64,000 nucleotides of DNA from Arenicola marina. Its lineage: Eukaryota; Annelida; Polychaeta; Arenicolidae. The stretch lies in contig OZ025258.1 of NCBI GenBank assembly GCA_964019135.1, forward strand, positions 4,669,961-4,733,960, written 5' to 3'. Below the pieces are notes generated by a model. It was not told the origin of the DNA. It saw only the letters and a list, made by a program, of their open reading frames with translations, and did not search any database. Within the stretch, counting starts at the first letter, position 1. The number at the start of each line of letters is the position of its first letter. The position numbers and the translations under genes were made by a program. Below are positions 1 to 64,000 of the stretch, in pieces.

Positions 1-434
1 CCCCGACCAGTCGGCACCCCAACCAGTCGTCACCCCAACCACTCGTCACCCCGACCAGTCGGCACCCCAACCAGCCCTCACCCCAACCAGTCGTCACCCC
101 AACCAGTCGGCACCCCAACCAGTCGTCACCCCAACCAGTCAACACCCTAACCAATCGGCACCCCAACCAGTCGTCACCCCAACCAGTCAACACCCTAACC
201 AATCGGCACCCCAACCAGTCGTCACCCCAACCAGCCCTCACCCCGACCAGCCTTCATCCCAACCAGTCGTCACCCCAACCAGTCAACACCCTAACCAGTC
301 GCCACCCCAACCAGTCGTCACCCCAACCAGTCAACACCCTAACCAGTCGCCACCCCAACCAGTCATCACCCCAACCAGTCAACACCCTAACCAGTCGCCA
401 CCCCAACCAGTCGTCACCCCAACCAGCCCTCACT
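1..434. repeat. 16-bp C-rich minisatellite (left edge)
   Basis: Tandem units of 16 bp with core CCCCAACCAGTCGTCA, varying mainly in the last four bases (GTCA, GGCA, AACA, GCCA). Between about 270 and 420 the units form a 48-bp three-unit block repeated three times. The array starts at or before the window edge. The minus strand stays open over part of it only because 48 is a multiple of three. Confidence 0.93.
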
Positions 435-1165
435 CCCACCAGCCGGGCTCACCCACCCAGGGAGGCAGAGGAGGGGAGGGGGGGGGGGCAGAAGAAGGGG
501 TCACGTGTTTACATAGTACTTCTCCGGCTTACAGTGTTGCCATGGCTACCGGGCGAACCCCCAATCGCATAGACGGAGGAGATATTTGGCTCGGACTCCA
601 GCGCCCCCTATCGACATCATGTGAAGTGTCACGTGATGGCATGTTAGGCTGTCTCTGTCAGTTTGCTTAATACAAGTCTCCGGCCTCCGCCACAACTTGG
701 CTGAATGATTTCAGCGCCACAACGTTTTCGCCACTTCAACGATACAAATTTTCTGAGCCAGCCTTCAGGGCAAACAATCTCTCTCCGTGGTGTGGTAAGC
801 TCGCCGAGTCACCCCCTAGTATAGTGGGGGTGGGGATGGGGGGTACCCCCTGTGAATCGCGAATCCCCAAGAATTAGGGAGAGTAATATCGAATCTCCAC
901 GATGAGGACTGCTCAAGACTGGGCGCGAAAAAACACACCTTAAAACATCGCGAATATCGAGGAATTCGCAGACTGATAACCAGACTGAACCAGGAATTGT
1001 ACTAATAACGATCTCCCAAAATTGCCAACAGCTGATGGCGAATCTCAAAGAATTTCTGGATGCTAATCGCGGAGATCGGAAGTGGTATTCCCCCCACCCC
1101 CTCCCCCCCCCTGAGTACAGTAACCCCCAAAGACAGTTTTCTGCATCTGGGACGCCTTTACGTAC
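435..1165 (-). other. Intron/downstream sequence of the LHFPL-like gene
   Basis: This stretch lies 3' of the splice donor at 1165 on the minus strand, so it is probably the start of the intron. It contains a G run near 480, short G-rich and C-rich tracts near 830 and 1090, and several loosely repeated CGCGAAT-type words between 850 and 1080. I looked for the next LHFPL exon (third and fourth membrane segments) and found none, so it probably lies beyond the left edge. Confidence 0.5.
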
Positions 1166-1168
1166 CTG
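1160..1168 (-). promoter_or_regulatory. Splice donor of the LHFPL-like exon
   Basis: On the minus strand the sequence reads CAG|GTACGT, close to the ideal 5' splice site. It cuts after the first base of the Gly codon following ATG GCA (phase 1), exactly where the LHFPL similarity would continue in another exon. Confidence 0.75.
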
Positions 1169-2126
1169 CCATAGTCTGTATGTACCCCGTGTAACTGGCC
1201 AAGCGGGAGACCCATTCCCGACGCAGCAGTGACGTCACCACGGCCGTCACGGTGCCGAAGACCATCAGTGCGCAGCCGCCGGCGAACAACACGCACGCAA
1301 TCTGCCAGGCGTTCGACGGCAGGTGGCCCAACCGGAAGTAGTCCCCATACGGCCCGCACCGCAACAGATGGCGCTGCAATCGCTCGTGTTGCCGTTGCCA
1401 TGGTATACGATGCGTATCGCCCTGGTGGCGCCCGTCCTCCTGTGACGTCACGCGGTCACGTGGGCAGTAGTTGTAGAGTCCGAGGACCTCACCGGAAGTT
1501 GGGTTTTCCAGCCAGCTGGGCTGGAGGAGCGCAAAGCAGCAGACGGCCGCCACCAGGGCACTAAGCGCTGTCCACAGGACGCGCACCTGCACCACCAGGT
1601 CACAGGACCGGCCGCCCTGGCGGTGGGCGGACCCGGAACCAGCCTCCCCACCAGCCACGGGCACCCCCGGGTCACCATGGCGACAGCCCCGCTTGTCCTC
1701 CCCAGCCGTTTCACCATCCAGAACAACCTTCTCCTCGGTCCAGAAGGCGATGAGTCCCGCTGAACACTCGGGGGACGCCGTGCTCCCGGCGTCCGTGCCC
1801 ATGTCCTTCCGTCCGGATACGGCAGATCCCGGGGTCGCCTTCTCCCACAGAAACTCGGCCTCGCTCCCATCTGGTGTGGAGATGGGGGATTCCATGGGAT
1901 CACTCTGCCAGATAGGGTCGCCCGTGTCGCTCCCTGGTGACGCACATCCGAAGAAATGTCCCCGTCGAGGCTCCACGACGGCAGATCCTGACGCCTCCTT
2001 CTCTTTACTTTCCCATGTCGCTTCAGACAGGGCCGCTCCGCTTGTACTCCAGGCCTGACCCTCCACCCGGCTGCCGCCTCCGGACATGTTACTCCGCTGA
2101 TCCAGAGAGGTAGTCACTCCAACCAT
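1166..2126 (-). CDS. LHFPL-family tetraspan membrane protein, 5' coding exon (partial)
   Basis: The exon encodes the first half of a four-pass membrane protein of the LHFPL (lipoma HMGIC fusion partner-like) family; relatives include the hair-cell protein LHFPL5 and the GABA-A receptor partner LHFPL4. Numbered from 2147, where the open frame is first scored, the first membrane segment is about residues 185-208, followed by LQPSWLENP. Family-like landmarks GLYNYC (223-228) and CGPYGDYF (264-271) follow, then LPSNAWQIACVL (276-287) running into the second segment (280-305). The frame ends in GYIQTMAG, matching where LHFPL6-type proteins read GGIQFLGG before their third segment. The exon stops at a strong donor (phase 1). 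The first ATG is at 2126; a second (MSGGG) is 13 codons on. The N-terminus before the first segment is about 180 residues, far longer than usual, so part may be non-coding or the true start may be later. Membrane segments 3-4 are not in the window. Exact paralogue not assigned. Confidence 0.8.
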
Positions 2127-3239
2127 GTCTTCAGGATCAATGAACAACAGCGCGGATCCTGCGCGGATCCAGTTTTGTCGCGAAACAACTCCCGGATATG
2201 AATTCGGCTATTGATGGCCGTCTGCCGCCTGCACGCCATCCGGACCGACGGACGCAGGATTCATCTTGTCAGACGCCAGATCCAGATACACAACGCCCAC
2301 AATAAGAACACCAGGATCTCTGGATTTATGAGATATCCGCTTCCAAGTACTTGATATCACCTCCAAACTTTTATACCGCTGGCGCGTGTATTAATGTTTT
2401 TCTGACGTTCAGTCTGTGGCTCGCGCGGCCTCCACCTCCGCTTCCATCGCTAGCCTCTCGCGTCAGTCTCACAGCGAACGAGAGCCCTTCCGTCGTAGAG
2501 CGGCTACTGGCGGGGGCAGCTCACGTCCAAATCTCTCAGCGCCCGAGAGCGGCGGGGAGGCGCGGATAGATTCCATCAGGCCGCCCGCCTTCTCCCCACT
2601 CTATGCATCCGTGGAAAGGCGAACCGGTATCCGTCTTCCGTGTAATTGTAGTTTTAGTGAGATCACTGCTGCTGGCTGGAAACGGCAACATACCATGGTG
2701 TGTGGAAGTCCGAACCCCGGGTCTGTGACCGGGGGAGGAGTTTGGGGGAGTTTACAAGTTATAACGGGATGCATTAGGTCATAAGGTCATCGCAATCACT
2801 GATCCTGTATCCAGTCTCCCGGCCTCGTCTGGCGCCAATTGATTTGCCCGCCCGGCCGCGTGGCTTCTGGGTAAAAGGGTCGCGGTCCTTTCGCGGTCAA
2901 ATGGGAAAAGTCAGCTCGCCATTAACCACTCCATTATCTACATCTACGTCCCTGGCTGGTTGGTTGGCTGATTCCCATGGAGGTTGAGACTACTCTCGGC
3001 GCACCCCCTCTGTCCCTCCGTCACCCTCCTCGCCCTCTCCCAGTCGGCCTCGCTCCCGATGGCACGCTGGGTAAAGCGGCACCGCACGCGGTCAGCAGCG
3101 GGCGACAAATAGCGCGAGTCGGAAGGCGGGAAAGAGGCGAGCGGCAGACGACAATTTGCCGCACTCTAAATAAGCGCGCGTTCCTGGCGGGTTCAGAACC
3201 CGCCGCGGTCCATGGCAACTTGTAGTCCGTGAGCGATGC
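2127..3239. other. Upstream region of the LHFPL-like gene, no coding seen
   Basis: Unique, fairly GC-rich sequence 5' of the LHFPL-like exon. It holds a direct repeat of GCGCGGATCC (about 2151-2170) just upstream of the frame, an E2F-like GGCGGGAAA (3125-3133), a TAAATAA word near 3172 and a perfect hyphenated palindrome at 3186-3204. Open frames here show no recognisable domain. It could contain promoter and 5' untranslated sequence for the minus-strand gene, but no element proves it. Confidence 0.4.
3186..3204. repeat. Perfect 19-bp hyphenated palindrome
   Basis: GGCGGGTTC-A-GAACCCGCC: two 9-base arms around one base. It could be a dimeric protein-binding site or a short hairpin. It lies beside GC boxes and downstream of a TAAATAA word. 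Confidence 0.7.
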
Positions 3240-3440
3240 CGCTGAGAGGGTGGAGGGGGTGAGGGGAGGGTGGCGAGTGGGTGAGGAGGGGGGCGGGGTG
3301 AGGGGAGGGTAGGGAGGGGGTGAGGGGCGGGTGGAGAGGGGTGAGGGGATGGTGGAGAGGGAGTGAGGGGAGGGTGGAGAGGGGGCGAGGGGAAGGTGGC
3401 GAGCGGGTAGGAGGGGGGCGGGGGTAGGGGTGTAGGGGCC
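3240..3440. repeat. Degenerate G-rich purine tract
   Basis: Imperfect tandem repetition of words such as GGTGGAGAGGGGGTGAGG with irregular spacing. Low-complexity, strongly G-rich on the plus strand; probably a decayed minisatellite. Confidence 0.75.
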
Positions 3441-3666
3441 AGTGGTAATGACGGTGGAGAGGGATGGCGTTAGAGGGAGAGATGATTGTTTCCGGCGTGA
3501 GGGCATGAACCATAAAGAGCGACGGGTTAATGCTTCTGGCCAGAATTATAACAGAATAAACTGTCCGTGACCTGCCAGAGGAAGGGTCATTGCATTGCGT
3601 ACGTCCTGCGTCTTCCACATTGAAATACAACTATTAATATAGGACATATCAGATAGACTCTATACT

Positions 3667-3781
3667 GGTAACCAATGGTAACCAATGGTAACTAACCACT
3701 GGTAATCAATGATAACCGCTGACAACCACCGATCACCAATGAAAACTACTTATGACAACTGGTAACCAATGGTAACCGATA
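3667..3781. repeat. Degenerate GGTAACCAAT short tandem repeat
   Basis: About ten imperfect copies of a 10-11 bp word GGTAACCAAT with variants (GATAACC, GACAACC, GATCACC). The ends are better preserved than the middle. Confidence 0.7.
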
Positions 3782-4119
3782 CCGTCGCTACCCCACTGGC
3801 AGCGCCAACTACCGCCAGGGTGGGACACCCGTCACAGTCCCCCGCTCCCCCCACCCCCCCCCCCCCCCCCTCAGGCCCGGGGCGGCCGGCTGAGTCACAG
3901 CTGTGGAGGGTTTCGAGTCCGCCGAGATTGTATTTACTTTGCATTATGGGATAGCGATTTTTTTATCAGTCGTTTCTCGTTGTCGATGGCCGCGCCCCTG
4001 GGGTGACGGCAGCGCCACGAAGCGGCAGGTTCTGGCACTGCGGCGACACGTTCACACAGGTGGTGACTGGCGAGGGGGCTGCGACCAGGCTGTCTTCCAC
4101 GTACGGGTGATGTGGAGCC

Positions 4120-4303
4120 GTGACCGGGGCCCTATAGCGTCCAGTAAACACCCCATACCCTTACCTCAGCTAACAGATTGTGTGCCCCGCTCAGTATGGT
4201 CGATGGGCTCAACAGTGTCCGGGCCCCTATAGTGTCCGGGGCCCTCCAGTGACCAAGGCCCTAGTCTCTAGTAAACACCCCATACCCATGCCTTAGCTAA
4301 CAG
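4120..4303. repeat. Two-copy direct repeat of about 56 bp
   Basis: Copies at 4120-4176 and 4249-4303, each starting GTGACC, containing GTAAACACCCCATACCC and ending TAGCTAACAG or CAGCTAACAG. They are about 128 bp apart with several differences. A related CCCCTATAGTGTCC word lies between them. Confidence 0.75.
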
Positions 4304-5661
4304 TTTCATCCCAACAAGAAAAGCTAATTATCGCTGGTAACCGTCTCAGCGAGCTGTTTGACGCACGTCCCAGTAAATCAGGGCCAACTGCCGCATCACG
4401 AACTCGTTATGGAACGACATTGGTCACATCGAACCATTTTCATTTGTTCCGAAGATATCCACTAAATAATTATCCTAACTTTGGAAATAGCAGAACAATC
4501 TAAATAGTGTAAAATATTGGTAGATAAAAAATAACTATTGAGCATCGATATTTACGAGTTATCTCCAGTTATATGAGAAGAATCGTCGTCCAGAGTTTAA
4601 TATTATCATGCGGGACTGCTCTTGATCGCGGCGAACCATACCCCACTTTCGGTTTACACTTGTACGCGTTCTTGACCAATCGGCCAAGTTCAAATCTTTA
4701 TTTGTCGTTCCGCAAGGCGTGCGATCGCGGTCAACGGCCATACGGAACGCACCCCAGACGCCATCTTTGTTTTCGACACGTGGTGGTGCTTCGCGAGCTT
4801 CCCACTAAACTAGTGCTGTATTACGCTGGGAATAACACATTCTATGGCAAGCCATTGGAGTCTTAATTCTTCATCGCCATAATCATAAATCTGTGATCAA
4901 GAGAGTGATATATCTTACAGATGTCTTGCGATATGTCTTGCCTGGGGTACAAAGGCTACCCATGTATTGCATGTTGTACAGGTGATTCCCTCCCATGTAC
5001 AGTGGCAGGCTTGCCAACCTCTATACATGGAGTAAAGAGCAAGCTTGTCGTTTGCGGAACAGTGGATGTTGGATTTCAGAATGTTGTATTTCGGGCAGGT
5101 GACCGTTACCTAAGTGAGCTACGTTAGTCACCCCTTTAAAGTAATATATTTTGTAATGTTCGTATTACCAACCTCTTCTCCATGCCAAATATGTACAGTC
5201 TGTCTTGAATTTAAATACTGAAAGCCTGTGGGCTATCCGGAGAGAAGCAAATTTGTTTACCGGAGCAGAAGTTGGTGGCCGGCTTTATATCCCGGCGCGC
5301 CTGTTCGCTGTTCGGTATTCTGTGTGATGTCGACCGCGGCTCGCTAGGACGTCCGCGCGCGATAAACTAGTCGGCGCGGTTTTATGTTCACAGTGTTGTT
5401 TTAGTGACTTAAAGAGATATAAACACATATGCATCATGATTTTAATATACTTTAGTCTGGATTCTAAAATGTAAAAAATCTAAGATGTCGCATAGGTCGG
5501 TTAGTAGGTTGCTTGAACGGAAGATAAACTTATGGGCCTGGCTTCCCTGTTTGTCGAGGACTATCGTGGAGGCCTCACATTAAACGGGACTAAAGTTCAC
5601 TGAGTTTCAGTGGGACAGGGACAGAACGTTTTATATTTTAATGTCTAATTCAATTTTCATT

Positions 5662-5864
5662 TTAACCGTCACCATTACATACCATTCATGTTAACCGTCA
5701 CCATTACATACCATTCATGTTAACCGTCACCATTACATACCATTCATGTTAACCGTCACCATTACATACCATTCATGTTAACCGTCACCATTACATACCA
5801 TTCATGTTAACCGTCACCATTACATACCATTCATGTTAACCGTCACCATTACATACCATTCTTG
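5662..5864. repeat. 29-bp minisatellite, seven near-perfect copies
   Basis: Copies start at 5662, 5691, 5720, 5749, 5778, 5807 and 5836, each beginning TTAACCGTCACC and ending TACCATTCATG. Only the last copy differs at its end (CTTG), so the array looks young. Confidence 0.95.
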
Positions 5865-6095
5865 TGCCGTTTCCTAATACATAGCAAGGACAGCTTTGGT
5901 CAGAACACCAGATATTCGTGCCTAAAGCAGGGATACAAGCAGTAAGCCTAAAGTAAAACCGTTAATGATTGACGTGAATTGGAGGCAATCCCCCCCGCCC
6001 CACCACCCATTCCAGTCAGCTACAGTACGCATCATGTTCGCTCATCCGTAAGCCAGACCCCACTAGCGAGGCACACGCAGCAAAATTAGCCGGAC

Positions 6096-7808
6096 CCAGG
6101 CAAGGAGGCAGGAAACCCGCTCCCAGTGACGAGAGGCAAGGCGAACGGCAGGGAACCCTCGCCCAGTGACGACAGGCGAGAAGAACGGCAAGGCACCAGC
6201 GCAAAGTGACGACAGTCTAGGAGAGTGGCAGGAAACCAGCGCTCTGTGACGATGCAGGCGAGGAGAGCGGCAGGGAACCAGCGCCCAGGGACGACAGGCG
6301 AGGAGAGCGGCAGGGAACCAGCTCCCAGTGACGACAGGCGAGGAGAGCGGCAGGAAACCAGCGCCCAGTGACGACAGGCTAGGAGAGTGGCAGGGAACCA
6401 GCGCCCAGTGACGAGAGGCGAGGAGAGCGGCAGGGAACCAGCGCCCAGTGACGACAGGCTAGGAGAGTGGCAGGGAACAAGCGCCCAGTGACGACAGGCT
6501 AGGAGAGTGGCAGGGAACCAGCGCCCAGTGACGAGAGGCGAGGAGAGTGGCAGGGAACCAGCGCCCAGTGACGACAGGCTAGGAGAGTGGCAGGGAACCA
6601 GCGCCCAGTGACGAGAGGCGAGGAGAGTGGCAGGGAACCAGCGCCCAGTGACGACAGGCTAGGAGAGTGGCAGGGAACCAGCGCCCAGTGACGAAAGGCG
6701 AGGAGAGCGGCAGGGAACCAGCGCCCAGTGACGACAGGCTAGGAGAGTGGCAGGGAACCAGCGCCCAGTGACGAGAGGCGAGGAGAGCGGCAGGGAACCA
6801 GCGCCTAGTGACGACAGGCTAGGAGAGTGGCAGTGAACCAGCGCCCAGGGACGACAGGCGAGGAGAGCGGCAGGGAACCAGCGCCCAGTGACGAGAGGCG
6901 AGGAGAGTGGCAGGGAACCAGCGCCCAGTGACGACAGGCTAGGAGAGTGGCAGGGAACCAGCGCCCAGTGACGAGAGGCGAGGAGAGCGGCAGGGAACCA
7001 GCGCCCAGTGACGACAGGCTAGGAGAGTGGCAGGGAACCAGCGCCCAGTGACGAGAGCTAGGAGAGTGACAGGGAACAAGCGCCCAGTGACGACAGGCTA
7101 GGAGAGTGGCAGGGAACCAGCGCCCAGTGACGAGAGGCGAGGAGAGCGGCAGGGAACCAGCGCCCAGTGACGACAGGCTAGGAGAGTGGCAGGGAACCAG
7201 CGCCCAGTGACGAGACGCGAGGAGAGCGGCAGGGAACCAGCGCCCAGTGACGAGAGGCGAGGAGAGTGGCAGGGAACCAGCGCCCAGTGACGACAGGCTA
7301 GGAGAGTGGCAGGGAACCAGCGCCTAGTGACGAGAGGCGAGGAGAGCGGCAGGGAACCAGCGCCTAGTGACGAGAGGCGAGGAGAGCGGCAGGGAACCAG
7401 CGCCCAGTGACGACAGGCTAGGAGAGTGGCAGGGAACCAGCGCTCAGTGACGAGAGGCGAGGAGAGCGGCAGGGAACCAGCGCCCAGTGACGACAGGCTA
7501 GGAGAGTGGCAGGAAACCAGCGCCCAGGAACGACAGGCGAGGAGAGCGGCAGGGAACCAGCGCCCAGTGACGAGAGGCGAGGAGAGCGGCAGGGAACCAG
7601 CGCCCAGTGACGACAGGCTAGGATAGTGGCAGGGAGCCAGCGCCCTGTGACGATGCAGGCGAGGAGAGCGGCAGGGAACCAGCGCCCAGGGACGACAGGC
7701 TAGGGGAAAATGGCAGGGAACCACCGCTCTGTGACGACAGGCTAGGAGAGCGGCAGGAAACCAGCGCCCAGTGCCGAAAGGCAAGGAGAGAGGCAGGGAA
7801 CCAGCGCC
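6096..7808. repeat. 40-bp minisatellite, about 43 copies, alternating two variants
   Basis: Each unit begins GCGCCCAGTGACGA and ends GGCAGGGAACCA. In long stretches it alternates between a CAGGCTAGGAGAGTGG form and a GAGGCGAGGAGAGCGG form, giving an 80-bp dimer period. Units at both ends are more diverged. The 228-codon open frame on the minus strand is a by-product of the repetition. Confidence 0.95.
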
Positions 7809-9024
7809 ATTGAGCGATTGTTCCCGTTGCTACCCCCCCCCCCTTGGGATCACAATGCAATAACATTACACACATGGAATAGTGACTTAGTCCTATTTGT
7901 TATGCTAGGAAACTTACATCGTCTCAAAGATCAAATAGTTCATTAACGACCCAGGAATCACAGGCTGGTAGGAAACGTTTCCAAGTGGTATACTAACCAA
8001 CAATGGTAGAATTAATAGCTTCTAGAGTCCGTACTTTGATAACTGACATAACTAATCGAATCTACGATTATAGCCCTATAGACTAACTTGTCCGCCAGGA
8101 ATACTCTGCCCGTAGACCAGAAAACTAAAACAGAAAAATAGTTGAAATTATGATGCAAACCGAAGTTGGATTTACTTACTAAAATCCTGAAGGTGTTGGC
8201 ACAGCTGGTGGCAGCGGTGACAGTGCAGCTTGCACAGCGCCACCATGCGGCAGAGAATGATTTTGCACGTGGCAATGTTTACAGCGTTTTTTCATCGTCA
8301 TTATTAAAAACGTTCTCTTGTTTCGACCGATTTGGAAATAAGCTACTATGACTTCATGTCATAAAACCAGAATTAAAGAAGCATATTAAAAATGTCTCAA
8401 TGGGCTTCGAGACGTTGTGTAAACCATTGTTTTAAATGTTTTTCCAGGGAGGGGGGATTAGTGGTAAGGTTCTTAGCCATTATGTACCTAGCGGCAGGTG
8501 CAGGTGCAGCCGGTGCAGGCAAGGTGCAGGGTGCGACCAATCCGGCCCTGGACCCCGGGCCCTGGACACACCGGCGACCAACAGGGGTCCGGAAGGGATA
8601 AATCGCGACACGTGACACAGGCATATTAGAAAAATCGACATTCGGAGTTGACCCCCAAATTCCGACACTGAGGATCTGAAAACCAAAAGATCTGACTTTT
8701 TTAAAGAAAAACCGACACTGAATTTAGCCAAAAAACGACACGGAACGTCGTGAAAAATCGACATTCGACAATGAGAATATGCAAAAATCGGGACGTTAGA
8801 CAGGAACCTTTAAGCTCCACACTTCGCCCAACTGATGGACTTCAGTAATACCTAGTAGTTTATTTTGATTTCCCGATTTTATTATTATTTTTTTACTTAT
8901 TATTATTCACTGTACGCGATCTCAGTCGGCTGTTTACCATCATGTCTGATGTTACCATCAGACATTTTTTTGGAAATGATTTTATCATATGGTTACAATA
9001 AAAAAAGAAAAAAAAAGAAAGGAG
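7809..9024. other. Unique AT-rich spacer
   Basis: No gene recognised. Contents: a poly-C run near 7838-7848; a (GGTGCA)-like short repeat near 8500-8535; a cluster of AAAAATCGACA-type words (8627, 8706, 8728, 8752, 8783); a TTA-rich tract near 8880-8905; and the hairpin at 8942-8971. The frame at 8392-8601 has a hydrophobic Ala/Gly-rich patch, but its composition follows the short repeat. Confidence 0.5.
8942..8971 (+). other. Perfect 10-bp hairpin followed by a T run
   Basis: ATGTCTGATG-TTAC-CATCAGACAT is a perfect stem with a 4-base loop, followed directly by a T run ending at 8971. The geometry resembles a terminator hairpin, but no transcript is evident nearby and the context is eukaryotic. 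Confidence 0.6.
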
Positions 9025-9670
9025 GACGAGGTCCAGCCCTAAGACGAGGTCCGGCCCTACGATGAGGTCTGGCCCTAAGACGAGGTCCGGCCCTAAGACG
9101 AGGTCCGGCCCTAAGACGAGGTCTGGCCCTAAGACGAGGTCCGGCCCTACGACGAGGTCCGGCCCTAAGACAAGGTCCGGCCTTAAGACGAGGTCCGGCC
9201 CTACGAAGAGGTCCGGCACTAAGACGGGGTCCGGCCCTACGACGAGGTCTGGCCCTAAGACGAGGTCCGGCCCTAAGACGAGGTGCGGCCCTACGACGAG
9301 GTCCGGCCCTACGACGAGGTCCGGCCCTACGACGAGGTCCGGCCCTAAGACGAGGTCCGGCCCTAAGACGAGATCCGGCCCTAAGACGAGGTCCGAGCCT
9401 ACGACGAGGTCCGGCCCTAAGACGAGGTCCGGCCTTAAGACGAGGTCCGGCCCTACGAAGAGGTCCGGCACTAAGACGGGGTCCGGCCCTACGACGAGGT
9501 CCGGCCCTAAGACGAGGTCCGGCCTTAAGACGAGGTCCGGCCCTACGAAGAGGTCCGGCACTAAGACGAGGTCCGGCCTTAAGACGAGGTCCGGCCCTAC
9601 GAAGAGGTCCGGCACTAAGACGGGGTCCGGCCCTACGACGAGGTCCGGCCCTAAGACGAGGTCCGGCCCC
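9025..9670. repeat. 18-bp minisatellite, about 36 copies
   Basis: The unit is GACGAGGTCCGGCCCTAA with point variants. A multi-unit block containing GGCCTTAAGACG and CTACGAAGAGG recurs near 9180, 9430, 9530 and 9585. Since 18 is a multiple of three, the plus strand reads RSGPKT repeats and the minus strand LVLGPD repeats without stops. Confidence 0.95.
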
Positions 9671-10262
9671 CTGTGGACAGCTAATCCACCAATATGTTAT
9701 GCGGCTTAGATGGTCTTCAAAGCATTCCTATCAGCCGCGTAACCCGTCACACCAATGTAATAAAGCCAGTAATGTTGTGTGGAGATGACATGCACCTGTC
9801 TCCATGCCGACCTCTGATCCAGGGTCAGAGGATGCGGTGGGGGAAAGGAGTGGAGGGGGGGGGGGGCGGAGCAGGGGGTGAAAAGGGGATTGGTGGGGGT
9901 GCGAATCATACTTGTTGCCTGTTCTCGCATTGTTGAGACCGCGTTCATTGCACATGTCTATAGAGTGGGTGGGGAGGGGCGCCGCGGGGGGGGGGGCGGT
10001 AGGGGGGAGGGGTGTAGCTTAAAAAAGTGGGTGGGTCGGGGACGGGGGTGGGGAGGGGGGGGTCTGGCCTCAGAAACTGGAGTCGTTGATGACGAAGATT
10101 GTATAGAATCCTCGCCGGAGATAAGTTATAGAGACTGTGAAGCCAGAAACGGGACACCGCCTTGAGAATGTCGCGCTCTCCACTCTCGCAATCTCACTGC
10201 AACAAAGCGGCTTTCAGTGCCACAAACACGGAGCCATCAATGAATCACAACAGAAGCGGAAG
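9671..10262. other. Unique spacer with G runs
   Basis: No gene recognised. Long G-rich stretches lie at about 9838-9900 and 9968-10065. The rest is unremarkable unique sequence. Confidence 0.5.
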
Positions 10263-10985
10263 GCCTTACCAGCGGTTACCAGCGGACAGCGTGACAGCGT
10301 TACCAGCGGACAGCGTTACCAGCGGACGGCGTTACCAGCGGACAGCGTTACCAGCGGACAGCGTTAACAGCGGACAGCGTTACCAGCTGACGCCGTTACC
10401 AGCGGACAGCGTTACCAGCGGGCGACGTTACCAGCGGACGGCGTTACCAGTGGGTAGCGTTACCAGCGGACAGCGTTACCAGCGGGCAGCGTTACCAGCG
10501 GGCAGCGTTACCAGCAAACGGCGTTACCAGCGGACGGCGTTACCAGCGGACAGCGTTACCAGCGGACAGCGTTAACAGCGGACAGCGTTACCAGCTGACG
10601 CCGTTACCAGCGGACAGCGTTACCAGCGGGCGACGTTACCAGCGGACGGCGTTACCAGTGGGCAGCGTTACCAGCGGACAGCGTTACCAGCGGGCAGCGT
10701 TACCAGCGGGCAGCGTTACCAGCGGACAGCGTTACCAGCGGGCAGCGTTACCAGCGGGCAGCGTTACCAGCGGGCAGCGTTATCAGCGGACGGCGTTACC
10801 AGCGGACACAGCTACCAGCGGACAGCGTTACCAGCGGACGGCGTTACCAGCGGACAAAGTTACCAGTGGACGGCGTTACCAGCGGACAGCGTTACCAGCG
10901 GACAGCGTTACCAGCGGACATAGTTACCAGCGGACGGCAGCGTTACTAGCGAACACAGTTACCAGCAGACAGCGTTACTAGTGGA
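10263..10985. repeat. 16-bp minisatellite, about 45 copies
   Basis: The unit is GTTACCAGCGGACAGC with GGGCAGC, GGACGGC and GTGGGCAGC variants. A block marked by GTTAACAG and then CAGCTGACGCCG occurs at 10363 and again at 10571, a shift of 208 bp or exactly 13 units. Confidence 0.95.
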
Positions 10986-11331
10986 CACCAGATCGGTCTC
11001 ATCTGCCTCCCGATGTGACGCCAGTTGGGGAAGGTCGTATAAATCCATTAACTGGGAGCGGTTTTATTTTTTCAAGAAGACTGCCGGACAGCGCCACGCG
11101 AGGATCCCTGCGGGACGGGTGGAGGGCGGGTGGGAAGGGGGGGGGGGGGCGGTCATCAAAGTGTAATACTTCATGCCTGGGCGGAGCATGTAGCTCGCAG
11201 CTCGGGACTGAAGCAGCAGTGACGCCTAAAATATTGTTTCCCTGGTCTTTAATTGCTTAATTGGTTCGTGTCTCTGATGCGGGAGAAGGATAGGGGGAGG
11301 ATAGTGGGGGGGGGGGGGGTAGGGGGAAGAT
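10986..11331. other. Spacer before the 58-bp array
   Basis: Unique sequence with G runs near 11138-11150 and 11309-11320. No coding sequence or RNA gene seen. Confidence 0.5.
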
Positions 11332-14300
11332 AGGGGGTGAGAGACGGGGTGAGCGGGGCAATGTGTGGTGGTTAGGATGGAGGGGCAGGAGAGGGGGTTG
11401 AGAGAGGGGTGCGGGGCAGTGTGTGGTGGTTAGGATGGAGGGGGAGGAGAGGGGGTTGAGAGAGGGGTGCGGGGCAGTGTGTGGTGGTTAGGTTGGAGGG
11501 GGAGGAGAGAGGGTTGAGAGAGGGGTGCGGGGCAGTGTGTGGTGGTTAGGATGGAGGGGGAGGAGAGGGGGTTGAGAGAGGGGTGCGGGGCAGTGTGTGG
11601 TGGTTAGGATGGAGGGGGAGGAGAGGGGGTTGAGAGAGGGGTGCGGGGCAGTGTGTGGTGGTTAGGTTGGAGGGGGAGGAGAGGGGGTTGAGAGAGGGGT
11701 GCGGGGCAGTGTGTGGTGGTTAGGATGGAGGGGGAGGAGAGGGGGTTGAGAGAGGGGTGCGGGGCAATGTGTGGTGGTTAGGATGGAGGGGGAGGAGAAG
11801 GGGGTGAGAGACGGGGTGAGCGGGGCAATGTGTGGTGGTTAGGATGGAGGGGGAGGAGAGGGGGTTGAGAGAGGGGTGCGGGGCAGTGTGTGGTGGTTAG
11901 GATGGAGGGGGAGGAGAGGGGGTTGGGAGAGGGGTGCGGGGCAATGTGTGGTGGTTAGGATGGAGGGGGAGGAGAAGGGGGTGAGAGAGGGGTGCGGGGC
12001 AATGTGTGGTGGTTAGGATGGAGGGGGAGGAGAGGGGGTTGAGAGAGGGGTGCGGGGCAGTGTGTGGTGGTTAGGATGGAGGGGGAGGAGAGGGGGTTGA
12101 GAGAGGGGTGCGGGGCAATGTGTGGTGGTTAGGATGGAGGGGGAGGAGAAGGGGGTGAGAGAGGGGTGCGGGGCAATGTGTGGTGGTTAGGATGGAGGGG
12201 GAGGAGAGGGGGTTGAGAGAGGGGTGCGGGGCAGTGTGTGGTGGTTAGGATGGAGGGGGAGGAGAGGGGGTTGAGAGAGGGGTGCGGGGCAATGTGTGGT
12301 GGTTAGGATGGAGGGGGAGGAGAAGGGGGTGAGAGAGGGGTGCGGGGCAATGTGTGGTGGTTAGGATGGAGGGGGAGGAGAGGGGGTTGAGAGAGGGGTG
12401 CGGGGCAGTGTTTGGTGGTTAGGTTGGAGGGGGAGGAGAGGGGGTTGAGAGAGGGGTGCGGGGCAGTGTGTGGTGGTTAGGTTGGAGGGGGAGGAGAGGG
12501 GGTTGAGAGAGGGGTGCGGGGCAGTGTGTGGTGGTTAGGTTGGAGGGGGAGGAGAGGGGGTTGAGAGAGGGGTGCGGGGCAGTGTGTGGTGGTTAGGATG
12601 GAGGGGGAGGAGAGGGGGGTTGAGAGAGGGGTGCGGGGCAGTGTGTGGTGGTTAGGTTGGAGGGGGAGGAGAGGGGGTTGAGAGAGGGGTGCGGGGCAGT
12701 GTGTGGTGGTTAGGATGGAGGGGGAGGAGAGGGGGTTGAGAGAGGGGTGCGGGGCAATGTGTGGTGGTTAGGATGGAGGGGGAGGAGAGGGAGTTGAGAG
12801 AGGGGTGCGGGGCAATGTGTGGTGGTTAGGTTGGAGGGGGAGGAGAGGGGGTTGAGAGAGGGGAGCGGGGCAGTGTGTGGTGGTTAGGTTGGAGGGGGAG
12901 GAGAGGGGGTTGAGAGAGGGGTGCGGGGCAGTGTGTGGTGGATAGGATGGAGGGGGAGGAGAGGGGGTTGAGAGAGGGGTGCAGGGCAGTGTGTGGTGGG
13001 TTAGGTTGGAAGGGGAGGAGAGGGGGTTGAGAGAGGGGTGCGGAGCAATGTGTAGAGGTTAGGATGGAGGGGGAGGAGAGGGGGTTGAGAGACGGGTGCG
13101 GGGCAGTGTGTGGTGGTTAGGATGGAGGGGGAGGAGAGGGGGTTGAGAGAGGGGTGCGGGGCAATGTGTGGTGGTTAGGATGGAGGGGGAGGAGAAGGGG
13201 GTGAGAGAAGGGTGCGGGGCAATGTGTGGTGGTTAGGATGGAGGGGGAGGAGAGGGGGTTGAGAGAGGGGTGCGGGGCAGTGTGTGGTGGTTAGGTTGGA
13301 GGGGGAGGAGAGGGGGTTGAGAGAGGGGTGCGGGGCAGTGTGTGGTGGTTAGGTTGGAGGGGGAGGAGAGGGGGTTGAGAGAGGGGTGCGGGGCAGTGTG
13401 TGGTGGTTAGGTTGGAGGGGGAGGAGAGGGGGTTGAGAGAGGGGTGCGGGGCAGTGTGTGGTGGTTAGGATGGAGGGGGAGGAGAGGGGGTTGAGAGAGG
13501 GGTGCGGGGCAGTGTGTGGTGGTTAGGTTGGAGGGGGAGGAGAGGGGGTTGAGAGAGGGGTGCGGGGCAGTGTGTGGTGGTTAGGATGGAGGGGGAGGAG
13601 AGGGGGTTGAGAGAGGGGTGCGGGGCAATGTGTGGTGGTTAGGATGGAGGGGGAGGAGAGGGAGTTGAGAGAGGGGTGCGGGGCAATGTGTGGTGGTTAG
13701 GTTGGAGGGGGAGGAGAGGGGGTTGAGAGAGGGGAGCGGGGCAGTGTGTGGTGGTTAGGTTGGAGGGGGAGGAGAGGGGGTTGAGAGAGGGGTGCGGGGC
13801 AGTGTGTGGTGGATAGGATGGAGGGGGAGGAGAGGGGGTTGAGAGAGGGGTGCAGGGCAGTGTGTGGTGGTTAGGTTGGAAGGGGAGGAGAGGGGGTTGA
13901 GAGAGGGGTGCGGAGCAATGTGTAGAGGTTAGGATGGAGGGGGAGGAGAGGGGGTTGAGAGACGGGTGCGGGGCAGTGTGTGGTGGTTAGGTGGAGGGGG
14001 AGGAGAGGGGGTTGAGAGAGGGGTGCGGGGCAATGTGTGGTGGTTAGGATGGAGGGGGAGGAGAGGGAGTTGAGAGAGGGGGTGCGGGGCAATGTGTGGT
14101 GGTTAGGTTGGAGGGGGAGGAGAGGGGGGTTGAGAGAGGGGAGCGGGGCAGTGTGTGGTGGTTAGGTTGGAGGGGGAGGAGAGGGGGTTGAGAGAGGGGT
14201 GCGGGGCAGTGTGTGGTGGATAGGATGGAGGGGGAGGAGAGAGGGTTGAGAGAGGGGTGCAGGGCAGTGTGTGGTGGTTAGGTTGGAAGGGGAGGAGAGG

Positions 14301-17300
14301 GGGTTGAGAGAGGGGTGCGGAGCAATGTGTAGAGGTTAGGATGGAGGGGGAGGAGAGGGGGTTGAGAGACGGGTGCGGGGCAGTGTGTGGTGGTTAGGAT
14401 GGAGGGGGAGGAGAGGGGGTTGAGAGAGGGGTGCGGAGCAGTGTGTGGTGGTTAGGGTGGAGGGGGAGGAGAGGGGGTTGAGAGAGGGGTGCGGGGGCAG
14501 TGTGTGGTGGTTAGGTTGGAGGGGGAGGAAAGGGGGTTGAGAGAGGGGTGCGGGGGCAGTGTGCGGTGGTTAGGTTGGAGGGGGAGGAGAGGGGGTTGAG
14601 AGAGGGGAGCGGGGCAGTGTGTGGTGGTTAGGTTGGAGGGGGAGGAGAGGGGGTTGAGAGAGGGGTGCGGGGGGCAGTGTGTGGTGGTTAGGTTGGAGGG
14701 GGAGGAGAGGGGGTTGAGAGAGGGGTGCGGGGCAGTGTGTGGTGGTTAGGATGGAGGGGGGAGGAGAGGGGGTTGAGAGAGGGGTGCGGGGCAGTGTGTG
14801 GTGGTTAGGATGGAGGAAGAGGAGAGGGGGTTGAGAGAGGGGTGCGGGGGCAATGTGTGGTGGTTAGGATGGAGGGGGAGGAGAGGGGGTTGAGAGAGGG
14901 GTGCGGGGCAATGTGTGGTGGTTAGGATGGAGGGGGGAGGAGAGGGGGTTGAGAGAGGGGTGCGGGGCAGTGTGTGGTGGTTAGGATGGAGGGGGAGGAG
15001 AGGGGGTTGAGAGAGGGGTGCGGGCAGTGTGTGGTGGTTAGGATGGAGGGGGAGGAGAGGGGGTTGAGAGAGGGGTGCGGGGCAGTGTGTGGTGGTTAGG
15101 TTGGAGGGGGAGGAGAGGGGGTTGAGAGAGGGGTGCGGGGCAGTGTGTGGTGGTTAGGATGGAGGAAGAGGAGAGGGGGTTGAGAGAGGGGTGCGGGGCA
15201 GTGTGTGGTGGTTAGGATGGAGGGGGAGGAGAGGGGGTTGAGAGAGGGGTGCGGGGCAGTGTGTGGTGGATAGGATGGAGGAAGAGGAGAGGGGGTTGAG
15301 AGAGGGGTGCGGGGCAATGTGTGGTGGTTAGGTTGGAGGGGGAGGAGAGGGGGTTGAGAGAGGGGAGCGGGGCAGTGTGTGGTGGTTAGGTTGGAGGAGG
15401 AGGAGAGGGGGTGGAGAGAGGGGTGCGGGGCAGTGTGTGGTGGTTAGGTTGGAGGGGGAGGAGAGGGGATTGAGAGAGGGGTGCGGGGCAGTGTGTGGTG
15501 GTTAGGATGGAGGAAGAGGAGAGGGGGTTGAGAGAGGGGTGCGGGGCAGTGTGTGGTGGTTAGGATGGAGGGGGAGGAGAGGGGGTTGAGAGAGGGGTGC
15601 GGGGCAGTGTGTGGTGGATAGGATGGAGGAAGAGGAGAGGGGGTTGAGAGAGGGGTGCGGGGCAATGTGTGGTGGTTAGGTTGGAGGGGGAGGAGAGGGG
15701 GTTGAGAGAGGGGTGCGGGGCAGTGTGTGGTGGTTAGGATGGAGGGGGAGGAGAGGGGGTTGAGAGAGGGGTGCGGGGCAGTGTGTGGTGGTTAGGATGG
15801 AGGGGGAGGAGAGGGGGTTGAGAGAGGGGTGCGGGGCAGTGTGTGGTGGTTAGGATGGAGGAAGAGGAGAGGGGGTTGAGAGAGGGGTGCGGGGCAGTGT
15901 GTGGTGGTTAGGATGGAGGGGGAGGAGAGGGGGTTGAGAGAGGGGTGCGGGGCAGTGTGTGGTGGTTAGGATGGAGGAAGAGGAGAGGGGGTTGAGAGAG
16001 GGGTGCGGGGCAATGTGTGGTGGTTAGGTTGGAGGGGGAGGAGAGGGGGTTGAGAGAGGGGTGCGGGGCAGTGTGTGGTGGTTAGGATGGAGGGGGAGGA
16101 GAGGGGGTTGAGAGAGGGGTGCGGGGCAGTGTGTGGTGGTTAGGATGGAGGGGGAGGAGAGGGGGTTGAGAGAGGGGTGCGGGGCAGTGTGTGGTGGTTA
16201 GGATGGAGGGGGAGGAGAGGGGGTTGAGAGAGGGGTGCGGGGCAGTGTGTGGTGGTTAGGATGGAGGAAGAGGAGAGGGGGTTGAGAGAGGGGTGCGGGG
16301 CAGTGTGTGGTGGTTAGGATGGAGGGGGAGGAGAGGGGGTTGAGAGAGGGGTGCGGGGCAGTGTGTGGTGGATAGGATGGAGGAAGAGGAGAGGGGGTTG
16401 AGAGAGGGGTGCGGGGCAATGTGTGGTGGTTAGGATGGAGGGGGAGGAGAGGGGGTTGAGAGAGGGGTGCGGGGCAGTGTGTGGTGGTTAGGATGGAGGG
16501 GGAGGAGAGGGGGTTGAGAGAGGGGTGCGGGGCAGTGTGTGGTGGTTAGGTTGGAGGGGGAGGAGGGGATTGAGAGAGGGGTGCGGGGCAGTGTGTGGTG
16601 GATAGGATGGAGGAAGAGGAGAGGGGGTTGAGAGAGGGGTGCGGGGCAGTGTGTGGTGGTTAGGATGGAGGGGGAGGAGAGGGGGTTGAGAGAGGGGTGC
16701 GGGGCAATGTGTGGTGGTTAGGATGGAGGGGGAGGAGAGGGGGTTGAGAGAGGGGTGCGGGGCAGTGTGTGGTGGTTAGGATGGAGGGGGAGGAGAGGGG
16801 GTTGAGAGAGGGGTGCGGGGCAGTGTGTGGTGGTTAGGATGGAGGAAGAGGAGAGGGGGTTGAGAGAGGGGTGCGGGGCAATGTGTGGTGGTTAGGATGG
16901 AGGGGGAGGAGAGGGGGTTGAGAGAGGGGTGCGGGGCAGTGTGTGGTGGTTAGGTTGGAGGGGGAGGAGAGGGGGTTGAGAGAGGGGTGCGGGGCAGTGT
17001 GTGGTGGATAGGATGGAGGAAGAGGAGAGGGGGTTGAGAGAGGGGTGCGGGGCAGTGTGTGGTGGTTAGGATGGAGGGGGAGGAGAGGGGGTTGAGAGAG
17101 GGGTGCGGGGCAGTGTGTGGTGGTTAGGTTGGAGGGGGAGGAGAGGGGGTTGAGAGAGGGGTGCGGGGCAATGTGTGGTGGTTAGGTTGGAGGGGGAGGA
17201 GAGGGGGTTGAGAGAGGGGTGCGGGGCAGTGTGTGGTGGATAGGATGGAGGAAGAGGAGAGGGGGTTGAGAGAGGGGTGCGGGGCAGTGTGTGGTGGTTA

Positions 17301-20300
17301 GGTTGGAGGGGGAGGAGAGGGGGTTGAGAGAGGGGTGCCGGGCAATGTGTGGTGGTTAGGATGGAGGGGGAGGAGAGGGGGTTGAGAGAGGGGTGCGGGG
17401 CAGTGTGTGGTGGTTAGGTTGGAGGGGGAGGAGAGGGGGTTGAGAGAGGGGTGCGGGGCAGTGTGTGGTGGATAGGATGGAGGGGGAGGAGAGGGGGTTG
17501 AGAGAGGGGTGCGGGGCAGTGTGTGGTGGTTAGGATGGAGGGGGAGGAGAGGGGGTTGAGAGAGGGGTGCGGGGCAGTGTGTGGTGGTTAGGATGGAGGA
17601 AGAGGAGAGGGGGTTGAGAGAGGGGTGCGGGGCAGTGTGTGGTGGTTAGGTTGGAGGGGGAGGAGAGGGGGTGGAGAGAGGGGTGCGGGGCAGTGTGTGG
17701 TGGTTAGGTTGGAGGGGGAGGAGAGGGGGTTGAGAGAGGGGTGCGGGGCAGTGTGTGGTGGTTAGGTTGGAGGGGGAGGAGAGGGGGTTGAGAGAGGGGT
17801 GCGGGGCAATGTGTGGTGGTTAGGTTGGAGAGGGAGGAGAGGGGGTTGAGAGAGAGGTGCGGGGCAATGTGTGGTGGTTAGGTTGGAGGGGGAGGAGGGG
17901 ATTGAGAGATGGGTGCGGGACAGTGTGTGGTGGTTAGGTTGGAGGGGGAGGAGAGGGGGTTGAGAGAGGGGAGCGGGGCAGTGTGTGGTGGTTAGGATGG
18001 AGGGGGAGGAGAAGGGGTGGAGAGAGGGGTGCGGGGCAGTGTGTGGCGGTTAGGATGGAGGGGGAGGAGAGGGGGTTGAGAGAGGGGTGCGGGGCAGTGT
18101 GTGGTGGTTAGGTTGGAGGGGGAGGAGAGGGGGTTGAGAGAGGGGTACGGGGCAGTGTGTGGTGGTTAGGTTGGAGGAAGAGGAGAGGGGGTTGAGAGAG
18201 GGGTGCGGGGCAGTGTGTGGTGGTTAGGTTGGAGGGGGAGGAGAGGGGGTTTAGAGAGGGGTGCGGGGCAGTGTGTGGTGGTTAGGATGGAGGGGGAGGA
18301 GAGGGGGTTGAGAGAGGGGTGCGGGGCAGTGTCAGGTGGTTAGGTTGGAGGGGGAGGAGAGGGGGTGGAGAGAGGGGTGCGGGGCAGTGTGTGTGGTGGT
18401 TAGGTTGGAGGGGGAGGAGAGGGGGTTGAGAGAGGGGTGCGGGGCAGTGTGTGGTGGTTAGGATGGAGGGGGAGGAGAGGGGGTGGAGAGAGGGGTGCGG
18501 GGGTGTGTGTGGCGGTTAGGATGGAGGGGGAGGAGAGGGGGTTGAGAGAGGGGTGCGGGGCAGTGTGTGGTGGTTAGGATGGAGAGGGAGGAGAGGGGGT
18601 TGAGAGAGGGGTGCGGGGCAGTGTGTGGTGGTTAGGATGGAGGGGGAGGAGAGGGGCTTGAGAGAGGGGTGCGGGGCAGTGTGTGGTGGTTAGGTTGGAG
18701 GGGGAGGAGAGGTGGTGGAGAGAGGGGTGCGGGGCAGTGTGTGTGGTGGTTAGGTTGGAGGGGGAGGAGAGGGGGTTGAGAGAGGGGTGCGGGGCAGTGT
18801 GTGGTGGTTAGGATGGAGGGGGAGGAGAGGGGGTGGAGAGAGGGGTGCGGGGGTGTGTGTGGCGGTTAGGATGGAGGGGGAGGAGAGGGGGTTGAGAGAG
18901 GGGTGCGGGGCAGTGTGTGGTGGTTAGGTTGGAGAGGGAGGAGAGGGGGTTGAGAGAGGGGTGCGGGGCAATGTGTGGTGGTTAGGTTGGAGGGGGAGGA
19001 GAGGGTTGAGAGAGGGGTGCGGGGCAGTGTGTGGTGGTTATGTTGGAGGGGGAGGAGAGGGGGTTGAGAGAGGGGTGCGGGGCAGTGTGTGGTGGATAGG
19101 ATGGAGGGGGAGGAGAGGGGGTTGAGAGAGGGGTGCCGGGCAATGTGTGGTGGTTAGGTTGGAGAGGGAGGAGAGGGGGTTGAGAGAGAGGTGCGGGGCA
19201 ATGTGTGGTGGTTAGGTTGGAGGGGGAGGAGGGGATTGAGAGATGGGTGCGGGACAGTGTGTGGTGGTTAGGTTGGAGGGGGAGGAGAGGGGGTTGAGAG
19301 AGGGGTGCGGGGCAGTGTGTGGTGGTTAGGATGGAGGGGGAGGAGAAGGGGTGGAGAGAGGGGTGCGGGGCAGTGTGTGGCGGTTAGGATGGAGGGGGAG
19401 GAGAGGGGGTTGAGAGAGGGGTGCGGGGCAGTGTGTGGTGGTTAGGTTGGAGGGGGAGGAGAGGGGGTTGAGAGAGGGGTACGGGGCAGTGTGTGGTGGT
19501 TAGGTTGGAGGAAGAGGAGAGGGGGTTGAGAGAGGGGTGCGGGGCAATGTGTGGTGGTTAGGTTGGAGGGGGAGGAGAGGGGGTTGAGAGAGGGGTGCGG
19601 GGCAGTGTGTGGTGGTTAGGATGGAGGGGGAGGAGAGGGGGTTGAGAGAGGGGTGCGGGGCAGTGTTAGGTGGTTAGGTTGGAGGGGGAGGAGAGGGGGT
19701 GGAGAGAGGGGTGCGCTGCGGTGTGTGTGGTGGTTAGGTTGGAGGGGGAGGAGAGGGGGTTGAGAGAGGGGTGCGGGGCAGTGTGTGGTGGTTAGGATGG
19801 AGGGGGAGGAGAGGGGGTGGAGAGAGGGGTGCGGGGGTGTGTGTGGCGGTTAGGATGGAGGGGGAGGAGAGGGGGTTGAGAGAGGGGTGCGGGGCAGTGT
19901 GTGGTGGTTAGGATGGAGGGGGAGGAGAGGGGGTTGAGAGAGGGGTGCGGGGCAGTGTGTGGTGGTTAGGATGGAGGGGGAGGAGAGGGGCTTGAGAGAG
20001 GGGTGCGGGGCAGTGTGTGGTGGTTAGGTTGGAGGGGGAGGAGAGGGGGTGGAGAGAGGGGTGCGGGGCAGTGTGTGTGGTGGTTAGGTTGGAGGGGGAG
20101 GAGAGGGGGTTGAGATAGGGGTGCGGGGCAGTGTGTGGTGGTTAGGATGGAGGGGGAGGAGAGGGGGTTGAGAGAGGGGTGCGGGGGTGTGTGTGGCGGT
20201 TAGGATGGAGGGGGAGGAGAGGGGGTTGAGAGAGGGGTGCGGGGCAGTGTGTGGTGGTTAGGTTGGAGAGGGAGGAGAGTGGGTTGAGAGAGGGGTGCGG

Positions 20301-23300
20301 GGCAATGTGTGGTGGTTAGGTTGGAGGGGGAGGAGAGGGTTGAGAGAGGGGTGCGGGGCAGTGTGTGGTGGTTATGTTGGAGGGGGAGGAGAGGGGGTTG
20401 AGAGAGGGGTGCGGGGCAGTGTGTGGTGGATAGGATGGAGGGGGAGGAGAGGGGGTTGAGAGCGGGGTGCCGGGCAGTGTGTGGTGGTTAGGTTGGAGGG
20501 GGAGGAGAGGGGGTTGAGAGAGGGGTGCGGGGCAATGTGTGGTGGTTAGGTTGGAGAGGGAGGAGACGGGGTTGAGAGAGGGGTGCGGGGCAATGTGTGG
20601 TGGTTAGGTTGGAGGGGGAGGAGGGGGTTGAGAGAGGGGTGCGGGACAGTGTGTGGTGGTTAGGTTGGAGGGGGAGGAGAGGGGGTTGAGAGAGGGGTGC
20701 GGGGCAGTGTGTGGTGGTTAGGATGGAGGGGGAGGAGAGGGGGTGAAGAGAGGGGTGCGGGGCAGTGTGTGGCGGTTAGGATGGAGGGGGAGGAGAGGGG
20801 GTTGAGAGAGGGGTGCGGGGCAGTGTGTGGTGGTTAGGATGGAGGGGGAGGAGAGGGGGTTGAGAGAGGGGTGCGGGGCAGTGTGTGGTGGTTAGGATGG
20901 AGGGGGAGGAGAGGGGGTGGAGAGAGGGGTGCGGGGCAGTGTGTGGCGGTTAGGATGGAGGGGGAGGAGAGGGGGTTGAGAGAGGGGTGCGGGGCAGTGT
21001 GTGGTGGTTAGGTTGGAGGGGGAGGAGAGGGGGTTGAGAGAGGGGTACGGGGCAGTGTGTGGTGGTTAGGATGGAGGGGGAGGAGAGGGGGTTGAGAGAG
21101 GGGTGCGGGGCAGTGTGTGGTGGTTAGGATGGAGGGGGAGGAGAGGGGGTGGAGAGAGGGGTGCGGGGCAGTGTGTGGCGGTTAGGATGGAGGGGGAGGA
21201 GAGGGGGTTGAGAGAGGGGTGCGGGGCAGTGTGTGGTGGTTAGGATGGAGGGGGAGGAGAGAGGGTTCAGAGAGGGGTGCGGGGCAGTGTGTGGCGGTTA
21301 GGATGGAGGGGGAGGAGAGGGGGTTGAGAGATGGGTGCGGGGCAGTGTGTGGCGGTTGGGATGGAGGGGGAGGAGAGGGGGTTGAGAGAGGGGTGCGGGG
21401 CAGTGTGTGGTGGTTAGGATGGAGGGGGAGGAGAGGGGCTTGAGAGAGGGGTGCGGGGCAGTGTGTGGTGGTTAGGTTGGAGGGGTAGGAGAGGGGGTGG
21501 AGAGAGGGGTGCGGAGCAGTGTGTGGTGGTTAGGATGGAGGGGGAGGAGAGGGGGTGGAGAGAGGGGTGCGGGGCAGTGTGTGGCGGTTAGAATGGAGGG
21601 GGAGGAGAGGGGGTTGAGAGAGGGGTGCGGGGCAGTGTGTGGTGGTTAGGTTGGAGAGGGAGGAGAGGGGGTTGAGAGAGGGGTGCGGGGCAATGTGTGG
21701 TGGTTAGGTTGGAGGGGGAGGAGAGGGTTGAGAGACGGGTGCGGGACAGTGTGTGGTGGTTAGGTTGGAGGGGGAGGAGAGGGGGTTGAGAGAGGGGTGC
21801 GGGGCAGTGTGTGGTGGTTAAAATGGAGGGGGAGGAGAAGGGGTTGAGAGAGGGGTGCGGGGCAGTGTGTGGTGGTTAGGATGGAGGGGGAGGAGAGGGG
21901 GTGGAGAGAGGGGTGCGGGGCAGTGTGTGGCGGTTAGGTTGGAGGGGGAGGAGAGGGGGTTGAGAGAGGGGTGCGGGCAGTGTCTGGTGGTTAGGTTGGA
22001 GGGGGAGGAGAGGGGGTTGAGAGAGGGGTGCGGGGCAGTGTGTGGTGGTTAGGTTGGAGGGGGAGGAGAGGGGGGTTGAGAGAGGGGTGCGGGGCAGTGT
22101 GTGGTGGTTAGGATGGAGAGGGGGGAGAGGGGGTTGAGAGAGGGGTGCGGGGCAGTGTGTGGCGGTTAGGATGGAGGGGGAGGAGAGGGGGTTGAGAGAG
22201 GGTTGCGGGGCAGTGTGTGGTGGTTAGGTTGGAGGGGGAGGAGAGGGGGTTGAGAGAGGGGTGCGGGACAGTGTGTGGTGGTTAGGTTGGAGGGGGAGGA
22301 GAGGGGGTTGAGAGAGGGGTGCGGGACAGTGTGTGGTGGTTAGGTTGGAGAGGGAGGAGAGGGGGTTGAGAGAGGGGTGCGGGGCAATGTGTGGTGGTTA
22401 GGTTGGAGGGGGAGGAGAGGGTTGAGAGAGGGGTGCGGGACAGTGTATGGTGGTTAGGTTGGAGGGGGAGGAGAAGTGGTTGAGAGAGGGGTGCGGGGCA
22501 GTGTGTGGTGGTTAGGATGGAGGGGGAGGAGAGGGGCTTGAGAGAGGGATGCGGGGCAGTGTGTGGTGGTTAGGTTGGAAGGGGAGGAGAGGGGGTTGAG
22601 AGAGGGGTGCGGGGCAGTGTGTGTGGTGGTTAGGTTGGAGGGGGAGGAGAGGGGGTTGAGAGAGGGGTGCGGGGCAGTGTGTGGTGGTTAGGATGGAGGG
22701 GGAGGAGAGGGGGTTGAGAGAGGGGTGCGGAGCAGTGTGTGGTGGTTAGGATGGAGGGGGAGGAGAGGGGTTTGAGAGAGGGCTGCGGGGCAGTGTGTGG
22801 TGGTTAGGTTGGAGGGGGAGGAGGGGGTTGAGAGAGGGGTGCGGGACAGTGTGTGGTGGTTAGGTTGGAGGGGGAGGAGAGGGGGTTGAGAGAGGGGTGC
22901 GGGGCAGTGTGTGGCGGTTAGGATGGAGGGGGAGGAGAGGGGGTTGAGAGAGGGGTGCGGGGCAGTGTGTGGTGGTTAGGTTGGAGGGGGAGGAGAGGGG
23001 GTTGAGAGAGGGGTACGGGGCAGTGTGTGGTGGTTAGGATGGAGGGGGAGGAGAGGGGGTTGAGAGAGGGGTGCGGGGCAGTGTGTGGTGGTTAGGATGG
23101 AGGGGGAGGAGAGGGGGTGGAGAGAGGGGTGCGGGGCAGTGTGTGGCGGTTAGGATGGAGGGGGAGGAGAGGGGGTTGAGAGAGGGGTGCGGGGCAGTGT
23201 GTGGTGGTTAGGATGGAGGGGGAGGAGAGAGGGTTCAGAGAGGGGTGCGGGGCAGTGTGTGGCGGTTAGGATGGAGGGGGAGGAGAGGGGGTTGAGAGAT

Positions 23301-26168
23301 GGGTGCGGGGCAGTGTGTGGCGGTTGGGATGGAGGGGGAGGAGAGGGGGTTGAGAGAGGGGTGCGGGGCAGTGTGTGGTGGTTAGGATGGAGGGGGAGGA
23401 GAGGGGCTTGAGAGAGGGGTGCGGGGCAGTGTGTGGTGGTTAGGTTGGAGGGGTAGGAGAGGGGGTGGAGAGAGGGGTGCGGAGCAGTGTGTGGTGGTTA
23501 GGATGGAGGGGGAGGAGAGGGGGTGGAGAGAGGGGTGCGGGGCAGTGTGTGGCGGTTAGAATGGAGGGGGAGGAGAGGGGGTTGAGAGAGGGGTGCGGGG
23601 CAGTGTGTGGTGGTTAGGTTGGAGAGGGAGGAGAGGGGGTTGAGAGAGGGGTGCGGGGCAATGTGTGGTGGTTAGGTTGGAGGGGGAGGAGAGGGTTGAG
23701 AGACGGGTGCGGGACAGTGTGTGGTGGTTAGGTTGGAGGGGGAGGAGAGGGGGTTGAGAGAGGGGTGCGGGGCAGTGTGTGGTGGTTAAAATGGAGGGGG
23801 AGGAGAAGGGGTTGAGAGAGGGGTGCGGGGCAGTGTGTGGTGGTTAGGATGGAGGGGGAGGAGAGGGGGTGGAGAGAGGGGTGCGGGGCAGTGTGTGGCG
23901 GTTAGGTTGGAGGGGGAGGAGAGGGGGTTGAGAGAGGGGTGCGGGCAGTGTCTGGTGGTTAGGTTGGAGGGGGAGGAGAGGGGGTTGAGAGAGGGGTGCG
24001 GGGCAGTGTGTGGTGGTTAGGTTGGAGGGGGAGGAGAGGGGGGTTGAGAGAGGGGTGCGGGGCAGTGTGTGGTGGTTAGGATGGAGAGGGGGGAGAGGGG
24101 GTTGAGAGAGGGGTGCGGGGCAGTGTGTGGCGGTTAGGATGGAGGGGGAGGAGAGGGGGTTGAGAGAGGGTTGCGGGGCAGTGTGTGGTGGTTAGGTTGG
24201 AGGGGGAGGAGAGGGGGTTGAGAGAGGGGTGCGGGACAGTGTGTGGTGGTTAGGTTGGAGGGGGAGGAGAGGGGGTTGAGAGAGGGGTGCGGGACAGTGT
24301 GTGGTGGTTAGGTTGGAGAGGGAGGAGAGGGGGTTGAGAGAGGGGTGCGGGGCAATGTGTGGTGGTTAGGTTGGAGGGGGAGGAGAGGGTTGAGAGAGGG
24401 GTGCGGGACAGTGTATGGTGGTTAGGTTGGAGGGGGAGGAGAAGTGGTTGAGAGAGGGGTGCGGGGCAGTGTGTGGTGGTTAGGATGGAGGGGGAGGAGA
24501 GGGGCTTGAGAGAGGGATGCGGGGCAGTGTGTGGTGGTTAGGTTGGAAGGGGAGGAGAGGGGGTTGAGAGAGGGGTGCGGGGCAGTGTGTGTGGTGGTTA
24601 GGTTGGAGGGGGAGGAGAGGGGGTTGAGAGAGGGGTGCGGGGCAGTGTGTGGTGGTTAGGATGGAGGGGGAGGAGAGGGGGTTGAGAGAGGGGTGCGGAG
24701 CAGTGTGTGGTGGTTAGGATGGAGGGGGAGGAGAGGGGTTTGAGAGAGGGCTGCGGGGCAGTGTGTGGTGGTTAGGTTGGAGGGGGAGGAGAGAGGGTTG
24801 AGAGAGGGGTGCAGGGCAGTGTGTAGTGGTTAGGATGGAGGGGGAGGAGAGTGGGTTGAGAGAGGGGTGCGGGGCAGTGTGTAGTGGTTAGGTTGGAGGG
24901 GGAGGAGAGGGGGTTGAGAGAGGGGTGCGGGCAGTGTCTGGTGGTTAGGTTGGAGGGGGAGGAGAGGGGGTTGAGAGAGGGGTGCGGGGCAGTGTGTGGT
25001 GGTTAGGTTGGAGAGGGAGGAGAGGGGGTTGAGAGAGGGGTGCGAGGCAGTGTGTGGTGGTTAGGATGGAGAGGGAGGAGAGGGGGTTGAGAGAGGGGTG
25101 CGGGGCAGTGTGTGGCGGTTAGGATGGAGGGGGGGGAGAGGGGGTTGAGAGAGGGGTGCGGGGCAGTGTGTGGTGGTTAGGTTGGAGGGGGAGGAGAGGG
25201 GATTGAGAGAGGGGTGCGGGGCAGTGTGTGGTGGTTTGGTTGGAGGGGGAGGAGAGGGGGTTGAGAGAGGGGTGCGGGGCAGTGTGTGGTGGTTAGGTTG
25301 GAGGGGGAGGAGAGGGGGTTGAGAGAGGGGTGCGGGGCAGTGTGTGGTGGTTAGGTTGGAGGGGGAGGAGAGGGGGTTGAGAGAGGGGTGCGGGGCAATG
25401 TGTGGTGGTTGGGTTGGAGGGGGAGGAGAGGGGGTTGAGAGAGGAGTGCGGGGCAGTGTGTGGTGGTTAGGTTGGAGGGGAAGGAGAGGGGCTTGAGAGA
25501 GGGGTACGGGGCAGTGTGTGGTGGTTAGGTTGGAGGGGGAGGAGTGGGGGTTGAGAGAGGGGTGCGGGGCAGTGTGTGGTGGTTAGGATGGAGGGGGAGG
25601 AGAGGGGGTTGAGAGAGGGGTGCGGGGCAGTGTGTGGTGGTTAGGATGGAGGGGGAGGAGAGGGGGTTGAGAGAGGGGTGCGGGGCAGTGTGTGGTGGTT
25701 AGGTTGGAGGGGGAGGAGAGGGGGTTGAGAGAGGGGTGCGGGGCAGTGTGTGGTGGTTAGGATGGAGGGGGAGGAGAGGGGGTTGAGAGAGGGGTGCGGG
25801 GCAGTGTGTGGTGGTTAGGATGGAGGGGGAGGAGAGGGGGTTGAGAGAGGGGTGTGGGGCAGTGTGTGGTGGTTAGGTTGGAGGGGGAGGAGAGGGGGTT
25901 GAGAGAGGGGTGCGGGGCAGTCTGTGGTGGTTAGGTTGGAGGGGGAAGAGAGGGGGTTGAGAGAGGGGGCGGGGCAGTGTATGGTGGTTAGGATGTAGGG
26001 GGAGGAGAGGGGGTTGAGAGAGGGGTGCGGGGCAGTGTGTGGTGGTTAGGTTGGAGTGGGAGGAGAGGGGGTTGAGAAAGGGGTGCGGGGCAGTGTGTGG
26101 TGGTTAGGATGGGGGGGGGAGGAGAGGGGGTTGAGAGAGGGGTGCGGGGCAGTGTGTGGTGGTTAGGT
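11332..26168. repeat. 58-bp G-rich minisatellite, about 255 copies (left part)
   Basis: Each unit runs through GGATGGAGGGGGAGGAG, AGGGGGTTGAGAGAGG, GGTGCGGGGCAGTG and TGTGGTGGTTA. Variants (GGTTGG, CAATGTG, GGAAGAGGAG, GGCGGTTA, GGTGGAGAG) are unevenly spread, and blocks of units are duplicated. Units with short insertions or deletions break the strict period. The array is interrupted by the LINE and resumes at 31758. Confidence 0.97.
26164..26168. repeat. Target-site duplication, left copy (TAGGT)
   Basis: TAGGT sits in the array word GGTTAGGT immediately before the LINE. Removing the LINE and one copy restores the ordinary array sequence GTGGTTAGGTTGGAGG. The exact length is slightly ambiguous because short words recur in the array and tail. 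Confidence 0.7.
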
Positions 26169-26174
26169 GATCCT

Positions 26175-26183
26175 AGATGGCGG
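26175..26183 (+). promoter_or_regulatory. YY1-like site at the LINE 5' end
   Basis: AGATGGCGG lies seven bases into the element and matches the core of the YY1 site found at the very start of mammalian L1 elements. Whether it is used for start-site choice here is inference. Confidence 0.4.
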
Positions 26184-26274
26184 ACGCGTGAAGAAGCGAG
26201 TAGCGGGTAGCCAATTACACTAGTAAATTACGCACATTTAAGCTGCATATCAACAACTCGGAATATATATCCAG

Positions 26275-27330
26275 ATGGGCAAATCCCATAGGAAAAGAAA
26301 TAGGACTAATAGTGGTGCCAGCAGCAACAAGAAGCAGCAAAAATCGGCCAAGTTTTCTCCACAAAGAGATTCCATGGGCGATAATACGGCCATTATGGAA
26401 AACTTTAGCTGTAAGGAGGGCGTACAAACAGAAACCGACATCGCACCTGTTCGGTCTTGCGACCCTAGCATCTCCACAAACGCGAACGACTCACCCAGGC
26501 CTACTGAAGCCGCTGCAACCGAAACTAATTACGTCGTTCAACTCTCTCCTGGCAATGAGGTGTTGGTTGAAATTAACAACAAGCTGGACAATATTGTGAG
26601 CCAACTTGAAATTCAGCACTTGGATATTCATGGCCCGGACGGCATACAAGACCAACTGGCCTTTGCCGCGACAGAGCACGGGAGCAACCATGGCCATATT
26701 GCCACTCATGAGCAAGAAATTCAAGACCTTAAAAATGATGTTACTGTTCTCAAATCGATTGCTGTCCGGCAAAGTCACGAAATCCAATCACTTCGAGATG
26801 AATGTACTGCATTAAAGTGCAGATCGATGGCAAATAATGCATTATTTCATAATGTGCCTGAAGCAAATGGAAACACCCAGAATACTGAAGAGTGCCTGGA
26901 TAAGCTAAAACACACCCTGCAGCGTCTTGGATATAATATGGATATGGCTATAGAGCGCTGCCACAGACTTGGTAGGTGGCGAAGCAACCCCGCTTCCAAT
27001 CCTCGGCCAATAGTTGCAAGACTTACATCACAGAAAGACTTGGCATCCCTTCTAGAATTTTCCCGGAAGAAACTACCAAAAGGCGCCAACGCGTTTCGTA
27101 TCACTCCACACTACCCTCCGGAAATACTCGAACGAAGGAAAGAATACGGGGAACGCGCCGAGGCTGCTAGAGAAAGAGCTGCACCCAACCGAGTGCAAAC
27201 AAAGGTAACAAACGATGCTCTGTATATTAATAATGAGCGCCAAAAAGACAATCTTCATGGTATATCGCCACAGGACATCCTACAGCTGACAGCTCAACAG
27301 CGCGAAGATGAAATGTCTGTACTACCCTAA
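26275..27330 (+). CDS. LINE ORF1 protein (RNA-binding, L1-type fold)
   Basis: The product would be the RNA-binding partner of the reverse transcriptase, coating element RNA in the ribonucleoprotein. The 351 residues show a basic Lys/Arg/Ser-rich N-terminus (1-30), a low-complexity linker, a predicted coiled coil at about 95-183 with heptad-like Leu/Ile spacing, and an RRM-like core (184-265). That core starts NNALFHNVPE and includes the ERCHRLGR word typical of L1-type ORF1. A C-terminal domain (268-320) carries FRITPHYPPEILERRKEY. The start is the first ATG after the 5' untranslated region. It stops at TAA 27328-27330, but the same frame continues into an IMPACT-like domain, so the stop looks like a later mutation that shortened a roughly 471-residue protein. 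Confidence 0.88.
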   Translation: MGKSHRKRNRTNSGASSNKKQQKSAKFSPQRDSMGDNTAIMENFSCKEGVQTETDIAPVRSCDPSISTNANDSPRPTEAAATETNYVVQLSPGNEVLVEINNKLDNIVSQLEIQHLDIHGPDGIQDQLAFAATEHGSNHGHIATHEQEIQDLKNDVTVLKSIAVRQSHEIQSLRDECTALKCRSMANNALFHNVPEANGNTQNTEECLDKLKHTLQRLGYNMDMAIERCHRLGRWRSNPASNPRPIVARLTSQKDLASLLEFSRKKLPKGANAFRITPHYPPEILERRKEYGERAEAARERAAPNRVQTKVTNDALYINNERQKDNLHGISPQDILQLTAQQREDEMSVLP

Positions 27331-27690
27331 CACACAGTTGGACCTGTGGTTACTCAAACTGGTGCAACGGCCTACGCGACGATCATCCCCGTGCAAACGT
27401 TACAGGATGTGCGGATAAACTACAAGCGGCTAATGCTAGATCCAGACAGAGCCAAAGCTGCACACAATGTGGTGGCTTACCGCCTCGCCGATAAGCAAGA
27501 ATGATGGTTTGACGATGGGGACCACGGTTCAGGACGTCACAGTAAGTTCATCATAAAGCGACGTGGACTGGACAACATCGCGATCATCGTCACACGGCGT
27601 TTTGGCGACAGAGCGGCCAGCTTCAACCGCTTTAAGGTCCTCGAATCGGCCATTGAAGCCGCGCTTCAAAAACACAATCAGGCGGACTAA
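27331..27690 (+). pseudogene. In-frame IMPACT/YigZ (UPF0029)-like domain at the end of LINE ORF1
   Basis: In the same frame as ORF1, past its TAA, about 120 codons run to TAA 27688-27690 with one more stop (TGA 27502-27504). They show the signature of the IMPACT N-terminal/YigZ family. There is an opening strand region (ATAYATIIPVQTLQDVR), then HNVVAYRL, then WFDDGDHGSGRH (family form DDGEHGAG-R). Next are NIAIIVTRRFGD (family form VVVTRWYGG) and NRFKVLESAIEAAL (family form DRFK-I). In cellular proteins this fold occurs in IMPACT, a regulator of GCN2 signalling, and in bacterial YigZ. Its role in a LINE is unknown. The family assignment rests on these motifs by eye. It is a relic in this copy because of the two stops. 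Confidence 0.72.
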
Positions 27691-28152
27691 TTATCGGTGG
27701 TCGCTGGCTACCAAGTGTATGTCTTGGTAAGTGCGAATATCCAGATCAAAGTGTGATCAATAAGGACTTTAACCATACGGACAAGTTTACCTATGTACAC
27801 TGCTATAAATATGAATAAGTGGTACTATATCTCGTACGATTGGTCTGTATATATAACATATATCATAGCTCAAATGTGTTTAAATTATACTTAGAATAGG
27901 CTACACGTTGCTCGCAAATCAGAATGGTGATGTACCTAAATGAGACGGTGTATGGATATACACTTATATGTATCCTTCATTGTCGTACAAGCTGGAGTTC
28001 ACAAAACCAGCTTAATGTTCGAACATGTGAAAATCTACTTAGTATTGTGCCAATAGTTATTTTTGTATTCACTCAGTTATTTGTTAACTTGCACTTGTTT
28101 TTGACACGCGTCTATGCTGTATTATTAATTCATACCTGGCATGTGTTAGCGT
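27691..28152 (+). other. LINE spacer between ORF1 and ORF2
   Basis: AT-rich spacer within the element. It contains a 78-codon open frame (27924-28160) with a hydrophobic second half that overlaps the ORF2 start by eight bases in another frame. It resembles nothing I know and may be chance. An in-frame TAG at 28147-28149 just upstream fixes ORF2's start at 28153. Confidence 0.6.
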
Positions 28153-30918
28153 ATGTGTGATCAAACTGCTCGAGAAATCCTCGAAAATTATGGCGGGATA
28201 GAGTGTAATTCGTTGACCGAAATAGTCTCAGAAAATCAAGATTTTATAGACTTTAACGAGCCAACTTTGATAAAACGTTCATTGTATTATCCTGAGGACA
28301 TAGCGCCCGATAAAAATCTCAAAGATAGAGATAACTTCTCCGTTCTGAGCCTGAATTGTTGCTTTTTAAACGCGAGACTTGACGAGCTCAAGATATCTCT
28401 AGAAACTATGACAGCAAGGGGTGTTCATTTTACAGCTATATGCTTGCAAGAGAGTTGGCTTTCAGAGGACGTCGATATAGATATGTTCCAAATACCGGGT
28501 TATGTTTCAATATCTCAGAGTAAAACGTGTAGTGCCCACGGTGGTCTGTTCATCTACCTAGATGAAAATCTTGATGGTACTGTAATACCCACTCAGACGG
28601 ACAAAACAGGTTGGGAATTGCAATTAATTGAAATATCTGGTTATCTGACACGTAAAATTATACTTGGAAATATATACAGACCTCCAAATGAAACGACCGA
28701 GAGCTATACTTTGTTCACCGAAGAACTACATGAAACCCTAGAACATCTAAACGTAGCGAATCATGAAGTCCTCCTAACAGGAGACTTTAATATTGACTTA
28801 CTAAAGATTAAAGAAAATAGAAAGGTAAATGAGTTTTATGATGCTGTGACGTCCTCGAGTGATATCCCCAAGATTACCTTACCCACAAGAATCTCACGAC
28901 ACAGAGGTTCACTCATTGATAATTGTTATTGCAAGATGTCTCCTATTACCATAGATGCAACGGCTGGGATATTTATTAAAGGTATGTCAGATCATTTCCC
29001 CTACTTCGTTTGCTTAAAGTTGATCAGAAATCCGCCATCAAGGTCGCCTCGTTTAATCTCTATTAGTTCAAATGACCCAGACTCAGTCAACCGGTTCATT
29101 GATGAACTAAGGTCCGTGAACATTGTAGTCCGTATTACAGAAAATGGGGATTTTAATGCTAATGAGAAGTATAATGTTTTTGAAGAGATTTTATTCAAGG
29201 CCAAAGAGACACATCTCCCCACTAAAGTTGTAAAATTTAGAAAATATAAACACAAAAGAACCCCTTGGATAACTAGTGGAATTATTCGATCAATTAAATT
29301 CCGCGATAAGTTATATAAAAAAATAAAGCTATGTGTACCTGAGTCGCCTGAATACAATACGTATAAGACAAATCTAGCTACTTACAACAAAATACTGAAA
29401 GAAAATATTCAGGAGTCCAAAATAAAGTACTATCATTCACGATTAAATATGTGCAAAAATGATATTAAACAAACATGGATGGTACTGAAAGACGTGTTAA
29501 ATCACTCTCGTAATAAAAGAACATTTCCCGAGTACTTTAGAATAATTAATCACTGCGTAAGTGATAAAATGATTGTAAGTAATGAATTTAATACGTACTT
29601 CACTAAAATTGGTAAGACCATTCTAAAAGATAATGAGAGCAACAGCCATCGAACGTTTAAAGACTATCTGAAGAATGCTACAAACAGCAGCTTTAGCTTT
29701 AAGCAGGTTGAGATTAAAGCCGTTGAAAGTGTCATAGACGATCTAAAACCGAAAACCAGTTGTGGTCATGATGGAATATCAGCAAAGTTGTTAAAATTGG
29801 CAAAACATGTGATATCCGAACCCTTGTCCATAATCATCGACCAATCACTGAAGACTGGGGTTTTCCCGGATAGCTTAAAGGTAGCGAAAGTTGTGCCAGT
29901 TCTTAAAACTGGTGACAGCTCTCTGTTTAATAACTATCGCCCTATCTCATTACTACCGGCAGTATCCAAAGTTTTTGAAAAGGTCATGGCTAAGCAATTA
30001 TATGACTATTTTACGGGTAACAAGTTATTAAATGAGAGTCAATATGGATTTAGAGCCAAACACTCCACTGAACTTGCCGTGCTAGAAATAGTGGACAGAA
30101 CAATTAACCTAATGGATGAAAATATAATACCCATAAATATTTTCCTCGACCTTTCTAAGGCTTTCGATACCATTAACCACGAAATCCTTATTACAAAATT
30201 GAAATATTATGGTGTAAATGGAATGTCCTTGAATCTCATCGAAAATTATTTCTTTAATCGTAAGCAATTCGTATGTCTTGAAAATGTTAGTTCGGAGCCA
30301 AAACATATCAATATGGGGGTTCCGCAAGGTTCTATCCTGGGCCCTCTCTTCTTCATTATCTATATCAATGACATCACCTGTGCCAGCAAATTGTTCCACT
30401 TTATCATTTATGCTGATGACACGACTTTGTTGAGCACACTAAGTTTATCTGGTACGAATAACGCACATGTATTGAATAGTGAACTGGGCAAAATAAATGA
30501 GTGGCTGTCATTAAATAGCCTCGTCTTAAATGCTGATAAGTCTAAATTCATGGTGTTCCATACATCACAGAGAAAGGTAGAAATTCCGCACCTTGTCGTA
30601 GGAAACAAACCGTTAGTGTGTGTTGATGAATTACTAGGTATAACCCTCGATAAACACCTATCTTGGCACAAACACACAGATCAACTGGGTCGAAGAATTT
30701 CCGAAACTCTAGGCATCTTAAACAAATTCAAGCACACCCTCCCCGAAACTACGCTTCTCATATTGTACAATGCATTGTTGCTTACACATTTGAACTATGG
30801 AATTCTTATCTGGGGATACCGATTGGAGAAGTTAATGCTACTGCAGAAAAAAGCTGTGAGAATTATTACTCGTAGCCGATACAACGCCCACACAGAACCT
30901 CTATTTAAGAATCGCTAA
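28153..30918 (+). CDS. LINE ORF2: endonuclease and reverse transcriptase (ends at a premature stop)
   Basis: This is the enzyme of target-primed reverse transcription. It nicks target DNA and copies element RNA from the exposed end. The endonuclease/exonuclease/phosphatase domain covers about residues 61-288: LNCCFLNARLDEL (67-79), LQESW with the metal-binding Glu (98-102), NIYRPP (173-178), GDFN (210-213), SLIDN (253-257) and SDH (279-281). The reverse transcriptase spans about 523-790: GHDGIS, YRPISLLP, QYGFR, FLDLSKAFD with the first catalytic Asp (664-672), GVPQGSILGPLFF, and YADD (753-756, bases 30409-30420). A thumb-like region with LTHLNYGILIWG and LQKKAVRIIT follows. All expected catalytic residues are present. 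The 921-codon frame ends at TAA 30916-30918, but the same frame continues to 31278, so about 120 residues are cut off. The ATG at 28153 is the first available. Confidence 0.95.
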   Translation: MCDQTAREILENYGGIECNSLTEIVSENQDFIDFNEPTLIKRSLYYPEDIAPDKNLKDRDNFSVLSLNCCFLNARLDELKISLETMTARGVHFTAICLQESWLSEDVDIDMFQIPGYVSISQSKTCSAHGGLFIYLDENLDGTVIPTQTDKTGWELQLIEISGYLTRKIILGNIYRPPNETTESYTLFTEELHETLEHLNVANHEVLLTGDFNIDLLKIKENRKVNEFYDAVTSSSDIPKITLPTRISRHRGSLIDNCYCKMSPITIDATAGIFIKGMSDHFPYFVCLKLIRNPPSRSPRLISISSNDPDSVNRFIDELRSVNIVVRITENGDFNANEKYNVFEEILFKAKETHLPTKVVKFRKYKHKRTPWITSGIIRSIKFRDKLYKKIKLCVPESPEYNTYKTNLATYNKILKENIQESKIKYYHSRLNMCKNDIKQTWMVLKDVLNHSRNKRTFPEYFRIINHCVSDKMIVSNEFNTYFTKIGKTILKDNESNSHRTFKDYLKNATNSSFSFKQVEIKAVESVIDDLKPKTSCGHDGISAKLLKLAKHVISEPLSIIIDQSLKTGVFPDSLKVAKVVPVLKTGDSSLFNNYRPISLLPAVSKVFEKVMAKQLYDYFTGNKLLNESQYGFRAKHSTELAVLEIVDRTINLMDENIIPINIFLDLSKAFDTINHEILITKLKYYGVNGMSLNLIENYFFNRKQFVCLENVSSEPKHINMGVPQGSILGPLFFIIYINDITCASKLFHFIIYADDTTLLSTLSLSGTNNAHVLNSELGKINEWLSLNSLVLNADKSKFMVFHTSQRKVEIPHLVVGNKPLVCVDELLGITLDKHLSWHKHTDQLGRRISETLGILNKFKHTLPETTLLILYNALLLTHLNYGILIWGYRLEKLMLLQKKAVRIITRSRYNAHTEPLFKNR

Positions 30919-31278
30919 CTCCTAAAGCTTCATGATCTTCACCGTGTGCAAATACTAAAATTCGTTTTTAAGTTAAAAAATAATCACTTACCAAGCTATT
31001 TTGATAAAATTTCTATACAATATCCCCCTGACAGACATGACTATAACATAAGGAATCAAACACACGTACAAACCGCAAGAGGGCGTCATGTTTTTGCCAC
31101 AAAGTGTATCCGACATAGCCTCATGTCAACACTCAATGTCGAACCACCGATTATTTTAGACAAAATATATACCCACAGTCTAGACAGTTTTGTAAAGTAT
31201 GTGAAACATAATGCTATAGAAAACTACCAGATTTATTGTAACTTGCGTAACTGCTATATTTGTAATCGGTTGGCGTAG
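30919..31278 (+). pseudogene. C-terminal remainder of LINE ORF2 after the premature stop
   Basis: This lies in the same frame as ORF2 and continues the usual end of this protein group (LLKLHDLHRVQILKFVFKL, then YNIRNQ). It ends at TAG 31276-31278. The segment has no further stop, so the break at 30916 is the only one seen in ORF2. Confidence 0.85.
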
Positions 31279-31757
31279 ATATTACTACCATAAATGCAGT
31301 GTTGTTTTTCTTTGCTTGATCTCGATACGTATTCTATTTTTGTAAAAATGCATCTGACAATGTATTAAATTAGTATTGATTGTATATCGCTAGTTTAAAT
31401 AACGTTGCAAACGTATTATTGAGTGGCATGGACGTGGTTGTTTTTGTTTAATGAACACTTTTTTTTTCTCTCTTTTTTTTCCCTTTTGTTGTCATTGTTC
31501 TATGTTATTATTTTCTTTTCTACTTGTATTTGTTAATATAATAATTTGATAAGTTCCAGTTAGGTAGGAACTTGTAAATCATGCACCGTGCGTCCTCCTG
31601 AAACACACATACTGAATGTGCTCTACCCTGGGTGGCCCTCATGCCAGCGGCTTATGCCTTAGTGAGCGTCTCCTCCGACTTAATGTAAAATATAACATGT
31701 AAAATGTATTAATTCTATTTAGATTGGAAATAAAAGGTCTGAATCTGAATCTGAATC
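31279..31757 (+). other. LINE 3' untranslated region and GAATCT tail
   Basis: T-rich non-coding sequence including a pyrimidine tract at about 31458-31495, an AATAAA signal at 31729-31734, and three tandem GAATCT-like units ending the element. A short tandem tail instead of poly-A is typical of L2/Rex1-like and related LINEs and is probably what the reverse transcriptase recognises. Confidence 0.8.
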
Positions 31758-31762
31758 TAGGT
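31758..31762. repeat. Target-site duplication, right copy (TAGGT)
   Basis: TAGGT directly follows the GAATC tail and leads back into TGGAGG, the normal continuation of the interrupted 58-bp unit. Confidence 0.7.
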
Positions 31763-32041
31763 TGGAGGAGGAGGAGAGGGGGTTGAGAGAGGGGTGCGGG
31801 GCAGTATGTGGTGGTTAGGATGGAGGGGGAGGAGAGGGGGTTGAGAGAGGGGTGCGGGGCAGTATGTGGTGGTTAGGTTGGAGGGAGAGGAGAGGGGGTT
31901 GAGAGAGGGGTGCGGGGCAGTGTGTGGTGGTTAGGATGGAGGGGGAGGAGAGGGGGTTGAGAGAGGGATGCGGGGCAGTGTGTGGTGGTTAGGTTGGTGG
32001 GGGAGGAGAGGGGGTTGAGAGAGGGGTGCGGGGCAGTGTGT
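31763..32041. repeat. 58-bp minisatellite, right remainder (about five copies)
   Basis: Continues the array after the LINE, with the same unit and a few variants (GGAGGAGGAG, GTATGTGG, GGTTGGTGGG). It ends in mid-unit at GGCAGTGTGT, where the tRNA-like element begins. Confidence 0.93.
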
Positions 32042-32136
32042 ATTGCTATTTATAACCCAGGTGGGATTTGAACCCACAATTGACATATACAAGTCAACCA
32101 ACCAATTGCAAAGAGCTTTCAACAATAGCAATATTC
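32042..32136 (-). other. tRNA-like element closed by a 9-bp stem
   Basis: On the minus strand this holds a perfect T arm, GTGGG-TTCAAAT-CCCAC, which is also a Pol III B box (GGTTCAAATCC). It also has an anticodon-like arm, TTGAC/GTCAA with an 8-base loop, and a weak A-box-like stretch (TTTGCAATTGGTTGG). The normal acceptor strands do not pair. Instead the outer ends ATTGCTATT and AATAGCAAT are a perfect 9-bp inverted repeat. It is best read as a tRNA pseudogene or tRNA-derived (SINE-like) element; it is not a functional tRNA. Confidence 0.6.
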
Positions 32137-32970
32137 ATTCGTTTTATTTTACTAGAATACCAATATACACTATCCTGTCCTCCATCTTGACCTCTTGACC
32201 CCATATTGTGCCCTCCAACTTGACCCCATACCTGGTCTACTTTGACCTGACCCCATACCCTATGGTATGGTATGGTACCCTAACTTCCTATTTTTTCGAA
32301 GGTTTTAACTGCCAAGGGGGTGGGGGTGGGGGCGGTATTGGGAAATAAGCATTGGACGTTAAACCACTGCCTCAGATAATTAATGGTGATGGCAGAGGCT
32401 GTTTTACTTCGTGTTTTTAGCGCGGCGCATATATCGAAGGGTGAAATGTCTGTAGGATGTTGACAACCTGTTTGTAGCTGTTTTTTCTTCTTCTTATGTT
32501 CGGTCCATTCGCAGTATTAGATTTAATTTCTACTTCCCCCCTGTGATTGCAGGCGGCAGCATATTCGTAATTGGATCACATAGGCATTTTCATAGTTCTG
32601 AATCCATTTTCCAGCAAATATACTGTTATAGGCGGTCTCGCATCGTCCGTCCGGCCATAGCGAGCTTAGTCGTCCTCTGCGAGCATTCTGCTTCCATCCC
32701 GTTCTCTTTTTATTCCTAACGACGCTGACAGAAGTGGAAAACGATGAGCGTTTCGTCGGTCTCGCTATGGTCTCGTCTGCGTGACTCCCCGAGAGCAGCC
32801 ACGCGCGCGCCTCGCTGGCTCTAGAATCCGTGTTTTAGTAAGCACTATTTGCGGTGTTACCATAGCACAAAATCTCATTGGCGGGAAACGAACTGCATGC
32901 TATCAAAACGTCGGCACGTGGGACGCAACATGACGCGACACGCCACGAAACTCCTCTCCTTGGGCAATGA
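32137..32970. other. Unique spacer
   Basis: No gene recognised. Contains loosely repeated CTTGACCCCATA words (about 32185-32265), a GGTAT short repeat near 32262, a G run near 32318-32335, and a 10-bp inverted repeat CCATAGCGAG/CTCGCTATGG (32655-32664 and 32761-32770) in a CpG-richer patch. Confidence 0.5.
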
Positions 32971-35900
32971 GAGGGTATGAGGGGGAAGCGGGGTCTAGCA
33001 TTGGATGGTGAGGGGTGGGGGGAGGGGTTAGCAGTGGACGGTGAGAGGTGGGTCGGTGGAGGTCTAGCAGTGGACGGGGAGGGGTGGGCGGGTGCGTGTC
33101 TAGCATTGGACGGTAAGGGGTGGGTGGGGGTCTAGCAGTGGACGGTGTGGAGTCTAGCAGTGGACGGGGAGGGATTGGTGTGGGGGGGGGGGGGGATCCA
33201 GTAGTGGACGGTGAGGGGTGGGTGGGTGGGGGTCTAGCAGTGGACGGTGAGGGGTGGGGATGGGGGTCTAGCAGTGGACGGTGAGAGGTGGGTGGGCGGG
33301 GGTCTAGCAGTGGACGGGGGGGGGTGGAGGTCTAGCAGTGGACGGGGAGAGGTGGGTGGGTGGGGGTCTAGCAGTGGACGGTGGGGGGCGTGTGGGTGGG
33401 GGTCTAGCAGTGGACGGTGGGGTGCGGGTGGGTGGTGTTTAGCAGTGGACGGTGAGGGGTCGGTGGGGGGGGGGGTCCAGCAGTGGACGGTGAGGCGTGG
33501 GTGGGTGGGGGTCTAGCAGTGGACGGTGAGGGGTGGGTGGGTGGAGATCTAGCAGTGGACGGTGAGGGGTGGGGATGGGGGTCTAGCAGTGGACGGTGAG
33601 AGGTGGGTGGGTGGGGGTCTAGCAGTGGACGGTGGGGGGCGGGTGGGTGGGGGTCTAGCAGTGGACGGTGGGGTGCCGGTGGTTGGGGGTCTAGCAGTGG
33701 ACGGGGGGGTGGGGGGTGGGGATGGGGGTCTAGCAGTGGACGGTGAGAGGTGGGTGGGTGGGGGTCTAACATTGGACGGTGGGGGGCGGCTGGGTGGTGT
33801 TTAGCAGTGGACGGTGAGGGGTGGGTGGTGTTTAGCAGTGGGCGGTGAGGGGTTGGTGGGGGGGGGGATCCAGCAGTGGACGGTGAGGGGTGGGTGGGTG
33901 GTGTTTAGCAGTGGACGGTGAAGGGTGGGTGGGAGTGTATAGGAGTGGACGGTTAGGGGTGGGTGGGGGTCTAGTAGTGGACGGTGTGGGGTCTAGCAGT
34001 GGACGGGGAGGGGTGGGTTGGTGGGGGCCTAGCAGTGGACGGTGAAGGGTGGGTGGGTGGGGTCTAGCAGTGGAAGGTGAAGGGTGGGTGAGGGTCTAAT
34101 AGTGGACGGTGAGGGGTGGGGGTCGGGGTCTAGCAGTGGACGGTGAGGGGGGGGTGGGGATGGGGTCTAGCAGTGGACGGTGAGAGGTGGGTGGGTGGGG
34201 GTCTAGCAGTGGACGGTGGGGGGCGGGTGGGTGGGGGTCTAGCAGTAGACGGTGAAGGGTGGGGATGGCGGTCTAGCTGTGGACGGTGAGAGATGGGTGG
34301 GAGGGGGTCTAGCAGTGGACGGGGAGGGGTGGGTGGTGTTTAGCAGTGGGCGGTGAGGGGTTGGTGGGGGGGGGGGATCCAGCAGTGGATGGTGAGGGGT
34401 GGGTGGGTGGTGTTTAGCAGTGGACGGTGAGGGGTGGGTGGGTGGTGTTTAGCAGTGGACGGTGAGGGGTGGGTGGGTGGTGTTTAGCAGTGGACGGTGA
34501 GGGGTTGGTTGGTGGGGGTCTAGCAGTGGACGATGGGGGGCCGGTGGGGGTCTAGCAGTGGCCGTTCAGGGTCGGTGGGTGGGTGGGGATCTAGCAGTGG
34601 ACGGTAAGGGGTGGGTGAGGGTGTATAGGAATGGACGGTTAGGAGTGGGTGGGGGTCTAGTAGTGGACGGTGTGGGGTCTAGCAGTGGACGGTGAGGGAT
34701 GGGTGGGTGGGGTCTAGCAGTGGAAGGTGAAGGGTGGGTGAGGGTCTAGCAGTGGAAGGTGAGGGGTGGGGGTCGGGGTCTAGCAGTGGACGGTGAGGGG
34801 GGGTGGAGGTCTAGCAGCGGACGGGGAGGGGTGGGTGAGGGTCTAGCAGTGGACGGTGAGGGGTGGGTGGGTGGAGGTCTAACAGTTGACGGGGAGGGGT
34901 GGGTGAGGGTCTAGCAGTGGACGGTGGGGTGCGGGTGGGTGGGGGTCTAGCTGTGGACGGGGAGGGGTGGGTGGGTGGAGGTCTAGCAGTGGGCGGGGAG
35001 GAGTGGGTGGGTGGAGCTCTAGCAGTGGACGGTGGGGGGTGGGTGGGGGTCTATCAGTGGCCGTTGAGGGTTTTTGGGTGGGTGGGGATCTAGCAGTGGA
35101 CGGGGAGGGGTGGGTGGGTGGGGGTCTAGCAGTGGCCGCTGAGGGTGGGTAGGTAGGTGGGGATCTAGCAGTGGACGGTAAGGGGTGGGTGGGGGGATAT
35201 AGGAGTGGACGGTTAGGGGTGGGTGGGGTTCTGGTAGTGGACGGTGTGGGGTCTAGCAGTGGACGGGGAGGGGTGGGTGGGTAGGGGTCTAGCAGTGGAC
35301 GGTGTGGGGTGGGTGTGCGGAGGTCTAGCAGTGGACGGTGAGGGGTGGGTGGGTGGAGGTCTAGCAGTGGAAGGTGAAGGGTGGGTGAGGGTCTAGCAGT
35401 GGACGGTGGGGGGCGGGTGGCGGGGGATCCAGCAGTGGACGTTGAGGGGTGGGTGGTGTTTAGCATGGAGGGTGAAGGGTGGGTGGGTTGGGGTCTAGCA
35501 GTGGACGGTGAGGGATGGGTGGGTGGGGGTCTAGCAGTGGACGGTGAGGGGTGGGTGGGTGGGGGTCTAGCAGTGGAAGGTGAAGGGTGGGTGAGGGTCT
35601 AGCAGTGGACGGTGGGGGGCGGGTGGGTGGGGGTCTAGCAGTGGACGCTGAGGGGTGGGGATTGGGGTCTAAAAGTGGACGGTGAGAGGTGGGTGGGTGG
35701 GGGTCTAGCAGTGGACGGGGAGGGGTGGGTGGGTGGAGGTCTAGCAGTGGACGGGGAGGGGTGGGTGGTGTTTAGCAGTGGACGGTGAGGGGTTGGTGGG
35801 GGAGGGGATCCAGCAGTGGACGTTGAGGGGTGGGTGGGTGGGGGTCTAGCAGTGGACGGTGAAGGGTGGGTGAGGGTCTAGCAGTGGACGGTGAGGGGTG

Positions 35901-36155
35901 GGTGTGTGGAGGTCTAGCAGTGGACGCTGAAGGGTGGGTGGGTGGGGGTCTAGCAGTGGACGGTGAGGGGGGGGGTGGAGGTCTAGCAGCGGACGGGGAG
36001 GGGTGGGTGAGGGTCTAGCAGTGGACGGTGGGGTGCGGGTGGGTGGGGGTCTAGCAGTGGACGGTGAGGGGTGGGTGGGTCGAGATCTAGCAGTGGACGG
36101 TGAGGGGTGGGTGGGTGTGGGTCTAGCAATGGTGGGTGAGGGGGGGGGGGGTGGC
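32971..36155. repeat. G-rich minisatellite with variable unit near 36 bp
   Basis: The unit core is GGTCTAGCAGTGGACGGTGA followed by GGGGTGGGTGGGTGG of varying length. Total unit length ranges from about 25 to 50 bp because the G/GT-rich half expands and contracts. Variants include GGTGTTTAGCAG and GGGATCCAGCAG. I estimate 80-90 copies. The resulting open frames (LAVDGE-type on plus, LLDPHPPT-type on minus) are repeat products. Confidence 0.95.
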
Positions 36156-36539
36156 TACAATGGAGACATGATAGAACGACAACCATGACAAACAACATTA
36201 CCATTTAAACTTCCCTCTCGCGGTGACGGTTAGCGAGCGAGAGTGTCGCCCCTACCGGCCGGCCGCGCAGCCAAACCTCTTGAGCGCCTTCCGGCATCCT
36301 CTGCGGGCAACGCGATAGCCGCTTGACCACTGTGACAACGTCGCTGGACAAATAAACTGTCGGCAGATGGACAGAAACGAGTATTTATCCAAGTCACAAC
36401 TTGATTTATGAACAAGAGAACGCGGACTTAGCTATTCATGCAGGCAGGCTGCCTGGTGCCCCGGGTACGCTTCAGCAGGAGCCTAGGACCCAGCATCAGC
36501 GTTGATACGCCGTCGTCGCGGGTTAACAAACTTGTGGTC
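36156..36539. other. Unique sequence before the assembly gap
   Basis: CpG-rich at 36225-36350, then AT-richer. On the minus strand at about 36320-36345, TGGTCAAGCGG fits a Pol III A box of the Ser/Leu tRNA type, but no B box follows at the right distance, so it is only a possible tRNA-derived fragment. No coding sequence recognised. Confidence 0.4.
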
Positions 36540-36739
36540 NNNNNNNNNNNNNNNNNNNNNNNNNNNNNNNNNNNNNNNNNNNNNNNNNNNNNNNNNNNNN
36601 NNNNNNNNNNNNNNNNNNNNNNNNNNNNNNNNNNNNNNNNNNNNNNNNNNNNNNNNNNNNNNNNNNNNNNNNNNNNNNNNNNNNNNNNNNNNNNNNNNNN
36701 NNNNNNNNNNNNNNNNNNNNNNNNNNNNNNNNNNNNNNN
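36540..36739. other. Assembly gap (200 N)
   Basis: Exactly 200 undetermined bases, a placeholder size, so the true distance is unknown. Open frames that cross it are meaningless. Confidence 0.99.
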
Positions 36740-37676
36740 CCCGCGTCACTACAAGCGAAAGAAATAACAGTATGACAGTATTTTGTTTTGTGCGTCAAAT
36801 AGTAGCAGGCAGAAGACATTGGGCAGAAATAACATCGATAATTATATCGACATAAATTGAGACCGGGGGCTACGGAATAACGGGACATAAATGTTAAGGA
36901 TATTTAAACACTTTCTACCTGTGCAATTATTGTGCATCCAGTACAGAATTCTCAAATTGCGACTAAAGCACGCTAATAAACGAATATCAGTCCAGTAACA
37001 CTAAGGCCCAAGCTCATACATTGATTGAGTAAAAAAAGGGACTGTTTCCCGTCCGTTGTTCGTCATTTAACGTAGTACTACTAACTTCAGTGGATAAAAT
37101 CTGCCTGACATCCTGGTTGGATCTATAGAATTGACGTGTAGTAAAATTGGATACTGCTGTGACTGATGCTAAGAGAAGCGTATTATAGGCAAGGTCCCCC
37201 GGGAGTTCGTTCTCTTGCTACCAATGGGAAGTTGTGGACGCGAGACAGTACGGGATTTGTTTGTTTTGATGACGGTTCGGGCGATAAGGCGTTGGGAGAA
37301 ATATCATTACTGTTGGCACCAAGCCAGGTAGCCCGCCGATGCCGCGGGATAAGGTGATAAGCACCCAGCGGTTGTGTTGACACATGCCATAGCTTGACAC
37401 ATCTAAGAGCGACGGCTGGATATTAATAGGTTTCAAGCGGCTGCTGTTGCCAATGGGCTCTTGCATGCCGCGGCATAGTGGGACAGACAGCTTCATTTTA
37501 TTAGTATAGATAATTCTGTATTATGCACTAGTTAAGTAGGCACCAATCAAATATTGTATTGTCAACTTTAGCTTCTGCTGTTTTATTGATTGACTAAAAT
37601 AGTTCATTGTTCAAGCTGACGACTTTGTTTAGACTAACTGCTCGTTTCGCTTTTAATTTTCCATATGTGTACTTGA

Positions 37677-37778
37677 GGAGGGTTAGCAACTAGGAGAGGG
37701 TTATCAAATAGGAGGGTTAGCAACTAGGAGAGGGTTATCAAATAGGAGGGTTAGCAACTAGGAGAGGGTTATCAAATA
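37677..37778. repeat. 34-bp tandem repeat, three copies
   Basis: Copies start at 37677, 37711 and 37745, each GGAGGGTTAGCAACTAGG followed by AGAGGGTTATCAAATA. A more degenerate continuation with GGTAGCAACTGGGTGAGG follows to about 37858. Confidence 0.9.
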
Positions 37779-38332
37779 GGTGAAGGTGTAGGGGTAGCAA
37801 CTGGGTGAGGATTAGAAATTAGGTGAGGGTTAAGGGGTAGCAACTGGGTGAGGATTACGACTGTTAGAATTAGACTTAGCAGAAATGGTTAGAGCTGAGG
37901 TGGGCAGTCAAGGGATAAGTTACGAGTTAGTTCTTTATTTAATGACAAAAGAATGCTTAGTGGTTGATAAACAAATACATTAACTTTACTGACCAAGACG
38001 AATTCATTTAAGATTTTAATGACATCCCAGATTCAAGCCTGACACTTTGTGATGAATATTTTCTGCTTGAGGAGGGAGTTCTGCACAATAATGTTAATGC
38101 TGTATACGATTAACCTAAACGCTCCAAATAAAATTATTTTCTGTATTAATAATAAACAACACATATTTAGTCAGGTACTAACTGGTTGGCTTTTTGAACA
38201 TAATTCACATTGTTGCAGATGAGTAAATCTTCATATTGCATAAATATACAAGAGAACGACAAATGAACAACTAAACAATTATTGATAAGTAACAGTAGAT
38301 TTATCGTTTCAACATCGTATCTGCTCAAGACT

Positions 38333-38401
38333 CCATATTGCAGTGGTATCATGAATCTGTATTGTGGTGGTATCATGAATCTGTATTGTGGTGGTATCAT
38401 G
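38333..38401. repeat. 24-bp tandem repeat, about three copies
   Basis: ATGAATCTGTATTG plus TGGTGGTATC starts at 38351 and 38375, with a partial, slightly diverged copy before them. Confidence 0.9.
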
Positions 38402-38995
38402 ACCACACGCAAGAGAAAATCTATGAATTAGTTCCCCACTAATTTAATTTTGAGAGCGGGATATAAATTCGCCCTAGGATGGGTAACTGAAGTGAAAAAC
38501 AACGTGTTTTTTTACTGCACTTAGGCTACACCACTAGATTTAGCGCTAGGTGGAAGATTTGTCTAGCGATTATCGGGTTCAAAATACATAAGTACTCACC
38601 CAAGAAGTAGATTTTTTGAATTAAGAAAGTACCAAAATTAGATTTTAGAATTAAATTTCTTAATTATGAACACCACCGCAACGAGCTGGTGAGGCTAAGA
38701 TGAAAACGCACTTTTCGCGCGTAACTTAAGAGGGGATTATGAATACGGCCCCTGGCCACCTGAGAGCCTAACGGCACGTGGATCGGTGGTTTGCGCCCCG
38801 CTGTGGCCATGTCTGTGTGGTCGCATGATAAAGATACCATGTCTTTCTTCGTAAAGAGTACGGGGTTACCCCGGGACATGGCTCCACTCTCCCTTCCTTC
38901 TCCCATTGACGCGTTATGACCAAAAGTGGTTAAATCGTCCTGAATATACAACCAAACTAACAGCTCAATCTGCGGACAAATGACCTCCTTTGTAC

Positions 38996-39284
38996 ACTAT
39001 GGCGAGGTTGCGTAACCTCCAGGCGCCCAGCGAGCACAGCGTTGTACAAGTCATAACGTCACGCGTGTGAGACTGCCACACAGACAACTCTGTCATAGCG
39101 TAACACACATCAACAAGATATCGTAACATTCAGTCTAACATTCTCTTTTTATTCTTCTTTCATTTCAATTCCATTACTTTAAAATGTTTATGCGGCATGA
39201 ACTTCACTTTGTGATTCTGAAGTAGAATGCAATTTTCCTAAACCGAAACTGAGGAAAAGGAAATCATGAACAATTAACGAACAG
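38996..39284 (+). repeat. Diverged segmental duplicate, copy 1
   Basis: Shares ordered words with 42040-42700: GAGGTTGCGTAAC, GTTGTAC then GTCATAACGT, TATTCTTC, TTTATGCG-CATGAAC, and AAACCGA-AA. It directly precedes the 78-bp array. Confidence 0.65.
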
Positions 39285-41288
39285 ATGTCTCTAATCTCTC
39301 TATCTCTCTCCATGCGCCAACCTCCAGACATGTCTTACGTGGACACCCCCCCCCACCCCCCATGTCCCTAATCACTCTATCTCTCTCCATGCGCCAACCT
39401 CCAGACATGTCTTACGTGGACACCCCCGCCCATGTCCCTAATCTCTCTATCTCTCTCCATGCGCCAACCTCCAGACATATCTTACGTGGACACCCCCCCC
39501 CCACCCCATGTCCCTAATCTCTCTATCTCTCTCCATGCGCCAACCTCCAGACATGTCTTACGTGGACACCCCCCCCCCCACCCCATGTCCCTAATCTCTC
39601 TATCTCTCTCCATGCGCCAACCTCCAGACATGTCTTACGTGGACACCCCCCCCCACCCCCCATGTCCCTAATCTCTCTATCTCTCTCCATGCGCCAACCT
39701 CCAGACATGTCTTACGTGGACACCCCCCCCCCACCCCATGTCCCTAATCTCTCTATCTCTCTCCATGCGCCAACCTCCAGACATGTCTTACGTGGACACC
39801 CCCCCCACCCCCCATGTCCCTAATCTCTCTATCTCTCTCCATGCGCCAACCTCCAGACATGTCTTACGTGGATACCCCCCCCCCACCACCCCCCATGCCC
39901 CTAATCTCTCTATCTCTCTCCATGCGCCAACCTCCAGACATGTCTTACGTGGACACCCCCCCACCCCCCATGTCCCTAATCTCTCTATCTCTCTCCATGC
40001 GCCAACCTCCAGACATGTCTTACGTGGACACCCCCCCCCCACCCCCCATGTCCCTAATCTCTCTATCTCTCTCCATGCGCCAACCTCCAGACATGTCTTA
40101 CGTGGACACCCCCCCCCCACCCCCCATGTCCCTAATCTCTCTATCTCTCTCCATGCGCCAACCTCCAGACATGTCTTACGTGGACACCCCGCCCCACCCC
40201 CCATGTCCCTAATCTCTCTATCTCTCTCCATGCGCCAACCTCCAGACATATCTTACGTGGACACCCCCCCCCCCCACCACCCCCCATGTCCCTAATCTCT
40301 CTATCTCTCTCCATGCGCCAACCTCCAGACATGTCCTACCTGGACACCCCCCCCCCCATCCCCCATGTCCCTAATCTCTCTATCTCTCTCCATGCGCCAA
40401 CCTCCAGACATGTCTTACGTGGACACCCCCCCCCCACCCCCCATGTCCCTAATCTCTCTATCTCTCTCCCTGCGCCAACCTCCAGACATATCTTACGTGG
40501 ACACCCCCCCACCCCATGTCCCTAATCTCTCTATCTCTCTCCATGCGCCAACCTCCAGACATGTCTTACGTGGACACCCCCCCCACCCCCCATGTCCCTA
40601 ATCTCTCTATCTCTCTCCATGCGCCAACCTCCAGACATGTCTTACGTGGACACCCCCCCCCCACCCCCCATGTCCCTAATCTCTCTATCTCTCTCTATGC
40701 GCCAACCTCCAGACATATCTTACATGGACACCCCTCCCCACCCCCCATGTCCCTAATCTCTCTATCTCTCTCCATGCGCCAACCTCCAGACATATCTTAC
40801 GTGGACACCCCCCCCCCCCCCCCATGTCCCCAATATCTCTATCTCTCTCCATGCGCCAACCTCCAGACATATCTTACGTGGACACCCCCCCCCACCCCCC
40901 ATGTCCCTAATCTCTATATCTCTCTCCATGCGCCAACCTCCAGACATGTCTTACGTGGACACCCCCCCCCACCCCCCATGTCCCTAATCTCTCTATCTCT
41001 CTCCATGCGCCAACCTCCAGACATGTCTTACGTGGACACCCCCCCACCCCCCATGTCCCTAATCTCTCTATCTCTCTCCATGCGCCAACCTCCAGACATG
41101 TCTTACGTGGACACCCCCCCCCCCCCCACCCCCCATGTCCCTAATCTCTCTATCTCTCTCCATGCGCCAACCTCCAGACATGTCTTACGTGGACACTCCC
41201 CCCACCACCCCCCATGTCCCTAATCTCTCTATCTCTCTCCATGCGCCAACCTCCAGGCATGTCTTACGTGGACACCCCCCCCCCCACC
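39285..41288. repeat. 78-bp minisatellite, about 26 copies
   Basis: Each unit contains ATGTCCCTAATCTCTC, TATCTCTCTCCATGCG, CCAACCTCCAGACATG and TCTTACGTGGACACC, then a C run of variable length with one A. Unit length varies from about 75 to 84 bp because of that run. The core is highly conserved between copies. Open frames on both strands are repeat products. Confidence 0.96.
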
Positions 41289-41860
41289 CTCCGGGATAAT
41301 TCTTCCCCGGAATCTTCTGACTGAACGTGTCTTCCCTGGACCATCCTCTCCCCATCATCAACTCTCCTAGATGACTCTTCCCAGTAATCTTCCAGACTAA
41401 ACATTTCTTCCCCGGAGACATCTCGCCCCACATGCCCTATTCCCATGAATCTTTCTGACTAAATAGCTGCTTCCCGGGACAACTCCCCCTCCCTCTCACT
41501 CGAATAATTCTTTGCAGGAATCCCTGAAGGATTCTTCCCGAGAGAAATCCCCCTTCCCCTCTCCCAGAAAAATCCTCTCCCTCTGGATAATGCTTATCAG
41601 GACAAGCCCCCACACCCCCGTATATAATGCTGCCCTTGGCAGCAGCCACCCCCACCCCCCTCTCCTTCGCTATATTCTTCACAGGAATCCCCCAACTAAA
41701 CGGGTTTTCCTTGAGACAATTCCCCCCCGCATAATTCTTTCCTGCACAAATCCGCTACCCTGACAAATGCGAGTCTTCCGATTACAACCCTTCACTCAAG
41801 ATAATTCTTTGTTAGATGAATACCTCCCACCCACCCACCCACCGGTCTAGATATACCAGA
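41289..41860. repeat. C-rich degenerate repeat with ATAATTCTTCCC words
   Basis: Irregular copies of GGATAATTCTTCC, GAATCTTC or AATTCTTT joined by C-rich stretches, spaced about 40-70 bp apart. The same family recurs near 42830 and at 43191-43685. It looks like an old, decayed minisatellite. Confidence 0.65.
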
Positions 41861-42039
41861 TGTTTCCCCTGGAGCAATGCTCTATTTCCCTGGACAAACT
41901 CATCGAAATCATGCTACGTCGTCATCTAGAGGCTTAATTTCAAAAGAATTACTCTCGGGTACAGAAAGGGTTTCTTGTGGCAATGCCACGTATACACGTT
42001 CAGGCGGCCAACAGTCCACTGTGTCAGACCGAGGTGCAC

Positions 42040-42700
42040 ACACAGTGATGAGGTTGCGTAACGTACCATACAGCGCGTAAAGAACGTACTGTTGTACGCG
42101 TCATAACGTTGTGTTTTGGTTGAAATCACGTCATCTCGAAGTTAACATCAGGACAACGTTGTTACAACGTTTGTCGCAAACATTGAACTAATCTTTACAA
42201 ATCTAAATTTGATACAAATAAAATCTTTGCCATGTGTAGTGAGTAATAAAAATTGACGGCGAGTAGCAGTTGTTATAAATACAAAGTGGTGATCAAAAGT
42301 CAGGAGTGGACGTTCTTACAGCGTTAGGACAACGTTACCTGAAAAATCAGAAAACGGCGTTTAATTGGTTGTCTTTGACAGTCATGCTTCTCATTAATTA
42401 ATCATATACGTCTCTCAAAGAAGGCACGATTTTAATACTGGACTGATATCTGACAACGTTATCTGAAAACGTTCGTCAAGCCAACCATACATTTTCACGT
42501 CGTCCAAACAATCTTTGTCATGACGTTAACCTGTTCGCTGGGAACAGCTACTCTCTTAATTTCTATTTTACTTCACTTCTATTATTCTTCAATCTTTATG
42601 CGACATGAACGTCCCTTATCATTTGCATGTATAGTAAAATTTCTCGAAACCGAGAACCCCAGTAATACGAAGACGTCAAAAATAACGAACTAATGTCAAG
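42040..42700 (+). repeat. Diverged segmental duplicate, copy 2
   Basis: Matches copy 1 (38996-39284) in the same order and orientation but carries about 390 extra bases in the middle (roughly 42130-42520), with several ACAACGTT words. Like copy 1 it leads into C-rich repeat. Confidence 0.6.
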
Positions 42701-43190
42701 TGTCCAATTAATATCCGAATACGGAAAGTCGCGCTTACATGAATGTTGTCGTCATCGATTCGAATTCTTAGGGGAATAGGGGGGGGGGGGGCAATGTTAA
42801 AAAAAAGTTGGGCGATACTGCCCCCCCCCCCGGATAATTCTTCCTTGGAATGTGGAGCGAAGGGTTTACTGTTATTGGAATCTAACCTTCACATTCCTAT
42901 ACCACATGTGTCAAAGCGCGGGACCCGTAACCTTGATATAATACTTCTGTATGGAATGAACTCCTCTCGTATAAATGTGATGTCAAATTGTTTAAATCAA
43001 TCCAAACTTATATACTGGAGTAAGCTTTTTGGAGTTCAAATAATTACAGCTACTTATCAATAATACGAATATATTTTTTCCAGGGTTCATCACTTTTGTG
43101 TAATTGTTAAGAGAGATGAGGGTTCACATGTTTTGTACGTTGTTGCAAACCTCTATAAAGAAATAAAGTTTATACAAAACGAAGAAAAGC
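42701..43190. other. Unique spacer with G and C runs
   Basis: A G run near 42780-42791 and a C run near 42822-42832 flank a short unique piece, followed by AT-rich sequence to 43190. No gene recognised; the frame at 42743-43063 has no known features. Confidence 0.5.
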
Positions 43191-43685
43191 TCCCCCCCCA
43201 CCCCCCTGGAGAATCTTCCCAAGACAATTTTCCGCTGAACACATCCCCCGTCCTGATATTTCTGCCCCTGAGAAATGCCCCCCCCCCCTAGACTAGACTC
43301 TAGGACAATTGCCTCCCACCAGCCTCTCTTTCGGTCTCCCGACTACTGAGTTCTTCCCAGAGGACAAATGTCCCATCGGAAAATTCTTCCCAAAAACAGC
43401 CCTCTCAAAAAGCTAATAGTTCTACCTTAGAACCCCTCACCAGCATAATTATTCCCTGGGCAATCTCCATCCCCTCCGGGATAATTCTTCCCAGGGAAAC
43501 CGCTCTCCCACCTGAAGGTAATTCTTCCTACGACAAATGCTTCTCCCGCTCTCCTTCTGATTATTCTTCGTAAGATTCCTTAGACAAATGGCCCCGCCCT
43601 GGACAATTCTTCTGTAAACAACACCTGTGGACAACCCTCAAATCTCGAATCATTATTCCCAAGACCCTCTGACTAAGCAATTCTT
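43191..43685. repeat. C-rich degenerate repeat, second block
   Basis: Same family as 41289-41860: CCGGGATAATTCTTCC near 43476, GCATAATTATTCC near 43443, and GGTAATTCTTCC near 43517. It runs into the 30-bp array through AGCAATTCTTCGTAGCACC. Confidence 0.65.
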
Positions 43686-46600
43686 CGTAGCACCACCTGC
43701 TCTCAAACCCCAGCTCGTAGCACAACCTGCTCTCAACCCCCTGATCGTAGCACAACCTGCTCTCAAACCCCAGCTCGTAGCACAACCTGCTCTCAACCCC
43801 CTGCTCGTAGCACAACCTGCTCTCAAACCCCAGGTCGTAGCACAACCTGCTCTCAACCCCCTGCTCGTAGCACAACCTGCTCTCAACCCCCTGCTCGTAG
43901 CACAACCTGCTCTCAAACCCCAGGTCGTAGCACAACCTGCTCTCAACCCCCTGCTCGTAGCACAACCTGCTCTCAACCCCCTGCTCGTAGCACAACCTGC
44001 TCTCAACCCCCAGCTCGTAGCAAAACCTATTCTCAACCCCCTGCTCGTAGCACAACCTGCTCTCAACCCCCTGCTCGTAGCACAACCTGCTCTCAACCCT
44101 CTGCTCGTAGCACAACCTGCTCTCAAACCCCAGCTCGTAGCACAACCTGCTCTCAAACCCCAGCTCGTAGCACAACCTGCTCTCAACCCCCTGCTCGTAA
44201 CACAACCTGCTCTCAAACCCCAGCTCGTAGCACAACCTGCTCTCAACCCCCTGCTCGTAACACAACCTGCTCTCAAACCCCAGCTCGTAGCACAACCAGC
44301 TCTCAACCCCCTGCTCGTAGCACAACCTGCTCTCAACCCCCTGCTCGTAGCACAACCTGCTCTCAAACCCCAGCTAGTAGCACAACCTGCTCTCACCCCC
44401 CTGCTCATAGAACCACCTGCTCTTAACCCCCTGCTCGTAGCACCACCTGCTCATAGAACCACCTGCTTTCAACCCCCTGCTCGGAGCACAACCTGCTCTC
44501 AAACCCCAGCTTGTAACACAACCTGCTCTCAACCCCCTGCTCGTAGCACAACCTGCTCTCACACCCCAGCTAGTAGCACAACCTGCTCTCAACCTCCTGC
44601 TATTAGCACAACCTGCACTCACACCCCAGCTCGTAGCACAACCTGCTCTCAACCCCCTGCTCGTAGCACAACCTGCTCTCACACCCCAGCCAGTAGCACA
44701 ACCTGCTCTCAAACCCCAGCTTATAGCACAACCTGCTCTCAAACCCCAGCTAGTAGCACAACCTGCTCTCACACCACAGCTAGTAGCACAACCTGCTCTC
44801 AACCCCCTGCTCGTAGCACAACCTGATCTCAACCCCCTGCTCGTAGCACAACCTGCTCTCCAACCCCAGCTAGTAGCACAACCTGCTCTCAACCCCCTGC
44901 ACGTAGCACAACCTGCTCTCAACCCCCTACTCGTAGCACAACCTGCTCTCAAAACCCAGCTCGTAGCACAACCTACTCTCAAACCCCTGCTCATAGAACC
45001 ACCTGCTCTCAACCCCCTGCTCGTAGCACAACCTGCTCTCAACCCCCTGTTCGTAGCACCACCTGCTCTCAACCCCCAGCTCGTAGCACAACCTGCTCTC
45101 ACACCCCAGCTAGTAGCACAACCTGCTCTCAAACCCCAGCTCGTAGCACAACCTGCTCTCAAACCCCAGCTCGTAGCACAACCTGCTCTCAACCCCCTGC
45201 TCATAGCACAACCTGCTCTCAAACCCCAGCTCGTAGCACAACCTGCTCATAGAACCACCTGCTCTCAATTCCCTGCTCGTAGCACAACCTGCTCTCAAAC
45301 CCCAGCTCGTAGCACAACCTGCTCGTAGCACAACCTGCTCTCAACCCCCTGCTCGTAGCACAACCTGCTCTCAAACCCCAGCTCGTACCACCACCTGCTC
45401 TCAAACCCCTGCTCGTAGTACAGCCTGCTCTCCACCCTCTGCTCGTAGCGCCACCTGCTCTCAACCCTCTGCTCGTAGCACCACCTGCTCTCCACCCTCT
45501 GCTCGTAGCACAACCTGCTCTCAAATCCCAGCTCGTACCACAACCTGCTCTCAACCCCCTGCTCGTAGCACAACCTGCTCTCACACGACGGCTAGTAGCA
45601 CAACCTGCTCTCACACCCCAGCTAGTAGCACAACCTGCTCTCAACCCCCAGCTCGTAGCAAAACCTGCTCTCAACCCCCTGCTCGTAGCACAACCTGCTC
45701 TCAACCCCCTGCTCGTAGCACAACCTGCTCTCAACCCTCTGCTCGTAGCACAACCTGCTCTCAAATCCCAGCTCGTAGCACAACCTGCTCTCAAACCCCA
45801 GCTCGTAGCACAACCTGCTCTCAACCCCCTGCTCGTAACACAACCTGCTCTCAAACCCCAGCTCGTAGCACAACCGGCTCTCAACCCCCTGCTCGTAGCA
45901 CAACCAGCTCTCAACCCCCTGCTCGTAGCACAACCTGCTCTCAACCCCCTGCTCGTAGCACAACCTGCTCTCAACCACCTGCTCGTAGCACAACCTGCTC
46001 TCAACCCCCTGGTCGTAGCACAACCTGCTCTCATCCCCCAGCTCGTAGCACAACCTGCTCTCAACCCCCTGCTCGTAGAACAACCTGCTCTCAACCCCCT
46101 GCTCGTAGCACAACCTGCTCTCCAACCCCAGCTCGTAGCACAACCTGCTCTCAACCCCCTGCTCGTAGCACAACCTGCTCTCAACCCCCTGCTCGTAGCA
46201 CAACCCGCTCTCAACCCCCAGCTCGTAGCACAACCTGCTCTTAACCCCCTGCTCGTAGCACAACCTGCTCTCAAACCCCAGCTAGTAGCACAACCTGCTC
46301 TCAACCCCCTGCTCGTAGCACAACCTGCTCTCAAACCCCAGCTACTGGCACAACCTGCTCTCACCCCCCTGCTCATAGAACCACCTGCTCTTAACCCCCT
46401 GCTCGTAGCACCACCTGCTCATAGAACCACCTGCTCTCAACCCCCTGCTCGTAGCACAACCTGCTCTCAAACCCCAGCTTGTAGCACAACCTGCTCTTAC
46501 ACCACAGCTAGTAGCACAACCTGATCTCAACCCCCTGCTCGTAGCACAACCTGCTCTCAAACCCCAGCTAGTAGCACAACCTGCTCTCAACCCCCTGCTC

Positions 46601-49600
46601 GTAGCACAACCTGCTCTCAACCCCCTGCTCGTAGCACAACCTGCTCTCAACCCCCTGCTCGTAGCACAACCTGCTCTCACCCCCCTGCTCGTAGCACAAC
46701 CTGCTCTCAAACCCCAGCTAGTAGCACAACCTGCTCTCAACCCCCTGCTCGTAGCACAACCTGCTCTCAAACCCCAGCTAGTAGAACAACCTGCTCACAA
46801 CCCCCTGCTCATAGAACCACCTGCTCCTAACCCCCTGCTCGTAGCACCACCTGCTCATAGAACCACCTGCGCTCAACCCCCTACTCGTAGCACAACCTGC
46901 TCTCAAAACCCAGCTCGTAGCACAACCTACTCTCAAACCCCTGCTCATAAAACCACCTGCTCTCAACCCCCTGCTCGTAGCACAACCTGCTCTCAACCCC
47001 CTGTTCGTAGCACCACCTGCTCTCAACCCCCAGCTCGTAGCACAACCTGCTCTCACACTCCAGCTAGTAGCACAACATGCTCTCAAACCCCAGCTCGTAG
47101 CACAACCTGCTCTCAAACCCCAGCTCGTAGCACAACCTGCTCTCAAACCCCTGCTCATAGAACCACCTGCTCTCAACCCGTGCTCGTAGCACAACCTGCT
47201 CTCAACCCCCTGCTCATAGCACAACCTGCTCTCAAACCCCAGCTCGTAGCACAACCTGCTCATAGAACCACCTGCTCTCAACCCCCTGCTCGTAGCACAA
47301 CCTGCTCTCAAACCAAAGCTCGTAGCACAACCTGCTCATAGAACCACCTGCTCTCAAACCCCTGCTCGTAGTACAGCCTGCTCTCAACCCTCTGCTCGTA
47401 GCACCACCTGCTCTCAAACCCCAGCTCGTAGCACCACCTGCCCTCAACCCCATGCTCGTAGCACAACCTGCTCGTAGCACTACCTGCTCTCAACCCCCTG
47501 CTCGTAGCACAACCTGCTCGTAGTACCACCTGCTCTCACACCCCAACTAGTAGCACAACCTGCTCTCAACCCCCTGCTCGTAGCACAACCTGCTCTCAAC
47601 CCCCTGCTCGTAGCACAACCTGCTCTCACACCCCAGCTAGTAGCACAACCTGCTCTCAAACCCCAGCTCGTAGCACAACCTGCTCTCAACCCCCTGCTCG
47701 TAACACAACCTGCTCTAAAACCCCAGCTCGTAGCACAACCTGCTCTCAACCCCCTGCTCGTAGCACAACCAGCTCTCAACCCCCTGCTCGTAGCACAACC
47801 TGCTCTCAACCCCCTGCTCGTAGCACAACCTGCTCTCAACCACCTGCTCGTAGCACAACCTGCTCTCAACCCCTTGGTCGTAGCACAACCTGCTCTCATC
47901 CCCCAGCTTGTAGCACAACCTGCTCTCAAACCCCAGCTAGTAGCACAACTGCTCTCAAACCCCAGCTTGTAGCACAACCTGCTCTCAAACCCTAGCTAGT
48001 AGCACAACCTGCTCTCAAACCCCAGCTTGTAACACAATCTGCTCTCAACCCCCTGCTCATAGAACCACCTGCTCTCAACCCCCTGCCCGTAGCACAACCT
48101 GCTCTCAACCCCCTGTTCGTAGCACAACCTGCTCTCAACCCCCTGCTCGTAGCACAACCTGCTCTCAAACCCCAGCTTGTAACACAATCTGCTCTCAACC
48201 CCCTGCTCATAGAACCACCTGCTCTCAAACCCCTGCTCATAGAACCACCTGCTCTCAACCCCCAGCTCGTAGCCCAACCTGCTTTCAACCCCCTGCTCGT
48301 AGCACAACCTGCTCTCAAACCCCAGCTCGTAGCACAACCTGCTCATAGAACCACCTGCTCTCAACTCCCTGCTCGTAGCACAACCTGCTCTCAAACCCCA
48401 GCTCGTAGCACAACCTGCTCATAGAACCACCTGCTCTCAACCCCCTGCTCGTAGCACAACCTGCTCTCAACCCCCTGCTCGTAGCACAACCTGCTCTCAA
48501 ACCCCAGCTCGTACCACCACCTGCTCTCAAAACCCTGCTCGTAGTGCAGCCTGCTCTCAACCCTCTGCTCTTAGCACCACCTGCTCTCAACCCCCTACTC
48601 GTAGTACAGCCTGCTCTCAACCCCCTGCTCGTAGCACCACCTGCTCTCAACCCTCTGCTCGTAGTACAGCCTGCTCTCAACCCCCTGCTCGTAGCACCAC
48701 CTGCTCTCAACCCTCTGCTCGTAGCACAACCTGCTCTCAACCCCCTGCTCGTAGCACCACCTGCTCTCAACCCCCTGCTCGTAGCACCACCTGCTCTCAA
48801 CCCCCAGCTAGTAGCACAACCTGCTCTCAAACCCCAGCTTGTAGCACAACCTGCTCTCAAACCCCAGCTAGTAGCACAACCTGCTCTCAAACCCCAGCTT
48901 GTAGCACAACCTGCTCTCAAACCCCAGCCAGTAGCACAGCCTGCTCTCAACCACCTGCTCATAGAACCACCGGCTCTCAAACCCCAGCTCGTAGCACCAC
49001 CTGCTCTCAAACCCCAGCTAGTAGCACAACCTGCTCTCAGCCTCCTGCTCGTAGCACAACCTGCTCTCATACCCCAGCTAGTAGGACAACCTGCTCTCAA
49101 ACCCCAGCTTGTAGCACAACCTGCTCTCAAACCCCAGCTAGTAGCACAACCTGCTCTCAACCTCCTGCTCGTAGCACAACCTGCTCTCACACCCCAGCTA
49201 GTAGGACAACCTGCTCTCAAACCCCAGCTTGTAGCACAACCTGCTCTCAAACCCCAGCTTGTAACACAACCTGCTCTCAAACACCTGCTCGTAGCACAAC
49301 CTGCTCTCACACCCCAGCTAGTAGCACAACCTGCTCTCAACCCCCTGCTCGTAGCACCACCTGCTCTCAACCCCCTGCTCATAGAACCACCGGCTCTCAA
49401 ACCCCAGCGCGTAGCACAACCTGCTCTCAAACCCCTGCTCATAGAACCACCTGCTCTCAACCCCCTGCTCGTAGCACAAGCTGCTCTCAACCCCCTGCTC
49501 GTAGCACCACCTGCTCTCAAACCCCAGCTCGTAACACAACCTGCTCATAGACCCACCTGCTCTCAACCCCCTGCTCGTAGCACAACCTGCTCTCAAACCC

Positions 49601-52600
49601 CAGCTCGTAGCACAACCTGCTCTCAAACCCCTGCTCGTAGCACCACCTGCTCTCAACCCCCTGCTCGTAGTACAGCCTGCTCTCAACCCCCTGCTCGTAG
49701 TACAACCTGCTCGCGACCCCCTGCTCGTAGCACACCCTGCTCTCAAACCCCAGCTAGTAGCACAAACTGCTCTCATCCCCCTGCTCGTAGCACAACCTGC
49801 TCTCAAACCCCAGCTCGTTGCACAACCTGCTCTCACACCCCAGCTAGTAGCACAGCCTGCTCTCAACCCACTGCTCGTAGCACAACCTGCTCGTAGCACA
49901 ACCTACTCTCAACCCTCTGCTCGTAGAACGACCTGCTCTCAACCCCCTGCTCGTAGCACAACCTGCTCTCAAACCCCAGCTCGTAACACAACCTGCTCTC
50001 AAACCCCAGCTCGTAGCACCACCTGCCCTCAACCCCATGCTCGTAGCACAACCTGCTCGTAGCACTACCTGCTCTCAACCCCCTGCTCGTAGCACAACCT
50101 GCTCGTAGTACCACCTGCTCTCACACCCCAACTAGTAGCACAACCTGCTCTCAAACCCCAGGTCGTAGTACCAACTGCTCTCAACCCGCTGCTCGTAGCA
50201 CAACCTGCTCTCAACCCCCTGCTTGTAGCACAACCTGCTCTCAAACCCCAGCTCGTAGCACAACCTGCTCTCAACCCCCAGCTCGTAGCACCACCTGCTC
50301 TCAAACCCTTGCTCGTAGCACAACCTGCTCTCACACCCCAGCTAGTAGCACAACCTGCTCTCAACCTCCTGCTATTAGCACAACCTGCACTCACACCCCA
50401 GCTCGTAGAACAACCTGCTCTCAACCCCCTGCTCGTAGCACAACCTGCTCTCACACCCCAGCCAGTAGCACAACCTGCTCTCAAACCCCAGCTTATAGCA
50501 CAACCTGCTCTCAAACCCCAGCTAGTAGCACAACCTGCTCTCACACCACAGCTAGTAGCACAACCTGCTCTCAACCCCCTGCTCGTAGCACAACCTGATC
50601 TCAACCCCCTGCTCGTAGCACAACCTGCTCTCAAACCCCAGCTAGTAGCACAACCTGCTCTCAACCCCCTGCACGTAGCACAACCTGCTCTCAACCCCCT
50701 ACTCGTAGCACAACCTGCTCTCAAAACCCAGCTCGTAGCACAACCTACTCTCAAACCCCTGCTCATAGAACCACCTGCTCTCAACCCCCTGCTCGTAGCA
50801 CAACCTGCTCTCAACCCCCTGTTCGTAGCACCACCTGCTCTCAACCCCCAGCTCGTAGCACAACCTGCTCTCACACCCCAGCTAGTAGCACAACCTGCTC
50901 TCAAACCCCAGCTCGTAGCACAACCTGCTCTCAACCCCCTGCTCATAGCACAACCTGCTCTCAAACCCCAGCTCGTAGCACAACCTGCTCATAGAACCAC
51001 CTGCTCTCAATTCCCTGCTCGTAGCACAACCTGCTCTCAAACCCCAGCTCGTAGCACAACCTGCTCGTAGCACAACCTGCTCTCAACCCCCTGCTCGTAG
51101 CACAACCTGCTCTCAAACCCCAGCTCGTACCACCACCTGCTCTCAAACCCCTGCTCGTAGTACAGCCTGCTCTCCACCCTCTGCTCGTAGCACCACCTGC
51201 TCTCAAACCCCAGCTCGTACCACAACCTGCTCTCAACCCCCTGCTCGTAGCACAACCTGCTCTCACACGACGGCTAGTAGCACAACCTGCTCTCACACCC
51301 CAGCTAGTAGCACAACCTGCTCTCAACCCCCAGGTCGTAGCAAAACCTGCTCTCAACCCCCTGCTCGTAGCACAACCTGCTCTCAACCCCCTGCTCGTAG
51401 CACAACCTGCTCTCAACCCTCTGCTCGTAGCACAACCTGCTCTCAAATCCCAGCTCGTAGCACAACCTGCTCTCAAACCCCAGCTCGTAGCACAACCTGC
51501 TCTCAACCCCCTGCTCGTAACACAACCTGCTCTCAAACCCCAGCTCGTAGCACAACCTGCTCATAGAACCACCTGCTCTCAACCCCCTGCTCGTAGCACA
51601 ACCTGCTCTCACACCCCAGCCAGTAGCACAACCTGCTCTCAAACCCCAGCTTATAGCACAACCTGCTCTCAAACCCCAGCTAGTAGCACAACCTGCTCTC
51701 ACACCACAGCTAGTAGCACAACCTGCTCTCAACCCCCTGCTCGTAGCACAACCTGATCTCAACCCCCTGCTCGTAGCACAACCTGCTCTCAAACCCCAGC
51801 TAGTAGCACAACCTGCTCTCAACCCCCTGCACGTAGCACAACCTGCTCTCAACCCCCTACTCGTAGCACAACCTGCTCTCAAAACCCAGCTCGTAGCACA
51901 ACCTACTCTCAAACCCCTGCTCATAGAACCACCTGCTCTCAACCCCCTGCTCGTAGCACAACCTGCTCTCAACCCCCTGTTCGTAGCACCACCTGCTCTC
52001 AACCCCCAGCTCGTAGCACAACCTGCTCTCACACCCCAGCTAGTAGCACAACCTGCTCTCAAACCCCAGCTCGTAGCACAACCTGCTCTCAACCCCCTGC
52101 TCATAGCACAACCTGCTCTCAAACCCCAGCTCGTAGCACAACCTGCTCATAGAACCACCTGCTCTCAATTCCCTGCTCGTAGCACAACCTGCTCTCAAAC
52201 CCCAGCTCGTAGCACAACCTGCTCGTAGCACAACCTGCTCTCAACCCCCTGCTCGTAGCACAACCTGCTCTCAAACCCCAGCTCGTACCACCACCTGCTC
52301 TCAAACCCCTGCTCGTAGTACAGCCTGCTCTCCACCCTCTGCTCGTAGCACCACCTGCTCTCAAACCCCAGCTCGTACCACAACCTGCTCTCAACCCCCT
52401 GCTCGTAGCACAACCTGCTCTCACACGACGGCTAGTAGCACAACCTGCTCTCACACCCCAGCTAGTAGCACAACCTGCTCTCAACCCCCAGGTCGTAGCA
52501 AAACCTGCTCTCAACCCCCTGCTCGTAGCACAACCTGCTCTCAACCCCCTGCTCGTAGCACAACCTGCTCTCAACCCTCTGCTCGTAGCACAACCTGCTC

Positions 52601-55600
52601 TCAAATCCCAGCTCGTAGCACAACCTGCTCTCAAACCCCAGCTCGTAGCACAACCTGCTCTCAACCCTCTGCTCGTAACACAACCTGCTCTCAAACCCCA
52701 GCTCGTAGCACAACCTGCTCATAGAACCACCTGCTCTCAACCCCCTGCTCGTAGCACAACCTGCTCTCAAACCCCAGCTCGTAGCACAACCTGCTCATAG
52801 AACCACCTGCTCTCAACCCCCTGCTCGTAGCACAACCTGCTCTCAACCCCCTGCTCGTAGCACAACCTGCTCTCAAACCCCAGCTCGTACCACCACCTGC
52901 TCTCAAAACCCTGCTCGTAGTACAGCCTGCTCTCAACCCTCTGCTCTTAGCACCACCTGCTCTCAACCCCCTACTCGTAGTACAGCCTGCTCTCAACCCC
53001 CTGCTCGTAGCACCACCTGCTCTCAACCCTCTGCTCGTAGTACAGCCTGCTCTCAACCCCTTGCTCGTAGCACCACCTGCTCTCAACCCCCTGCTCGTAG
53101 CACCACCTGCTCTCAACCCCCAGCTAGTAGCACAACCTGCTCTCAAACCCCAGCTTGTAGCACAACCTGCTCTCAAACCCCAGCCAGTAGCACAGCCTGC
53201 TCTCAACCACCTGCTCATAGAACCACCGGCTCTCAAACCCAAGCTCGTAGCACCACCTGCTCTCAAACCCCAGCTAGTAGCACAACCTGCTCTCAACCTC
53301 CTGCTCGTAGCACAACCTGCTCTCACACCCCAGCTAGTAGGACAACCTGCTCTCAAACCCCAGCTTGTAGCACAACCTGCTCTCAAACCCCAGCTAGTAG
53401 CACAACCTGCTCTCAACCTCCTGCTCGTAGCACAACCTGCTCTCACACCCCAGCTAGTAGGACAACCTGCTCTCAAACCCCAGCTTGTAGCACAACCTGC
53501 TCTCAAACCCCAGCTTGTTACACAACCTGCTCTCAAACACCTGCTCGTAGCACAACCTGCTCTCACACCCCAGCTAGTAGCACAACCTGCTCTCAACCCC
53601 CTGCTCGTAGCACCACCTGCTCTCAACCCCCTGCTCATAGAACCACCGGCTCTCAAACCCCAGCGCGTAGCACAACCTGGTCTCAAACCCCTGCTCATAG
53701 AACCACCTGCTCTCAACCCCCTGCTCGTAGCACAAGCTGCTCTCAACCCCCTGCTCGTAGCACCACCTGCTCTCAACCCCCTGCTCGTAGCACCACCTGC
53801 TCTCAACCCCCAGCTAGTAGCACAACCTGCTCTCAAACCCCAGCTTGTAGCACAACCTGCTCTCAAACCCCAGCCAGTAGCACAGCCTGCTCTCAACCAC
53901 CTGCTCATAGAACCACCGGCTCTCAAACCCCAGCTCCTAGCACCACCTGCTCCCAAACCCCAGCTAGTAGCACAACCTGCTCTCAACCTCCTGCTCGTAG
54001 CACAACCTGCTCTCACACCCCAGCTAGTAGGACAACCTGCTCTCAAACCCCAGCTTGTAGCACAACCTGCTCTCAAACCCCAGCTAGTAGCACAACCTGC
54101 TCTCAACGTCCTGCTCGTAGCACAACCTGCTCTCACACCCCAGCTAGTAGGACAACCTGCTCTCAAACCCCAGCTTGTAGCACAACCTGCTCTCAAACCC
54201 CAGCTTGTAACACAACCTGCTCTCAAACACCTGCTCGTAGCACAACCTGCTCTCACACCCCAGCTAGTAGCACAACCTGCTCTCAACCCCCTGCTCGTAG
54301 CACCACCTGCTCTCAACCCCCTGCTCATAGAACCACCGGCTCTCAAACCCCAGCGCGTAGCACAACCTGCTCTCAAACCCCTGCTCATAGAACCACCTGC
54401 TCTCAACCCCCTGCTCGTAGCACAAGCTGCTCTCAACCCCCTGCTCGTAGCACCACCTGCTCTCAAACCCCAGCTCGTAGCACCACCTGCCCTCAACCCC
54501 ATGCTCGTAACACAACCTGCTCATAGAACCACCTGCTCTCAACCCCCTGCTCGTAGCACAACCTGCTCTCAAACCCCAGCTCGTAGCACAACCTGCTCTC
54601 AAACCCCTGCTCGTAGCACCACCTGCTCTCAACCCCCTGCTCGTAGTACAGCCTGCTCTCAACCCCCTGCTCGTAGCATCACCTGCTCTCAAACCCCAGC
54701 TCGTACCACAACCTGTTCTCAACCCCCTGCTCGTAGCACAACCTGCTCTCACACCCCAGCTAGTAGCACAACCCGCTCTCAACCACCTGCTCCTAGTACA
54801 ACCTGCTCGCGACCCCCTGCTCGTAGCACACCCTGCTCTCAAACCCCAGCTAGTAGCACAACCTGCTCTCATCCCCCTGCTCGTAGCACAACCTGCTCTC
54901 AAACCCCAGCTCGTTGCACAACCTGCTCTCACACCCCAGCTAGTAGCACAGCCTGCTCTCAACCCACTGCTCGTAGCACAACCTGCTCGTAGCACAACCT
55001 ACTCTCAACCCTCTGCTCGTAGAACGACCTGCTCTCAACCCCCTGCTCGTAGCACAACCTGCTCTCAAACCCCAGCTCGTAACACAACCTGCTCTCAAAC
55101 CCCAGCTCGTAGCACCACCTGCCCTCAACCCCATGCTCGTAGCACAACCTGCTCGTAGCACTACCTGCTCTCAACCCCCTGCTCGTAGCACAACCTGCTC
55201 GTAGTACCACCTGCTCTCACACCCCAACAAGTAGCACAACCTGCTCTCAAACCCCAGGTCGTAGTACCAACTGCTCTCAACCCGCTGCTCGTAGCACAAC
55301 CTGCTCTCAACCCCCTGCTTGTAGCACAACCTGCTCTCAAACCCCAGCTCGTAGCACAACCTGCTCTCAACCCCCAGCTCGTAGCACCACCTGCTCTCAA
55401 ACCCTTGCTCGTAGCACAACCTGCTCTCAACCTCCTGCTATTAGCACAACCTGCTCTCACACCCCAGCCAGTAGCACAACCTGCTCTCAAACCCCAGCTT
55501 ATAGCACAACCTGCTCTCAAACCCCAGCTAGTAGCACAACCTGCTCTCACACCACAGCTAGTAGCACAACCTGCTCTCAACCCCCTGCTCGTAGCACAAC

Positions 55601-58600
55601 CTGATCTCAACCCCCTGCTCGTAGCACAACCTGCTCTCAAACCCCAGCTAGTAGCACAACCTGCTCTCAACCCCCTGCACGTAGCACAACCTGCTCTCAA
55701 CCCCCTACTCGTAGCACAACCTGCTCTCAAAACCCAGCTCGTAGCACAACCTACTCTCAAACCCCTGCTCATAGAACCACCTGCTCTCAACCCCCTGCTC
55801 GTAGCACAACCTGCTCTCAACCCCCTGTTCGTAGCACCACCTGCTCTCAACCCCCAGCTCGTAGCACAACCTGCTCTCACACCCCAGCTAGTAGCACAAC
55901 CTGCTCTCAAACCCCAGCTCGTAGCACAACCTGCTCTCAAACCCCAGCTCGTAGCACAACCTGCTCTCAACCCCCTGCTCATAGCACAACCTGCTCTCAA
56001 ACCCCAGCTCGTAGCACAACCTGCTCATAGAACCACCTGCTCTCAATTCCCTGCTCGTAGCACAACCTGCTCTCAAACCCCAGCTCGTAGCACAACCTGC
56101 TCTCAAACCCCAGCTCGTAGCACAACCTGCTCTCAACCCCCTGCTCATAGCACAACCTGCTCTCAAACCCCAGCTCGTAGCACAACCTGCTCATAGAACC
56201 ACCTGCTCTCAATTCCCTGCTCGTAGCACAACCTGCTCTCAAACCCCAGCTCGTAGCACAACCTGCTCGTAGCACAACCTGCTCTCAACCCCCTGCTCGT
56301 AGCACAACCTGCTCTCAAACCCCAGCTCGTACCACCACCTGCTCTCAAACCCCTGCTCGTAGTACAGCCTGCTCTCCACCCTCTGCTCGTAGCACCACCT
56401 GCTCTCTAACCCCAGCTCGTACCACAACCTGCTCTCAACCCCCTGCTCGTAGCACAACCTGCTCTCACACGACGGCTAGTAGCACAACCTGCTCTCACAC
56501 CCCAGCTAGTAGCACAACCTGCGCTCAACCCCCAGGTCGTAGCAAAACCTGCTCTCAACCCCCTGCTCGTAGCACAACCTGCTCTCAACACCCTGCTCGT
56601 AGCACAACCTGCTCTCAACCCTCTGCTCGTAGCACAACCTGCTCTCAAATCCCAGCTCGTAGCACAACCTGCTCTCAAACCCCAGCTCGTAGCACAACCT
56701 GCTCTCAACCCCCTGCTCGTAACACAACCTGCTCTCAAACCCCAGCTCGTAGCACAACCGGCTCTCAACCCCCTGCTCGTAGCACAACCTGCTCTCACAC
56801 CCCAGCTAGTAGCACAACCTGCTCTCAACCCCCTGCTCGTAGCACCACCTGCTCTCAACCCCCTGCTCATAGAACCACCGGCTCTCAAACCCCAGCGCGT
56901 AGCACAACCTGCTCTCAAACCCCTGCTCATAGAACCACCTGCTCTCAACCCCCTGCTCGTAGCACAAGCTGCTCTCAACCCCCTGCTCGTAGCACCACCT
57001 GCTCTCAAACCCCAGCTCGTAACACAACCTGCTCATAGAACCACCTGCTCTCAACCCCCTGCTCGTAGCACAACCTGCTCTCACACCCCAGCTCGTAGCA
57101 CAACCTGCTCTCAAACCCCTGCTCGTAGCACCACCTGCTCTCAACCCCCTGCTCGTAGTACAGCCTGCTCTCAACCCCCTGCTCGTAGCATCACCTGCTC
57201 TCAAACCCCAGCTCGTACCACAACCTGTTCTCAACCCCCTGCTCGTAGCACAACCTGCTCTCACACCCCAGCTAGTAGCACAACCCGCTCTCAACCACCT
57301 GCTCCTAGTACAACCTGCTCGCGACCCCCTGCTCGTAGCACACCCTGCTCTCAAACCCCAGCTAGTAGCACAACCTGCTCTCATCCCCCTGCTCGTAGCA
57401 CAACCTGCTCTCAAACCCCAGCTCGTTGCACAACCTGCTCTCACACCCCAGCTAGTAGCACAGCCTGCTCTCAACCCACTGCTCGTAGCACAACCTGCTC
57501 GTAGCACAACCTACTCTCAACCCTCTGCTCGTAGAACGACCTGCTCTCAACCCCCTGCTCGTAGCACAACCTGCTCTCAAACCCCAGCTCGTAACACAAC
57601 CTGCTCTCAAACCCCAGCTCGTAGCACCACCTGCCCTCAACCCCATGCTCGTAGCACAACCTGCTCGTAGCACTACCTGCTCTCAACCCCCTGCTCGTAG
57701 CACAACCTGCTCGTAGTACCACCTGCTCTCACACCCCAACTAGTAGCACAACCTGCTCTCAAACCCCAGGTCGTAGTACCAACTGCTCTCAACCCGCTGC
57801 TCGTAGCACAACCTGCTCTCAACCCCCTGCTTGTAGCACAACCTGCTCTCAAACCCCAGCTCGTAGCACAACCTGCTCTCAACCCCCAGCTCGTAGCACC
57901 ACCTGCTCTCAAACCCTTGCTCGTAGCACAACCTGCTCTCAACCTCCTGCTATTAGCACAACCTGCTCTCACACCCCAGCCAGTAGCACAACCTGCTCTC
58001 AAACCCCAGCTTATAGCACAACCTGCTCTCAAACCCCAGCTAGTAGCACAACCTGCTCTCACACCACAGCTAGTAGCACAACCTGCTCTCAACCCCCTGC
58101 TCGTAGCACAACCTGATCTCAACCCCCTGCTCGTAGCACAACCTGCTCTCAAACCCCAGCTAGTAGCACAACCTGCTCTCAACCCCCTGCACGTAGCACA
58201 ACCTGCTCTCAACCCCCTACTCGTAGCACAACCTGCTCTCAAAACCCAGCTCGTAGCACAACCTACTCTCAAACCCCTGCTCATAGAACCACCTGCTCTC
58301 AACCCCCTGCTCGTAGCACAACCTGCTCTCAACCCCCTGTTCGTAGCACCACCTGCTCTCAACCCCCAGCTCGTAGCACAACCTGCTCTCACACCCCAGC
58401 TAGTAGCACAACCTGCTCTCAAACCCCAGCTCGTAGCACAACCTGCTCTCAAACCCCAGCTCGTAGCACAACCTGCTCTCAACCCCCTGCTCATAGCACA
58501 ACCTGCTCTCAAACCCCAGCTCGTAGCACAACCTGCTCATAGAACCACCTGCTCTCAATTGCCTGCTCGTAGCACAACCTGCTCTCAAACCCCAGCTCGT

Positions 58601-61600
58601 AGCACAACCTGCTCGTAGCACAACCTGCTCTCAACCCCCTGCTCGTAGCACAACCTGCTCTCAAACCCCAGCTCGTACCACCACCTGCTCTCAAACCCCT
58701 GCTCGTAGTACAGCCTGCTCTCCACCCTCTGCTCGTAGCACCACCTGCTCTCTAACCCCAGCTCGTACCACAACCTGCTCTCAACCCCCTGCTCGTAGCA
58801 CAACCTGCTCTCACACGACGGCTAGTAGCACAACCTGCTCTCACACCCCAGCTAGTAGCACAACCTGCTCTCAACCCCCAGGTCGTAGCAAAACCTGCTC
58901 TCAACCCCCTGCTCGTAGCACAACCTGCTCTCAACCCCCTGCTCGTAGCACAACCTGCTCTCAACCCTCTGCTCGTAGCACAACCTGCTCTCAAATCCCA
59001 GCTCGTAGCACAACCTGCTCTCAAACCCCAGCTCGTAGCACAACCTGCTCTCAACCCCCTGCTCGTAACACAACCTGCTCTCAAACCCCAGCTCGTAGCA
59101 CAACCGGCTCTCAACCCCCTGCTCGTAGCACAACCAGCTCTCAACCCCCTGCTCGTAGCACAACCTGCTCTCAACCCCCTGCTCGTAGCACAACCTGCTC
59201 TCAACCACCTGCTCGTAGCACAACCTGCTCTCAACCCCCTGGTCGTAGCACAACCTGCTCTCATCCCCCAGCTCGTAGCACAACCTGCTCTCAACCCCCT
59301 GCTCGTAGAACAACCTGCTCTCAACCCCCTGCTCGTAGCACAACCTGCTCTCCAACCCCAGCTCGTAGCACAACCTGCTCCCAACCCCCTGCTCGTAGCA
59401 CAACCTGCTCTCAACCCCCTGCTCGTAGCACAACCCGCTCTCAACCCCCAGCTCGTAGCACAACCTGCTCTTAACCCCCTGCTCGTAGCACAACCTGCTC
59501 TCAAACCCCAGCTAGTAGCACAACCTGCTCTCAACCCCCTGCTCGTAGCACAACCTGCTCTCAAACCCCAGCTAGTAGCACAACCTGCTCTCACCCCCCT
59601 GCTCATAGAACCACCTGCTCTTAACCCCCTGCTCGTAGCACCACCTGCTCATAGAACCACCTGCTCTCAACCCCCTGCTCGTAGCACAACCTGCTCTCAA
59701 ACCCCAGCTTGTAGCACAACCTGCTCTTACACCACAGCTAGTAGCACAACCTGATCTCAACCCCCTGCTCGTAGCACAACCTGCTCTCAAACCCCAGCTA
59801 GTAGCACAACCTGCTCTCAACCCCCTGCTCGTAGCACAACCTGCTCTCAACCCCCTGCTCGTAGCACAACCTGCTCTCAACCCCCTGTTCGTAGCACAAC
59901 CTGCTCTCACCCCCCTGCTCGTAGCACAACCTGCTCTCAAACCCCAGCTAGTAGCACAACCTGCTCTCAACCCCCTGCTCGTAGCACAACCTGCTCTCAA
60001 ACCCCAGCTAGTAGAACAACCTGCTCACAACCCCCTGCTCATAGAACCACCTGCTCCTAACCCCCTGCTCGTAGCACCACCTGCTCATAGAACCACCTGC
60101 TCTCAACCCCCTACTCGTAGCACAACCTGCTCTCAAAACCCAGCTCGTAGCACAACCTACTCTCAAACCCCTGCTCATAAAACCACCTGCTCTCAACCCC
60201 CTGCTCGTAGCACAACCTGCTCTCAACCCCCTGTTCGTAGCACCACCTGCTCTCAACCCCCAGCTCGTAGCACAACCTGCTCTCACACTCCAGCTAGTAG
60301 CACAACATGCTCTCAAACCCCAGCTCGTAGCACAACCTGCTCTCAAACCCCAGCTCGTAGCACAACCTGCTCTCAAACCCCTGCTCATAGAACCACCTGC
60401 TCTCAACCCGTGCTCGTAGCACAACCTGCTCTCAACCCCCTGCTCATAGCACAACCTGCTCTCAAACCCCAGCTCGTAGCACAACCTGCTCATAGAACCA
60501 CCTGCTCTCAACCCCCTGCTCGTAGCACAACCTGCTCTCAAACCAAAGCTCGTAGCACAACCTGCTCATAGAACCACCTGCTCTCAACCCCCTGCTCGTA
60601 GCACCACCTGCTCTCAACCCCCTGCTCATAGCACCACCTGCTCTCAAACCCCAGCTCGTACCACAACCTGCTCTCAACCCCCTGCTCGTAGCACAACCTG
60701 CTCTCAACCCCCTGCTCGTAGCACAACCTGCTCTCACACCCCAGCTAGTAGCACAACCTGTTCTCAACCCCCAGCTCGTAGCACAACCTGCTCTCAACCC
60801 CCTGCTCGTAACACAACCTGCTCTAAAACCCCAGCTCGTAGCACAACCTGCTCTCAACCCCCTGCTCGTAGCACAACCAGCTCTCAACCCCCTGTTCGTA
60901 GCACAACCTGCTCTCAACCCTCTGCTCGTAGCACAACCTGCTCTCAACCCCCTGCTCGTAGCACAACCTGCTCTCAAACCCCAGCTCGTACCACCACCTG
61001 CTCTCAAAACCCTGCTCGTAGTGCAGCCTGCTCTCAACCCTCTGCGCTTAGCACCACCTGCTCTCAACCCCCTACTCGTAGTACAGCCTGCTCTCAACCC
61101 CCTGCTCGTAGCACCACCTGCTCTCAACCCTCTGCTCGTAGTACAACCTGCTCTCAACCCGCTGCTCGTAGCACCACCTGCTCTCAACCCTCTGCTCGTA
61201 GCACAACCTGCTCTCAACCCCCTGTTCGTAGCACCACCTGCTCTCAACCCCCTGCTCGTAGCACCACCTGCTCTCAACCCCCAGCTCGTAGCACAACCTG
61301 CTCTCAAACCCCAGCTAGTAGCACAACCTGCTCTCAAACCCTCGGCTCGTAGCACAACCTGCTCTCAAACCCCAGCTAGTAGCACAACCTGCTCTCAAAC
61401 CCCAGCTTGTAGCACAACCTGCTCTCAAACCCCAGCTAGTAGCACAACCTGCTCTCAAACCCCAGCTTGTAGCACAACCTGCTCTCAAACCCCAGCCAGT
61501 AGCACAGCCTGCTCTCAACCACCTGCTCATAGAACCACCGGCTCTCAAACCCCAGCTCGTAGCACCACCTGCTCTCAAACCCCAGCTTGTAGAACAACCT

Positions 61601-64000
61601 GCTCTCAAACCCCAGCTAGTAGCACAACCTGCTCTCAACCTCCTGCTCGTAGCACAACCTGCTCTCACACCCCAGCTAGTAGGACAACCTGCTCTCAAAC
61701 CCCAGCTTGTAGCACAACCTGCTCTCAAACCCCAGCTTGTAACACAACCTGCTCTCAAACACCTGCTCGTAGCACAACCTGCTCTCACACCCCAGCTAGT
61801 AGCACAACCTGCTCTCAACCCCCTGCTCGTAGCACCACCTGCTCTCAACCCCCTGCTCATAGAACCACCGGCTCTCAAACCCCAGCGCGTAGCACAACCT
61901 GCTCTCAAACCCCTGCTCATAGAACCACCTGCTCTCAACCCCCTGCTCGTAGCACAAGCTGCTCTCAACCCCCTGCTCGTAGCACCACCTGCTCTCAAAC
62001 CCCAGCTCGTAACACAACCTGCTCATAGAACCACCTGCTCTCAACCCCCTGCTCGTAGCACAACCTGCTCTCAAACCCCAGCTCGTAGCACAACCTGCTC
62101 TCAAACCCCTGCTCGTAGCACCACCTGCTCTCAACCCCCTGCTCGTAGTACAGCCTGCTCTCAACCCCCTGCTCGTAGCATCACCTGCTCTCAAACCCCA
62201 GCTCGTACCACAACCTGTTCTCAACCCCCTGCTCGTAGCACAACCTGCTCTCACACCCCAGCTAGTAGCACAACCCGCTCTCAACCACCTGCTCCTAGTA
62301 CAACCTGCTCGCGACCCCCTGCTCGTAGCACACCCTGCTCTCAAACCCCAGCTAGTAGCACAACCTGCTCTCATCCCCCTGCTCGTAGCACAACCTGTTC
62401 TCAAACCCCAGCTCGTTGCACAACCTGCTCTCACACCCCAGCTAGTAGCACAGCCTGCTCTCAACCCACTGCTCGTAGCACAACCTGCTCGTAGCACAAC
62501 CTACTCTCAACCCTCTGCTCGTAGAACGACCTGCTCTCAACCCCCTGCTCGTAGCACAACCTGCTCTCAAGTCCCAGCTCGTAACACAACCTGCTCTCAA
62601 ACCCCAGCTCGTAGCACCACCTGCCCTCAACCCCATGCTCGTAGCACAACCTGCTCGTAGCACTACCTGCTCTCAACCCCCTGCTCGTAGCACAACCTGC
62701 TCGTAGTACCACCTGCTCTCACACCCCAACTAGTAGCACAACCTGCTCTCAAACCCCAGGTCGTAGTACCAACTGCTCTCAACCCGCTGCTCGTAGCACA
62801 ACCTGCTCTCAACCCCCTGCTTGTAGCACAACCTGCTCTCAAACCCCAGCTCGTAGCACAACCTGCTCTCAACCCCCAGCTCGTAGCACCACCTGCTCTC
62901 AAACCCTTGCTCGTAGCACAACCTGCTCTCAAAACCCAGCTCGTGGCACCACCTGCTCTCAACCCCCTGCACGTAGCACAACCTGCTCGTAGATCCACCT
63001 GCTCTCAAACCCTGCGCGTAGCACAACCTGCTCGTAGCACAACCTGCTCTCAACCCCCTAGTCGTAGCACGACCTGCTCTCAACCCCCTGCTCGTAGCAC
63101 AACCTGCTCTCAACCCACTGGTAGTAGCACAACCTGCTCTCACACCCCAGCTTGTAGCACAACCTGCTCTCAACCCCCTACTCGTAGCACAACCTGGTCT
63201 TACACCCCAGCTAGTAGCACAACCTGCTCTCAAACCCCTGGTAGTAGCACAACCTGCTCTGAACCCCCTGCTCGTAGCACAACCTGCTCGTAGAACCACC
63301 TTCTTTCAACCCCTGCTCGTGGCACAACCTGCTCTCAACCCCCTGCTAGTAGCACAACCTGCTCTCAACCCCCTGCTCGTAGCACAACCTGCTCTGAACC
63401 CCCTGCTCGTAGCACAAACTGCTCTCAAACCCCAACTAGTAGCACAACCTGCTCTCAACCCCTGGTCGTAGCACAACCTGCTCTCAACCCCCTGCTCGTA
63501 GCACAACCTGCTCTCAAACCCCAGCCCGTAGCACCACCTGCTCTCAAACCCCAGCTTGTAGCACAACCTGCTCTCAAACCCCAGCCAGTAGCACAGCCTG
63601 CTCTCAACCACCTGCTCATAGAACCACCGGCTCTCAAACCCCAGCTCGTAGCACCACCTGCTCTCAAACCCCAGCTTGTAGAACAACCTGCTCTCAAACC
63701 CCAGCTAGTAGCACAACCTGCTCTCAACCTCCTGCTCGTAGCACAACCTGCTCTCACACCCCAGCTAGTAGGACAACCTGCTCTCAAACCCCAGCTTGTA
63801 GCACAACCTGCTCTCAAACCCCAGCTTGTAACACAACCTGCTCTCAAACACCTGCTCGTAGCACAACCTGCTCTCACACCCCAGCTAGTAGCACAACCTG
63901 CTCTCAACCCCCTGCTCGTAGCACCACCTGCTCTCAACCCCCTGCTCATAGAACCACCGGCTCTCAAACCCCAGCGCGTAGCACAACCTGCTCTCAAACC
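43686..64000. repeat. 30-bp minisatellite, about 675 copies, with higher-order blocks (to right edge)
   Basis: The unit is CTCGTAGCACAACCTGCTCT followed by CAACCCCCTG or CAAACCCCAG, the two commonest forms. Further variants include TAGTAGC, TTGTAGC, CACACCCCAG, CACCACCTG and a CTCATAGAACCAC form. Shorter units sometimes shift the period. Blocks of many units are duplicated at shifts of 690, 1158, 2512 and 13230 bp. It continues beyond the window. Most frames on both strands are open over long distances because 30 is a multiple of three. Confidence 0.97.

Follow-up and report, generated by a model that had tools for sequence, protein, structure and literature searches.

Of the two LINE proteins, the ORF1 protein (ORF1p) is the one about which less is understood, including its selection of its own RNA and its dealings with the translation machinery. 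The type II form of ORF1, in which a coiled coil precedes an RRM and a CTD, is described for L2-lineage subgroups 3, 5, 6 and 7 and for CR1 subgroups 1, 5 and 8 (Metcalfe and Casane 2014, PMC4120745). Table 1 of that paper, which covers 448 elements of the Jockey superfamily, lists PHD, RRM, CCHC, esterase, zinc-finger/leucine-zipper and LINE-1-like domains, and no UPF0029. The same source reports reticulate ORF1 evolution within the CR1 and L2 lineages of this superfamily, suggests that exchange can come about when 5'-truncated copies insert between an ORF1 and its ORF2, and cites a proposal that the esterase type was acquired across clades. Esterase-bearing ORF1s such as that of ZfL2-1 (PMC3905857) parallel the proteins described below in that an extra ORF1p domain is scattered over LINE clades, but both the domain and the architecture differ.

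The second point of comparison is IMPACT and its homolog Yih1, which combine an RWD with a so-called ancient domain. As described in the accounts cited here, both proteins associate with ribosomes (PMC7140605, PMC4503747), bind G-actin and inhibit GCN2 (PMC7140605). Inhibition of GCN2 is ascribed to competition for GCN1 through the RWD, which in yeast inhibits by itself when overexpressed (PMC7140605), and the same accounts describe the function of the ancient domain itself as unknown (PMC7140605, PMC4503747).

We analysed a stretch of 64,000 nucleotides from the annelid Arenicola marina (hereafter the window), which contains on its forward strand a full-length LINE copy (26169-31757) whose ends were placed by eye at the junctions with a surrounding array. 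Its ORF1 (26275-27330, 351 aa) ends at a premature in-frame TAA (27328-27330), at a place that relatives read through, and includes a putative LINE-1 ORF1p-like RRM-CTD core (26824-27315) that was located by the 52% identity of C11:4696784-4697275 to the core of a related locus, L022, its likeness to LINE-1 ORF1p coming from a profile of 15 cores. Past this TAA, the frame runs to a final TAA (27688-27690) and is interrupted once by a TGA (27502-27504). The predicted UPF0029, or IMPACT-type, domain that forms the C-terminus of ORF1 occupies 27334-27687 (Pfam-matched part 27373-27663), and the TGA lies within it. ORF2 (28153-30918) extends for 921 aa to a premature stop, beyond which the frame goes on (judged by eye), and three sibling ORF2s measure 1056-1074 aa. 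It contains an endonuclease-like region (about 28432-28935; E 0.0016, below the Pfam cut-off) and a reverse transcriptase (29926-30567; RVT_1, 1.4e-32), and the element closes with a (TGAATC)n microsatellite tail (31738-31757). Because two stops interrupt the ORF1 frame and one interrupts ORF2, this LINE is a decayed copy; it is a full-length non-LTR retrotransposon with a CR1/L2-like ORF2 and comes from a large set of LINE families of the genome.

The insertion site is a tandem array of a 58-bp G-rich minisatellite unit (25001-26168), which resumes at 31758. TAGGT is found at both array/LINE junctions and fits a short target-site duplication, which is ambiguous within an array. Elsewhere in the window, a second long tandem array (43500-64000) has long open frames on both strands, with RAGCATSWGL and VAQPALNP repeats, and is probably non-coding.

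A sequence-only reading of this DNA had proposed that a UPF0029 domain follows the ORF1 stop directly and in the same frame, and had suggested a profile search of the 27331-27690 translation. That search returned a significant match: with the TGA written as X, the 119 residues that begin at 27331 align to PF01205 (UPF0029) at 44.9 bits (E 1.3e-11), well above the curated cut-off of 27 bits, and cover positions 6-106 of the 107 in the profile. In addition, an independent genome-wide search with PF01205 hit the same place (G000:C11:4697333-4697623, window 27373-27663) at 44.4 bits. The reading had further expected that an intact relative would encode an RNA-binding ORF1 fused to the domain, and had named as the contrary outcome that all relatives end ORF1 near 27330. 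Relatives instead have one continuous ORF1, in which the RRM-like core is followed by the domain. UPF0029 is recognized by Pfam scan in nine of nine uninterrupted ORF1 representatives (42.5-57.6 bits, E down to 1.4e-15), and the domain occupies the same place in all 17 related ORF1 rows examined by sequence (L036 and L037 being one family), which puts the resemblance of the window stretch far beyond chance.

Chance or convergence as the source of this likeness is accordingly rated as extremely improbable. Such an explanation could appeal to the window sequence alone, which matches PDB entries weakly (bacterial 2cve first, E 0.014, then 6bqi, E 0.039), and to a fold search that gave nothing, but it is opposed by the Pfam E values in relatives and by the match of a profile of 16 domain rows to the whole ancient domain of the yeast IMPACT homolog (6bqi, residues 137-251, E 5.9e-13). 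The fold search used a poor single-sequence AlphaFold2 model of the window domain (mean pLDDT 65, pTM 0.61). Foldseek of this model against the PDB gave a best E of 0.65, with no IMPACT or YigZ structure in the best 50 of 194 matches (E <= 10), a result that we regard as uninformative for such a model and not as evidence against a UPF0029 fold.

The family had been named IMPACT/YigZ in the sequence-only reading. Its assignment to UPF0029 stands, and by profile the domain is nearer to eukaryotic IMPACT/Yih1 than to YigZ. Bacterial YigZ shares PF01205 with the LINE domain and supplies the first weak match of the window sequence alone. However, the NCBI YigZ model (TIGR00257) reaches at best 21.4 bits against a cut-off of 167.95, with a match at E <= 0.1 in four of nine ORF1s, and the 16-row profile finds nothing in the PDB at E <= 10 besides 6bqi, bacterial entries included. 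On balance, the LINE domain appears to be of the IMPACT kind rather than the YigZ kind. The resemblance to IMPACT/Yih1 covers the whole length of the ancient domain, which in ORF1p stands behind an RRM-CTD. IMPACT proteins carry an N-terminal RWD and a C-terminal ancient domain; the ORF1s have the second of these, whereas a Pfam scan found no RWD at E <= 0.05 in any of the nine uninterrupted representatives.

A separate host gene of this kind appears to exist in the same genome, where L029 (2629-2847; G000:C10, near 33245131) contains an exon of an IMPACT-like gene that the HMM of the LINE domain matches at 1.4e-5. The location of this exon elsewhere, together with its own match to the HMM, indicates that the host gene and the LINE copies are distinct. 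A search for an RWD exon belonging to it found four RWD matches in the genome, none of them on C10. We infer that the LINE domain was derived from a eukaryotic IMPACT-like gene.

These comparisons bear on one possible function, mimicry of IMPACT, in which ORF1p would act on the GCN1-GCN2 (or actin) axis so that eIF2alpha phosphorylation falls and LINE RNA is translated under stress. The sole PDB relative of the domain profile is an IMPACT homolog, matched over the whole ancient domain; the host exon makes it plausible that the target pathway is present; and IMPACT and Yih1 are themselves GCN2 inhibitors that bind G-actin (PMC7140605). However, competition for GCN1 is ascribed to the very RWD (PMC7140605) that the nine ORF1s lack, and we consider mimicry unlikely.

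The core that precedes the domain is related to that of LINE-1 ORF1p. A profile of 15 cores matches the LINE-1 ORF1p structures 2ykp, 2ldy and 2yko at 6.5e-5 to 8.2e-5, and the relation must be distant because Pfam's LINE-1 ORF1 model has no match at E <= 0.05 in the nine ORF1s scanned. By this predicted LINE-1-type RRM-CTD, the ORF1s are assigned to type II. In front of the RRM, coiled-coil-type Pfam matches are weak and below their cut-offs, and heptads were judged by eye. The layout would therefore be a variable N-terminus, a probable coiled coil, the RRM-CTD core and the C-terminal IMPACT-type UPF0029 domain, the last of which is what these LINE families add to the type II plan of LINE-1 ORF1p. 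Within the domain alignment, H44, R50, D60, D61, G62 and G65 form an invariant or near-invariant cluster. The domain has a net positive charge in 13 of 14 rows, the exception being L033, which ends early and has no net charge (pI 6.8).

The fusion is widespread in the 867-Mb assembly, whose 37 wnt matches, against none in 14 control genomes, point to an animal. With 150 of 289 candidates scored, the genome search yielded at least 150 PF01205 matches above the cut-off. In each of twenty loci taken from these matches and selected for long open frames, the domain lies within an ORF1 frame, an outcome that the selection itself entails, and in most of them ORF2 frames follow. Three odd matches were considered as stray UPF0029 copies; one is the host gene exon in L029, and L030 and L031 are domain-only fragments near the L015 family. 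A protein query joining core and domain, which is biased toward copies holding both parts, gave 135 listed matches that all span the core-domain border; by our own count, 127 of these extend to residue 283 or beyond of 290, and 109 are stop-free over the matched stretch.

To look for ORF1s of this type in which the domain is absent, the genome was searched with an RRM-CTD core taken from one L1-type family. Eight core-found ORF1s with long frames (417-450 aa) and no listed UPF0029 match all proved to have the domain by its own HMM (E 4.6e-41 to 3.6e-28), in a sample whose choice for long frames favours the domain and in which L033 ends early. At 16 further core-found loci with shorter frames (294-391 aa) and again no listed UPF0029 match, the domain lies directly downstream in at least 12. 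No domain is found among the matches listed at the other four, near C14:25103811, C1:58819107, C5:46038507 and C5:15660200. The C1:58819107 locus is also missing from the listed core-plus-domain matches although its siblings appear there, which could mean that this locus has no domain or has it in a shifted frame. The proposal that the domain is missing from some ORF1s of this type was set aside, with these four loci as possible exceptions.

Several further observations concern the reach of the family. A group of domain copies with 65% identity to L037 each have one TGA in the matched stretch (C1:30011346, C1:51057409, C1:73256230, C4:19041797, C8:35860436, C19:9991066 and others), which is possibly the natural end of ORF1 there. 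At G000:C11:5726319-5726981, an ORF1 match lies inside an open frame of 2264 residues. A search of viral contigs with a whole ORF1 found no relative, and prokaryote contigs searched with the L022 domain gave a single match of 26 residues. Taken at the level of sequence comparison, the predicted fusion of an IMPACT-type domain to a LINE ORF1 is confirmed as real, although the window copy is decayed.

The domain is kept by purifying selection as strong as that on the core. Maximum-likelihood dN/dS for 10 rows under a GY+F3X4 codon model, given as estimated omega with pairwise dS saturated between most families, comes out at 0.067 for the domain against 0.078 for the core, and the domain is thus about as constrained as the RNA-binding part of the protein. 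L015/L020, the sole pair with finite pairwise dS in both parts, gives 0.109 for the domain and 0.069 for the core. Recent movement of these LINE families is indicated by near-identical copies with different flanks, since eight of nine copy pairs compared show 98.98-99.84% identity across 5.6-6.3 kb and differ in their flanks. The flanks also align in the ninth pair, L026/L027 (98.7% identity), which may be a duplicated locus.

That core and domain evolve together under equal constraint is what would be expected if the domain had a structural role only, folding, packing or stabilizing the trimer of ORF1p without an RNA, ribosome or signalling partner. Such a role is possible but doubtful, because the type II ORF1s tabulated by Metcalfe and Casane are listed without a domain of this kind (PMC4120745), and because the conserved cluster of H44, R50, D60, D61, G62 and G65 suggests a binding surface.

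The ORF2s that accompany this ORF1 fall into several sets. L013, L017 and L032/L041 make up an L1-clade set: the L013 ORF2 aligns with human L1 ORF2p over residues 14-1189 at E 4.8e-98 (2.6e-27 with R2), both L013 and L017 contain zf-RVT, and L041, 64% identical to L013 across 1110 residues, is placed in the clade with L032 by that identity. A second set (L011, L022, L034/L043) has a CR1/L2-like ORF2 that starts with a PHD-like zinc finger, detected in L011 (residues 15-65; E 0.0019, below the Pfam cut-off) and in L022 and L043 by likeness, a feature shared with L2 subgroup 5 (PMC4120745). The plain CR1/L2-like set comprises the window element, L015, L019/L020, L024/L025, L028 and L039/L047. 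The remaining pair, L033/L042 and L036/L045, is divergent and is grouped by the ORF2 tree without full support (82/86). The ORF2s of the window, L015, L019, L024, L011 and L022 are called CR1/L2-like from their length, the lack of a zf-RVT or RNase H match and their microsatellite tails. Between L1-clade and CR1/L2-like elements, ORF2 identity is 21-26% over part of the length, whereas ORF1 identity is 34-40% over 350-469 residues.

Paired ORF1 and ORF2 trees were built for 14 rows. These exclude L026/L027, whose ORF2 is broken into many pieces, L035/L044 and L038/L046, whose reverse-transcriptase pieces are short or split, and L037, which belongs to the L036 family. The ORF2s of L020 and L025 were taken from their sisters L019 and L024 (elements about 99% identical), those of L032, L033, L034, L036 and L039 came from the overlapping L041, L042, L043, L045 and L047, and rows L034 and L039 have fewer than half of their columns filled. 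The ORF2 tree unites the PHD set as one clade (100/100). The ORF1 tree scatters it, placing L011 with L028 (100/99), L022 within the plain set (100/99) and L034 with L033 (100/99), the last two in turn grouping with the L1-type ORF1s (99/97). In AU tests, whose p values are descriptive because the groups were named after identities and trees had been seen, the ORF1 data rejected three sets as clades, namely the PHD set (p 2.5e-6), the plain set (p 1.6e-7) and the divergent pair (p 1.9e-4), but kept the L1-clade set together (89/93), and the ORF2 data rejected four groupings that ORF1 favours (p 2.1e-5 to 1.3e-46). Analysed separately, core and domain each reject the PHD and plain sets, which indicates that the two travelled together. 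On the divergent pair they differ, since the core rejects it (p 0.019) and the domain does not (p 0.17). The conflict between the trees points to movement of an ORF1 cassette between LINE lineages.

The same conflict would arise if neighbouring or nested elements had been mis-paired, with no exchange of ORF1. Several rows do depend on a lone fragment of a broken ORF2, and the first sighting of some families was at a single locus. However, the arrangement recurs in independent copies (L009-L011; L021/L022; L012-L014 and L018; L016/L017), and for the families of L028, L034 and L033 a second copy has the same ORF1-ORF2 pairing, so that mis-pairing is largely refuted and very unlikely.

The ends of the elements were also compared. 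ATGGCG lies no more than about 15 bases from the aligned 5' end in five of seven families (L011, L013, L020, L022, L025), the 5' ends of L016/L017 and L026/L027 being unresolved, and also in the window element (26177). This motif resembles a YY1-type site of human L1, so that the exchanged cassette may include the promoter. The 3' tails are A-rich in L1-type families (L012-L014, L016/L017), and those of CR1/L2-like families are TTA, TTC, CATC or TGAATC microsatellites. Beside the LINE in L009, a 640-aa open frame on the minus strand (7079-9001) is, judging by its motifs, presumably the end of an LTR-retrotransposon pol.

The explanation that we favour, and consider fairly probable, is that these LINE families share a type II ORF1 with an IMPACT-type domain that has been exchanged between lineages, and that the domain serves as an RNA- or ribosome-facing module of the particle. 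A 5' cassette consisting of ORF1, and perhaps the 5' UTR, would be exchanged among LINE lineages by recombination, or alternatively when a 5'-truncated copy lands between an ORF1 and its ORF2. Within the ORF1p-RNA particle, the domain may add a contact to structured RNA or to the ribosome and translation machinery, which is the least certain step. This added contact would help ORF1p to remain with its own RNA, or to go on translating it, and would not act as a free GCN2 inhibitor. With modest confidence, we prefer such a module to a free inhibitor because no RWD was found in the ORF1s scanned and because the domain is net positive in nearly all rows, stands behind an RNA-binding core and has a conserved residue cluster.

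The exchange proposed here resembles that between CR1 and L2 elements in its reticulate history and differs from it in that L1-clade ORF2s are involved as well (PMC4120745). The full-text literature searched, which excluded Repbase, Dfam and most subscription journals, contained nothing that connects retrotransposons with YigZ, UPF0029 or the IMPACT domain, nor did it bear out the tentative suggestion in the sequence-only reading that similar domains occur in invertebrate ORF1-like proteins. Given that scope, we regard the IMPACT-bearing LINE ORF1 as provisionally new, adding both a domain and the L1 clade to the known exchange of ORF1.

The finding would matter in several ways. A conserved domain of a translation regulator on the ORF1p of families that are recent and uninterrupted gives experiments a direct point of entry. 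The occurrence of one cassette before both L1-clade and CR1/L2-like ORF2s in a single genome suggests that ORF1 exchange reaches the L1 clade, and therefore that ORF1 and ORF2 should be classified apart. For annotation, genomes that seem rich in IMPACT-domain genes may in fact be counting retrotransposons. A more far-reaching version, possible but less likely than not, is that a single IMPACT-bearing ORF1 cassette serves as an interchangeable mobile 5' module across clades (L1, CR1/L2-like and others), with the domain holding the ribosome or the GCN1-GCN2 machinery. If this were true, that hold would be a host interface of a kind new for retrotransposons.
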